Of a stretch of DNA of 47,672 nt, positions 1-47,672 are shown piece by piece. This stretch comes from Halorubrum sp. Boch-26 (GTDB lineage Archaea > Halobacteriota > Halobacteria > Halobacteriales > Haloferacaceae), in contig NZ_JARANT010000010.1 of NCBI RefSeq assembly GCF_029889805.1, forward strand, positions 1 to 47,672, given 5' to 3'. Each line of letters opens with the position of its first letter. The first letter of the stretch is position 1. The notes under the pieces are model-generated. The model did no database searches. It saw only the letters and a list, made by a program, of their open reading frames with translations, and was not told the origin of the DNA. The translations under genes were made by a program, and so were the position numbers.

Positions 1-165
1 ACCCCTTGTCTCCTGCTCGCCCCTGTCATCTGTTACTACGCTACTGCCCTTTCCGTCCGGGGGGTCCGGGGGCGGCGGGCTCGGGGGGCTCGGGCCGATC
101 CGCTGAGGCCGAGAAGGCGCGAGGATAGGGCGATGGAATGACCGAGGGCTCGGTCCGGCGGCGGC

Positions 166-1089
166 TCAGTCGTCGGTGCCGAGCGTCCACGTCGAGGTGA
201 ACTCCTCGACGTCGCCGTCGTACGCCGCCCCTTCGGACGCCGGCCCGTCGGCGTACTTCGGTCCGGACCCGTCCGGGCCGTCCGGCCCGTGTCGGGCGCG
301 GTGAAGCGCGTCGCACACGGCGCCCTGCCCGCCCATGTTCACGGCCGCGAGCCGGGAGCGCTTCTGAACCACGTCCAGCTCGTCCGCCGGGATCGGATCG
401 CCCTCCGGCGTCAGGAACAGCGTGTCGTCGCCCGCCGTCACGTGCCCGCTCGTCGTGACGCGGTCGAGGTAGTCGGCGATCGGCGCGGCGTCGACGACGA
501 GCGATAATCCGCCGAGGTCGACGTGCGCCTCGTCCCCGTCGATCGTCAGGTCGGAGCGAACGAGCGAGACGACCTGTTCGGGGTCGGCCCCCGCGTCGAG
601 CAGCGTCCGGACCGCCTCGCGCTGTCTGGAGACGCGGGCCTTGTCGGCGATGGCGGCGCGGACCGCCGCGACGTCGCCGTCGGCGTCCGGGAACGTCTCC
701 CCGAAGGTGTCGCGGGCGTTGACGCCGGTCGTGATCCCCTCGCCGTGCATGTGGTCGCACAGCTCGATCCGCGCCTCGCGGATCCAGTCGAGCCCCTCGA
801 CCTCGTCGCGGGCGTCGGTCGCCATCATCCACGCGAAGGCGGGCGAGCACCACGCCGTCGGAAGCGTGAACCGGACCTCGACGCGGCCCCCGTCGATCTC
901 GATCGCGTCGATGTAGTCGAGCTCGACGATGGACCGGGCGAGCTCGGGGTCCTCGACGCGGTCCAATCGGTCCCTGACCGACGCCTTCCCGCGGGAGTCG
1001 CCCGGCGGGCCGTCCGCGGACCCCTCCGTCGAATCGCCCCGGGGATCGCCGCCGGCGTCGCCGGCCGGACCCGCGCTGCTCCCCGACAT
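166..1089 (-). CDS. DUF59/MIP18-type metal-sulfur cluster assembly protein
   Basis: This 307-residue protein probably assists Fe-S or metal-centre assembly. Residues 1-38 are a low-complexity Gly/Ser/Asp/Pro tail. A DUF59-like domain follows (about 40-130) with VEDPEL near residue 45 and the motif LPTAWCSPAFAW around Cys81. The remaining 180 residues are a less familiar C-terminal extension. The ATG overlaps the stop of the upstream amidohydrolase by one base (TGATG), which decides the start and implies translational coupling. From memory, the DUF59 protein of actinobacterial propane monooxygenase clusters has a very similar LPTSFCSPNFAY block, so a role in maturing a metalloenzyme is an inference from family and context. 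Fe-S assembly itself is not proven by the sequence. Confidence 0.8.
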   Translation of the reverse strand: MSGSSAGPAGDAGGDPRGDSTEGSADGPPGDSRGKASVRDRLDRVEDPELARSIVELDYIDAIEIDGGRVEVRFTLPTAWCSPAFAWMMATDARDEVEGLDWIREARIELCDHMHGEGITTGVNARDTFGETFPDADGDVAAVRAAIADKARVSRQREAVRTLLDAGADPEQVVSLVRSDLTIDGDEAHVDLGGLSLVVDAAPIADYLDRVTTSGHVTAGDDTLFLTPEGDPIPADELDVVQKRSRLAAVNMGGQGAVCDALHRARHGPDGPDGSGPKYADGPASEGAAYDGDVEEFTSTWTLGTDD

Positions 1090-2150
1090 CAGTCCGCCGC
1101 GGCCCCCGCGTCGCCGCCGTAGTGGGCTTCGAGGTCGAACCGCTCGGTGATGTCGTCGTCGCGGAACTGCCGCTTCTTCGCCTCGATGTCGATGTCGTAC
1201 AGCTCCGCGGCGTTCTCGCCCATGATCTTCTTCATGGTGTCGACATCGAGCTCGACGCCGTACTCGTCTCGCTGCTCGTCGGTGAGCTCCGCGTTCATCA
1301 CCTGATCGACGAGCCAGTCCGGGTTCCATAGCGCGTAGTCGGAGCCGAACAGGATCCGGTCCTCGCCGAGCCAGAAGAGGAGCTCGCCCATGATCTCCCC
1401 GAACTTCCGCTCGCGGTGGGTCGACATCGCGGAGGCGACCGCGAGCCCGCCGTACACGTTCGGCTCCTGGGCGGCGATCCAACAGAAGTCGTCGAGCCGC
1501 GGGAGCCCGACGTGGTTGACGATAAAGTTGAGCTCCGGGAACGACGAGGCGGCGTCGTCGACGTCCTTCACGTCGAACGCGTCGCGGTTGAGCGGGCGGA
1601 TCGTCGGCCCCTTATGCGCGTTGATGTTCTCGATGCCGAGCTCCGCGCACTTCTCTAAGAATTCGAAGGCGTCGTCGCTGTCGAGCCGCCACCCCTTCGA
1701 GTCGCCGCGCCACTCGGCGGTGTACAGCTTCACGCCGGGGATGTCGTACTCCTCCTTGAGGTGTTCGAGGTAGCGGAGTCCCTCCTCGCCGTCACGCGGG
1801 TCGAAGCTCCCGTTGAGAATGAACCGCTCCGGGTACTCTTCCGCGAGCTCGGCGTTCTGCTCGGTCGTGTTGAACCCCTCGTCGTAGAAGTCGTCGAGGT
1901 ACGTGGGCTGGAAGACCGCCATGTCGGCGGCCGCGTTCCCGAACAGGTCCTCGGTCATCTTGTCGGCGCCGTAGTGCCGATACGTGTCGATGTCCCACTG
2001 CTCCTCTTCCGGGGTGAACCCGGTGTGGTAGTCGTAGAAACACTGGAGGAACTGCTCGCCCCCCTCGTGGATGATGTTCTCCTCCCGAGCGTCCCACATG
2101 TGAACGTGGCCGTCGATGACAAATATCTCCTCCCCGTCGATCTCGTACAT
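1089..2150 (-). CDS. Amidohydrolase family 2 (TIM-barrel metal-dependent hydrolase)
   Basis: This 353-residue protein belongs to the amidohydrolase-2 (ACMSD-like) superfamily. It has the N-terminal metal motif DGHVHMWD (His15, His17), later histidines in NAHKGP and NHVG, and the late Asp in FGSDYALWNPD. Stretches such as FNTTEQNAELAEEYP, GVKLYTAEWRG and SFPELNFIVNHVGLPR closely recall the amidohydrolase encoded beside bacterial propane monooxygenase (prm/mim) genes. I chose ATG at 2150 because a GTG nine codons upstream lies in the TATA-like stretch. The gene is first in an operon with the DUF59 protein and is divergent from the alcohol dehydrogenase. Substrate is unknown; in the bacterial clusters a protein-maturation rather than a catabolic role is possible. 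Confidence 0.85.
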   Translation of the reverse strand: MYEIDGEEIFVIDGHVHMWDAREENIIHEGGEQFLQCFYDYHTGFTPEEEQWDIDTYRHYGADKMTEDLFGNAAADMAVFQPTYLDDFYDEGFNTTEQNAELAEEYPERFILNGSFDPRDGEEGLRYLEHLKEEYDIPGVKLYTAEWRGDSKGWRLDSDDAFEFLEKCAELGIENINAHKGPTIRPLNRDAFDVKDVDDAASSFPELNFIVNHVGLPRLDDFCWIAAQEPNVYGGLAVASAMSTHRERKFGEIMGELLFWLGEDRILFGSDYALWNPDWLVDQVMNAELTDEQRDEYGVELDVDTMKKIMGENAAELYDIDIEAKKRQFRDDDITERFDLEAHYGGDAGAAAD

Positions 2151-2176
2151 GCGTGTGAGTATGTGACTCGATAACA

Positions 2177-2188
2177 CATAACTATAAG
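2177..2188 (-). promoter_or_regulatory. TATA-like element for the amidohydrolase operon
   Basis: The minus strand reads CTTATAGTTATG here, the most AT-rich stretch before the amidohydrolase. It lies about 27-38 nt upstream of the ATG at 2150, consistent with a leaderless or very short-leader transcript. It includes the first base of an alternative upstream GTG, which argues against using that GTG. Confidence 0.5.
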
Positions 2189-2291
2189 GATCGTTCAGGT
2201 AAATTACGGCTCGGTTTTTCGTTTATCCGTCCCGGGTAGATACCTGCCCCGGACCCGCGTTCGCGTGGGCAGCGACGCGGTGACCGTTTAC

Positions 2292-2308
2292 CATAACGAA
2301 CGTTTATG
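2292..2308 (+). promoter_or_regulatory. TATA box and overlapping inverted repeat before the alcohol dehydrogenase
   Basis: TTTATG at 2303-2308 sits about 29 nt before the ATG at 2335 and fits a haloarchaeal TATA box for a leaderless mRNA. It forms the right arm of an inverted repeat CATAA-N7-TTATG. A repressor bound there would block TBP, so this is a candidate operator. The arms are only 5 bp, so this is weak. Confidence 0.4.
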
Positions 2309-2334
2309 ATGGAGGGTGCGAGATAATATGTCAC

Positions 2335-3375
2335 ATGCAAGCAGCCAGACTCCACGAGTACACCGACGACATGAGCGAGGGGCTCGCGATCGACGAGGTA
2401 GACCGGCCACACGCGACTGGCGCGAGCGACGTGATCGTCGAGGTCGAGGGCGCGGGGTGGTGCCAGACGGACAACCACATCATCGAGGGGATGTGGACGG
2501 AGTACGTCCCGCAGGAACTGCCCATGACGCTGGGCCACGAGAACGCCGGCACGGTCGTCGAGACGGGCGAGGACGTCGAGATCGTCTCGGAGGGCGACCC
2601 GGTGATCTGCCACCCGGTACAGACCTGCGGCACCTGTCGCCCCTGCCGGCTCGGCGAGACGATGTACTGCGAGAACGACGCGTTCAACGGCCTCACCGTC
2701 GACGGCGGCTTCGCCGAGTACCTCCACACCAGCGAGCGCTCGGTTATCCCGCTGCCGTCCGGCGTCGAGCCGATCGATATCGCCCCGCACGCCGACGCCG
2801 GGATCACGGCGTACCACGCCGCCAAGAAGGCGGTCGCCGACCTCAACCCCGGCGACCACGCGGTCGTCATCGGGGTCGGCGGGCTGGGCCACATCGGCCT
2901 GCAGTGCATCGACGCGATGAGCGCGGCCCGGATCACCGCGATCGACCTGAAGGAGTCCGCCTTGGACCTCGCGGAGGGGTACGGCGCGGACCACGTGATC
3001 AACCCGGGCGAGGCCGACGTCCGCGAGGAGCTCGGCGGGATCACCGACGGAAAAGGCGCCGCGCAGGTGCTCGACTTCGTCGGCGAGGACGTCACCACCG
3101 CGTACGCGCCGGACATCACCGCCGCCGGCGGCGACCATCACATCATCGGCTACGGGGGGCACATCCACGAGCCCGCGCAGGCGCTGGTGAACGGCGAGTT
3201 CTCCTTCGTCGGCAACATCGTCGGCCGGTACGCGGAGCTCCAAGAGCTGGTCGCGCTCGTCGAACAGGGCGACGTCGATCTCCACACCAGTCGGTACGAC
3301 CTCGGCGACGTCAACACGGTCGCGGAGAAGCTCGAACACGGCGAGATCGACGGCCGCGCCGTGATCACGCCCTGA
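2335..3375 (+). CDS. Zinc-dependent NAD-type (secondary) alcohol dehydrogenase, MDR family
   Basis: A 346-residue medium-chain dehydrogenase. Catalytic zinc ligands are Cys43 (GWCQTD), His68-Glu69 (LGHEN) and probably Asp154 (HADAGITAYHA). Structural zinc ligands are Cys98, Cys101, Cys104 and Cys112. The Rossmann motif is GVGGLG at 180-185, with Asp204 (AIDL) at the end of beta-2 favouring NAD over NADP. The ADAGITAYHA, VLDFVG and C-terminal EIDGRAVITP segments recall the NAD-dependent alcohol dehydrogenases of actinobacterial propane clusters, which oxidise short secondary alcohols such as 2-propanol. That substrate is an inference. It is divergent from the amidohydrolase-DUF59 pair across about 180 bp. 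Confidence 0.88.
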   Translation: MQAARLHEYTDDMSEGLAIDEVDRPHATGASDVIVEVEGAGWCQTDNHIIEGMWTEYVPQELPMTLGHENAGTVVETGEDVEIVSEGDPVICHPVQTCGTCRPCRLGETMYCENDAFNGLTVDGGFAEYLHTSERSVIPLPSGVEPIDIAPHADAGITAYHAAKKAVADLNPGDHAVVIGVGGLGHIGLQCIDAMSAARITAIDLKESALDLAEGYGADHVINPGEADVREELGGITDGKGAAQVLDFVGEDVTTAYAPDITAAGGDHHIIGYGGHIHEPAQALVNGEFSFVGNIVGRYAELQELVALVEQGDVDLHTSRYDLGDVNTVAEKLEHGEIDGRAVITP

Positions 3376-3463
3376 ACCGGAGCGCTCGGCACCCGATCGG
3401 AAGGGTCAAACCGGCGTTTTACCCACGAGAAACCCTTTCTTTCGCGTTCACGTTCCCCCGAGT

Positions 3464-3946
3464 ATGAGCGACTCTCTCCGGCCCGAGTCGGGACTCACGT
3501 CTCCGCGGCGGTGGGCGCTGCTCGCCGGCGCCTACGCGTTCGGCTGTGCGACTCTCACGGCGTTCCTGCTCTCCGACCTGCTGGGGCTGTTCGCCGAGGT
3601 GATCGGTCTGCCGGCCGCGTTATCGATGCCGCTGCTCGCGACGCCGGCGCTCGTCGGCGGCGCGGGCGTCTGGTGGGCGCTCGTCGAGCGACCGGGGACC
3701 GTCACCTACGCGCGCGGAGCCGCGTTCGGACTGGTCACCGCGCTCCTCACCGGTGCCCTCTGGACCGTCCGGTTCGCGCTCGTCTGGGGGCCGGAGATGC
3801 TGACGGCCGGTCCCGTCCCGCTGCTCGTCGGATTCGTGCTCGGCGCGGTCTCCGTCGCGGGCGTCCTCGTCGGCCTCCCGCTCACGTTCGTCCGTCGCTG
3901 GAGCCGAAACCGGCCGGAGGCAGCCGCGACCGCTAACTCCTTGTGA
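3464..3946 (+). CDS. Hypothetical four-helix membrane protein
   Basis: This 160-residue protein has about four hydrophobic segments (roughly residues 17-38, 45-70, 84-106 and 115-142), a short polar N-terminus and a basic C-terminal end (RRWSRNRPE) that probably faces the cytoplasm. I recognise no family motif. It lies in the same direction as the E1-alpha gene with a 22-bp gap, so the two may be co-transcribed, but nothing in the sequence links their functions. Confidence 0.7.
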   Translation: MSDSLRPESGLTSPRRWALLAGAYAFGCATLTAFLLSDLLGLFAEVIGLPAALSMPLLATPALVGGAGVWWALVERPGTVTYARGAAFGLVTALLTGALWTVRFALVWGPEMLTAGPVPLLVGFVLGAVSVAGVLVGLPLTFVRRWSRNRPEAAATANSL

Positions 3947-3968
3947 CCGGAGCGCACACCGATCGCCC

Positions 3969-5195
3969 ATGGACGAGAACGGCGCCGACGCCGCCGACTC
4001 ACCCGAGTCCGACGACGCCGCGACCGACCCGCTCGCCGACGCGGACGTGTACCGCGTGCTCGGGCCGGACGGGAGCCCCCTGCCCGACGCGACGGTCCCT
4101 GACCTGTCGGACGAGCGGTTCCGCGCGATCTACCGCGATCTGGTCGTCACCCGCCGCTTCGACGAGCGCGCGGTGAGCCTCCAGCGACAGGGGCGAATCG
4201 GGACGTACGCCCCCTGCGCGGGTCAGGAAGGGTCCGCGGTCGGGTCGACCCACGCGCTCGCTGACCGCGACCTCATCAGCTACCAGTACCGCGAGCACGG
4301 CGCGGTCGTCGTCCGCGACCTCCTCACGGCGTACCTCCCCTACTGGATGGGCCACGAGTCCGGGACCGAGGCGATCGCCGACGGCAACGTGTTCCCGCTG
4401 AACATCGGGATCGCGGCGCACCTGCCGCACGCGGTCGGCGCCGCGTGGGCGTTCGACTACCGGGACGAGGACCGCGTCGTCGCCGCGCACTTCGGCGGCG
4501 GCGCGACCAGCGAGGGCGACTTCCACGAGGCGATGAACTTCGCGGGCGTCTTCGACACGCCGACCCTCTTCTGCTGTCACAACAACGGCTGGGCGATCTC
4601 GATCCCCGAGTCGCGCCAGACCGCGAGCGACACGTTCGCCCAGAAGGCGACTGCCTACGGCTTCGAGGGCGTCCGCGTCGACGGAATGGACCCGCTCGCG
4701 AGCTACGCGGTCACGCGGGAGGCGGCCGAGCGGGCGCGGGGCGGCGGAGCCGGCTCGGAGGCCGGAGACGGCTCGGAGGGCGGCGACGGCTCGGAGGGCG
4801 GCGACGGCTCGGAGGGCGGCGACGCCGCCCCCCGCCCGACCCTGATCGAGTTCGTCGAGTACCGGTTCGGCGCGCACACCACCGCCGACGACCCGACCGC
4901 CTACCGCGACCCCGACGACGTGGAGCCGTGGCGCGCGCTCGACCCTCTCGACCGGATGGAGACGTTCCTGCGGGAGACCGGGCGGATCGACGACGAGGGC
5001 GTCGCGGCGATCCGCGAGGAGGCCGACGACGTCGTCGCCGACGCGATCGACTTCGCGGAGTCGGTCGAGGCCGACCCGAGCGACATGTTCGACCACGCGT
5101 ACGACGAGCTCCCGCCCGAGATCCGGCGCCAGCGCGAGGAGCTGCTCGCGGCGGTCGACGAGCACGGCGAGGCGTCGTTCCGGCAGGAGGAGTAG
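3969..5195 (+). CDS. 2-oxoacid dehydrogenase E1-alpha-like TPP protein (orphan, altered GDG motif)
   Basis: This 408-residue protein matches the alpha subunit of pyruvate or branched-chain 2-oxoacid dehydrogenase E1, which decarboxylates 2-oxoacids with thiamine diphosphate. The TPP region runs from GGGATSEGDFHEAM (176-189) to HNNGWAIS (204-211). The family motif begins GDG, and its Asp coordinates Mg2+; here that Asp is Gly177. Residues about 262-287 are a Gly/Ser/Glu/Asp insert made by a tandem 18-bp repeat. No E1-beta, E2 or E3 gene is adjacent; neighbours are a membrane protein and a convergent oxidoreductase. It may be a specialised or inactive paralogue, or may pair with a beta subunit encoded elsewhere. 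The fold assignment is firm; the activity is not. Confidence 0.85.
   Translation: MDENGADAADSPESDDAATDPLADADVYRVLGPDGSPLPDATVPDLSDERFRAIYRDLVVTRRFDERAVSLQRQGRIGTYAPCAGQEGSAVGSTHALADRDLISYQYREHGAVVVRDLLTAYLPYWMGHESGTEAIADGNVFPLNIGIAAHLPHAVGAAWAFDYRDEDRVVAAHFGGGATSEGDFHEAMNFAGVFDTPTLFCCHNNGWAISIPESRQTASDTFAQKATAYGFEGVRVDGMDPLASYAVTREAAERARGGGAGSEAGDGSEGGDGSEGGDGSEGGDAAPRPTLIEFVEYRFGAHTTADDPTAYRDPDDVEPWRALDPLDRMETFLRETGRIDDEGVAAIREEADDVVADAIDFAESVEADPSDMFDHAYDELPPEIRRQREELLAAVDEHGEASFRQEE
4752..4823 (+). repeat. Four-copy in-frame 18-bp tandem repeat inside the E1-alpha gene
   Basis: The unit GGCTCGGAGGGCGGCGAC is repeated four times. Copies start at 4752 (with three substitutions), 4770, 4788 and 4806; the last three are identical. 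It encodes a flexible acidic GSEGGD linker. A length of 18 keeps the frame, so copy number could vary without disrupting the gene. Confidence 0.95.
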
Positions 5196-5238
5196 GGACG
5201 GCGGATCGCGGGGAAAATCGGCCGGATCGCGGCGCTGT

Positions 5239-6552
5239 TTATAAATACTCGCCGGCCGCGGCGGCCGCCGCCCGTCCGCTCTCTAAGGCCCCTTGAATCG
5301 ACGACCACTCCGTGTAGTCGCCGGCGAGGACGACGGGTCCCGCCGGGTCGTCCGGGTCCGGGAGGTCGGCGTGGACGCCCGGCGGCTGCGCGAACTGCGC
5401 GAACCGGATCCGATGGAGGTCAAGCGTCTCCAGCCCGTCGAAGTCGCGGTCGGGATACCACGCCGCCAGCGCGTCGCGGACGTCGTCGCGGAGGGAGTTC
5501 ACGGGGCGGTCCAAGGACTCCTCGCCGAGGAACGTCGCCGCGAGCAGCGCGCGGTCGTCGGGGGCGTACTCGGGCGCGACCTCCGACATCGGAATCACGG
5601 CGTTGGGGGACGCTTCCGCGGCGTTGAGCAGGATCCGCTTGCCCGTCTCAAGCGATTCGCCCGCGGGGAGCGCGTACCAGCCGGTGACGTTCGGGACGCC
5701 CTCCGTGGGGATCGAGTCGACGCCCGTGAGCTTCCGGGCCTCCGGCGGGGTGGTCGCGACGACGACCGCGTCCGTCTCGCGGGTCGACCCGTCCGCGAGC
5801 GCGACGGTCGCGCCCTCGGCGTCGGCCGCGCCGGTCCGGAAGGGGATCCGGCCCTGGCCGGCGGTCCGGACCGACTCGACGTCTTCGCCCGTCTCGATCG
5901 CCACGCCGGCCTCGCGGGCGCGAGCGGCGAGCGCCTCGGGGATCGCCGCCATCCCCTCCGCGGGGACGCCGATGGCGCCGCGACCCATCGCGCGGAACGT
6001 GTATTCGAACACCTGCTTCGAGGTCGAGAGGCGCCGGTCGAGCGTGATCCCGCCGTAGAACGGCTCGACGAAGTTCTCCGCGTAGTCGTCGGCGAACCCC
6101 CAGTCGCGGAGGTACTCGCGGATCGACGCGTCGCGGCCGGCGAAGAAGTCGTCTTCGTCGCGGTTCGAGAGGTCGTACCGGAGCGCGAGCGTCCGGAGCT
6201 TGTCGGAGAAGGAGACCTCGTCGTTCAGGAGCGAGGGGATCGCCCCGCGGGGGTCGCGGAGGGGGTCCGAGAGGGTCGAGCGCGACCCCGGCCGACAGAT
6301 GGTCGCCCCGGGGGCGAAGCGCCGGACGTCGAGGGCGTCGACGTCGAGTTCGGCGTCGACCGCCGGGTAGCTCGTGAACAGCACCTGGAAGCCGCGGTCG
6401 AGCGTGAACCCGTCGACGGTCTCGGTCCGCACGCGCCCGCCGACTTCGGGCCGTCGCTCGTACAGCGTCACGTCCGCGCCCGCCTCGGCGAGCCGAGTCG
6501 CCGCGACGAGCCCGGCGAGCCCGCCGCCGACGACGGTGGCGTCTCCGTACAT
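5239..6552 (-). CDS. FAD-dependent amine oxidase / phytoene-desaturase-like oxidoreductase
   Basis: A 437-residue flavoprotein. The N-terminal dinucleotide motif VVGGGLAGLVAATRLAEAG (residues 7-25) and the following YERRPEVGGRVRT are typical of the protoporphyrinogen oxidase / phytoene desaturase / monoamine oxidase superfamily. The C-terminal VVLAGDYTEWSSIQGALESG is the usual second FAD-binding segment. It probably performs an FAD-linked desaturation or oxidation, perhaps on an isoprenoid, but no adjacent carotenoid gene fixes the substrate. A TATA-like CTTATAAC lies 26 nt before the ATG. It is convergent with E1-alpha and stands alone. Confidence 0.82.
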   Translation of the reverse strand: MYGDATVVGGGLAGLVAATRLAEAGADVTLYERRPEVGGRVRTETVDGFTLDRGFQVLFTSYPAVDAELDVDALDVRRFAPGATICRPGSRSTLSDPLRDPRGAIPSLLNDEVSFSDKLRTLALRYDLSNRDEDDFFAGRDASIREYLRDWGFADDYAENFVEPFYGGITLDRRLSTSKQVFEYTFRAMGRGAIGVPAEGMAAIPEALAARAREAGVAIETGEDVESVRTAGQGRIPFRTGAADAEGATVALADGSTRETDAVVVATTPPEARKLTGVDSIPTEGVPNVTGWYALPAGESLETGKRILLNAAEASPNAVIPMSEVAPEYAPDDRALLAATFLGEESLDRPVNSLRDDVRDALAAWYPDRDFDGLETLDLHRIRFAQFAQPPGVHADLPDPDDPAGPVVLAGDYTEWSSIQGALESGRAAAAAAGEYL

Positions 6553-6574
6553 GGGAGCCAGTTCGGCCGCGTCG

Positions 6575-6582
6575 GTTATAAG
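6575..6582 (-). promoter_or_regulatory. TATA box of the FAD oxidoreductase gene
   Basis: CTTATAAC on the minus strand is centred about 26 nt before the ATG at 6552, as expected for a leaderless haloarchaeal promoter. Confidence 0.6.
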
Positions 6583-6795
6583 CGACCACGGATCGCTCCC
6601 GCGTGCCCACCGCCGACCGCGGCCCTGTCCCCTCTCCGTCGACGGTGTCCCGCTCCGCGCGATCTAATTCTCAAAATTGGTTTTCAGAGGCTGGGTTTGA
6701 TATCCCGCCTCCACCCACTCGGCTGCCATGGCCCGCGTACCGCGGCGCACGACGAGACCCGGCGGATCCGGGACGGGCGGCTCGGCCGGTGGCCC

Positions 6796-7248
6796 ATGAG
6801 CGCCCCCGACGACCGGTGGCTGTACTACGGCGCGGTCGCGACCCCGATCGACCGCGCCGAGCGGACGTTCGGCTACGTCGACGACGCGGAGCATCCCCGA
6901 TTCGGCACGTTCCCGACCGCGTTCCTCGGCCGATCCGACGTGTCGGTCGACGAGGAACGCGGTCGGATCTCGCTTTCGGCGCTGGACCGGGACCTGTACC
7001 GGCGGTTCGGGAACGGGTTCGACCGCCTCGACGTCGGAGTGCTCGCCGCCGACCTCGTCGAGGAGACGCTTTTCACGCCCCGCGAAGCGCGGATCGTCGT
7101 GCTGTACGGCTGGTTCGACATGGACCGCGACACGGCGGCCGACGCGCTCGAAACGGATCCCGACGGCGTGGCCTCGCTGGCGGCGGCGGTCCGGAGCCGA
7201 CGAGAGCGGGCCGACCGCACGGCGACGGTCCGGTTCGTCCCGGAGTAG
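6796..7248 (+). CDS. Hypothetical protein with a possible C-terminal helix-turn-helix
   Basis: This 150-residue acidic protein is not one I recognise. Residues about 93-140, beginning FTPREARIVVLYGWFDMD and continuing RDTAADALETDPDGVASL then a basic helix, resemble the sigma-70 region 4 / LuxR-type pattern (TPREAEVL then a recognition helix). It could therefore bind DNA, but the match is by eye and the recognition helix is acidic. The ATG at 6796 is chosen because the protein-like composition begins there and upstream in-frame sequence is low-complexity Arg/Pro. It precedes the threonine-synthase-like gene by 49 bp in the same direction. Confidence 0.65.
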   Translation: MSAPDDRWLYYGAVATPIDRAERTFGYVDDAEHPRFGTFPTAFLGRSDVSVDEERGRISLSALDRDLYRRFGNGFDRLDVGVLAADLVEETLFTPREARIVVLYGWFDMDRDTAADALETDPDGVASLAAAVRSRRERADRTATVRFVPE

Positions 7249-7297
7249 CCGACGCCCGAGAGGGAAGCGATTAGTCGCCGCCGCCGCAAGGGGACGT

Positions 7298-8524
7298 ATG
7301 GAGTCGACGGAGACGACGACGGCGTTCCGCGGGCTGGAGAGTCGCGCGTCGGGTCGCGTCCACGAGACGGCCGACCCGACGGTGGTGTCGGCGGAAGAGC
7401 AGGCGCGGGGACTCGACCCCGCCTACGACTACGACGCGGTCGACCCGGAGACGCTGCTGGGGGGCCCGCAGGACGGGCCGGCCGGGACGGGTCGCGGCCA
7501 CTGGCGCTTCGACGCGCTGCTCCCGTTCCCGGCGGGAGAGGCCATCTCGGCCGGCGAGGGCGCCACGCCGCTGGTCCCGACGGAGCGGCTCGCGGACGAG
7601 CTCGACGTCGACGCGGTGTACGTGAAAGACGAGGGCCGGAACCCGACGGGCACGGTGTTCGACCGCGGCCTCTCGGTCGCGCTCACCGCGGTGGCGGCGC
7701 GGGCCGCCGAGGGGCAGGACGTGGAGCCCCTCGCGTGTGCGAGCCCCGGCAACGCCGGACAGTCGATGGCGGCGTACGCGGGCCGGGCCGACCTGCGCTC
7801 GTACGCGTTCGTCCCCTCGCGCTGCGCGTTCTCGAACAAGGCGATGACCAACGTCCACGGCGGCGACATGCGCGTGGTCGGCGGACGGTTCCCGGACGCG
7901 GCCGCGGCGGTCGACGAGCAGCTGGAGACCGAGTACACGGACCTCGCTGAGTTCGCGACGCCGTACCGCCACGACGGCGTGAAGACGCTCGCGTTCGAGC
8001 TGGTCGCCGACCTCGACGCGGCGCCCGACGTCGTCGTCGTCCCGACCGGATCCGGCGAGGTGGTCGCCGCCGTTTATAAGGGTTTCACCGAGCTGAAGCG
8101 GGTCGGCGCGATCGGCGCCGTCCCGAAGGTGGTCGCGGCGCAGGCCGCGGGCTGCGCGCCGATCGCGGCGGCGGTCGAGCGCGGGCTCGACGAGCCGGAG
8201 CCGTGGGAGACCCCCGACACGATCTGCGGCGAGTTGGAGATCGCCGACCCCGCCGGCGGCGCGGCCGCGGTCGAGGCGGTTACGGAGAGCGGCGGGACGG
8301 CGGTCGGCGTCGAGGACGAGGACGTGCTCGCGAGCGCGGTCGCCGTCGCGCAGAACGAGGTGCTGGAGATGGGCGCCACGGGCGGCGCCGCGCCCGCCGG
8401 CGCGTGGGCGCTCAAAGAGGAGGGGTTCTTCGACGGCGACGAGACGGTCGTCCTGATCAACAGCGACGCCGGGCTGAAGACGCCGGACGTACTGCGCAGC
8501 CACCTGATGGGACAGGGTATATAA
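7298..8524 (+). CDS. Threonine-synthase-like protein lacking the PLP lysine
   Basis: This 408-residue protein has the fold-type II PLP enzyme pattern of threonine synthase, which converts O-phosphohomoserine to threonine. Visible landmarks are an N-terminal segment before GATPLVPTERLADEL, VKDEGRNPTG (109-118), the substrate loop SPGNAGQSMAAYAGR (149-163), a phosphate-binding-like PTGSGEVVAAVYKGF and the C-terminal NSDAGLKTPDV. In true threonine synthases NPTG is followed by SFKDRG, whose Lys forms the Schiff base with PLP. Here the sequence is TVFDRG, so Phe121 sits at the Lys position. The codons (ACG GTG TTC GAC CGC GGC) are unambiguous. Normal threonine synthase activity is therefore unlikely unless another lysine substitutes. 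A regulatory or scaffold role is speculation. Confidence 0.82.
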   Translation: MESTETTTAFRGLESRASGRVHETADPTVVSAEEQARGLDPAYDYDAVDPETLLGGPQDGPAGTGRGHWRFDALLPFPAGEAISAGEGATPLVPTERLADELDVDAVYVKDEGRNPTGTVFDRGLSVALTAVAARAAEGQDVEPLACASPGNAGQSMAAYAGRADLRSYAFVPSRCAFSNKAMTNVHGGDMRVVGGRFPDAAAAVDEQLETEYTDLAEFATPYRHDGVKTLAFELVADLDAAPDVVVVPTGSGEVVAAVYKGFTELKRVGAIGAVPKVVAAQAAGCAPIAAAVERGLDEPEPWETPDTICGELEIADPAGGAAAVEAVTESGGTAVGVEDEDVLASAVAVAQNEVLEMGATGGAAPAGAWALKEEGFFDGDETVVLINSDAGLKTPDVLRSHLMGQGI

Positions 8525-8580
8525 ATGGCGGTCGGCGGCGGTCGCGGCGTCGGAGGTCGTCGCCGCCCCGCGGGGAACCG

Positions 8581-8586
8581 TTTTTA
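8581..8586 (+). promoter_or_regulatory. TATA box of the GNAT gene
   Basis: TTTTTA is centred about 26 nt before the ATG at 8610 in otherwise GC-rich DNA, fitting a leaderless promoter. Confidence 0.55.
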
Positions 8587-8609
8587 CGTCGCCCCGCGTA
8601 CGTGCAGAC

Positions 8610-9200
8610 ATGTACGTCCGCGACGCCAAGAACCGTGACGAGGCGTGGTTACTGGACGCGATCGAGCGGCTCGGGCTCGACGACGTCGCCTTCCGGTCAC
8701 GGGACTACGTGATCGCGGTCGACCAGGAGTCGGGCGACCGAGCCGGGTTCGGCCGGCTGCGCCTGCACCGCGGCGACGAAGACGGGGAGAACCGGATCGA
8801 GCTCACCGGTATCGGCGTGCTGCCCGAGTGGCGCGGCCGGGGCGTCGGCGCGCACGTAGTCGAGCGCCTCGTCGACACCGCGGCCGCGGACGGGTTCGAG
8901 ACGGTGTACGTGCTCACCGATCAGCCCGAGTACCTGACGCAGTTCGGTTTCGAGGAGGTCGACACCGACGAGCTCCCGCCGGCGCTTTCCGACCGACTCG
9001 ACGAGAAGCGCGAGTTCCTCGGCGGGGGCGTCGTCGGCCTGCGGCTCCCGGTCGACGAGTTCGAGATGCCGGACCGCTTCCGCGAGGCGTTCAAGGAGGC
9101 CGAGCCGGCGGACGCCGCCGCCGACGACGCGACGGAGTCGCCGGAGGACTTCGGGATCGACCCCGAGTCGGCCACGTACAAGTACGACACCGGGCGGTAG
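8610..9200 (+). CDS. GNAT-family N-acetyltransferase
   Basis: A 196-residue acetyl-CoA-dependent transferase. The core runs from the N-terminus to about residue 120. Motif A reads GIGVLPEWRGRGVGAHVVE (about 69-87) with the pyrophosphate-binding Arg/Gly loop, and a later YLTQFGFEEVD is the usual GNAT motif B end. Residues about 150-196 form an acidic tail ending in the haloarchaeal-looking ESATYKYDTGR. The acceptor (protein N-terminus, amine or metabolite) cannot be read from sequence. An inverted repeat spans its stop codon. It is followed by cytidine deaminase, which has its own upstream AT-rich element. Confidence 0.85.
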   Translation: MYVRDAKNRDEAWLLDAIERLGLDDVAFRSRDYVIAVDQESGDRAGFGRLRLHRGDEDGENRIELTGIGVLPEWRGRGVGAHVVERLVDTAAADGFETVYVLTDQPEYLTQFGFEEVDTDELPPALSDRLDEKREFLGGGVVGLRLPVDEFEMPDRFREAFKEAEPADAAADDATESPEDFGIDPESATYKYDTGR

Positions 9201-9211
9201 GTGCCGCCCGG
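9190..9211 (+). terminator. Hairpin spanning the GNAT stop codon
   Basis: CCGGGCGG (9190-9197) and CCGCCCGG (9204-9211) form a perfect 8-bp stem with loop TAGGTG, and the TAG is the stop codon. There is no T-run after it, so it is not a classical terminator. It may stabilise or pause the transcript end before cdd. Confidence 0.35.
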
Positions 9212-9271
9212 ACGGGCCCGCTCCCGGACCGCGACCCGATAACCTATCCGCCCGCCGGCCGACGGCCCGGT

Positions 9272-9673
9272 ATGGACCTGATCGAAGCGGCGCGCGGCGT
9301 CCTGTCGGACGCCCACGTCCCGTACTCCGAGTACCGCGTCGGCGCCGCGCTCCGGACCGCCGACGGCACCGTCTACACCGGCTGTAACATCGAGAACGCG
9401 AACTACTCCAACAGCCTCCACGCGGAGGAGGTCGCGCTCGCGGAGGCGGTGAAGAACGGCCACCGCGAGTTCGACCGGATCGCCGTCGCCTCCGGCGTCC
9501 GCGACGGCGTCACCCCCTGCGGGATGTGCCGGCAGACGCTCGCGGAGTTCGCGGCCGACGACCTCGTCGTGGTCTGCGACGAGGGCGACGGTGAGACCAG
9601 CGAGTACGCGCTCGGCGAGCTGCTCCCGAACACCATCTCGGAGGGGACGCTCGACGACGCGAGAGGGGTCTGA
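9272..9673 (+). CDS. cdd: Cytidine deaminase
   Basis: This 133-residue zinc enzyme deaminates cytidine and deoxycytidine to uridine forms. The substrate loop TGCNIENANYSNSLHAEE contains the catalytic HAE (zinc-binding His and the proton-shuttle Glu), and PCGMCRQ supplies two zinc-binding cysteines. Many tetrameric CDAs of this length have CAE at the first zinc position; here it is His, a known alternative. The product feeds directly into uridine phosphorylase, the next gene 86 bp downstream. The start is the ATG just before DLIEAARGVL, matching the usual length of short CDAs. Confidence 0.93.
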   Translation: MDLIEAARGVLSDAHVPYSEYRVGAALRTADGTVYTGCNIENANYSNSLHAEEVALAEAVKNGHREFDRIAVASGVRDGVTPCGMCRQTLAEFAADDLVVVCDEGDGETSEYALGELLPNTISEGTLDDARGV

Positions 9674-9730
9674 GTCGGGCCGTCGAGGGGCCCGAGAGAC
9701 TCCGACCGACGGACCGCGAGACGGAACTAC

Positions 9731-9737
9731 TTTTAAA
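9731..9737 (+). promoter_or_regulatory. TATA box of the uridine phosphorylase gene
   Basis: TTTTAAA is centred 26 nt upstream of the ATG at 9760 and is the clearest TATA box in this region. It indicates that udp has its own leaderless transcript despite following cdd. Confidence 0.65.
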
Positions 9738-9759
9738 CGGCTCGCCGAAGAGCGGGGAC

Positions 9760-10635
9760 ATGACCGACGAAACCGATGCCTCCGACGACGGCCGCGACGC
9801 GGACGATCGCGACGGCGCCGCGAGCGACAGCGAGGACCCCAACGACGAGGCCGGCTACCACGTCGAGGTGGGGCCGGACGACGTCGCCGACGCCGTGCTC
9901 CTCCCCGGCAACCCCGAGCGCGTCGACAAGGTCACGGCGCTGTGGGACGGCTACGACGAGGTCGCGTCCCACCGCGAGTACCGCACCGCGACCGGGACCT
10001 ACGACGGCGCACCCATCTCGGTGACGTCGACGGGGATCGGCTCCCCCTCGGCCGCCATCGCAGTCGAGGAGCTCGCCAGAGCCGGCGTCGACACGTTCAT
10101 TCGGGTCGGCTCCTGCGGCGCCATTCAGCCGGGGATGGAGGTCGGCGACCTCGTGATCACCACCGGCGCGGTCCGGCAGGAGGGGACGAGCGACGAGTAC
10201 GTCCGCGAGGACTACCCGGCCGCCGCCGACGGGGAAGTCGTCTCGGCGCTCGTCGCCGCCGCGGAGCGACTGGGCCACGACTATCACACGGGCGTGACGA
10301 TGAGCGCCGACTCCTTCTACGCCGGGCAGGGCCGTCCCGGCTTCGAGGGGTTCGAGGCGGCCGGCTCCGACGAGCTGGTCGCGGAGCTGCGCGACGCGAA
10401 GGTGAAGAACATCGAGATGGAGGCGTCGGCGATCCTCACGATCGCGAGCGTGTACGGCCTCCGCGCCGGCGCGGTCTGCTCGGTGTACGCGAACCGGATC
10501 ACGGGCGAGTTCCGGACCGAGGGCGAGTCGCGGGCGGCCGAGACGGCGAGCCTCGCGGTGAAGCTCCTCGCCCGCATGGACGAGGTCAAGCGGGAGGCGG
10601 ACGCCGACCGCTGGCACGCCGGACTCTCGCTGTAG
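9760..10635 (+). CDS. udp: Uridine phosphorylase (nucleoside phosphorylase family)
   Basis: A 291-residue NP-I family enzyme that cleaves uridine with phosphate to uracil and ribose-1-phosphate. Residues 1-32 are an acidic extension. The core has LLPGNPERVDK (phosphate/ribose loop), STGIGSPSAAIAVEEL, RVGSCGAIQPGMEVGDLV and the nucleoside-binding NIEMEASAIL. The Glu-Met-Glu segment is the ribose-binding signature of the family. Its position immediately after cytidine deaminase gives a cytidine-to-uracil salvage pair. Specificity for uridine rather than purine nucleosides is inferred from the overall pattern and context. Confidence 0.88.
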   Translation: MTDETDASDDGRDADDRDGAASDSEDPNDEAGYHVEVGPDDVADAVLLPGNPERVDKVTALWDGYDEVASHREYRTATGTYDGAPISVTSTGIGSPSAAIAVEELARAGVDTFIRVGSCGAIQPGMEVGDLVITTGAVRQEGTSDEYVREDYPAAADGEVVSALVAAAERLGHDYHTGVTMSADSFYAGQGRPGFEGFEAAGSDELVAELRDAKVKNIEMEASAILTIASVYGLRAGAVCSVYANRITGEFRTEGESRAAETASLAVKLLARMDEVKREADADRWHAGLSL

Positions 10636-10700
10636 AGGCCCTCGCCGTCCGCCGATCAATCGACCGGTCCTCGACGGCGTCAGCGATGTTTCAAAGCGTC

Positions 10701-10706
10701 TTTATC
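10701..10706 (+). promoter_or_regulatory. TATA box that decides the NDH-2 start
   Basis: TTTATC lies 23-28 nt before the ATG at 10729 but only 17-22 nt before the ATG at 10723. Leaderless spacing therefore favours the second ATG. Confidence 0.5.
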
Positions 10707-10728
10707 CGCGCATCGCGGAACAATGTAC

Positions 10729-11910
10729 ATGACTACACAGGTCGTCGTCGTCGGCTCCGGCTACGCCGGGGCAGGGGCGGTGAAGGCGTTCGAAGACGAG
10801 GTCGGCGAGGGCGAGGCGGAACTCACGTGGATCTCGGAGCACGACTACCACCTCGTCCTCCACGAGGTCCACCGCGCCATCCGCAACCCCGCCGTCGCGG
10901 ACAAGATCACCATCCCCGTCGACGAGATCAAATCGCGAGACTCCGACTTCGTGCAGGGCCGCGTCGTCGACGTCGACACCGATGAGCGCGTCGTCGAGAC
11001 GGACGACGGGACCACCGTCGACTACGACTACCTCCTGCTCGGCGTCGGCTCCACGACCGCCTTCTTCGGGATCGACGGGCTGAAAGAGCACGCCCACCAG
11101 CTCAAGAGCCTCGCCGACGCGAAGGCGATCCACGAGGACGTGCGGTCGGCCGCGGCCGAGGCGACCCGCTCCGACCCGGTCGAGGTCATCGTCGGCGGCG
11201 CCGGCCTCTCCGGCATCCAGACGGCCGGCGAGATCGCGGAGTACCGCGACAAGCACCGCGCCCCGGTCAACATTACGCTCGTCGAGGGCCTCGACGAAGT
11301 CTTCCCCGGGAACGACCCGCAGCTTCAGGGCGCGCTCCGACAGCGACTGGAGGACGCCGACGTGGAGATCCTCACCGGCGACTTCATCTCGAAGGCCGAC
11401 GAAGACGCGGTCTACCTCGGCGGCGGCGAGGACGAGGAGCCCGAGGAGCTCGCGCACGACGTGTTAGTCTGGACCGGCGGCATCACCGGCCAGCCCGAAC
11501 TGGGGAACGTGGAGATCGAGAAGGACGAGCGCTCCAACCGCGTTCACGCCGCCTCCGACTTCATCACCAGCGACGACCGCGTCTTCGCCATCGGCGACAC
11601 CGCCCTCGTGGAGCAGGGCGACGACAACGTGGCGCCGCCGACCGCACAGGCCGCCTGGCAGGCGGCCGAGGTCGCCGGCGAGAACCTCGCGCGGGCCGCC
11701 CGCGGCGCCCCACTTCAGTCGTGGGAGCACAAGGACAAGGGGACCGTCATCTCGGTCGGCGAGGAGGCGATCGCCCACGACGTGATCGGGATGCCGATCA
11801 AGACGTTCGGCGGCACCCCGGCGAAGCTCCTGAAGAAGTCCATCGCGGTGCGGTGGATCGCGAAGGTCTCCTCGACCGGACGCGGCGTGAGCGCGTTCGG
11901 CGACATGTAA
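10729..11910 (+). CDS. Type II NADH dehydrogenase (NDH-2)
   Basis: This 393-residue single-subunit flavoprotein transfers electrons from NADH to quinone without proton pumping, as a peripheral membrane protein. FAD binding is seen in VVVVGSGYAGAGAVKAF at the N-terminus. The second Rossmann motif is VEVIVGGAGLSGIQTAGEI for NADH. The late FAD segment is VFAIGDTALVEQGD, followed by PPTAQAAWQAAEVAGENL, typical of NDH-2 and related sulfide:quinone reductases. The C-terminal KLLKKSIAVRWIAKVS is the likely amphipathic membrane-binding helix. No redox cysteine pair suggests a sulfide:quinone reductase. It would complement the complex I in this window, which lacks the NADH-input module. An upstream in-frame ATG at 10723 is less likely on promoter spacing. 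Confidence 0.88.
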   Translation: MTTQVVVVGSGYAGAGAVKAFEDEVGEGEAELTWISEHDYHLVLHEVHRAIRNPAVADKITIPVDEIKSRDSDFVQGRVVDVDTDERVVETDDGTTVDYDYLLLGVGSTTAFFGIDGLKEHAHQLKSLADAKAIHEDVRSAAAEATRSDPVEVIVGGAGLSGIQTAGEIAEYRDKHRAPVNITLVEGLDEVFPGNDPQLQGALRQRLEDADVEILTGDFISKADEDAVYLGGGEDEEPEELAHDVLVWTGGITGQPELGNVEIEKDERSNRVHAASDFITSDDRVFAIGDTALVEQGDDNVAPPTAQAAWQAAEVAGENLARAARGAPLQSWEHKDKGTVISVGEEAIAHDVIGMPIKTFGGTPAKLLKKSIAVRWIAKVSSTGRGVSAFGDM

Positions 11911-12055
11911 CGTCGGCGAGAGCGACGCTCACCGCCGCGGCGTTTGTTGGTCTGTCGTGTTCGAGTCCGAGAGCGACGGATTCGGGTCGACGGCGAGGGA
12001 GTCAGCTCCCGGGCCCGAGCATCGGCGCTCCGGCTATCGACGGGTTCGCGAAGAG

Positions 12056-12061
12056 AAAAAA
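12056..12061 (-). terminator. U-tract terminator for the winged-helix regulator gene
   Basis: Six A residues on the plus strand give a U6 run on the minus-strand transcript about 26 nt past the stop at 12087, within a purine/pyrimidine-biased stretch. Archaeal termination commonly uses such U-tracts without a hairpin. Confidence 0.45.
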
Positions 12062-12086
12062 GAGAGCGAAGCCGCGGGCGAGCCGA

Positions 12087-12620
12087 TCAGTGCTCGGCGG
12101 GCTCGTCGGGCGCACGCATGTCGTCGATCTGAAGGATGAGGATGTTCGCGGTGTCGTCTTTCCCGTCGACGGTCCCGTCGATGACGAGCTTCGAGAGCGG
12201 CGTGGGGCCGACGGTGACGGAGTCGCCCTCGTGGAAGTCACGGACGGAACCCTGTACGTGGATCTCGGCGCGGCAGAGTTCGGGGTGGTGGACGCTGGAA
12301 AGGTCGATTCCGTCGACGTTGACCCCCGTGACCTCATCGCCCTCGTGGAAGATGGGGACGTCGGCGGGCTCGTCCATGCGCTGAATGTCGAGCGCCTCGT
12401 ACGCGTTCGAGGTCGGCTTGTAGCCGCCCTTCGGGCCGGGGACGCCCTCGACCAGCTGGAGGGCCTTCAGGCTCTGCATCTGATTGCGGATCGTTCCGGG
12501 GTTGCGGTCGACTTCCTCGGCGATCGCCTCGCCTTTGACGGCGTCTTCCTGTTCCCCGTACAGGTTGATGAGGGCCGTGAGGATGCTTTTCTGACTTGAC
12601 GTGAGCTCGATCGATGACAT
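12087..12620 (-). CDS. Winged-helix transcriptional regulator with C-terminal beta domain
   Basis: A 177-residue protein. Residues about 5-75 are a winged helix: LTSSQKSILTALINLY, then AVKGEAIAEEVDRNPGTIRN as the helix-turn-helix and LVEGVPGPKGGYKPT as the wing. Residues about 85-170 are beta-rich, with two similar halves around FHEGDEVTGV and FHEGDSVTVG, suggesting a duplicated small barrel. It strongly resembles a haloarchaeal family of conserved HTH regulators whose targets I do not know. It has its own TATA box and a downstream U-tract, so it is monocistronic. Conserved features suggest a global rather than a local role, which is inference. Confidence 0.8.
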   Translation of the reverse strand: MSSIELTSSQKSILTALINLYGEQEDAVKGEAIAEEVDRNPGTIRNQMQSLKALQLVEGVPGPKGGYKPTSNAYEALDIQRMDEPADVPIFHEGDEVTGVNVDGIDLSSVHHPELCRAEIHVQGSVRDFHEGDSVTVGPTPLSKLVIDGTVDGKDDTANILILQIDDMRAPDEPAEH

Positions 12621-12644
12621 GGACGCGAATAGATGGCCGTACCG

Positions 12645-12651
12645 CTTAAAT
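12645..12651 (-). promoter_or_regulatory. TATA box of the winged-helix regulator
   Basis: ATTTAAG on the minus strand is centred 28 nt before the ATG at 12620 and fits a leaderless promoter. Confidence 0.6.
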
Positions 12652-12698
12652 GCGATGGAAGCCCGTTATAAACGATCGTGCAAGATCCGATGAGCGAT

Positions 12699-12754
12699 AC
12701 CGGCGGCGGCTACGATCCGTACCGGCGGCGGCTACGATCCGTACCGGCGGCGGA
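12699..12754 (-). repeat. 22-bp tandem repeat copying the 3-prime end of the small membrane protein gene
   Basis: The 22-bp unit starting ACCGGCGGCGGCTACGATCC occurs at 12699-12720 and identically at 12721-12742, followed by a partial third copy to 12754. On the minus strand the unit contains the end of the gene and its TAG stop, so the stop codon is duplicated just past the real end. The unit is not a multiple of three. Confidence 0.95.
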
Positions 12755-12995
12755 CCCGGAAGTACGCGAACGGGCTGGAGAGCGCGACGACGACGCCGAC
12801 GCCGATTAGGGCCAACCCGAGGTCGCCCTCGAACAGGGCGATTCCGGCGCCGACGAGACCGATCACGGCACCGGTGAAGGCCACGGCGATCATGGCGCCG
12901 ACCGGTTCGATGTCGCTGCCGGCGACGTCGGCGGGATCGAACTCGGGGGGCGGGTCCCCATCGATGGCGTCGGAATCGTCGTCGGAACCGCTCAT
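12732..12995 (-). CDS. Small two-helix membrane protein
   Basis: This 87-residue protein starts with an acidic, Pro/Asp-rich cytoplasmic-looking tail (about 1-32). Two hydrophobic segments follow (about 34-56 and 58-78) and a basic end RVRRRYGS. It is a compact haloarchaeal-type hypothetical and I recognise no family. The ATG at 12995 is preferred because upstream in-frame sequence lacks protein-like character. Its stop codon lies within a 22-bp tandem duplication. Confidence 0.65.
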   Translation of the reverse strand: MSGSDDDSDAIDGDPPPEFDPADVAGSDIEPVGAMIAVAFTGAVIGLVGAGIALFEGDLGLALIGVGVVVALSSPFAYFRVRRRYGS

Positions 12996-13099
12996 ACCGA
13001 CAGATCGGGACGGGGCGACAAAACCGTGTGCGATCGCGGTCGGTCGGTCACCGCCCGGGGATCCCACCATTCAAGCGTCGGGGCGCCGCGCCCTCTGAC

Positions 13100-14005
13100 A
13101 TGACCACCGTCAGGATCATCGGCGCACCGACCGACTACGGGGCGAACCGACGCGGCGTGGACATGGGACCGTCGGCCATCCGGTACGGCGGGCTCGCCGA
13201 CCAACTCGCGAGCGCGGGCGTCGAGGTCGTCGACGCGGGCGACCTCGCGGTCCCTCGCGCGGAGGAGCGCGACCCGGACGCGGACGCGCCGAGCGGGGGG
13301 AAAGCGAAGTTCCTCCGGGAGACGGCCGACGTCTGCCGGCGTCTCGCGACCGAGGTGAGCGAGACGCTCGTCGACGGGGCGGTGCCGCTCGCGCTCGGCG
13401 GCGACCACTCGATCGCCATCGGCTCGCTCGCGGGATCCGCGAGCGACGCGGACATCGGCGCCGTGTGGTTCGACGCCCACGCCGACCTCAACACGCCCTC
13501 GACGACCCCTTCGGGCAACGTCCACGGAATGCCGCTCGCGGCCGCGCTCGGCTTCGACGAGTTCGCGGGGTCGGACTGGGCGAACGCGCCCGGGCTCTCT
13601 CCGGAGAACGTCGCGCTCGTCGGACTCCGCTCCGTGGACGGGGCGGAAGTGGAGGCCATCCGCGACCACGGCTTCGCGGCGTACACGATGTCCGACATCG
13701 ACGAGCGCGGGATCACCACGGTCACGGAGGAGGCGATGGCGACCGCTGGCGCCGGCGTCGACGGCGTCCACGTCAGCCTCGACCTCGACTGGCTCGACCC
13801 CAACGAGGCGCCCGGGGTCGGGACCCCGGTCCGTGGGGGGGTCACCTACCGGGAGGCCCACAGCGCGATGGAGATCGTCGACGAGGCCGACAGCCTTCGG
13901 TCGATGGAGCTCGTCGAGGTGAATCCGACACTGGATCAGCACAACGAGACCGCGGAGCTCGCGACGGAGCTGGCGGCGAGCGCGTTCGGGAAGCGGGTCC
14001 TGTGA
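13100..14005 (+). CDS. rocF: Arginase-family ureohydrolase, probably arginase
   Basis: This 301-residue enzyme probably hydrolyses arginine to ornithine and urea using two Mn ions. Metal-binding motifs are intact: GGDHS, WFDAHADLN and SLDLDWLDP. The N-terminal GAPTDYGANRRGVDMGPSAI and the C-terminal block ending in TAELATELAASAFGKRVL match bacterial arginases better than agmatinases. Formiminoglutamase or agmatinase activity cannot be excluded by eye. No ornithine aminotransferase or ureases are adjacent; the next gene is convergent. Confidence 0.85.
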   Translation: MTTVRIIGAPTDYGANRRGVDMGPSAIRYGGLADQLASAGVEVVDAGDLAVPRAEERDPDADAPSGGKAKFLRETADVCRRLATEVSETLVDGAVPLALGGDHSIAIGSLAGSASDADIGAVWFDAHADLNTPSTTPSGNVHGMPLAAALGFDEFAGSDWANAPGLSPENVALVGLRSVDGAEVEAIRDHGFAAYTMSDIDERGITTVTEEAMATAGAGVDGVHVSLDLDWLDPNEAPGVGTPVRGGVTYREAHSAMEIVDEADSLRSMELVEVNPTLDQHNETAELATELAASAFGKRVL

Positions 14006-14041
14006 GCGGATCGGTCAGCGAGAACAGCGAGAGCGCGCGGC

Positions 14042-14338
14042 TCAGACGCCGCGATCCAGCTCGTCGATGACGCGCTGGAGGTCGGCCTCCTGCTCGATCT
14101 CCCGTTTGATCTCCTCGCGGCGCCGGACGGCCGCGGAGTCGGCCTCGTACGCGCGGGCGAACTCGGCGCGGGTGTGCTCGTCGAACGCGTGCCGAATCGC
14201 GAAGTAGCCGTCCGGGACGATCGTGCCGCACACCTTACACTCGTGGCGCTGGTGGCCGTCGGTCTGGTGGACGATGGCCGGCTCAACGTCGTCGAAGGCG
14301 GCGTCGCAGCCGTCGATTCCGCACGTCCAGCGGGGCAT
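14042..14338 (-). CDS. Two-zinc-finger (C2H2-like) small protein
   Basis: A 98-residue protein with two tandem Cys/His clusters. The first is CGIDGC, then two histidines in AIVHQTDGHQRH; the second is CKVCG followed by HAFDEH. Residues 60-98 are a charged predicted helix or coiled coil (RRREEIKREIEQEADLQRVI). The pattern suggests a zinc-stabilised nucleic-acid or protein-binding module of a conserved haloarchaeal family with no function known to me. It is convergent with arginase and divergent from the PHP-type gene. Confidence 0.75.
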   Translation of the reverse strand: MPRWTCGIDGCDAAFDDVEPAIVHQTDGHQRHECKVCGTIVPDGYFAIRHAFDEHTRAEFARAYEADSAAVRRREEIKREIEQEADLQRVIDELDRGV

Positions 14339-14535
14339 ATCCCTTCGTGGCTCCCGCGGAGGATTAACCGTTTCCCCCGACGCCGGCGGGTCGCGACCGC
14401 CGTTCCGCGGGCGCCGTCGCGGTCGCCGGGCGCAGTCGTGGTCGACGGGTGCGGCCCCGCTCGCCGACGCCGGAAGCGGATCCGCTCGCCGTCAAACGAT
14501 ACGCCTTTGCTCGGGGACGCACACCGTCCGCTAAC

Positions 14536-15327
14536 GTGACCCGATCGAGAACGCGCGTCGACGCCCACGTGAAGGTGCTCGACGACGACGTCGTGGCCCT
14601 CGCGAAGGAGCGGGGGATCGACGCGCTCGTGTACGCGCCGCACTTCACCCGGCTCCGGACGGTCCAGAAGCGCGCGGCCCGGTACGGCGACGACGAGCTG
14701 ACGGTCGTCCCCGCCCGTGAGGTGTTCACCGGCGACTGGGGGAACCGCCGACACCTCCTCGTGCTCGGCTTAGACGAGCCCGTCCCCGACTACATCACCT
14801 TCGAGGCGGCGATGGCCGAGTTCGAGCGGCAGGACGCCGTCGTGCTCGTTCCGCATCCCGGCTTCGCCACCATCTCGCTCACCCGGCCGGAGATCGCGGC
14901 CCACGCCGAGCGGCTCGCCGCAGTGGAGACGTACAACACCAAGCTTCTCCCCCACCAGAACACACGGACCCGGCGGATCGCCGAGGTGACCGACCAGCCC
15001 GGCTTCGGCTCCTCGTACGCGCATCTGCCCGGCACCACCGGCGAGGCGTGGACCGAGTTCTCTGGCGACCTCGACGGCGCCGACGCGATCGTCGACGCCT
15101 TCCGCCAAGAGCGGCCCCGAACGGTGGTCCACCGCGGCGGGGTCGGCCACCAGCTCCGCGGCCTCCTCGAGTTCGCCCACCTCGGCTACGAGAACACCTG
15201 GGAGAAGCTCGACCGGCTGTTCCTCTCCGGCGACGAGCCGACCCTCCCGACGAACGTCGCCTACGAGGGCCGCTTCAACGACGTGAGCGTTTACTCCGGC
15301 GCGCTGTCGGACTACCGACCGAAGTGA
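14536..15327 (+). CDS. PHP-type / PHP-associated protein with a degenerate first metal motif
   Basis: This 263-residue protein resembles the PHP phosphoesterase fold. It has RVDAHVKVLDDDVV at the N-terminus, then ALVYAPHFTRL, VVPAREVFTGDW, LVPHPGF and a late SYAHLPGTTGEAWTEF. PHP enzymes normally begin with HxH, and here the first motif is HVK, so one metal ligand is replaced by Lys. Other His and Glu residues remain, so it could bind fewer metals. A GTG start at 14536 is preferred; an in-frame ATG 29 codons upstream adds only low-complexity Arg/Pro sequence. Function is unknown. It might act on a phosphoester or be non-catalytic. Confidence 0.7.
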   Translation: MTRSRTRVDAHVKVLDDDVVALAKERGIDALVYAPHFTRLRTVQKRAARYGDDELTVVPAREVFTGDWGNRRHLLVLGLDEPVPDYITFEAAMAEFERQDAVVLVPHPGFATISLTRPEIAAHAERLAAVETYNTKLLPHQNTRTRRIAEVTDQPGFGSSYAHLPGTTGEAWTEFSGDLDGADAIVDAFRQERPRTVVHRGGVGHQLRGLLEFAHLGYENTWEKLDRLFLSGDEPTLPTNVAYEGRFNDVSVYSGALSDYRPK

Positions 15328-15369
15328 GGGCGCGGCCGCCGTTTCGCGACTACACCGGGTCGAGACCGC

Positions 15370-15882
15370 TCAGATCCCGAGCCCCGCGGCCGCCTCGCTC
15401 GCGGCTCGGGTCGCGGTCGTGAAGTCGAGATCGAGCGTCACGACGTAGGTGTGGAGCGCCCAGAATCCCGCCAGCTCCAGCGCCGTGATGACCACGGTGA
15501 CGAGGTCGGCGTACTTACTGCTCGTCGTCACGCCGGAGGGGAGGCCGTACTCCGTATCCGACAAGGGGTGGAACAGCGCGATGCCGCGTCGGCTCCCGAC
15601 GAGGTCGAGGAGGTAGTGGGTCAACACGCCGATCCAGACGTACTGGAGGTTCCCGAAGACGATCGGGTACGCGACGAAGACGGCGAGCACCGGGAGGCTG
15701 TGGAGCGTCTTCCGGTGGCGCCCGAAGGCGGTGTCGACGTCGGGGAACAGCGCCCCCAAGACGATCGGCACGATGATCTGAGCGGTGGTCCGCGCCGTGG
15801 CCAAGTCGAGTCCGGGCTCGATGACGAAGCCGAGCCCGAGCGCGAGCAGGAGGGCGTTGAGGACGTGGCCGCGTTTGTTCAT
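15370..15882 (-). CDS. DUF457/YdjM-like membrane-bound metal-dependent hydrolase
   Basis: A 170-residue integral membrane protein with about four hydrophobic segments. It has the family pattern MNKRGHVLNALLLALG (His6), GALFPDVDTAFGRHRKTLHS with acidic and His residues, and GVLTHYLLDLVGSR. These resemble the LexA-regulated YdjM / DUF457 family, annotated as membrane-bound metal-dependent hydrolases, although activity is largely unproven. The start at 15882 is the MNKRGH methionine usual for this family. It is convergent with the PHP-type gene and divergent from the aminotransferase. Confidence 0.8.
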   Translation of the reverse strand: MNKRGHVLNALLLALGLGFVIEPGLDLATARTTAQIIVPIVLGALFPDVDTAFGRHRKTLHSLPVLAVFVAYPIVFGNLQYVWIGVLTHYLLDLVGSRRGIALFHPLSDTEYGLPSGVTTSSKYADLVTVVITALELAGFWALHTYVVTLDLDFTTATRAASEAAAGLGI

Positions 15883-16005
15883 GTCTCCGGGTGGCTGGGG
15901 GCGTAAGTGAAACCACCGGATCCGGGCGAACGAGGAGCGGGAGCGTCGTGACGCACGCGAGCGGTCAGTCGAAAGAGCCACGGCGGACGCCGCCCAGCGG
16001 TCGGT

Positions 16006-17148
16006 ATGGAGTACGAGGAGCCGAAGTTCTTCCACGTGATGCAGTACGCGGCCGCGGCCGACGGCGACGTCATCGACATGGTGAGCGGCAACCCCGACTG
16101 GGAGCCGCCGGCCGCGCTGCGGGAGGCGCTCCGCGGGTACGCCGACCTCCCGCCCGACGATTTCCAGTACCCGCCCAGCGAGGGGTTACTGGAGCTCCGG
16201 GAGGCGATCGCCGAGCGCCGGAGCGTCGACGTCGACCGCGTCGTCGTCACGAACGGGACCGGCGAGGCGAACTACCTCGCGATGGCGCGCGCGTTCGAGC
16301 GCGACGCCGGCGACGAAGCCGTCCTCACCGATCCCGTCTACCCCTACTACCCCGGGAAGGTGGACATGCTCGGCGGCGAATCGACGTTCGTCCCGACCGA
16401 GCGCGACGGGGGCCTCGATGTCGCGGCGATCCGCGAGGCCGCGAGCGCGGACACCGCGCTGATCGTCTTGAACACGCCGAACAACCCCACCGGCGCCGTT
16501 TACGACCTCGACGCGGTCCGCGATGTCGTCGCGGTCGCGGACGATGTCGACGCCCTCGTCGCGGTCGACGAGGTGTACGACCACTTCGACCTGACCGGCG
16601 AGTTCGAGTCCGCGCTGACGCTGGAGTCGGACCGCGTGATAGTCACCAGCGGCTTCTCGAAGTCGATGGCGATAACGGGGTTCCGGGTGGGGTACGGGGT
16701 GTTCCCCGACGAGCACGTCGGCGACGCGAAGACGCGGCACATGCTCGTGAACGTCGCCGGCGCCCGCCCCTCGCAGTACGCGGTCCACCACGCGCTCGCG
16801 GAGACGCCGCCCGAGTACTACGCGGAGGCCCGCGAGCTGCTCGCGAAGCGCGCGGACGCGTTCACCGACGCACTCGACGCGGCCGGCGCCGAGTACAGCC
16901 GCCCCGAGGGCGCCTTCTACGTGCTCGCGCGCTTCGAGGGGTTCCCCGGGACGATGGCGAACGTGAAGCGGCTGGTCGACGAGGCCGGCGTCGCGGGGAT
17001 GCCGGGCGAGGCGTTCGGGGACGCGCGCGACGAGTGGATCCGGTTCGCTCTCGTCACCCCGCGCACCGTCGAGGCCGCGGAGCGCCTCGCCGACTACTTC
17101 GCCGACGGCGCGCCGGAAGCGACGGAAGCACCGACCGACTCACGATGA
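16006..17148 (+). CDS. Class I/II PLP-dependent aminotransferase
   Basis: This 380-residue fold-type I aminotransferase has the substrate-binding SGNPDWEPPAALRE near the N-terminus and the cofactor-binding NGTGEANYLAMARAF. Next come LNTPNNPTGAVYDLDAV, VDEVYDHF and the PLP-lysine segment SGFSKSMAITGFRVGYG. The late Arg in WIRFALVTP is the substrate-carboxylate binder. It is complete with all key residues, and probably transfers amino groups from aspartate, alanine or a similar amino acid to 2-oxoglutarate. It overlaps the thioesterase gene by 4 bp (ATGA), so the two are coupled. Confidence 0.87.
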   Translation: MEYEEPKFFHVMQYAAAADGDVIDMVSGNPDWEPPAALREALRGYADLPPDDFQYPPSEGLLELREAIAERRSVDVDRVVVTNGTGEANYLAMARAFERDAGDEAVLTDPVYPYYPGKVDMLGGESTFVPTERDGGLDVAAIREAASADTALIVLNTPNNPTGAVYDLDAVRDVVAVADDVDALVAVDEVYDHFDLTGEFESALTLESDRVIVTSGFSKSMAITGFRVGYGVFPDEHVGDAKTRHMLVNVAGARPSQYAVHHALAETPPEYYAEARELLAKRADAFTDALDAAGAEYSRPEGAFYVLARFEGFPGTMANVKRLVDEAGVAGMPGEAFGDARDEWIRFALVTPRTVEAAERLADYFADGAPEATEAPTDSR

Positions 17149-17648
17149 GCGACGGGGACAGCGACAGCGACGAGGACGGCGACAGCGACGAGGACGGCGG
17201 CAGCGACGGCGATATCCTCGACTACTTCAACCGGAGCCCGTACCGCGACCTGCTCGACATCGAGGTGACCGAGGCCGCGGAGGGGCGGGCCGCCGGACGA
17301 CTGCGGTTCGGCGAGAAGCACTCCTCGAACCGCCGAGCGGCGATCGCGCAGGGCGGCGTCGCCTTCTCGCTGGCCGACAGCGTCGCCGGCGCGGCCGCGA
17401 CCTCGCTGGTCGGGTTTCCGACGCCGACGATCGACTTCCGGATCGACTACCTCGCGCCCGCGACCGACGACCTCGTCGCGACCGCCGAGGCGGTCCGCGA
17501 GGGCGGCGAGACCGCCGTCGTCGACGTGGAGGTCGTCCAACCCGAGGGCGACGGGAGCGGCGACGGGAAAGTCGCCGTCGGCAGAGGCGTGTACAAGACC
17601 AGCGACCTCCCGGACGACGCGCCGTGGGACCTCGATCAGGGGGAGTGA
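17145..17648 (+). CDS. Hotdog-fold PaaI-type acyl-CoA thioesterase
   Basis: A 167-residue protein. Residues 1-23 are an acidic repeat of Ser/Asp/Glu/Gly (a near-tandem 18-bp repeat in DNA). The hotdog domain starts at YFNRSPYRDLLDIEV. The motif RRAAIAQGGVAFSLADSVAG corresponds to the PaaI family HGG segment, with Gln at the usual His/Asn position, and IDFRIDYLAPA is the conserved strand. PaaI-type thioesterases hydrolyse acyl-CoA or aryl-CoA thioesters. The substrate is unknown. The ATG overlaps the aminotransferase stop, which implies co-translation, but no pathway link is evident. Confidence 0.83.
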   Translation: MSDGDSDSDEDGDSDEDGGSDGDILDYFNRSPYRDLLDIEVTEAAEGRAAGRLRFGEKHSSNRRAAIAQGGVAFSLADSVAGAAATSLVGFPTPTIDFRIDYLAPATDDLVATAEAVREGGETAVVDVEVVQPEGDGSGDGKVAVGRGVYKTSDLPDDAPWDLDQGE

Positions 17649-17676
17649 CGAATTTGCGGTCGGCGCGCGCCTCCGA

Positions 17677-17694
17677 GCGCCCTGATAAGGGCGC
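17677..17694 (+). terminator. Perfect 7-bp hairpin after the thioesterase
   Basis: GCGCCCT, loop GATA, AGGGCGC lies 29 nt after the stop codon. A GATA tetraloop on a perfect GC stem would be stable in RNA, but no U-run follows, so a termination role is only possible. Confidence 0.35.
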
Positions 17695-17717
17695 GAGGTG
17701 CGCGCGCGAGGGACGCG

Positions 17718-17974
17718 GCGACCGGAGGGAGCCGCGAGGCTGGGGAGGCGTGAGGCCGCGGTCCCGCGAGCGACCGGAGGGAGCGAGCGGGAGCACGGAA
17801 GTCGCAGCGCCGAGCGTTGCGAGACCGTCGGTCTCGCAGGCAGTCGGGCGAAGCCCGGCGACGAAGCGAGGCGACCGTCTTCCGGCGGTGTTGTGCGGTC
17901 GGGTGGGGCTCAAAGGGGCAGTCGCGAGGACGAAGACGGGCGACGTGAGGACCGCAGGAGCGAACGGAGTGAGC
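17718..17974 (+). repeat. Three scattered copies of GCGAMCGGAGKGAGC
   Basis: GCGACCGGAGGGAGC occurs at 17718-17732 and 17770-17784, and GCGAACGGAGTGAGC at 17960-17974. GAGGACCGCAG also occurs twice, at 17947-17957 and 17978-17988. Words like these recur in haloarchaeal intergenic DNA from memory. Confidence 0.7.
17819..17857 (+). repeat. Two adjacent small hairpins
   Basis: GCGAGACC-GTC-GGTCTCGC (17819-17837) is a perfect 8-bp stem with a 3-nt loop. It is followed by CGGGC-GAA-GCCCG (17845-17857), a perfect 5-bp stem with a GAA loop. Such adjacent tight stems are typical of structured RNA or recombination substrates. Confidence 0.6.
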
Positions 17975-18021
17975 GACGAGGACCGCAGCGAGCCCATCGC
18001 CTCCTCGCGACTGGGGCTTTG
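17911..18021. repeat. 20-bp inverted repeat enclosing 71 nt
   Basis: The arm at 17911-17930 reads CAAAGGGGCAGTCGCGAGGA. The arm at 18002-18021 is its reverse complement at 17 of 20 positions, with 11 consecutive matches in the inner part. It could fold as one long hairpin or represent terminal inverted repeats of a tiny degenerate element. Confidence 0.75.
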
Positions 18022-18095
18022 GCGGTGTGCTCCGTCACAGCGATTTCAACGAAGTAGAGCCGAGCGGCTGGGGCGTTGGAGGTATTCACCGGCAG
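18011..18095 (+). repeat. 28-nt imperfect direct repeat, period 57 bp
   Basis: CTGGGGCTTTGGCGGTGTGC and the next 8 nt (18011-18038) recur at 18068-18095 with about 21 of 28 positions identical. The two lie at the right side of the non-coding region, before the CTTATAAA stretch. Confidence 0.65.
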
Positions 18096-18145
18096 TACAT
18101 CGTTCGCTACTTATAAATCAGCAGTTCGGACGCCACGAGCCACCT

Positions 18146-18790
18146 CTAGCCGAAGTTCTCGACCTTCGCGGCGTCGGCGTCGCCGCCGGCGGCCTCGACC
18201 GCGGCCTCGGCGTCGGCGACCAGATCGGCGAAGCCGTACACGAAGACGGTCTCGCCCTCGATTCCCGTCAGCGCCTCGGCGACCGCGTCGTCCAGTTCCT
18301 CCGCCGCGTCGAGCAGATGGACCGCGCCCCCGCGCTCGTCCAGCCGCTCTAACCGGTTCGGGTGCGACACGTCGTCGTCGCGGTAGACGACCGCGGCCTC
18401 GGCGCCGTCGTCGAGCGCGCGCTCCGCGATGGCGACCGCCGGCCCGACGCCCGGCCCGCCGGCGATCACGACCGCGCGCGGCTCGCCGTCGTAGTACTGG
18501 TCGCCGAACGGCCCGGAGAGCGTCATCTCGGTGCCGGCCTCGGCGTCGGCGAGGAACGCGGAGAAGTCACCGCCCTCCTCGGGGTCGATCCCGACCGTGA
18601 CCTCGAAGGTGTCGCCGACGGTCGGCGACGAGAGGGTGTAAAAGCGGGCGACCGACTCGCCGTCGATCTCCGTGCCGAGCTTCACGAACTGACCGGGTTC
18701 CGCGGCGAATCCGTCGGGCGCGTCGAACCGGAGGGCGTACGTGTCGCGGCCGACCGACTCGACCGCGCTGACCGTCGCTGTCGTGTCCAT
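18146..18790 (-). CDS. Ferredoxin-NADP reductase-like flavoprotein (FNR family)
   Basis: A 214-residue flavin reductase. The FAD domain has RFYTLSSP (the RxYS/T motif) followed by a flavin-contacting strand. The NAD(P) domain has VIAGGPGVGPAVAIAERAL and a short C-terminal aromatic-poor end. It probably moves electrons between NAD(P)H and a ferredoxin, flavodoxin or other acceptor. It lacks its own [2Fe-2S] domain. It is divergent from the ferredoxin-linked 2-oxoacid oxidoreductase across 290 bp, which makes a ferredoxin partner attractive but unproven. The ATG at 18790 starts the beta-barrel directly; an upstream in-frame ATG adds eight residues. Confidence 0.82.
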   Translation of the reverse strand: MDTTATVSAVESVGRDTYALRFDAPDGFAAEPGQFVKLGTEIDGESVARFYTLSSPTVGDTFEVTVGIDPEEGGDFSAFLADAEAGTEMTLSGPFGDQYYDGEPRAVVIAGGPGVGPAVAIAERALDDGAEAAVVYRDDDVSHPNRLERLDERGGAVHLLDAAEELDDAVAEALTGIEGETVFVYGFADLVADAEAAVEAAGGDADAAKVENFG

Positions 18791-18923
18791 ACGTTCGATC
18801 CGGCCGGCGGACACAAACGTGTTCCCGTCGGCGCCGGTGCTGCCCGTGCCGAAACGTCGAGCCCCGCCACGGACCGTTCGACGAACGTCGAAAGATGATG
18901 CGACGAAGTGGGTCGATCATGAG

Positions 18924-18940
18924 GAATGTGGGAAACATTC
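18924..18940. promoter_or_regulatory. Inverted repeat GAATGT-N5-ACATTC in the divergent FNR/korA intergenic region
   Basis: A perfect 6-bp inverted repeat with a 5-nt spacer lies in an AT-rich island between divergent redox genes. ATTCG also recurs at 18937, 18961 and 18991. It is a plausible operator for a dimeric regulator of one or both genes. It is about 134 nt from the FNR start and 141 nt from korA. Confidence 0.35.
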
Positions 18941-19046
18941 GTCCAATTAAACTCCGCGCTATTCGAATTTATCGCCGTATAAGTGACAATATTCGCGAAG
19001 CAGTGATCGAACGTCTGATAATGAGTTGGTGGCTCCTTCCAGAAGC

Positions 19047-19053
19047 CTTTTGA
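19047..19053 (+). promoter_or_regulatory. TATA-like element of korAB
   Basis: CTTTTGA is centred about 31 nt before the ATG at 19081, a reasonable position for a short-leader or leaderless promoter. Confidence 0.4.
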
Positions 19054-19080
19054 TGAATCCGGCGAAAGCCCCGTCATAGC

Positions 19081-20838
19081 ATGGCTGCGGACTTCAACTG
19101 GGCCGTCGGCGGGGAGGCCGGCGACGGCATCGACTCGACCGGGAAGATCTTCGCGCAAGCGCTCTCTCGGGCGGGTCGACACGTGTTCACGTCGAAGGAC
19201 TTCGCCTCGCGGATCCGGGGCGGCTACACCGCCTACAAGGTGCGGACCTCCGTCGACAAGGTACAGAGCGTCGTTGACCGGCTCGACGTGCTCATCGCGT
19301 TGACCCCGCGGACCATCGAGGAGAACCTCGACGAGCTCCACGAGGGGTCGGTGATCATCTACGACGGCGAACGGACCACGATGCAGGACGTCGAGATCCC
19401 CGGGGAGATGACCGGGATCGACGTCCCGCTCAAGCGACTCGCTGAAGAGGCCGGCGGGGCGATCATGCGGAACGTCGTCGCGCTCGGCGCGGCCTGCGAG
19501 GTCGCTGCGTTCCCCATCGAGAACCTCGACTCCGCCCTCGAGAAGCGGTTCAAAGACAAGGGGCAGAAGCTCGTCGACAACAACAAGGAGGCCGCCCGCG
19601 CGGGGCGGTCGTACGTCGCCGAGGAGTTCGACCACGAGTTCGACTACGACTTGGAGACCACCGACGCGGACTACGTCCTCCTCAACGGCGACGAGGCCAT
19701 CGGGATGGGCGCCATCGCGGCCGGTTGCCGCTTTTACGCCGGCTACCCGATCACGCCCGCGACCGACGTGATGACGTACCTCACGGGTCGAATCGAGCGC
19801 TACGGCGGCCACGTCGTGCAGGCGGAAGACGAGCTCTCCGCGATCAACATGGCGCTCGGCGCGGCCCGCGGAGGCGCGCGGTCGATGACCGCGACTTCCG
19901 GGCCCGGGATCGACCTGATGACGGAAACGTTCGGGCTCATCGCCACCTCGGAGACGCCGCTCGTCATCTGTAACGTGATGCGGTCCGGTCCCTCGACCGG
20001 GATGCCGACGAAACAGGAGCAGGGCGACCTGAACGGGATGTTGTACGGCGGCCACGGCGAGATCCCCCGGTTCGTGCTCGCGCCGACGACGATCGACGAG
20101 TGCTTCTGGAAGACCGTCGAGGCGTTCAACCTCGCCGAGAAGTACCAGCTCCCCGTCTACCTCACCGCCGACCTCTCGATGGCGGTCACCGAACAGACGT
20201 TCTCCCCGGAGACCTTCGACATGGACGAGGTCGAGGTCGACCGCGGCTTCGTCGTCGACGAGGCCGACATCGACGACCACATGAGCGACTCCGGCGGCTT
20301 CCAACCCCACGAGATCACCGACGACGGGATCTCGCCGCGGGCGTTCCCCGGCACCGCCGACGGCGCGCACATGTCTACCGGCCTCGAACACGACGAGCAG
20401 GGCCGGCGGACCGAGGACACGGAGATGCGCGTCGAACAGGTCGACAAGCGCAACCGGAAGGTCGAGACGGCCCGCGATCGCGAGGACTGGAGCCCGCGCG
20501 AGCTCGGCGATTCCGACGCCGAAACCCTCGTTATCACGTGGGGATCGAACGAGGGCGCGCTCGGCGAGGCGGTCGACCTCCTCGACGACGAGGGGATCGA
20601 CGTGCGGGTGCTTTCGGTCCCGTACATCTTCCCGCGGCCGGACCTCACCGACGACGTGCAGAGCGCCGACGATGTCATCGTCGTCGAGTGCAACGAACAG
20701 GGACAGTTCGCCGACTTGGTCGAACACGACGTGCTCGCGCGCGTCGACCGGATTAACAAGTACAACGGCGTGCGTTTCAAGGCCGACGAACTCGCAGACG
20801 ACATCAAGGCGGCCCTCGCGGAGGGGGCGGAGGCGTAA
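19081..20838 (+). CDS. korA: 2-oxoacid:ferredoxin oxidoreductase alpha subunit (KorA-like)
   Basis: A 585-residue fused gamma-alpha subunit. Residues about 8-190 form the gamma domain (GGEAGDGIDSTGKIFAQAL, SRIRGGYTAYKVRTS). The alpha domain follows with CRFYAGYPITPATDVMTYL and TATSGPGIDLMTETFGL, and a C-terminal segment ends in VVECNEQGQFADLVEHDV. With the beta subunit it decarboxylates a 2-oxoacid with CoA and reduces ferredoxin. The short length (585/287) and placement near citrate synthase suggest 2-oxoglutarate rather than pyruvate, but PorA cannot be excluded by reading alone. The gene is 3 bp upstream of korB. Confidence 0.85.
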   Translation: MAADFNWAVGGEAGDGIDSTGKIFAQALSRAGRHVFTSKDFASRIRGGYTAYKVRTSVDKVQSVVDRLDVLIALTPRTIEENLDELHEGSVIIYDGERTTMQDVEIPGEMTGIDVPLKRLAEEAGGAIMRNVVALGAACEVAAFPIENLDSALEKRFKDKGQKLVDNNKEAARAGRSYVAEEFDHEFDYDLETTDADYVLLNGDEAIGMGAIAAGCRFYAGYPITPATDVMTYLTGRIERYGGHVVQAEDELSAINMALGAARGGARSMTATSGPGIDLMTETFGLIATSETPLVICNVMRSGPSTGMPTKQEQGDLNGMLYGGHGEIPRFVLAPTTIDECFWKTVEAFNLAEKYQLPVYLTADLSMAVTEQTFSPETFDMDEVEVDRGFVVDEADIDDHMSDSGGFQPHEITDDGISPRAFPGTADGAHMSTGLEHDEQGRRTEDTEMRVEQVDKRNRKVETARDREDWSPRELGDSDAETLVITWGSNEGALGEAVDLLDDEGIDVRVLSVPYIFPRPDLTDDVQSADDVIVVECNEQGQFADLVEHDVLARVDRINKYNGVRFKADELADDIKAALAEGAEA

Positions 20839-20841
20839 CCA

Positions 20842-21705
20842 ATGAGCTCAGACATTCGATTCACCGACTTCAAGTCCGACAAACAGCCGACGTGGTGTCC
20901 GGGATGCGGCGACTTCGGCACCATGAACGGGATGATGAAGGCCCTCGCGGAGACGGGCAACGACCCCGACAACACCTTCGTCGTCGCCGGTATCGGCTGT
21001 TCAGGAAAGATCGGCACGTACATGCACAGCTACGCGCTCCACGGCGTTCACGGACGCGCGCTCCCCGTCGGCACCGGCGTCAAGATGGCCCGGCCAGACA
21101 TCGAAGTGATGGTCGCCGGCGGCGACGGCGACGGCTACTCCATCGGCGCGGGCCACTTCGTCCACGCCGTCCGGCGCAACGTCGACATGACGTACGTCGT
21201 GATGGACAACCGGATCTACGGGCTGACGAAGGGGCAGGCGTCGCCCACCTCGCGCGAGGACTTCGAGACGTCGACGAGTCCCGACGGGCCGAAACAGCCC
21301 CCGGTCAACCCGCACGCGCTGGCGCTGGCGTCGGGCGCGACGTTCATCGCGCAGTCGTTCTCCTCGGACGCGCTCCGCCATCAGGAGATCATTCAGAAGG
21401 CGGTCGAGCACGACGGCTTCGGCTTCGTGAACGTCTACTCGCCCTGCGTCACCTTCAACGACGTGGACACCTACGACTACTTCCGCGACTCGCTGGTCGA
21501 TTTAAAAGAGACCGACCACGACCCGAGCGACCGCGAGGACGCAAAAGATGTCATCCTGAACTCGGATCAGGAGTACCAGGGCGTCATCTACCAGGACGAG
21601 GACTCCGTGCCGTACCACGAGCAGCACGGCGTCGACGAGGACATGTCCGTCATTCCGGACGGCGCGCCTGAGGGCGCGACGGATCTCGTCCGCGAGTTCT
21701 ACTGA
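20842..21705 (+). CDS. korB: 2-oxoacid:ferredoxin oxidoreductase beta subunit (KorB-like)
   Basis: A 287-residue TPP- and [4Fe-4S]-binding subunit. TWCPGCGDFG supplies two cysteines, with others in GIGCSGK and YSPCVTF. The TPP/Mg motif is GGDGDGYSIGAGHFVHAVRR to VVMDNRIYGLTKGQ. All of these are intact. It completes the active site with KorA and passes electrons to ferredoxin. Haloarchaea use these oxidoreductases instead of lipoate-dependent dehydrogenase complexes for pyruvate and 2-oxoglutarate (established knowledge). The 3-bp spacing from korA indicates a single transcript. Confidence 0.87.
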   Translation: MSSDIRFTDFKSDKQPTWCPGCGDFGTMNGMMKALAETGNDPDNTFVVAGIGCSGKIGTYMHSYALHGVHGRALPVGTGVKMARPDIEVMVAGGDGDGYSIGAGHFVHAVRRNVDMTYVVMDNRIYGLTKGQASPTSREDFETSTSPDGPKQPPVNPHALALASGATFIAQSFSSDALRHQEIIQKAVEHDGFGFVNVYSPCVTFNDVDTYDYFRDSLVDLKETDHDPSDREDAKDVILNSDQEYQGVIYQDEDSVPYHEQHGVDEDMSVIPDGAPEGATDLVREFY

Positions 21706-21870
21706 CGGCGCCGTCCGCTTTCCGAGCCGATTTTCCGCCGGCGACGGCCGCGGCGGCCACCGACATTCCGACCTCACCGAACAGCCAAATTCCGGCGGCC
21801 GAGCCGGGTCAGGCCCTGATCGCGACCGGTTTCAGCAAGCCTAATTACGTGGGTCCGTTTTAACTGGTAC

Positions 21871-23106
21871 ATGGTTGATCGCTACGACGTCGTCGTCGCG
21901 GGCGCCGGGCCGGCGGGCGCGCAGTGCGCCCGCGATCTGGCGACGCGCGGCTACGACGTCGTCGTTCTCGAAACGGAGCCGGAGGCCGAGTTCCCCCGCC
22001 AGAGCAACAAGTCGACAGCGGGGACGTTCCCCTCGATGATGTCCGCCTTCGGGATCCCCGACGACGTCGTGATGTCGTACACCGACGACGTGGTGTTGGA
22101 GTCGCCGAACAGCTACTACGAGAGCTACCAGCCCGGCGCCGTCCTGGAGTTCGCCGACTTCAAGCGCTTCCTCGTCGAGGACGGACGCGAGAACGGCGCG
22201 GAGTACCGGTTCGACTCGCGCGTCTCCCGCCCGATCCTCGACGACGACGGCGTCATCGAGGGCGTTCGGTACGACGGCGACGAGGAGGTGTACGCCGAGG
22301 TCGTCGTCGACGCCACCGGCCCGGCCGCGCCGATCGCGAGCGCGCTCGACGTGATCGACTTGGAGCGGGAGAACCAAGCGATCGGCATCGAGTACGAGAT
22401 GGAGGGCGTCGAGATGAACCACCCCGAGTACGCCGACCTGCGCCGGGCGATGATGCTCCGGCTCGACCACGACATCGCGCCCGGGGGCTACTCGTGGATC
22501 TTCGCGACCGGCGAGGACACCGCGAAGGTCGGCATCTGTTACATCCAGAACGACCGCCACCGCGAGTTCGCGGAAGAAGGGAAGACCGTCGACGGCTACC
22601 TCGAGGACTGGGTCGACCGCGATCCGCGCTTCGCCGACGCCGAACAGATCGACGGGAAGACCCATCGCGGCTCCGCACACATCCAGATGCCCGGCGAGAT
22701 GCACACCGACCGGTTCCTCGCGATCGGCGACACGGTCCCCAGCATCGACCCGCTGTGGGGCGAGGGGATCCACAAGGGAATGAAGTCCGCCCGCGCCGCG
22801 GCCGCCACCATCGACCGGTGTCTCACCGACTCGGAGCGGCGCGTGGACGCAGAGAGCCTCGCCGTCTACGAGCGGCTGTGGCACCGCGACGTGGCCCCGA
22901 GGATGCGCTCCCGACTGATGCTCACCCGGCTGCTGTACCTCGCGCCGAACGAGCGCTACGACCGGTTGATGCACGACCTCCAGCGGACCGACGACGGCAC
23001 GTTAGAGAAGGCGAACCAAGGCGATAAGGCCGCGATGGCGAAGCTGCTCCACCTCGACGACCTCCCGCTGCTGGCGGAGTTCGCTCGCGAGCGGCTGGGA
23101 TCGTAG
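21871..23106 (+). CDS. Geranylgeranyl-reductase-family FAD oxidoreductase
   Basis: A 411-residue flavoprotein with VVVAGAGPAGAQCARDLA at the N-terminus, VVDATGPAAPI in the middle and the FAD segment DRFLAIGDTVPSIDPLWGEGIHKG, typical of geranylgeranyl reductases. These saturate isoprenoid chains, in archaea the phytanyl chains of membrane lipids, often with reduced ferredoxin as electron source. This protein is more divergent than the canonical lipid reductase, so it may reduce a quinone side chain or other isoprenoid. It follows korAB in the same direction by 165 bp with its own AT-rich upstream region. Confidence 0.8.
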   Translation: MVDRYDVVVAGAGPAGAQCARDLATRGYDVVVLETEPEAEFPRQSNKSTAGTFPSMMSAFGIPDDVVMSYTDDVVLESPNSYYESYQPGAVLEFADFKRFLVEDGRENGAEYRFDSRVSRPILDDDGVIEGVRYDGDEEVYAEVVVDATGPAAPIASALDVIDLERENQAIGIEYEMEGVEMNHPEYADLRRAMMLRLDHDIAPGGYSWIFATGEDTAKVGICYIQNDRHREFAEEGKTVDGYLEDWVDRDPRFADAEQIDGKTHRGSAHIQMPGEMHTDRFLAIGDTVPSIDPLWGEGIHKGMKSARAAAATIDRCLTDSERRVDAESLAVYERLWHRDVAPRMRSRLMLTRLLYLAPNERYDRLMHDLQRTDDGTLEKANQGDKAAMAKLLHLDDLPLLAEFARERLGS

Positions 23107-23155
23107 AGTGGGTAGTTGAAAACTCGTCTGCGCGTCGAGAGCCGCTGGCTCCGGT

Positions 23156-24307
23156 CTACCGCTCGTCGATCGGGACGAGCTCGGCGCTCTCGGGACCGGT
23201 GTACCGGGCGCGCGGGCGGATGAGCCGGTTCTCGGCTTGATACTCGACCATGTGAGCGATCCAGCCGCCGGCGCGGCTCATCGCGAAGATGGGCGTGTAC
23301 ATGTCGACCGGGATCCCGAGGCTATCGTAGACGGAGCCGGAGTAGAAGTCGACGTTCGGGGCGATCCCCTTGTCGAGCAATCCCTCGTCGGTTAGGTACT
23401 CCTCGATCGCGGTGGTGTAGTCGAGCCACTTGGTGTCGCCGGACGACTCGGAGAGGTCCCGTAGCTTCTCTTGAAGTATCTTCGCGCGGGGGTCTTTCAC
23501 CTTGTACACGCGGTGGCCGAAGCCGGGGATCCGCCGACCGTCCTCGCGGGCGTCCTTCACCCACGCGACCGGATCCTTCGACGAGTCGTCGATCTCGTGG
23601 AGCACCTCCATCACGTCCTGGTTCGCGCCGCCGTGGAGCGAGCCGGAGAGTGCGCCGATCCCGCCGGTGACGCCGGAGTAAACGTCGGCCAGCGTCGAGC
23701 CGATCACGATCGCCGTGAACGTCGAGGCGTTGAGCCCGTGGTCGGCGTGGAGAGTCAGGGCCATGTCGAACGTCTCCTCGCTGACGGCGTCCGGCTCGGT
23801 GCCGGTGAGCATGTAGAGGAAGTTCCCGGCGTACGAAAGGTCGGAGTCCGGGGCGACGGGCGCCTCGCCCTGCCGAGCGCGCTCGAACGCCGCGAGGACG
23901 GTCGGGATCTTCGCGGTGATCCGGCGGCCCTGTCGGCGGGGCGTCTCCGTGACGTCTTCGGTTTCCTCCTCCGTATCGGGGTCGTACGCCGACAGCATAG
24001 AGGTCGCCGTCCGGAGGGCGGCCATCGGTCGCTCGCCGGCGTCAGCGAGGGTCCGGACCACGTCGAGCACGTCGTCGTCGACGGGCCGCTCCGCGGCGAG
24101 GTCCGCGGCGAACGCGTCGAGCTCCTCGCGCGTCGGCAGCGACCCGTGCCAGAGGAGGTACAGCACCTCCTCGTAGCTCGCGCCCCGGGCGAGGTCCTCG
24201 ATGTCGTACCCACGGTACACGAGCTTCCCGACCTCGCCGTCGACGTGGCTCAGCTCTGACTCCGCGACGAGGACGCCTTCGAGCCCGCGTTTTAACTCGT
24301 CTGACAT
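23156..24307 (-). CDS. Citrate synthase
   Basis: A 383-residue enzyme that condenses acetyl-CoA and oxaloacetate to citrate, the entry step of the TCA cycle. Catalytic residues are visible: His in GSLHGGANQDVMEVL, His in PGFGHRVYKVKDPRAK and Asp in APNVDFYSGSVYDSLG. The N-terminal GLEGVLVAESELSHVDGE and LVYRGYDIEDLA are typical of the archaeal and Gram-positive dimeric type. A polar, acidic insert (YDPDTEEETEDVTETP) is halophilic in style. It is convergent with the geranylgeranyl-reductase-like gene, and a T-rich stretch lies near -25. Confidence 0.95.
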   Translation of the reverse strand: MSDELKRGLEGVLVAESELSHVDGEVGKLVYRGYDIEDLARGASYEEVLYLLWHGSLPTREELDAFAADLAAERPVDDDVLDVVRTLADAGERPMAALRTATSMLSAYDPDTEEETEDVTETPRRQGRRITAKIPTVLAAFERARQGEAPVAPDSDLSYAGNFLYMLTGTEPDAVSEETFDMALTLHADHGLNASTFTAIVIGSTLADVYSGVTGGIGALSGSLHGGANQDVMEVLHEIDDSSKDPVAWVKDAREDGRRIPGFGHRVYKVKDPRAKILQEKLRDLSESSGDTKWLDYTTAIEEYLTDEGLLDKGIAPNVDFYSGSVYDSLGIPVDMYTPIFAMSRAGGWIAHMVEYQAENRLIRPRARYTGPESAELVPIDER

Positions 24308-24423
24308 AGTGTGACGTTCCGACCACCACCAAAAAAGCGTTATCTTTCAGGAGGGATAGCGTACGACGATCGACGAAATCACCGGAGTCGAACGACGGTG
24401 ACAGAGTGATAGGCGCGACCGCG

Positions 24424-26322
24424 TCAGCGCGCCGGAACGACCGTCACGGTCCGCTTACGGTCGATGGCGTCCTCCAACTCTTCGGCGATAGCGGAGCCAC
24501 GGGACACCTGCACCTCGCCGCCGCGACCGACGGTGGCGGTGAACAGGTACTCGCCGTCCGCGCGCACCTCCACCGTCTCGCCGACCTCGTCGTCGACGTC
24601 GATGACGACGTGGCGGGAGGTGATCTCCGGCTGGACGACGGTGCCGCGCTCCTCGCCGACCTGTCCTCCCCCACCCGCTCCCTGTCCGTTTGCGCCGCGA
24701 CCGTCACCGCCCGCGCCGCGGGAATCGGTCGGCTTCTCGTCGTGAGTGCGGACATCGATCTCGATGCCGAGCCGGTTCTCGATGTCGCTGATGCGGCCGC
24801 CGCCCTTTCCGATGACGGTGCCGATGTCGCCCTCGGAGACGTACACGATCGCCTCGTCGTTCCCCTTGAGTTCGACGTCGACGTGGCCGTGCGCGACCGA
24901 TCGGATCTCCCGTTCGATCTCCTGTTTGGCGATGCGACCGACGCCCGTCTCGCTGTCGCCCTCGCCGTCCTCGTCGTTCAGGGGCACCGTGACGACCTGC
25001 CGGTTGAACGTGTAGATCTCGTACTCCGGACGGCCGGTCTCGAAGTTCGACACCTGGATGACCGGGCGCGCGAGGTCCTCGGCGGTGAGCCCGGCGGGCA
25101 CTTTCACCTCGGTCGTCACGTCGTAGACGGTGTGGACCTCGCCGGCCTCGATGTACACCACGGTGTCGACGATCTGGGGGATCATCCCGAGCTCGACCCG
25201 GCCGACGAGCCGCTGGAGCGCGTCGATAGCGCGCGACGCGTGGACGACGCCGACCATCCCGACGCCGGCCATCCGCATGTCCGAGAACACCTCGAAGTCG
25301 TTCGTCTTCCGCACCTCGTCGTAGATGGTGTAGTCGGGCCGGACCAGCAGGAGCGAGTCAGCCGTCTTCGCCATCTCGCCGCCGAGCGCGCCGTACTGAG
25401 TGATCTCCGGGCCGACCTGCAGGTCGCGCGGCTTCTCCATCGTCTTCACCGCGTAGTCGCTGTCCGAGAGGAACTCCGCGACCGCCTGCGCGAACGTCGA
25501 CTTCCCGGCGCCGGGCGATCCGGAGATGAGCACGCCGCGCTTCCGCTCTTTAAACCGCTCCCGGAGCTCGTCGGCGAACTCGTAATCGTCGAGGGTCGTC
25601 TTCGCGATGGGGCGGACCGCCGTGATCTCGATCCCGTCCGCGAAGGGCGGTCGCGCGACCGAGATCCGGTAGTTCCGGAACTGCACGATGTCCATGCCGT
25701 CGTCGGAGAGTTCGATGAACCCATCGGTGGACTGGCGCGCCAAGTCGACGATGGCGGTCGCCCACTCGTCCATCTGCGCCTCGCTCGTCGGTTCCTCGTC
25801 GACGGCGACGTATCGCATCTCTCCGAGGCTCCCGCGCTTCGCCTTCGGCTTCGTCCCCGTCTTGAGGTGGACGGACATCGTCTCGTCGGTGAAAAACACC
25901 TGAATCGGGAGCTCGTCGACGACGCCGCGAGCGACCGGCTCGACGTACTCGACATCGATCCCCTTCGCGCGGGCGACCTCCGCCTGCACGATATCGCTGG
26001 AGAGGAGCGCCGCGTCGTGGTCGGCGGCGATGTCGCGGATCAGGGCGTCGACGTCGCCCTCGTGGGCGTGTGAGCGGGCGTCGCCGTCGGCGCGCTCGCC
26101 GACGTACCGCAGCTCGATCGACTCCTCGTCACCGAGGTCAGCGAGCCGCTTGAGCTCGCTCAGGCCGTCCCAACCCGACTCCAGCCCGTCGTTCGCCTGC
26201 GACTCCAGCTCGCCGACGACGGCCTCGGGGACGAGCACGGTCGCCCCCTCGTAGGTCCCGTCCGCGACGCGTTCGGACACGCGGCCGTCGACGACCGCAC
26301 TGGTGTCCGGTACTACGTTCAT
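24424..26322 (-). CDS. PIN-domain / PilT-like ATPase / KH-domain protein
   Basis: This 632-residue archaeal multidomain protein joins a nuclease-type PIN domain, an ATPase and an RNA-binding domain. The PIN domain (1-130) has Asp residues in PDTSAVVDG, GDVDALIRDIA and LLSSDIVQAE. A linker follows, then a PilT/VirB11-like ATPase with Walker A GSPGAGKST near residue 270 and a Walker B/His-box-like region around YTIYDEVRKTNDFEVF. The KH domain near 530-570 has VIGKGGGRISDIENRLGIEI. A glycine-rich linker and a final beta-rich TRAM-like piece follow. RNA processing or ribosome-associated quality control is an inference from domains. A TATA box lies 26 nt before the start. Confidence 0.88.
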   Translation of the reverse strand: MNVVPDTSAVVDGRVSERVADGTYEGATVLVPEAVVGELESQANDGLESGWDGLSELKRLADLGDEESIELRYVGERADGDARSHAHEGDVDALIRDIAADHDAALLSSDIVQAEVARAKGIDVEYVEPVARGVVDELPIQVFFTDETMSVHLKTGTKPKAKRGSLGEMRYVAVDEEPTSEAQMDEWATAIVDLARQSTDGFIELSDDGMDIVQFRNYRISVARPPFADGIEITAVRPIAKTTLDDYEFADELRERFKERKRGVLISGSPGAGKSTFAQAVAEFLSDSDYAVKTMEKPRDLQVGPEITQYGALGGEMAKTADSLLLVRPDYTIYDEVRKTNDFEVFSDMRMAGVGMVGVVHASRAIDALQRLVGRVELGMIPQIVDTVVYIEAGEVHTVYDVTTEVKVPAGLTAEDLARPVIQVSNFETGRPEYEIYTFNRQVVTVPLNDEDGEGDSETGVGRIAKQEIEREIRSVAHGHVDVELKGNDEAIVYVSEGDIGTVIGKGGGRISDIENRLGIEIDVRTHDEKPTDSRGAGGDGRGANGQGAGGGGQVGEERGTVVQPEITSRHVVIDVDDEVGETVEVRADGEYLFTATVGRGGEVQVSRGSAIAEELEDAIDRKRTVTVVPAR

Positions 26323-26344
26323 ACCGTGGTTCCGGGCGGGAGCG

Positions 26345-26352
26345 GTATAAGC
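26345..26352 (-). promoter_or_regulatory. TATA box of the PIN-ATPase-KH gene
   Basis: GCTTATAC on the minus strand is centred 26 nt before the ATG at 26322, giving a leaderless promoter. Confidence 0.6.
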
Positions 26353-26448
26353 GTGTTCGACCCGGTCGCCGTCCCGTTCGACGGTCGGACAGATTTCGCG
26401 ACCGCCGCCGCGCGGGTGGTCGGCGGCGACCGTCCGCGACGCGACCGA

Positions 26449-27165
26449 TCAGTCGTCGGCGGCCGTCGGTGAGTGCCGTTCTTCTCGCAGCCGCCGGGCG
26501 TACTCGGTGAAGTTATCGAACAGCCGTTTCGCCTCGCAGGCGGCGTCGTGTGCCTCGGGAGTGATCCCGTCGAGGACGGCGTCGACCCGCGCGTCGCCGA
26601 GCCGCTCGCGCTTCCCGTCCGTGACCTCGCGGGCAGTGGCGATATCGTACTCCGGGTGGAACTGCACGCCCCAGCAGTGACCGTCGCGGAACGCGTGGAC
26701 GCCGTGGTCGTTCTCGGCGAGGAGCGTCGCGCTCGGCGGCAGTTCGGCCACCGCGTCGCCGTGGGTGGTGAACGCCGTGAACTCCTCACCGATCCCGTCG
26801 AACAGCTCGTCGTCGCCGCGACGGCGCACGGCGTTGTACCCGATCTCGAAGCCGTCCATTCCCGCCACGCGCCCGCCGAGCGCCTCCGCGAGCACCTGAT
26901 GGCCGTAACAGACGCCGAGCACCGGGAGGCCGGCGCCGGCGGCCTCGGCGACGTAGTCGACGAGCGCGGGGATCCACGCCTCGTCCCAGTAGACGGACGA
27001 CCGCGAGCCGGTGACGGCCACTCCGTCGAAGTCGGTGTGGTCGGGGAGGTGACCCTCAGTCGCGTCGAACTCGACGAGGTCGGCGTCGAGCTCCCGGCGG
27101 AAGTTCCGCCGGGTGTTCGCGCCGTCGTGGGCCGCGTTCAGCAGGGCGAACCGAAGCCGTGTCAT
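26449..27165 (-). CDS. Class I glutamine amidotransferase (GMP-synthase-like domain)
   Basis: This 238-residue stand-alone GATase has nucleophile Cys in GVCYGHQVLAEALGG and the His-Glu pair in VQFHPEYD, so all triad residues are present. The N-terminal LRFALLNAAHDGANTRRNF is typical of the free-standing type that resembles the GuaA glutaminase domain. It hydrolyses glutamine and delivers ammonia, or acts on gamma-glutamyl compounds. No synthetase partner is adjacent. I chose ATG at 27165; the alternative start at 27192 overlaps a T-rich promoter-like stretch about 27 nt upstream. Confidence 0.83.
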   Translation of the reverse strand: MTRLRFALLNAAHDGANTRRNFRRELDADLVEFDATEGHLPDHTDFDGVAVTGSRSSVYWDEAWIPALVDYVAEAAGAGLPVLGVCYGHQVLAEALGGRVAGMDGFEIGYNAVRRRGDDELFDGIGEEFTAFTTHGDAVAELPPSATLLAENDHGVHAFRDGHCWGVQFHPEYDIATAREVTDGKRERLGDARVDAVLDGITPEAHDAACEAKRLFDNFTEYARRLREERHSPTAADD

Positions 27166-27361
27166 TAGCCGCACCGATGCGCGACGGGGCAAAAACGGTT
27201 GCGACGGCGGGAAGCGCTACCGGCGTCGAGGAAGGCAGTCGTCGCGTGCCGCTTCCCCGCCTCCCGCCGTCGATTCAGTCCGTGACGTCACCTCGTCGAA
27301 TCGGTTCGTCGCCGGTCGGTCCCCGACAGGGGCGGAGTCGCCACGCCGTCCCGTTGTCGGA

Positions 27362-28108
27362 TCAGTCGACGAGCCAACCGCCGTCGACGTCGACCGCGGC
27401 GCCGTGGACGAACGAGGCGTCGTCGCTCGCGAGGAACGCGACGACGGTCGCGATCTCCTCGGGGTCGGCGTACCGGCCGGCGGGCGTGTCGGCCGTCATC
27501 GCTTCCAAGTCCTCGATCATTTCTTCGGTCATCCCCGTCTCGACGGCACCCGGGCAGACGGCGTTCGCCCTGATTTCGGGGCCGTAATCGTGTGCGAGCT
27601 GTTTCGTGAAGCCGATCAGGCCGTGTTTGGAAGTCGTGTACGCGGCCCCGCCTCCCCCGGCGACTTTGCCGGCGACGGACGCCGTGTTGATCACGACCCC
27701 CTCGGCGCTCCCGTCTCGGAGAGCGGGGAGCGCGGCGCGGGTAAGGTAGAACGGCCCCGTCAGATTCACGTCCAAGATCCCGTTCCAGAGGTCGTCAGTG
27801 GTCTCTCCGACGGGCGCGAAGTCGTCGAGGACGCCGGCGTTGTTACACAGCACGTCGATCGTGCCGTACTCGTCGACGGTCAGGTCGACGATGCGCTCGA
27901 CGCTTTCGGTGTCCGTCACGTCACCGTCGACGGCAATCGCCTCCCCGCCGGCCGATCCGATCGCATCGGCGACCGCCGCTGCGCCGTCGGCGTCGATGTC
28001 GACGACGGCCACCGCCGCGCCCGCATCGGCGAATTCGTGCGCCATCGATCGACCCATCCCCGATGCCGCACCGGTGACGACGACGACGCCGTCAGATAAG
28101 GTTACCAT
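27362..28108 (-). CDS. Short-chain dehydrogenase/reductase
   Basis: A 248-residue classical SDR oxidoreductase. It shows the cofactor motif VVVTGAASGMGRSMA, Asp in VVDIDADGAA (suggesting NAD preference), the NNAG motif, and the catalytic Ser-Tyr-Lys in INTASVAGK and AAYTTSKHG. PGAVETGM and the C-terminal AVDVDGGWLVD are also conserved. The substrate is unknown: 3-oxoacyl, sugar or alcohol. It stands alone behind an AT-rich upstream island (28110-28150), in a neighbourhood with no obvious pathway. Confidence 0.88.
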   Translation of the reverse strand: MVTLSDGVVVVTGAASGMGRSMAHEFADAGAAVAVVDIDADGAAAVADAIGSAGGEAIAVDGDVTDTESVERIVDLTVDEYGTIDVLCNNAGVLDDFAPVGETTDDLWNGILDVNLTGPFYLTRAALPALRDGSAEGVVINTASVAGKVAGGGGAAYTTSKHGLIGFTKQLAHDYGPEIRANAVCPGAVETGMTEEMIEDLEAMTADTPAGRYADPEEIATVVAFLASDDASFVHGAAVDVDGGWLVD

Positions 28109-28404
28109 GACTGGATATTTATGTAATTAACAATAATGCCACTTACTATTCTCATCCGGTGGAAACGAAGACAGCCGCCGTCTCACAGCGGGACGCGGCG
28201 ACGACAGCCGTGACGGTCCGGTCGATCATCCCAACCACGAGAGCCACGAACGTCGCGAAACGCACGAACGTCGCGAGATCGGATTGACTCGCGGGCCGAG
28301 CGCATCTCCGCCGGCACCGTGTAGGAATCGTCGAAACGGTCGCTCCACCGTACCATCAGCTTTCACTGGCTGCCGCTCCACTTTCCCGGCCCGGCCGCAG
28401 ACGG
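28109..28404. other. Intergenic region with AT-rich promoter island and an 18-bp-period repeat
   Basis: The left 40 bp are AT-rich (ATATTTATGTAATTAACAAT) and probably contain the SDR promoter. The remainder is GC-rich with no convincing gene. CACGAACGTCGCGA occurs twice at 28245-28258 and 28263-28276. Confidence 0.5.
28245..28276 (+). repeat. Two-copy CACGAACGTCGCGA repeat, period 18
   Basis: Perfect 14-bp copies lie at 28245-28258 and 28263-28276 in intergenic DNA. A regulator-binding role or chance duplication are both possible. Confidence 0.7.
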
Positions 28405-29208
28405 TCACATCATCGTGTCGGTCGCGTGTTCGGCGAGCCACCCGGCCAGCGCGTCGTTGACCGCGGCCGACGCCTCGACGCCGACGAGGTGGCGCGCGCC
28501 CTCGACCGAGTGTAGCTCGCCGCGAGGGAGCCCCTCCGCGAGCGTCTCCGCCGCCGGCGCCGGACACACGGTGTCGTCGGTTCCGTGGACGACGAGCGTC
28601 GGCGTCGTGACCTCGTAGAGGCGGTCGGTGACGTCGAACGACTCGACGGCCGCGCGGTGGGCCTCGAACGTCTCGCGGCCGGCGTCCTCGGCGAGCCGCC
28701 ACTCGGCGATCCGCGGGAGCGCGTCGGGGTGCACCTCCCGGAAGTCGGCCGAGAGCAGCCCGTGGAGCGACCCCTCCACCGCCGCCGGGTCCGAGGGGGC
28801 GGCCCACACGCCGTCGGGATTGTAGGCGTCGCCCGAGGCAGGCGTTCCCACGACCGAGAGACTCGCCGGGCGCGAGGAGGCGAGTGCGTACGCGAGCGCG
28901 ACCATCCCGCCGAGGCCGTACCCGACGAGATGGGCGTTCCGGACCCCCTCAGCGGTACACACCGCGTCCACGTCGCTCGCCAGCTCCTCGACCGCGTACG
29001 GCCCCGGTGGTGCGTCCGATCGGCCGACCCCGCGGGTCTCGGGGGTTATCACCGTGTGCGGCCCCGCGAGGGCGGCGTGTTGCCAGCCGAACTGCCACGC
29101 GCCGAGGCCGACGTCGCCGCAGAACACGACCGCCTCGTCGGGGTCGCCGACATCGGGGGCGTCCACCTCGTACCGGATTTCGACGCCGGCGTTGTTCGCG
29201 TGTGGCAT
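28405..29208 (-). CDS. Alpha/beta hydrolase-fold protein lacking the nucleophile serine
   Basis: This 267-residue protein has the alpha/beta hydrolase layout: an oxyanion-like region near the N-terminus, ETRGVGRSDAPPGPYAVEEL, a nucleophile elbow, a lid region, the acid residue in HGTDDTVCP and His in EGARHLVGVE. The elbow reads LVGYGLGGMVAL (about 94-105). The family pattern is GxSxG, and here the Ser position is Gly98. Asp and His remain. The codons (GGG TAC GGC CTC GGC) are unambiguous, so ordinary serine hydrolysis is not expected. It follows alaS by 16 bp and is probably co-transcribed with it. Confidence 0.8.
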   Translation of the reverse strand: MPHANNAGVEIRYEVDAPDVGDPDEAVVFCGDVGLGAWQFGWQHAALAGPHTVITPETRGVGRSDAPPGPYAVEELASDVDAVCTAEGVRNAHLVGYGLGGMVALAYALASSRPASLSVVGTPASGDAYNPDGVWAAPSDPAAVEGSLHGLLSADFREVHPDALPRIAEWRLAEDAGRETFEAHRAAVESFDVTDRLYEVTTPTLVVHGTDDTVCPAPAAETLAEGLPRGELHSVEGARHLVGVEASAAVNDALAGWLAEHATDTMM

Positions 29209-29224
29209 AGGGACGGGGGCCGTC

Positions 29225-32005
29225 TCAGGCCTCCTGTAAGCGACGAAGGACGTCCGGTGCCGCCGCGAGCGCGTCGTCGAGGGCGTCGACGTCGGGACCG
29301 CCGCCCTGCGCGAAGTCCGGCGGACCGCCCCCGCCGCCGCCGACGCGACCGGCGAGCGCGGAGACGACCTCCCCGGCGTTGACGCCGACGCCGTCGGGGA
29401 CGCCGACGACGAAACTCGCGGAGCCGTCCGCCCCGCTGCCGACGACCGCGACCGTCCCGTCGTCCACGTGGGCGTTCGCGGTCGCGCGCAGCTCGTCGGC
29501 GTCGCCGTCGAGCCGCTGGATCACCGCGGTGACCCCGCCGACCTCGACCTCCTCGGCGTCGGCACCGCCCGAGGCCCGCGCAGTGGCGAGCTCCTCTTTC
29601 AGCGATTCGATCTCCTTGCCGCGCGCCTTCCACTCCTCGAAGAACCGCTCCGCCGTCTCGGGGACGTCGAGCGGGTCGACGTCGAGCGCCTCGGCGGCGT
29701 CGTACAGCGCGTCCTCCGTGCGCTGAGTCGCCTCGATCGCCGCGCCGCCCGCGGCGAACACGATCCGCTCGACGCCGTCCTGAACGGGCTCCGTCTTCAG
29801 CACCTTCACCGCGCCGATCGCGCCGGTCCGATCGACGTGGGTGCCCGCGCACGCCTGCACGTCGGCGTCGCCGACGTGGATCAGCCGGACGTTCGTTCCC
29901 GGCGGGACGCCGCCCTGGTACAGGTCGAAGCCGTGTTCGGCCTCGGCCTCGTTGCGATCGGGCCACTCCTGACGCACGGGCACGTCGTCGCGGACGAGCT
30001 CGTTGGCGACGCGCTCGATGCGTTTGACCTGATCGCGCGTGATCCGCTCGTAGTGGCGGACGTCGAGCCGCGAGGAGTCGATCCCCTTCTGCGCGCCCGC
30101 CTGCCGAACGTGCTCGCCGAGGACCTCGCGGGCGGCGTGGCCGATCAGATGCGTCGCCGTGTGGTGCGCGCGGAGCCGGTCGCGGCGGTCGCCGTCGACC
30201 TGTCCCTTGACGAACTCGCCTTTACCCGGGTCGGCGTCCGTCCGGTGGAGCACGACGCCCCCCTCCTCCTGCACGTCGACCACGTCGACCGTCGTCTCGC
30301 CGACGGTGAGCTGTCCGCGGTCGGCGGGCTGACCGCCGCCTTCCGGGTAGAACATCGTCTGGTCCAAGACGACGTCGTACTCCTCCTCGCGCTCGAAGAC
30401 GTCGAGGACGACGGCCTCGAACTCGGTGCGGCCCTGGTCGTCGTAGAACAGCTTCTCCGTCTCCGGGAGCTCGCCGAGCCGCTCGTCGGCGTCGTCCCCG
30501 TCCTCGTCGGCGTCGGCCTCCTCGTGGCGGTCGGCGACGAGCGCGTAGAAGTCGTCCGGGACGTCGACCGTCGCGCCGCGCTCGGCCGCGATGTCGGCGA
30601 CCATGTCCGGCTGGATCCCGTGGGAGTCGTACAGCTCCAACAGCGTCTCGGTCGGGATCGGCTCGCCGGTGCCGGCGTACTCGTCGGCGAGCGACTCCAC
30701 CTTACGGGAGCCGCGCTCGAGCGTCTCCCGGTACTTCCGCTCCTCGGTGCGGACGATTTCGCGGATCGTGTCGCGGTTCTCGTAGCCGAGTCGCTCCGCC
30801 TGCATGTCGACGAGCTCGTCGAGCGGTGCGTCCACGTCGACCTCGTCGACGAGCCGCTTCGTCCGGCGCAGCACCATCCGAGCGAGGTAGCCCGTGCCGA
30901 CGTTCGAGGGGACGATCCCGTCACCGAACATGTACGCGAGCGTCCGCGAGTGGTCGGCGATCGCGTAGATGGATTCGAGGGGTTCGACGAGCTCTCGCAG
31001 TCGCTCGACGTCGACATCGAGCCGGTCGGCGATCTCGCCGCGCGCGTCCTCAACGTCGTCGACGTCGTCGATGTCGAGCCGGCCGGAGAGCTTCGCGGCG
31101 CGGTGGACGAGCTCCTGCTCCGCCTCCGTGTGCTCGATCCCGGCGTTCTCCTTTAAGAAGTCGATCGCGTCGGGGTAGACGGCCTCGTACACGGTCGCCG
31201 TCCCCTGGCTCATCCACGTCCACCGCTCTAACCCGTACCCGGTGTCGACGATGTACGTGTCCATGAACGAGTACGTGTGCCCGTCTTTCATCTCGTAGTC
31301 GCCGTCGGGGTCCCGCTCCATGCACATGAAGACGAGCGTCGCCAGCTCCGCTCCCTTGTAGATGACTTCGATCGCCGGCCCGGCGTTGCCGCCGCCGACC
31401 CACGGATCTTCGATGTAGGTGATCTCCTTCAGATCGGCGCCGAGGCTCTCGAACAGCTCGTCGCAGTACTCCACCGTCTCGTCTTTCCAGTACACCTCGC
31501 CGTGGTAGGCGTACTCGTCCTCGTCGACCTCCTCGCGCGTGTTGAACGCGTGGTGGGCCATCATCTCGAACGCCATCGTGTGTCGGCCCGTCTTGCCGAC
31601 GTTGTCGATGTCCTGCATCCGGATACAGGGCTGTGAGATAGTGAGGGGGTTCGCGGGCGGAGGCGTCTGCCCCGAGGTGACGAGCGGTTGGAAGTCGTAG
31701 ATCGACGCCTGCGTCAGGAGTACGTCGTCGCGCCAGCGGTTCGCCGCGACCGGGTACGGGTCGATCCGCTCGTGGTCGTGCTCCTCGAAGAAGGAGAGGA
31801 ACGCCTCCCGCATCTCCGACAGCGAGTGCGACTCCGGAAAGCCCGGATCGTCGATGAAGCTGTAGTCCGCACACGGCGGCTCTCCACAGAGTTCGCGGTC
31901 GCCGTCCCGGGTCCAGAAGTGCGCGCCACAAGAGGGACACTCCTTCCGGACGAACCCTTCCTCCTCGAAGTAGTCGAGACGGTACTCCGCTTCGAGATCG
32001 CTCAT
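29225..32005 (-). CDS. alaS: Alanyl-tRNA synthetase (archaeal type)
   Basis: This 926-residue enzyme charges tRNA-Ala. It has the archaeal N-terminal cysteine-rich segment ([19 protein letters not shown]), class II core motifs ([33 protein letters not shown]) and an editing domain. The editing zinc motifs are [11 protein letters not shown] and [12 protein letters not shown]-terminal coiled coil and DHHA1-like Gly-rich domain ([16 protein letters not shown]) end the protein. It starts at the [18 protein letters not shown] methionine. Complete, with no visible defect. Confidence 0.97.
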
Positions 32006-32182
32006 TACAGGAACGTGACCCGTGTTCGTGCAAAAGGGTTCCGGGGTGGGTCGCGCCGGGACGACGGGACAGGGCGCTTCGTGCCCGTCGGCGCCGATCG
32101 GCCGGCGACGGATGACGAACAGCGAGGACGGCGCGGCGGTCCGCGAGTCGCAGCGGTCCGAACCACCTCATCGAGGGGAATA

Positions 32183-32188
32183 CTTATC
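32183..32188 (+). promoter_or_regulatory. TATA box before the histidine kinase
   Basis: CTTATC (within ATACTTATCA) is centred about 32 nt upstream of a GTG at 32217. It lies downstream of the alternative ATG at 32112, so it favours the GTG start. Confidence 0.45.
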
Positions 32189-32216
32189 ATCGCGTCTACC
32201 CGTTACTCGGAACACA

Positions 32217-34115
32217 GTGAACACCGGGTCAAGCGAGGGGCCGGTCGTACTGGTCCTCGCTGCCGATACTCGTATCTCGCCCGATCTCCCCGACGGCGTG
32301 ACGGCGCGATCCGCGGAGCCGAACGAGGTCGACGAGGGAGCGCTCGCCGACGTCGATCTCGCGATCGTCCGTGACGCCGTCGGACTCGCCGGCGTCCGCG
32401 ACGGCGGCGGGTCCGTCCCGGTCATCGCCCTCGTGGACGACCCGGCCGGTGACGTGGCGACGGCCGCGATCGTCGACGCCGTCGCGACGACGACCGCCGA
32501 CGCGGCGGCGACCGTCCGATGGGTCCTCGCGCGCGACGGGTCCATCCGGGACGACCCGTCCCGACCGCCCTCACGGGTCGAACGACTCAACGCCGGGACG
32601 ATGCGACTGGCGTCGGTCCGGTCCGTGGAGGAAACGCACCGGGCTGCGATCGCCGTCGCGGACGAGGTGTTCCCGCCGCACCACTGCCTCGTCGGCGTGC
32701 GCGACGGGAAGTGGGTCGAACCGATCGCGGCGTCGGCCGAGGTTCCGATCGAGGACTGCAACGGCGTCCGAGTCGGGAGCGGGGCCGCCGGGACCGTCGC
32801 GGTAACCGGTGAACCGGTCGTGGAGTCGAACCCGAACGCCGAGAGTCCGTACGACACGGTTCTCACCCTCCCCGTCGGCGACGACACGGTCTTGCAACTG
32901 GTGACGGACGACCCGGACGGCTTCAACGAGAGTGACCGACGCCTCGCCGGACTGCTCGCTTCTCACGTCGAGGAGACCCTCGATCGTATCCGGACCGACG
33001 AGGCGCTCCGGAGCGAGCGCGATCGCCTGCTCGCGTTGTTCTCGAACGTCCCGGACCCCGCAGTCGCGTACGATTACGTCGACGGCGAACCGGCCGTCCA
33101 CCGGGTCAACGACGCCTTCGAGGAGACGTTCGGCTACGACGCGGAGGTCGTCGACGGCGAGTCACTCGACGACTACATCGTCCCGGTGGAGGAAGCCGCG
33201 GCCGAGGAGGCAGCTGAGCTTAACGAGCGGCTCCAACGCGGCGATAACGTCCGGCGAGAGGTGACGCGGAAGACGGCGGACGGCCTCCGCCACTTCATCC
33301 TCCACGTCATCCCGATCCATCTCAACGCGGAGAACGCCTCCGGGTACGCGATTTACACGGACGTCACGGACCGGCGCGAGCGCGAGGCAACCCTCCGGGA
33401 GCAGAACGAGCGGCTCGACGAGTTCGCGAGCATCGTCTCGCACGACCTCCGGAACCCGCTCGGCATCGCGCAGGGGTACGTCGAACTCGCGAGCGACACC
33501 GGCGACACGGCTCACCTCCCGAAGGCGAGCGGGGCGCTGGAGCGGATGGGCGAACTCGTCGACGACCTGCTCTCATTGGCCAGAGAGGGCCGAGCGGTCG
33601 GCGAGACGGAGCCCGCCTCGGTCGCGGCGCTCGCGAGAGACGCCTGGGCGAGCGTCGACACCGGCGGGGCCGAGCTGGTCGTGGAGGGTGACGTGACCGT
33701 CGACGCGGATCCCGCGCGAACGCGAGAGCTCTTCGAGAACGTGTTTCGGAACAGCGTCGAGCACGGCTCGACTGGCAGCCGGACGGAGTTCGGCGATAGC
33801 GTCGAACACGGGTCAGCCGACGGCCGACCGAATCCCGTCGACGGCGGGTGCGCTGCAGAGGGTCTCACCGTCCGCGTGGGCGAGGCCTCGCCCCGATCGG
33901 ACGGCGACGGCGTGACCGGGTTCTTCGTCGAGGACGACGGCTGCGGACTCCCCGAGGAAACGGAACGCCTGTTCGACACCGGCTTTACGACGGACGAGGA
34001 CGGGACCGGCCTCGGGCTCGCGATCAGCGAGCGTATCGCCGAGGCTCACGGGTGGGAGGCGAGCGCGCTGACCGGCGAGTCCGGCGGCGCTAGATTCGAG
34101 TTCAGAACGCCGTAA
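32217..34115 (+). CDS. GAF-PAS sensor histidine kinase
   Basis: This 632-residue soluble kinase has four parts. Residues 1-105 resemble a degenerate receiver-like domain (VVLVLAADTR, DLAIVRDAVG, VIALVDDPAG). A GAF domain spans about 130-265. A PAS domain spans about 275-395 (RLLALFSNVPDPAVAYDYVD). HisKA has FASIVSHDLRNPLGIAQGY with the phospho-acceptor His. The HATPase has the N-box LFENVFRNSVEHG, then VEDDGCGLPEE and DGTGLGLAISERIAE. A two-copy 15-residue repeat beginning NSVEHGS/DSVEHGS sits between the N-box and the next strand. The signal is unknown; no response regulator is adjacent. A GTG start fits promoter spacing. Confidence 0.87.
   Translation: MNTGSSEGPVVLVLAADTRISPDLPDGVTARSAEPNEVDEGALADVDLAIVRDAVGLAGVRDGGGSVPVIALVDDPAGDVATAAIVDAVATTTADAAATVRWVLARDGSIRDDPSRPPSRVERLNAGTMRLASVRSVEETHRAAIAVADEVFPPHHCLVGVRDGKWVEPIAASAEVPIEDCNGVRVGSGAAGTVAVTGEPVVESNPNAESPYDTVLTLPVGDDTVLQLVTDDPDGFNESDRRLAGLLASHVEETLDRIRTDEALRSERDRLLALFSNVPDPAVAYDYVDGEPAVHRVNDAFEETFGYDAEVVDGESLDDYIVPVEEAAAEEAAELNERLQRGDNVRREVTRKTADGLRHFILHVIPIHLNAENASGYAIYTDVTDRREREATLREQNERLDEFASIVSHDLRNPLGIAQGYVELASDTGDTAHLPKASGALERMGELVDDLLSLAREGRAVGETEPASVAALARDAWASVDTGGAELVVEGDVTVDADPARTRELFENVFRNSVEHGSTGSRTEFGDSVEHGSADGRPNPVDGGCAAEGLTVRVGEASPRSDGDGVTGFFVEDDGCGLPEETERLFDTGFTTDEDGTGLGLAISERIAEAHGWEASALTGESGGARFEFRTP
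33750..33839 (+). repeat. 45-bp in-frame duplication of the HATPase N-box
   Basis: The codons for NSVEHGSTGSRTEFG (from 33750) are followed by a diverged copy encoding DSVEHGSADGRPNPV (from 33795). The conserved core VEHGS is copied exactly. A length of 45 nt keeps the frame. Confidence 0.75.
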
Positions 34116-34223
34116 GCGGGAGCCCCGGCGCCGCTGCGGGACCGCGGCCGCGACGCGGATCGCCCAGCGGCGCCGCCCGCGCGGGTCCGAAACGACCTTA
34201 GGCCGCGCGCTCGCCTCTCCGGT

Positions 34224-34502
34224 ATGGTCGAGAACGTCGTCTATCCCGCCTACTTCGACGCCGATCGGTCGCGCTCGGAGGGTCGTCGCGTTCCGATGGA
34301 CCTCGCGGTCTCCGAACCCGCCGTCGACGAGATCGCGAAGGCAGTCCAACAGGTCGGCTATGACGCGGTGATCGAGCGCGACAAGACGTATTCTCGCGAA
34401 TTCGAGCCGCGGGGCGCGGTAGTCGTACGGGGAACCGAAGACACCGCGAAAAACGACCTCGTACAGGCCGTCGCCGCCTACCTCGGGGTCATCCGCGAGT
34501 GA
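34224..34502 (+). CDS. srp19: Signal recognition particle subunit SRP19
   Basis: A 92-residue RNA-binding protein that helps assemble SRP by binding 7S RNA and enabling SRP54 to dock. [24 protein letters not shown] and [21 protein letters not shown] fit archaeal SRP19 in sequence and length. It overlaps the next gene at GTGA and is likely co-translated with the Gar1-like protein. Confidence 0.92.
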
Positions 34503-34504
34503 CG

Positions 34505-34735
34505 ATGCGACGAGTCGGCACCGTCGTCCGCACCGCCGGCGGGCTGGCGGTCGCCCGCGGCGAGCCCGGCGAGGACCCGCCACGGATCGGCTCGTCCGTC
34601 GTCGACGAGTCGCTTGCGACGGTCGGCCGCGTCGTCGACGTGTTCGGCCCCGTCGACAGACCGTACGTGGCTGTCACGCCGAGCGACGGCGACGGACTCA
34701 CGTCGCTCGTCGGCGGGAAATTGTACGCGCGCTGA
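34505..34735 (+). CDS. Gar1-like H/ACA RNP protein
   Basis: A 76-residue small beta-barrel protein, MRRVGTVVRTAGGLAVAR, then IGSSVVDESLATVGRVVDVFGPVDRPYVAV. It matches archaeal Gar1, which binds Cbf5 in the pseudouridylating H/ACA RNP. An alternative GTG at 34499 overlaps the SRP19 stop by 3 bases and would add two residues. No Cbf5 or Nop10 gene is in the window. It is convergent with a zinc-ribbon gene whose stop lies only 1 bp away. Confidence 0.82.
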   Translation: MRRVGTVVRTAGGLAVARGEPGEDPPRIGSSVVDESLATVGRVVDVFGPVDRPYVAVTPSDGDGLTSLVGGKLYAR

Positions 34736-34736
34736 C

Positions 34737-35072
34737 TCAGCCCCCGGCCGACGCCTCCCCCTCCTCAGCGGGCGCTTCCGCTTTCCCGGCCGACGCCTGT
34801 CCCTCCACGACTTCGAAGTCCGCCAGCGTCTTTGTCGAGCGGACGAGCCGCTCGGAGACGATCAGTTTCTCCGTGCGGTCCAGCCGCTCCCAGTCGATCT
34901 CCACGGGCGGCGACTCCTCGAACGCGCGGAACTGCTGAAACACCGCGTCGTTGACGAACCGTTCGAACGAGCCGCAGTTCGGACAGGTCACGGAGAGATG
35001 CGACGTGTCGAACTCGCGGCTCACGGTGTGTTCCAGACAGTTCAGACAGCGGTACGTCCGATTCCTGCTCAT
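34737..35072 (-). CDS. Zinc-ribbon small protein
   Basis: A 111-residue protein with CLNC (about 9-12) and CPNC (about 30-33) forming a zinc ribbon. A helical acidic middle (WERLDRTEKLIVSERLVRS) and an Ala/Gly/Glu-rich tail follow (ASAGKAEAPAEEGEASAGG). It is a typical conserved haloarchaeal small zinc-finger protein. I recognise no specific function. It is divergent in position from the nuo operon, which ends 94 bp to its right and runs in the same direction. Confidence 0.72.
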   Translation of the reverse strand: MSRNRTYRCLNCLEHTVSREFDTSHLSVTCPNCGSFERFVNDAVFQQFRAFEESPPVEIDWERLDRTEKLIVSERLVRSTKTLADFEVVEGQASAGKAEAPAEEGEASAGG

Positions 35073-35166
35073 ACCGAACGGAAGGGCCGGACGCGGGAAT
35101 ACCTGCGGGTACCGGACGAACGGTTGCGCCGAAGGAGCCGAGAAACGGGAACGGACCGCGAAGCCG

Positions 35167-36699
35167 CTAGAACAGCGCCGACGCGGCCGCCTCGGCGGTC
35201 TCGATGACCGGTCCGAAACCGGGCAGGAGCAGCACCGTCGCGACCGCCGCGAAGACGACCGCAGCGTACAGCGCCGTGGGCCGCACGTCGATCGCGTCCA
35301 AGGCGGTCTGCGACGCGGGGTCGTCGAAGAACAGCGCCTTCACGACCCGGCTGTAGTAGTACAGCGAGATCACGCTGTTGACGGCGCCGATGGCCGCCAG
35401 CCACAGGAAGCCGTTATCGATGGCTCCCATGAACAGGAAGTACTTCGAGAAGAACCCGGCGAACGGCGGGAGCCCGGCCAGCGAGAACATGAACACGGCC
35501 ATCGCCGTCGAGGCGACGGGCGCGCGCTTGGCGAGCCCGGCGTAATCCTCGAACGTCCGGCCGACGCCCCACCGCTCCGCCATCGCGACGAAGAGGAACG
35601 CGCCGGTGTTCATGAACCCGTAGACGAGCAGGTGCGCCATCGCCGCGCCCATCACCGCGCCGTTACCGCTCCCGTCCGCCGTGAGCGCCGCGACACCGAT
35701 GAGCGCGTAGCCGGCGTGACCGATCGAGGAGTACGCGAGCATCCGCTTGACCTCCTCCTGGACCGCCGCCGCGAAGTTCCCCAGCGTCATCGTCACGGCC
35801 GCTAAGATTCCGAAGGCGAGCACCCAGTTGATGTCGGCCGACAGCGACGCGCCGACCGGGAACGCCTCGGTGAACACGCGGAACGCCACCACGAAGCCGG
35901 CCGCCTTCGACGCCGACGAGAGGAACGCGCTCACGGGGGCGGGCGCGCCCTCGTACGCCTCCGGCGCCCAGAAGTGGAACGGGACGGAGGCGGTCTTGAA
36001 AGCGACGCCGCCGAGGATCATCACGATCCCGAGGCCGGCGATTCCGGTGCGGCTGTCGAGCCCGTCGGTGCCCGCAGCGATGTCGCCGAGGATGCCGGCG
36101 ACATCGCCGAGAATGAGCGATCCCGTGGCGGCGTACACCAGCGAGATGCCGAACAGGAATATCGCCGACGAGAGCGCCCCGATGAGGAAGTACTTCAGCC
36201 CCGCCTCGACGCTCCCGCGGTTCTGTTTGAGGAACGCCACGAGCACGTACGACGGCAGTGACACCATCTCTAGGGCGACGAACACGACCGCGAGCGAGTT
36301 CGCGACGGCGAGCAGCGACATGCCGGTCGCCGCGAACAGCGTCAGCGAGTAGAACGTCGCCGGATTCGGGTGGTCGTGGAAGTAGTCGTGTGCCGCGACG
36401 ACGACGAGCGACGTCACGGACGCGAAGATGGCGGTGAAGAACAGCGCCATGGTGTCTACCTTGACCGCCTCGGCGAGCAGCGTGATCGCACCGCCGGTGT
36501 CGGCGCTGCCGGTTCCGGAGGCGACGAACCACACCGTTGCGGCCAGCGCGCTCAGCGCGCCGAGCGCGCTCACGACCGCCATCGAGGTGTTCGATCGGGT
36601 GTCGGGCGCGAGGGTGTCAACGAGCAGCAGCGCGAGCCCGGTGAATCCGAGCAGCAGCACCGGCAGCAGCGCCGTCACCTGCGGGAGCGTACTAACCAT
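35167..36699 (-). CDS. nuoN: NADH-quinone oxidoreductase subunit N
   Basis: A 510-residue antiporter-like membrane subunit of complex I with about 14 transmembrane helices. Conserved segments include LPSYVLVAFLKQNRGSVEAG, LKYFLIGALSSAIFLFGISL and KRMLAYSSIGHAGYALIG with the Lys used in proton translocation. It is the last gene of the nuo operon. Its start overlaps the nuoM stop by 8 bp. It extends to C-terminal FGPVIETAEAAASALF. Confidence 0.93.
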   Translation of the reverse strand: MVSTLPQVTALLPVLLLGFTGLALLLVDTLAPDTRSNTSMAVVSALGALSALAATVWFVASGTGSADTGGAITLLAEAVKVDTMALFFTAIFASVTSLVVVAAHDYFHDHPNPATFYSLTLFAATGMSLLAVANSLAVVFVALEMVSLPSYVLVAFLKQNRGSVEAGLKYFLIGALSSAIFLFGISLVYAATGSLILGDVAGILGDIAAGTDGLDSRTGIAGLGIVMILGGVAFKTASVPFHFWAPEAYEGAPAPVSAFLSSASKAAGFVVAFRVFTEAFPVGASLSADINWVLAFGILAAVTMTLGNFAAAVQEEVKRMLAYSSIGHAGYALIGVAALTADGSGNGAVMGAAMAHLLVYGFMNTGAFLFVAMAERWGVGRTFEDYAGLAKRAPVASTAMAVFMFSLAGLPPFAGFFSKYFLFMGAIDNGFLWLAAIGAVNSVISLYYYSRVVKALFFDDPASQTALDAIDVRPTALYAAVVFAAVATVLLLPGFGPVIETAEAAASALF

Positions 36700-38233
36700 T
36701 GACGCTCACCCCCTCGACCACGGGAAGGGCGGCGTCACGGATCATCTCGAAGAAGATGTCCGGGGCGACGCCGAGCACGATGATCGCCGCTAGAAGCACC
36801 GCGAGCGGGGCAACATCGTGGAACGGGGCGGGACCGATCTCGTAGTCGGTCGCGAGTTCGAACGGCCCGAACAGCGTGCTCTGCATCGCCGACAGCAGGT
36901 AGCCGGCGACGATAACGATACCGAACATCGCGAGTGCGGTGAACACCGGCGCGTACGGGAGCGCCGGCGCGGCGAACGAGCCCACGAAGATGAAGAACTC
37001 ACCGGCGAAGCCGGCCATTAGGGGCAGCCCCATGTAACCGAAGGCGCCGGCGACGAGGATGCCGACCGTGACCGGCATCCGGTCGGCCATCCCGGCCATG
37101 TCGCCGACCATCCGCGTGTGCGTCGCGTTGTAGACGACGCCGACCGCCATGAACATCAGCCCCGAGATGAGGCCGTGCGCGACCATCTGGAACGTCGCGC
37201 CACCGACGCCGTACTCGGTGAACACGATGAGCCCGAGGATGACGTACCCCATCGACGAGACGGAGGAGTACGCGACGATGCGCTTGAGGTCCTTCTGTGC
37301 CAGCGCCAACATCGCACCGTAAATGACGCTGATCACGGCGATCGCGGCGATCGGGATCGCGAGCGCGGACGCTTGGTCGGGGAGCATCGTGAAGTTGAAT
37401 CGAAGCAGCGCGTACGTCCCCATCTTCAGGAGGACGCCCGCCAGAAGAACCGAGACCGGGGTCGGCGCCTCGACGTGGGCGTCCGGGAGCCACGTGTGGA
37501 ACGGAACGATCGGGACCTTCACCGCGAACCCGAGGAACATCGCGAGGAACGCGACCATCGCGATCCGGTCCGGCGAGATGCCGAACCACGTCCCGAGACC
37601 GCCGTCGGCTATCGCGCCCGTGATCTCCGGGAGCGCAAAGGAGCTCACGGAGTCGCCGAGCGCGAACGTCAGCGACATGAAGCCGATGAACATCAGCAGC
37701 GACGCCGCGTTCGTGTACACGAAGAACTTGATCGCGGCGTACTTCCGACGGGGACCGCCCCAGACGCCGATGAGGAAGTACATCGGGACGAGGACGGCCT
37801 CCCAGAAGACGAACCAGAGGAAGAAGTCTAGCGCCGTGAACACGCCGAGGAGGTTCGCCTCCATGAACAGCATGAGCCCGTAGAACTGGCTCTGGCGCGA
37901 GTCGATCGGCGTCCACGCGCTGAGGATCGCCAGCGGAACGAGGAACGTCGTCAACACGACGAGCGGGAGGCTGATACCGTCCAACCCGACGAACCAAGAG
38001 ACTGAGCGGCCGCCGACTTCGAGCCACTCGATCTGCGTTTGGTAGGCGATATCGCCGCCCGTGAGAGCGTTCCCGGAGCCGTCGAAGCCGGACCAGAGAT
38101 ACAGCGACCCGACGAACGGGAGCAGACTCAGGGCGAAGGCGAGCCGTCCCGCCCACTCGTTCGGCGAGAGCATGACGACGAGCGCGCTCGCGAACGCGAC
38201 CGCGATGAGCGCTTCGAGTATCACAGGAACCAC
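36692..38233 (-). CDS. nuoM: NADH-quinone oxidoreductase subunit M
   Basis: A 513-residue proton-pumping membrane subunit. FYGLMLFMEANLLGVFTALD, FHTWLPDAHVEAPTPVSVLL and KRIVAYSSVSSMGYVILG are family landmarks with the central Lys residues. There is no ATG at the start. GTG at 38233, or GTG at 38224 which overlaps the nuoL stop as GTGA, are candidates. The latter is attractive for coupling and would remove three residues. Confidence 0.93.
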   Translation of the reverse strand: MVPVILEALIAVAFASALVVMLSPNEWAGRLAFALSLLPFVGSLYLWSGFDGSGNALTGGDIAYQTQIEWLEVGGRSVSWFVGLDGISLPLVVLTTFLVPLAILSAWTPIDSRQSQFYGLMLFMEANLLGVFTALDFFLWFVFWEAVLVPMYFLIGVWGGPRRKYAAIKFFVYTNAASLLMFIGFMSLTFALGDSVSSFALPEITGAIADGGLGTWFGISPDRIAMVAFLAMFLGFAVKVPIVPFHTWLPDAHVEAPTPVSVLLAGVLLKMGTYALLRFNFTMLPDQASALAIPIAAIAVISVIYGAMLALAQKDLKRIVAYSSVSSMGYVILGLIVFTEYGVGGATFQMVAHGLISGLMFMAVGVVYNATHTRMVGDMAGMADRMPVTVGILVAGAFGYMGLPLMAGFAGEFFIFVGSFAAPALPYAPVFTALAMFGIVIVAGYLLSAMQSTLFGPFELATDYEIGPAPFHDVAPLAVLLAAIIVLGVAPDIFFEMIRDAALPVVEGVSVNG

Positions 38234-40263
38234 CCCCCGGTGACGCCGAGGACTACGATCAGCGCGACCAGCCCCAGCGTGAGCAGCGCGGCGTACTGTG
38301 AGACGACGCCGTTCTGAAGCTGTCGGACCCGGTCACCGCCGATGAGACTCACCGAGGAGACGCCGTTGACGACGCCGTCGATGATACCTTGATCGAAGGT
38401 GTCGGCACCGCCGGCGACGTCCTCGGTGCGATACGCGAGCCATACCTGCAGTTCGTCGAGGTAGTAGTTGTTGTACAGCACGTCTTTGATCCCGCCGAGT
38501 TTCGCCGTGTGCTCCGTCGGCGACGGAACGTTGTAGAGCCGCCACGCCACCAGCAGGCCGGTCAGCGCTAAGCCGAGCGAGACGGCCGCGCCGACGAGCA
38601 CGGTGGCGACCTCGCCGCCGACGATGTACTCGCTGCTGTACGGCCCGATGTCGCCGTAGTGGTGGGAGGAGAGCCCCTCGATACCGCCCCAGTGGTTATC
38701 CAGCCAGAGGTGGAGCAGGTCGATCCCCTCCAGTCCGAGGACCTTCTGGACCGGCACCATGTTGATAAACCCGGTGACGACCGCGAGCGTGCCCAGCACG
38801 GTCAGCGGCCCCTTCACGTTCCAGCGAACGGGTTCGGGGTCTCGCGCGGTGTCGCTGCGCGGTTCGCCGTGGAACGTCAGAAACACCATCCGGAACGTGT
38901 AGAAGGCGGTGACGGGGACGGCGAGCAGCCCCATCAGGTAGCCGCCGAACAGCAGCGGTTCGCCGGGCGCGTGAACGAGCGCCTCGTAGAGGATCTCGTC
39001 TTTCGACCAGAAGCCGGCGAACGGGAAGATGCCCGCGAGCGCTAGCGACCCGGCGAGGAAGGTGTAGTACGTGACGGGCATCTTCGATTTGAGCCCGCCC
39101 ATGTCCCACATGTCCTCGTTGTGATGCATCGCGATGATCACCGCGCCCGCGCCCAAGAACAGCAGGGCCTTGAAGAACGCGTGCGTCGTCAGGTGGAAGA
39201 CCGCGGCCACGTACCCGCCCGCGCCGAGCGCGAGCATCATGTAGCCGTACTGCGAGATGGTGGAGTACGCGAGCACCTGCTTCAGCTCGTCTTTGACGAG
39301 CCCCATCGTCGCCGCGAACAGCGCGGTGAAGCCGCCGATGAAGGCGATCACCGCGAGCGTCGTCGGCGTCAGCGCGTAGAAGCCGTACATCCGCGCGACG
39401 AGGTAGACACCGGCTGCGACCATCGTCGCGGCGTGGATCAGCGCGGAGACGGGGGTCGGACCCTCCATCGCGTCGGGCAGCCACGTGTGCAGCGGGAACT
39501 GCGCCGACTTCCCGACGACCCCGCCAAGCACGAGCAGGCCGACGACGGTGAACCACGTCATCAGGTCGAGTCCGCCGGGCGTCCACGCGACCGACCCGGA
39601 GCCGTTGAGCGCCGCGTCCGCGAGTGCCGGGAACGACTCCGGCCCGGCGAACTGCGCCGTGCCGAACGTCCCGATGACGGCGACGACGCCGATCAGGAAG
39701 AAGTAGTCACCGAAGCGGGTGACGAGGAACGCCTTCTTCGCCGCCGACGGCGGTCCGGGCTCCCGGAAGTGGAAGCCGATGAGCAGGTACGAGCAGAGCC
39801 CGACCAGCTCGAAGAACATGAACGCCATCAGCAGGTTGTCGGCGACGACGAACCCGAGCATCGACGCCGTGAACAGCCCGAGTCCGGCGTAGTAGCGCGG
39901 GAGACCCGTCTCGCCCTCGTCGTTCATGTACCCGAGCGAGAACACGTGCACGAGCAGCGCGACGAGCGTCACGATGACGAGCATGAGCGCCGACAGCGGG
40001 TCGACGAGAATGCCGAAGGAAAGCTCGACATCCGTCGGGCCGATCCCGCCGGCGCTCGCCCACGTGTAGAGAGTTCGGTTCGCCGCGTCGCCGCCCGCGA
40101 CCGTCGCGAGCACCCACAGCGAGAGCAGGAACGAGCCAGCCGTGGCCGTGATCCCGCCGAAGGCGCCTCCCTTCGGGAGGTGCTTGCCGGCACCGAGCGC
40201 GATCAGGAACGAGAAGAACGGCAGGAGTACGATCGCCGGAACGTATGAGAACACGTCTATCAT
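38221..40263 (-). CDS. nuoL: NADH-quinone oxidoreductase subunit L
   Basis: A 680-residue proton-pumping subunit, the largest of the membrane arm, with about 16 transmembrane helices. Signature segments are FPLHTWLPDAMEGPTPVSAL, MVAAGVYLVARMYGF, KQVLAYSTISQYGYMMLALG and HHNEDMWDMGGLKSKMP. It ends with a lateral-helix-like and terminal helix region. It lies 1 bp after nuoK and overlaps the nuoM start. Confidence 0.95.
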   Translation of the reverse strand: MIDVFSYVPAIVLLPFFSFLIALGAGKHLPKGGAFGGITATAGSFLLSLWVLATVAGGDAANRTLYTWASAGGIGPTDVELSFGILVDPLSALMLVIVTLVALLVHVFSLGYMNDEGETGLPRYYAGLGLFTASMLGFVVADNLLMAFMFFELVGLCSYLLIGFHFREPGPPSAAKKAFLVTRFGDYFFLIGVVAVIGTFGTAQFAGPESFPALADAALNGSGSVAWTPGGLDLMTWFTVVGLLVLGGVVGKSAQFPLHTWLPDAMEGPTPVSALIHAATMVAAGVYLVARMYGFYALTPTTLAVIAFIGGFTALFAATMGLVKDELKQVLAYSTISQYGYMMLALGAGGYVAAVFHLTTHAFFKALLFLGAGAVIIAMHHNEDMWDMGGLKSKMPVTYYTFLAGSLALAGIFPFAGFWSKDEILYEALVHAPGEPLLFGGYLMGLLAVPVTAFYTFRMVFLTFHGEPRSDTARDPEPVRWNVKGPLTVLGTLAVVTGFINMVPVQKVLGLEGIDLLHLWLDNHWGGIEGLSSHHYGDIGPYSSEYIVGGEVATVLVGAAVSLGLALTGLLVAWRLYNVPSPTEHTAKLGGIKDVLYNNYYLDELQVWLAYRTEDVAGGADTFDQGIIDGVVNGVSSVSLIGGDRVRQLQNGVVSQYAALLTLGLVALIVVLGVTGGWFL

Positions 40264-40264
40264 G

Positions 40265-40585
40265 TTACCACCTCATCTCCGTTGGAACGGTCACGTCTGT
40301 GACCCCGAAGTTGCGGTACAGCACGAGGATGATGCCGATACCGATCGCGACCTCCGCGGCGGCGAGCGCGATGACGAACAGCGCGAACACCTGTCCCGTG
40401 AGGTCGCCGTAGTACAGCGCGAAGGCGACGAAGTTGATGTTCGCCGCGTTCATCATGAGCTCGACGCTCATCAGGAAATACAGCGCGTCACGCCGCGTGA
40501 GCACGCCGAATAGGCCGATACAGAAGACGGCGGCCGCGAGCAGCAGGTACCACTCCGGCGGGATCGAGGAGGCGACGGCGGTCAT
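40265..40585 (-). CDS. nuoK: NADH-quinone oxidoreductase subunit K
   Basis: A 106-residue three-helix subunit of the membrane arm. It contains the conserved Glu in SVELMMNAANINFVAF and a second in AAEVAIGIGIILVLYR, both needed for proton pumping in the family. It overlaps nuoJ2 by 4 bp (ATGA). Confidence 0.93.
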   Translation of the reverse strand: MTAVASSIPPEWYLLLAAAVFCIGLFGVLTRRDALYFLMSVELMMNAANINFVAFALYYGDLTGQVFALFVIALAAAEVAIGIGIILVLYRNFGVTDVTVPTEMRW

Positions 40586-40932
40586 CGCCGCTCACCCCCG
40601 TCGGTGAACGCCTGCCCCACGGCAGCGATGATCGAGCCGCTCTCCTCCCGTTTCGCCAGGTACACCGCCCCGTCGACGGCGACGTCGAGCGCCACGGCGG
40701 CGATCAGGAACGCGGCGAGGAACCCCTCGGAGGGGATCGTCGCGACGTCGTACGCGCCGAGGTTAAACAGGGCGTACCCGATGTTGTGAACGACGGACGC
40801 GTCGACCGGGAAGCCGGCTCCCTCCGCCGCGAAATCGGCCGATAGCGCCGTCAACACCATCGTGGCGAAGAGGAGCCCGACGGCCACGGCGGGGACGAGA
40901 CGTCCGCCTCGCTTCGAGTTGCCGTCGCTCAT
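40582..40932 (-). CDS. nuoJ2: NADH-quinone oxidoreductase subunit J, C-terminal part
   Basis: A 116-residue protein with two hydrophobic helices (about 12-32 and 70-95). It corresponds to the C-terminal half of NuoJ; VHNIGYALFNLGAYDVATIP is similar to the later helices of the full-length protein. Haloarchaea encode NuoJ as two proteins, J1 and J2 (established for this group). It overlaps nuoJ1 by 4 bp, so both halves are made from one message in stoichiometric amounts. Confidence 0.85.
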   Translation of the reverse strand: MSDGNSKRGGRLVPAVAVGLLFATMVLTALSADFAAEGAGFPVDASVVHNIGYALFNLGAYDVATIPSEGFLAAFLIAAVALDVAVDGAVYLAKREESGSIIAAVGQAFTDGGERR

Positions 40933-41195
40933 GCGCTATTCACCTCCGTTTCCGTGTCTGATCGCGTGAGCATCACGCCGAACGTGACTAAGATCAGAAC
41001 CCCGCCGACGTAGACGAGGATCTGCATGGCGGCGATGAACTCCGCCTGTAACATCACGTAGTGTACCGCGACGCTCGTCAGGGCTCCGCCCAGAAGCAGC
41101 GCGGCGTGGAACACGTCGCGCGCCAGGACGACCCCGAGGCCGAACGCCAGCGTGACCGCGGCGAACAGCCCGAACGCGATAGTAGCATAAACCAT
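40929..41195 (-). CDS. nuoJ1: NADH-quinone oxidoreductase subunit J, N-terminal part
   Basis: An 88-residue protein with three hydrophobic helices and the NuoJ core AEFIAAMQILVYVGGVLIL (the conserved Tyr/Gly region of helix 3, with a pi-bulge in complex I). It stops at TRSDTETEVNSA, where a full-length NuoJ would continue, and is completed by nuoJ2. A 49-bp gap separates it from nuoI. Confidence 0.87.
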   Translation of the reverse strand: MVYATIAFGLFAAVTLAFGLGVVLARDVFHAALLLGGALTSVAVHYVMLQAEFIAAMQILVYVGGVLILVTFGVMLTRSDTETEVNSA

Positions 41196-41244
41196 TGTGT
41201 TTGTCTCCTATGAGAACCCCTTTGAAGATTTCGAGACGCGCCCG

Positions 41245-41706
41245 CTACTGGTAGTCGACCTCGCCGTCGCCCTCCCCGATCCACGCGCCGCGATCGGGGT
41301 TCCGGGACTCCAGCGGGTCGATTCCCTTGTACCACGGGACGTTCTTGAGCTGTTCTTTGTTGAACACGAAGTCGTCTTTCGTGTCCGCGGTGAACTCGAA
41401 GTTCTGCGTCAGCAGGATGGCGTCAACGGGGCAGACCTCCTCGCAGAGCCGGCAGTAGATGCACTGCCCGATGTGGAGATTGTACTGCTCCCCGTTGCGC
41501 TGGTCGTCCTGCACGATCTGGATCGTGTCGTTCGGACAGACGTTCTCGCACTGGCGGCACCAGATGCACCGCTCCTGGCTGAACTTGTGGACCCCGCGGA
41601 ATCGCGGGCTCACCTCGGGCGCGTCCTCAGGGTATTCCACCGTGAACGTCGACCCGTCCAGCGCGTGTTTCATCGTCGTCGCCATGGATTTCATGAGTCC
41701 AATCAT
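41245..41706 (-). CDS. nuoI: NADH-quinone oxidoreductase subunit I
   Basis: A 153-residue peripheral-arm subunit carrying two [4Fe-4S] clusters. Motif 1 is CIWCRQCENVCP (Cys47, 50, 53, 57) and motif 2 is CIYCRLCEEVCP (Cys82, 85, 88, 92). All eight cysteines are present. It passes electrons to the cluster in NuoB. With no NuoE, NuoF or NuoG it is the likely entry point for electrons from ferredoxin or a similar donor. It is 1 bp after nuoH. Confidence 0.96.
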   Translation of the reverse strand: MIGLMKSMATTMKHALDGSTFTVEYPEDAPEVSPRFRGVHKFSQERCIWCRQCENVCPNDTIQIVQDDQRNGEQYNLHIGQCIYCRLCEEVCPVDAILLTQNFEFTADTKDDFVFNKEQLKNVPWYKGIDPLESRNPDRGAWIGEGDGEVDYQ

Positions 41707-41707
41707 G

Positions 41708-42781
41708 TTACGCGATCACCCCCACGATTACGGCCGTGAGCACCAGGTTCGCGAACGACAGCACTAACATTCCCTTCCAGCCGATCTCGATCAGCTGGTC
41801 GATACGGACGCGCGGCAGCGCGGAGCGGGCCCACTGCGTGAACAGGAAGAAGCCCCAGATCTTCACCACGAACCAGATGAAGCCGATGCTCTCTGGCCCC
41901 GGCCCGGAGGCGCCGCCGAGGAACGTCACGGCGAGAATCGCGCCGCCGAGGAAGATGTGCACGAACTCGCCGAGGTAAAAGAGCACGAAGTACGCGGAGG
42001 AGTACTCGGTCTGGTAGCCGGCGACGATCTCAGTCGGCGCCTCCGGGATGTCGAACGGGTTCCGACCGATCTCGGCCATGTTCGCCGTGAGGAACAGCAC
42101 GAACGCGAACGGGTTGACGAAGGCGTACCAGGCCGGGATATCGAATCCGGCGATCGTCACCAGCGTCGTCGTCTGCGCACTGACGATGCCGCTCATCTGG
42201 AGGGTGCCCGCGAAGAGCACGACGGACATCGCCGTGACGATGAGCGGGATCTCGTACGCGAGGTTCTGCGCGACCGCGCGGAGCCCGCCGAGCAGCGAGT
42301 ACTTGTTGTTCGACGCGTAGCCGGCCATCACCAGCGAGACCGAGGCGATGGAGGCGAACGCGAACACCAACGCGAACCCGACTTCGGGGTCGGCGAGGTG
42401 GAAGTTGATCGGCCCGAGCCGTCCCATCGGGATCACCGAGAAGCCGAGCAGCGCCGACGCGGGGAGGATGACCGGAGCGATGTCCCACGCGGGGCGGTCG
42501 ACCCCCTCGGGGACGATGAGCTCCTTCGCGAGCAGCTGGACGGCGGACGCCGGGATGATCAGGAGGCCGAACGGACCGACCCGGTTGACCGCGATCCGGT
42601 CGGTAAACGCCGCCGTGATCTTCCGTTTCGCCCACGGTCCGGCGACGCCGGTGAACGCGAGGACGATGTTCCCGACGACGGCCGCCGCGATAAGCGCCGC
42701 GACGACTTCGCCGAGCACGCCGGGCAGCCCGAACGTCTCGACGAGGAACTCGGGGAACAGCTGTGCGGGTGCCGTCCCCAT
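41708..42781 (-). CDS. nuoH: NADH-quinone oxidoreductase subunit H
   Basis: A 357-residue membrane subunit with about eight helices forming the quinone channel at the junction of the two arms. NRVGPFGLLIIPASAVQLLA, NMAEIGRNPFDIPEAPTEIV and the charged loop residues (including Glu in EIGRNPFD) are conserved. The nuoCD stop and this start overlap by one base (TGATG). Confidence 0.95.
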   Translation of the reverse strand: MGTAPAQLFPEFLVETFGLPGVLGEVVAALIAAAVVGNIVLAFTGVAGPWAKRKITAAFTDRIAVNRVGPFGLLIIPASAVQLLAKELIVPEGVDRPAWDIAPVILPASALLGFSVIPMGRLGPINFHLADPEVGFALVFAFASIASVSLVMAGYASNNKYSLLGGLRAVAQNLAYEIPLIVTAMSVVLFAGTLQMSGIVSAQTTTLVTIAGFDIPAWYAFVNPFAFVLFLTANMAEIGRNPFDIPEAPTEIVAGYQTEYSSAYFVLFYLGEFVHIFLGGAILAVTFLGGASGPGPESIGFIWFVVKIWGFFLFTQWARSALPRVRIDQLIEIGWKGMLVLSFANLVLTAVIVGVIA

Positions 42782-44445
42782 CAGCGGTCCACCTCCCCGA
42801 GCACGATGTCAAGGCTACCGAGCGCCGCGATGACGTCGGGAATGTACTCGCCGTTGGCCATCTCCGGTAGCGTCTGGAGGTTCGAGAAGCACGGCGACCG
42901 AATCTTGAACCGGGCCGGCTTGTCGGTGCCGTCGGAGCGGATGTAGATGCCGAGTTCGCCCTTCGCGCCCTCGACCGCGCGGTAGATCTCGGCGTCGTCG
43001 TCCGGGCGGAGCGTGCGGGGCACGTTCGCCTGGATGTTCCGCTCCTCTTCGGGCCAGTCCTCGAGCAGGTCGACGCACTGCTCGATGATCTTCGCGGACT
43101 CCTCGACCTCGCGCATCCGCACGAGCAGGCGGCTGAAGTTGTCGCAGCCGTCTTCGGTGACGACGTCCCAGTCGAGTTCGTCGTAGTAGCCGTACGGGTC
43201 GTCGCGGCGGAGGTCGTAGTCGACTCCCGAACCGCGGGCGACTGGACCGGTCGCGCCGTAGTCCTTCGCGACCTCCGGCGGGAGAATTCCCGTGTCGATC
43301 GTCCGCATCTGGAAGATCTCGTTGGAGGTGACGAGGTTGTGGTACTCCTCGACGGACTCCGGCAGCTGGTCGAGGAAGTCGCGAGTCTTCGAGAAGAACT
43401 CCTCGCGCGGCTCCGGGAGGTCCCAGACGACGCCGCCGAGGCGGAAGTAGTTGAACATCAGCCGCTGGCCCGTCAGGTCCTCCAGCAGGTCCTGTACGCG
43501 CTCGCGGTCGTTGATGGCGTACATGAACGTCGCCGTGAAGTCGCCGTTCACGTCGAGCGCGAACGTGGCGAGCGCGAGCATGTGCGCGGCGATACGGCAC
43601 ATCTCGGCGCCCATCGTCCGGATGACCTGCGCGTACTCCGGTACCTCGATATCGGCGAGGTCCTCGGCCGCGCGGGCGTACGCCCACTCGTTGAGCAGCC
43701 CCGCCGAAATGTAGTCCCAGCGGTCCGGGTACGGCATGATCTGGTGGCGGTACGTCCCGGATTGAGCCATCTGCTCCTCGCTGCGGTGGAGGTAGCCGAT
43801 GTCGGGCTCGACGTCGACGACCTGCTCGCCGTCGAGCGTCGTCTTCAGGTGGAGGACCCCGTGCGTCGCCGGGTGGTGCGGCCCGATGTTGAGGAACATC
43901 GTGTCGGACTCGTCGTCCTTGTGGTGCTCCTGCAGCGGGTTCGCGTGCTCCGGCAGCGTGGCGATCTGGGGCCGGTCCTTGTCGTAGTCCATCGACAGGG
44001 GGTGGCCCTGCCACGTCTCCGGCAGGAGGATTCGGCGCAGATCGGGGTGGTCGTCGTACTCGACGCCGATCAGGTCGTACGCCTCCCGCTCGTGCCAGTC
44101 GGCGGTGCGGAAGACGGGCTCGGCCGACTCCGAGACGGGGTCGTCCTTATCGGCGGGGACGACGACGCTGACCTCCTGAGTCGGGTCGTCGAACTTCTTT
44201 AAGTGGTAGATCGACTCGTAGCGATTCTCGTACTCCTGGGCGGAGACCACTGAGAGGTGGTCGTACCCCGCCTGCTCTTTCAGGATCGAGAGCGTCTCCT
44301 GGACGGTGTCCGGGCGGATGACGAAGCCGGGCGCGTTCAGGTGGTCGTCGCGTTTGACGACGAGGTCGCCGAGGAGCGCCTCCAGCTCGTCCGGGGTGCG
44401 CTCGATCGCGGCGTCGTCGGTGGTGTCCGGTCGTTCGAGGCTCAT
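42781..44445 (-). CDS. nuoCD: NADH-quinone oxidoreductase fused subunits C and D
   Basis: A 554-residue fusion. The C part spans about 1-175 (FDDPTQEVSVVV, WHEREAYDLIGVEYDDHPDL, DYDKDRP). The D part begins near NIGPHHPATHGVLHLKTTLDGE with the quinone-site His residues, and continues through RAEDLADIEVPEYAQVIRT-type segments and RGSGVDYDLRRDDPYGYYD. Such a fusion is common in haloarchaea and some bacteria. It overlaps nuoB by 4 bp. Confidence 0.95.
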   Translation of the reverse strand: MSLERPDTTDDAAIERTPDELEALLGDLVVKRDDHLNAPGFVIRPDTVQETLSILKEQAGYDHLSVVSAQEYENRYESIYHLKKFDDPTQEVSVVVPADKDDPVSESAEPVFRTADWHEREAYDLIGVEYDDHPDLRRILLPETWQGHPLSMDYDKDRPQIATLPEHANPLQEHHKDDESDTMFLNIGPHHPATHGVLHLKTTLDGEQVVDVEPDIGYLHRSEEQMAQSGTYRHQIMPYPDRWDYISAGLLNEWAYARAAEDLADIEVPEYAQVIRTMGAEMCRIAAHMLALATFALDVNGDFTATFMYAINDRERVQDLLEDLTGQRLMFNYFRLGGVVWDLPEPREEFFSKTRDFLDQLPESVEEYHNLVTSNEIFQMRTIDTGILPPEVAKDYGATGPVARGSGVDYDLRRDDPYGYYDELDWDVVTEDGCDNFSRLLVRMREVEESAKIIEQCVDLLEDWPEEERNIQANVPRTLRPDDDAEIYRAVEGAKGELGIYIRSDGTDKPARFKIRSPCFSNLQTLPEMANGEYIPDVIAALGSLDIVLGEVDR

Positions 44446-45140
44446 GGTGAATCAGCGAAGTTGTACCGCATGACGAGTTCGTCGTCGTCTATCTGGTCGG
44501 CGAGCTTGTCGACGAGCTCGTCGCGTTCGAGGTCGGCGAACTCCTCCAGTTCGTACGGCTTGACCGTCACGGGCGCGGCCTCGCCGTTGGCGACGCGCTC
44601 CTGCAGCTTCACGACGCCGTAGACGAGCGCCTCGGGACGGGGCGGGCAGCCGGGGACGTGGATGTCGATCGGGATGACCTCCTCGGCGCCCTTGATGACG
44701 TTGTACCCCTCCTGGAACGGGCCGCCGGAGATGGTACACGAGCCCATGCCGACGACGAACTTCGGCTCGGGCATCTGGTCGTACACGCGCTTCATCCGCG
44801 GCGCGAACTTCGAGACGATCGTCCCCGGGACGATCATCACGTCGGCCTGACGCGGCGACGCGCGGGGGACCCCGCTCCCGAACCGATCGAGGTCGTGTTT
44901 CACGGCGTAGGTGTGCATCATCTCGATGCTGCAGCAGGCGATACCGAACTGCAGCATGAACATCGAGGAGCCGCGACACCAGTTCAGGAACTTGTCGAAC
45001 TTGGTGAGGATGAACGGCGAGGAGCCGAACGCCTCGCGGAGCCGGGAGTTGAACCGGTCTCCCTGCCCGGTCATCCGGGCGTCCCGCGTCTCGGTCACGA
45101 CTTGCGATTCGTCGGTGATGAATGGTTGGTCGCTGCTCAT
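44442..45140 (-). CDS. nuoB: NADH-quinone oxidoreductase subunit B
   Basis: A 232-residue subunit holding the terminal N2 [4Fe-4S] cluster. Its ligands are the tandem cysteines in GIACCSIEMM, Cys in GSCTISGGPF and Cys in VPGCPPRPEA. N-terminal residues 1-35 are a haloarchaeal extension. All ligands are intact. Its ATG overlaps the nuoA stop (TAATG). Confidence 0.96.
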   Translation of the reverse strand: MSSDQPFITDESQVVTETRDARMTGQGDRFNSRLREAFGSSPFILTKFDKFLNWCRGSSMFMLQFGIACCSIEMMHTYAVKHDLDRFGSGVPRASPRQADVMIVPGTIVSKFAPRMKRVYDQMPEPKFVVGMGSCTISGGPFQEGYNVIKGAEEVIPIDIHVPGCPPRPEALVYGVVKLQERVANGEAAPVTVKPYELEEFADLERDELVDKLADQIDDDELVMRYNFADSP

Positions 45141-45556
45141 TAGTTGAGGTCACGCTCCGTTTTTCTGCTGGTCGCGCGGGGGCTGCGGGCCCAGCTGATC
45201 GCCCCCGACCGCCACGCCCAGACGAGTCCGATCGCGAGGATCCCGACGAAGGCCAACATCGGCCACAGCAGAGCGGTCATCGGCACGCCGGCTTGGATCG
45301 CCGGGCGGTAAATAACGGCCCAGGGGAACAGTAACACGGTCTCGATGTCGAACACGACGAACAACAGCGCGACCATGTAGTACTGGATGTTGAACCGGAT
45401 CTTCGTCCCGCCCGTCGGGGTCTCGCCGGACTCGTAGGTGGTGCTTTTACCGGTCTCAGGCACGCTCGGACGGAGCAACGCCGACACGGTCATCATCCCT
45501 ATCGGGATGAGCAGGCCGACGGCCGCCAAGGCGCCAATCGCTATCCAATCGCTCAT
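45140..45556 (-). CDS. nuoA: NADH-quinone oxidoreductase subunit A
   Basis: A 138-residue membrane subunit with three helices and the conserved loop TYESGETPTGG and FNIQYYMVALLFVVFDIETV. It is the first gene of the operon. The ATG at 45556 is supported by a GGAG ribosome-binding site 6 nt upstream and a TATA-like element about 43 nt upstream, so this transcript seems to have a leader, unlike most others here. An in-frame ATG further upstream adds 27 residues of non-membrane sequence and is unlikely. Confidence 0.93.
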   Translation of the reverse strand: MSDWIAIGALAAVGLLIPIGMMTVSALLRPSVPETGKSTTYESGETPTGGTKIRFNIQYYMVALLFVVFDIETVLLFPWAVIYRPAIQAGVPMTALLWPMLAFVGILAIGLVWAWRSGAISWARSPRATSRKTERDLN

Positions 45557-45562
45557 ATAGGT

Positions 45563-45602
45563 CTCCGTAACGTGCTGGGGTTTGGACCGCCCCCTCATAA
45601 GC
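45563..45602 (-). promoter_or_regulatory. nuo operon promoter and Shine-Dalgarno
   Basis: GCTTATGAG (45594-45602, minus strand) is a TATA-like box centred about 43 nt before the nuoA ATG. GGAG at 45563-45566 is a ribosome-binding site with 6-nt spacing. Both together suggest a short leader of about 15-20 nt, unlike the leaderless genes elsewhere in this window. Confidence 0.5.
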
Positions 45603-45730
45603 GTTGAGTCTTCAGGACACCACCGCAGGAAGGCCACAGACGACCGCGAGACCGCTCAACATCCGATCCGCCCGTACTCGGTTCCGCGGTCGACCCGGTC
45701 GTCCGGACGCGGCCGAGACGATCCGTCAGA

Positions 45731-45759
45731 GGCTATTCCAGCAGACCCGTTGGAGGCTA
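45731..45759 (-). repeat. Imperfect 24-bp-period repeat containing the purE stop codon
   Basis: On the minus strand GGAGTAGCCTCCAACGG around the purE stop is followed 24 bp later by GGAATAGCCTCTGACGG, 14 of 17 positions identical. The second copy again contains TAG. Confidence 0.6.
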
Positions 45760-46374
45760 CTCCACGTCCCGCGCGCGGAACCCGTCGATACCGAGGTCGT
45801 GGAGGTCGGCCGAGACGTCGGCGACGCCGCCTTTGAGGTCCTCGTGGGACGCGATCAGCCGCTCCTCGACGGCGTCGTGCTCGCGGGCAAGCACCTGTGC
45901 AGCCGACAGACCGGCATTGAACGACTTCCCGGCGTCGACCGCGACGATCGGCGCCCCGGTCGGCATCCCGATCACGGAGTCCACCGACTTCTCCTGTACC
46001 GGCACCCCGATGACCGGGATCGGATACGCGATCGACGCGGTCATGTTCGGGAGGTCGGCGGACTTCCCGCCCGCCCCGGCGACGATCACGTCGAGGCCGC
46101 GGTCGGCGGCGGTCTCCCCGTAGACGTACATCAGCTCGGGGGTTCGGTGGGCGGAGACGACGTAGCTCTCGTAGGTGAACCGGGCGTTCGGCGCCTCGTC
46201 GAAGTCGGTCTGCTCCGCGAAGCCGAGCTCGTCGAGAGCGTCGTACGCCCCTTCCATCGTCGGGAGGTCCGAGTCCGACCCCATGATGATCCCCACGTCG
46301 GGGGTCGTTTCGGGATCGGCGTCGGCCTCCGCTTCCGCTTCGAGCCGCCGGATGAGGTCCTGCACCGTTGGCAT
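45757..46374 (-). CDS. purE: N5-carboxyaminoimidazole ribonucleotide mutase
   Basis: A 205-residue class I PurE that converts N5-CAIR to CAIR in purine synthesis. Motifs are IIMGSDSDLPTMEGA, the catalytic SAHRTPELM, AGAGGKSADLPNM and GVPVQ. Residues 1-25 are an acidic extension (RRLEAEAEADADPETTP) and the C-terminus is also longer than in E. coli. It follows purK with about 100 bp between them. Confidence 0.95.
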   Translation of the reverse strand: MPTVQDLIRRLEAEAEADADPETTPDVGIIMGSDSDLPTMEGAYDALDELGFAEQTDFDEAPNARFTYESYVVSAHRTPELMYVYGETAADRGLDVIVAGAGGKSADLPNMTASIAYPIPVIGVPVQEKSVDSVIGMPTGAPIVAVDAGKSFNAGLSAAQVLAREHDAVEERLIASHEDLKGGVADVSADLHDLGIDGFRARDVE

Positions 46375-46443
46375 GGACGAGGGTTCGGGGGAGGGCTACA
46401 AGGAACCCCCGGATGCGGCGCAGCCGCCGGGTCCCCCGAAGCG

Positions 46444-46494
46444 TCAGTCGCCTCGGAAGGTCAGTCGCCTCGGAAGGTCAGTCGCCTCGGAACG
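46444..46494 (-). repeat. 17-bp tandem triplication spanning the purK stop codon
   Basis: Copies TCAGTCGCCTCGGAAGG occur at 46444-46460, 46461-46477 and 46478-46494 (the third differs by one base). The purK stop (TGA, 46478-46480) lies in the third. On the minus strand each copy contains TGA. Because 17 is not a multiple of three, the three TGAs fall in all three frames. Confidence 0.95.
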
Positions 46495-47644
46495 TCGTCG
46501 CGTCGCGGAGTTCCCGCGCCCGCGAGAGGAGCGCGTCGCGGTCGCCGTCCGCCTCGTCGCCGGGCGTCACCGTCAGGTGTCCCATCTTCCGGAGCGGGCG
46601 CACGTCGTCCTTCCCGTACCAGTGGAGGTCGGCGTCGGGCGCCGCGAACACCGATTCGGCGCCGCGGAAGGTCGCCGGTCCCGTCTCGTCCACGTCCCCG
46701 AGCGCGTTCGCGGTGACCGCGGGCGCGACGAGGTCGGTCGGGCCGAGCGGCCACCCCAGCACCGCCCGGACGTGGTTCTCGAACTGCGAGGTGCGCGCGC
46801 CCTCGATCGTCCAGTGGCCGGAGTTGTGCGGGCGCGGGGCGATCTCGTTGACGAGCACCTCCCCGTCGCGGGTCTCGAACAGCTCGATCCCGTAGACGCC
46901 GCGGCCGTCGAGGGACTCGAGCACGTCGCGAGCGACCGACTCCGCCTCCGCGACGACCGCGTCGTCGGCGCGAGCGGGCGCCACGCTCTCGCGGAGGATC
47001 TCCTCCCGGTGGAGCGTCTCCGTGACCGGGTAGGTCCGCGTCTCGCCGTCGGCGCCTTTCAGGCCCATCACGGCGATCTCGCGCTCGAAGTCGAGGAGCT
47101 CCTCGGCCATGGCGTTCCCGCCGACTTCCTCAAGCGCGTCGGCGGCGTCCGCGGGGTCTTCCACGGGGACGTTCCCGCGGCCGTCGTAGCCGCCCTCGCG
47201 GGCCTTCAGCATGACGCCGCCGAACTCCTCGACGACGCGTTCGAGCCCTTCGGCGGTCGCGACCGCGACGAACTCCGGGACGGGGATCCCCGCGTCCGCG
47301 AGCGCCTCCTTCTGGACCAGCTTGTCCTGGATCGTCTCGAGGGTGGCGGGGTCCGGCTGGACCGGCACGTCGTATTCCGAGCTCACCTCGGCCAGCAGCT
47401 CCGGATCGGCCAGCTCGATCTCGAAGGTCAGCGCGTCGACGCGGCTCGCCAGCTCGTGGACCGCGTCGGGGTCGTCGAAGTCGCCCACGACCTGGTCGCT
47501 CGCGACGGGGGCGGCCGGGCACTCCGGCGTCGGGTCGAGCACGACGACCTCGACGCCGAGCCGCGCGACCGCCTCGCCCATCATCCGTCCCAGCTGTCCG
47601 CCGCCGACGACGCCGCGCGTCGGTCCCGGCAGAGTGATCGACAT
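46478..47644 (-). CDS. purK: 5-(carboxyamino)imidazole ribonucleotide synthase
   Basis: A 388-residue ATP-grasp enzyme that makes N5-CAIR from AIR, ATP and bicarbonate. The N-terminal VVGGGQLGRMMGEAVARLG is followed by ATP-grasp landmarks VMLKAREGGYDGRGNVPV and GIELFETRDGEVLVNEIAPRPHNSGHWTIEG. The substrate-binding NEIAPRPHNSG is intact. It precedes purE in the same orientation, forming a two-gene purine pair. Its upstream promoter lies at the window edge. Confidence 0.96.
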   Translation of the reverse strand: MSITLPGPTRGVVGGGQLGRMMGEAVARLGVEVVVLDPTPECPAAPVASDQVVGDFDDPDAVHELASRVDALTFEIELADPELLAEVSSEYDVPVQPDPATLETIQDKLVQKEALADAGIPVPEFVAVATAEGLERVVEEFGGVMLKAREGGYDGRGNVPVEDPADAADALEEVGGNAMAEELLDFEREIAVMGLKGADGETRTYPVTETLHREEILRESVAPARADDAVVAEAESVARDVLESLDGRGVYGIELFETRDGEVLVNEIAPRPHNSGHWTIEGARTSQFENHVRAVLGWPLGPTDLVAPAVTANALGDVDETGPATFRGAESVFAAPDADLHWYGKDDVRPLRKMGHLTVTPGDEADGDRDALLSRARELRDATTFRGD

Positions 47645-47672
47645 ACGCCCGTACCCGAATACGCAACGGCCG

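Follow-up and report, generated by a model that had tools for sequence, protein, structure and literature searches.

A lysine-less threonine-synthase-like protein of the Haloferacaceae, a probable pseudoenzyme at a locus shared across haloarchaea

In the textbook view, the PLP enzymes are a family defined by one lysine, and relatives lacking it are as a rule isolated curiosities. Antizyme inhibitors and Rv3778c of M. tuberculosis belong to PLP folds other than fold-type II. Both are homologues of PLP enzymes that lack either the activity or the lysine that binds PLP covalently, and both are thought or known to be non-catalytic (antizyme inhibitors, ODC-like, PMC2748086; Rv3778c, PMC12910592). 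The case described here differs in that it concerns fold-type II and a whole archaeal family, that the lysine seems to have been lost repeatedly at one locus, and that the pocket has gained new conserved residues.

The missing lysine and the relation to threonine synthase

The gene lies in a window of 47,672 nucleotides from Halorubrum sp. Boch-26 (contig NZ_JARANT010000010.1, forward strand), the window being the whole stretch of DNA analysed. The open reading frame begins with ATG, has no internal stops and encodes 408 residues, with the following features around the catalytic motif.

7298–8524, plus strand: ThrC-like protein of 408 residues lacking the PLP lysine; PF00291 E 2.7e-59, best PDB matches being threonine synthases
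7625–7669, plus strand: KDEGRNPTGTVFDRG motif, K110–G124
7658–7660, plus strand: codon TTC of Phe121, which corresponds to the Schiff-base lysine K61 in T. thermophilus ThrC
7742–7765, plus strand: SPGNAGQS loop (residues 149–156), retained

In a PDB sequence search, the closest solved structures to the window protein are 2zsj (9e-44), 1uim (1e-41) and 2d1f (1e-40), all of them threonine synthases. NPTGTVFDRG pairs without gaps with NPTGSFKDRG of the Aquifex, Thermus and M. tuberculosis ThrC in the PDB alignments, and these place Phe121 where the Schiff-base lysine stands, as the first-pass annotation had claimed. Phe occupies the same position in other loci of Halorubrum, namely L014/L065 (94% identity with the window protein) and L068 (93%), and the remaining Haloferacaceae orthologues have other non-lysine residues, so Phe121 is not a sequencing slip. 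The lysine loss is real but is not the whole change, which includes the phosphate loop, the zinc ribbon and new carboxylates, embraces a whole family and is seemingly recurrent.

The predicted structure of the window protein (mean pLDDT 78, pTM 0.84) resembles ThrC (Foldseek E 2.5e-22), and ThrC structures are its best VIA-align matches, with Z of 33–39.5 and rmsd of 3.0–3.5 over 316–390 residues. For comparison, a predicted Lys-containing orthologue has a mean pLDDT of 88.5 and a Z of up to 47.6 against ThrC. The window protein and ThrC (TIGR00260; PDB 1uim/1v7c, 2zsj, 2d1f, 6nmx) have in common the fold, the KxEGxNPTGxxxDRG frame, the GN loop, the equivalent of R160 and the KT motif. In contrast, ThrC possesses the Schiff-base lysine K61 and a phosphate-binding loop PVGNAGN, whereas the window protein has Phe121 and PTGSGEV. 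Furthermore, N154–S155 of ThrC becomes Glu218–Phe219 in the window protein and Thr-Phe in the Lys-containing orthologues. In T. thermophilus ThrC this pair provides the ligands of the substrate phosphate. The Lys-containing orthologues lack it and therefore may themselves differ from ordinary threonine synthases.

By the curated models, the window protein is not ThrC: it scores 130.9 bits against the TIGR00260 cut-off of 167.1 and 247.1 bits against the PRK08197 cut-off of 303, which a Lys-containing orthologue passes with 374. Eight PALP matches occur in the window genome (2.76 Mb; completeness 95%). A second, canonical thrC in the same genome, for which the first-pass annotation had advised a search, is present as L003 (SFKDRGM, 298.6 bits against the same TIGR00260 cut-off), together with a thrB above its model cut-off. 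Because these separate genes coexist with it, the reading of the window gene as the only thrC of the genome fails. The genome also encodes L005 (G000:C68), a further ThrC-like protein with PTGSFKDRGA, distinct from the canonical ThrC. In H. volcanii, a transposon insertion in thrC3 (HVO_2969) was rescued by Gly, Ser and Thr jointly, and no single amino acid sufficed (PMC4300041); thrC3 is probably the canonical ThrC of that species.

The altered pocket and N-terminus

The first-pass annotation held that, apart from the lysine, the fold including the SPGNAGQS loop was preserved. This is correct for the fold and the GNAGQ loop but not for the phosphate loop and other pocket residues, at which the following differences are found.

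7298–7420, plus strand: N-terminal region, CxxC...CxxC and zinc-ribbon-like in Lys-containing orthologues; no Cys in the window protein
7949–7951, plus strand: Glu218, equivalent to N154 in T. thermophilus ThrC and to Thr in Lys-containing orthologues; Glu in 92% of Haloferacaceae Lys-less sequences
8042–8062, plus strand: former PLP phosphate loop PTGSGEV (249–255), aligned with PTGGGVG of Lys-containing orthologues
8231–8233, plus strand: Glu312, equivalent to A240 in T. thermophilus ThrC and to Gly in Lys-containing orthologues; present in 100% of the Haloferacaceae Lys-less sequences
8465–8467, plus strand: Asp390, G318 of T. thermophilus ThrC, adjoining the residue that faces PLP N1, Gly in Lys-containing orthologues; Asp/Glu in 98–99%

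At the N-terminus, the CxxC–CxxC pattern is found in 61/64 Lys-containing and 27/30 other Lys-less sequences, and in 32/100 Haloferacaceae Lys-less ones. In the phosphate loop, the Haloferacaceae form replaces Gly by Ser/Thr at 252, Val by Glu at 254 and Gly by Val/Leu at 255; Ser/Thr252 and Glu254 each occur in 100% of the Haloferacaceae Lys-less sequences. Neither E254 nor E312 varies among 45 representatives (85% identity). The carboxylates E254, E312, D/E390 and E218, whose placement in the pocket is read from the alignment to ThrC, are not found as a set in the other Lys-less lineages.

The 20 marker columns of the change are concentrated in the pocket (7/33 pocket columns and 13/360 others; odds ratio 7.2, p 5e-4). 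We chose the pocket columns ourselves, on the basis of what is known of ThrC structures and with part of the column table already in view. A newly fixed substitute lysine was sought among the marker columns, and none is there. The stretch 304–318 around E312 has a pLDDT below 50 in the predicted structure. Acidic residues are abundant in the proteins of halophiles generally, which counts against reading the new carboxylates as special.

Distribution, shared locus and recurrence of the loss

The orthologue is present in 61/61 Haloferacaceae genomes of an order-wide sample, with best E-values of 8e-87 or lower and about 1e-50 for canonical ThrC. Among 100 distinct Haloferacaceae locus sequences, none has Lys at the Schiff-base position; Leu accounts for 80%, Tyr for 8%, Phe and Val for 4% each, and His, Ile and Thr for the remainder. 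The Phe of the window protein is a recent CTC-to-TTC variant found in a few Halorubrum. A distinct clade with conserved Phe, raised in the first-pass annotation, was not found in this survey of orthologues, in which Leu prevails in the Haloferacaceae clade.

The complete reading frame, which had been taken as a sign of selection, is indeed intact and under purifying selection. By the Nei–Gojobori method, dN/dS of the window gene against near relatives is 0.10–0.15 for the closest, with a median of 0.21 and values of about 0.1–0.25 overall, and random pairs give 0.38 in the Haloferacaceae Lys-less group versus 0.26–0.29 in Lys-containing groups. The gene is therefore constrained, yet evolves somewhat faster than the Lys-containing groups. 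In one Halorubrum-group genome the orthologue (L105; G120:C1:543318-556064) is frameshifted at codon 243/244, with halves otherwise well conserved on both sides of a recent break or sequence error. In addition, a second, Lys-containing copy (TFKDRGQ, GGGVG; L134–L163, L260–L270) is scattered over several Haloferacaceae genera with unconserved neighbours. The usual neighbourhood surrounds 0/16 of the copies examined, and no such copy was found in the window genome. A horizontal origin of the copy is suggested by a tree without pocket columns, in which it joins rows of f14 and f3.

In the usual neighbourhood, a divergent gene for an FAD oxidoreductase lies upstream of the orthologue, and genes for a DtxR-type regulator, a GDT1-type antiporter and a LysE-type exporter follow downstream on its own strand. 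In the window, the upstream gene is as follows.

5239–6552, minus strand: divergent gene of the FAD/NAD-dependent amine-oxidase family, in many haloarchaea the neighbour normally found on the upstream side

Immediately upstream of the gene, the window also encodes a small protein of about 150 residues without a Pfam match (6796–7248, plus strand). Halorubrum retains only the upstream side of the neighbourhood: the DtxR–GDT1–LysE linkage was not found in the examined Halorubrum loci, the window included, and the window genome has its LysE and GDT1 genes elsewhere. In other haloarchaeal families, the orthologues at the locus have kept the lysine (TFKDRGQ, PTGGGVGL) or lost it. Lys-containing and Lys-less genes have a common neighbourhood across families f1, f4, f5, f6, f7, f12, f14 and f17, and in f7 the two kinds have the same local neighbours. 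LysE lies within 4.5 kb downstream at 33/53 Haloferacaceae Lys-less, 11/31 other Lys-less and 13/29 other Lys-containing loci, counts that include a few loci twice. The downstream genes were rejected as proof of one operon, given the examined Halorubrum loci and a median gap of 76 bases to the next gene, with which separate promoters are possible.

The Lys-containing haloarchaeal orthologue (NCBIfam PRK08197, 'threonine synthase') is about 50% identical to the window protein, stands at the same locus and shares with it DRG, GNAGQ and the C-terminal RSHLMGQG. It possesses the lysine, the GGGVG loop and usually CxxC–CxxC, whereas the window protein lacks all three. In H. volcanii, HVO_0817 is a flavin amine oxidoreductase (PMC4300041) and HVO_0819 is SirR (PMC11349517); from the gene order, HVO_0818, expected between them, is presumably the orthologue. 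Among the papers searched, none describes this protein, and HVO_0818 gave nothing.

In a first tree, with seven motif columns removed, nearly all Lys-less rows form one clade (99 SH-aLRT). In a tree without any pocket columns, this clade dissolves and the Lys-less rows fall among their own families: those of f7 group with a Lys-containing f7 row (90/85) and those of f12 with a Lys-containing f12 row (93/89). L051, a metagenome assembly sequence, lies within genus g24 (100/94), and L180 adjoins the g42 rows (93/49). This tree requires a minimum of eight changes at the lysine position, although many deep branches are weakly placed and a distinction between losses and regains needs a reconciled tree. 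With groups named after the first tree had been viewed, one ancient clade of all Lys-less rows is rejected (AU p 3e-6), as it is without two obvious late losses (p 0.0017) and, with modest significance, in the most lenient version with L126 added (p 0.022); one f7 clade (p 0.25) and one f12 clade (p 0.38) are not rejected. Since the pocket-free tree dissolves the clade and the test rejects it, the first grouping apparently reflects convergence of the pocket. Recurrent loss of the lysine in haloarchaea is thus well supported, whereas an exact count is not.

Convergent change of an active site can mislead a tree, as the Lys-less clade depends on keeping the pocket columns. L126 (TSKDRG, family f7) and L193 (TVKDRG, family f4) have the lysine amid Lys-less relatives, by retention or regain, and the phosphate loop of L193 is badly altered (PLEGTEGL).

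A probable pseudoenzyme and the alternatives

As expected of a pseudoenzyme, the catalytic residue is lost and the protein is conserved under purifying selection. The reading we prefer, at a probability of about 60%, is that the Haloferacaceae protein is non-catalytic, has no PLP aldimine and has been adapted to the binding of a ligand that is cationic or an amino acid. In this view, a threonine-synthase paralogue occupies one conserved haloarchaeal locus, and the gene is its Haloferacaceae form. The ancestral form, presumably a PLP enzyme, would persist in other families with its PLP lysine, glycine-rich phosphate loop and zinc-ribbon-like N-terminus; the Haloferacaceae lineage would have lost the first two of these and often the third, and fixed carboxylates at positions that probably line the ThrC cofactor and substrate pocket. 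With neither lysine nor glycine loop, a PLP internal aldimine is impossible at the usual place. The retained GNAGQ together with the new carboxylates suggests a site for a ligand that is cationic or resembles an amino acid: the carboxylate of an amino-acid-like molecule would be held by the loop, and the acidic residues would bind a cationic group or a metal ion in the former place of PLP. A cation antiporter, a metal-dependent regulator and an amino-acid-type exporter as neighbours agree with such a ligand but do not prove it, because the Lys-containing orthologues have the same neighbours. The role of the protein may be one of sensing or of partnership.

That partnership could take the form of a regulatory subunit in mixed oligomers, which would tune canonical ThrC or another PLP enzyme, as lysine-less subunits tune some other PLP enzymes. 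Canonical ThrC is encoded in the same genome, and the ThrC-like fold extends over most of the length, so a dimer surface could persist; this reading is nevertheless unlikely, as the gene does not adjoin thrC, the family split from ThrC before the lysine was lost, and the neighbourhood is identical around the Lys-containing orthologues. It is also conceivable, if distinctly improbable, that other, PLP-free chemistry takes place at a new catalytic or metal site made of Ser/Thr252-Gly-Glu254, Glu312 and Asp/Glu390. Invariant Glu254 and Glu312, with 252 and 390 nearly so, are what such a site would show, and in most Haloferacaceae the DtxR-type metal regulator and GDT1-type cation antiporter adjoin the gene. 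These genes also flank the Lys-containing orthologues, however, and therefore do not point to the new residues; to our knowledge, no PLP-independent enzyme of fold-type II has been described.

Fold-type II mutants without the lysine can retain PLP, and here PLP could still be bound non-covalently, since N152 and S389, the counterparts of N87 and T317 of ThrC, are unchanged residues or conservative replacements. An enzyme that works with PLP is unlikely in a protein of this family with neither the aldimine lysine nor the glycine loop and with Glu in the loop. Very little weight accordingly goes to the reading in which PLP remains bound without an aldimine or through another lysine, such as K110, K181, K229 or K394, with some activity kept: these lysines are conserved, as is N152, but equally so alongside the Schiff-base lysine, so they are no replacements, and Glu254 stands in a loop meant for the PLP phosphate from which glycine 255 is gone. 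Least credible of all is a decaying gene heading for loss. Branches longer than in the Lys-containing orthologues and the single frameshifted copy would suit it, but it is already contradicted by conservation, that is, by presence in every sampled Haloferacaceae genome, dN/dS well below 1 and invariant new residues.

With the pseudoenzyme reading preferred for the Haloferacaceae protein, a broader proposal is advanced only tentatively, the odds being somewhat against it: at one locus across an archaeal order, a PLP enzyme may have been repeatedly and independently switched off by loss of its lysine while the gene was kept, the Haloferacaceae pocket having been rebuilt with carboxylates for a cationic ligand. 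Because related genomes, in some cases of a single genus, have either the Lys-containing or the Lys-less version at this locus, the transition from enzyme to pseudoenzyme is open to tracing and testing, for which Haloferax volcanii, with its tractable genetics, is probably also suitable. Meanwhile, a curated homology model names the Lys-containing orthologues threonine synthase, a name that may mislead metabolic models of both kinds.
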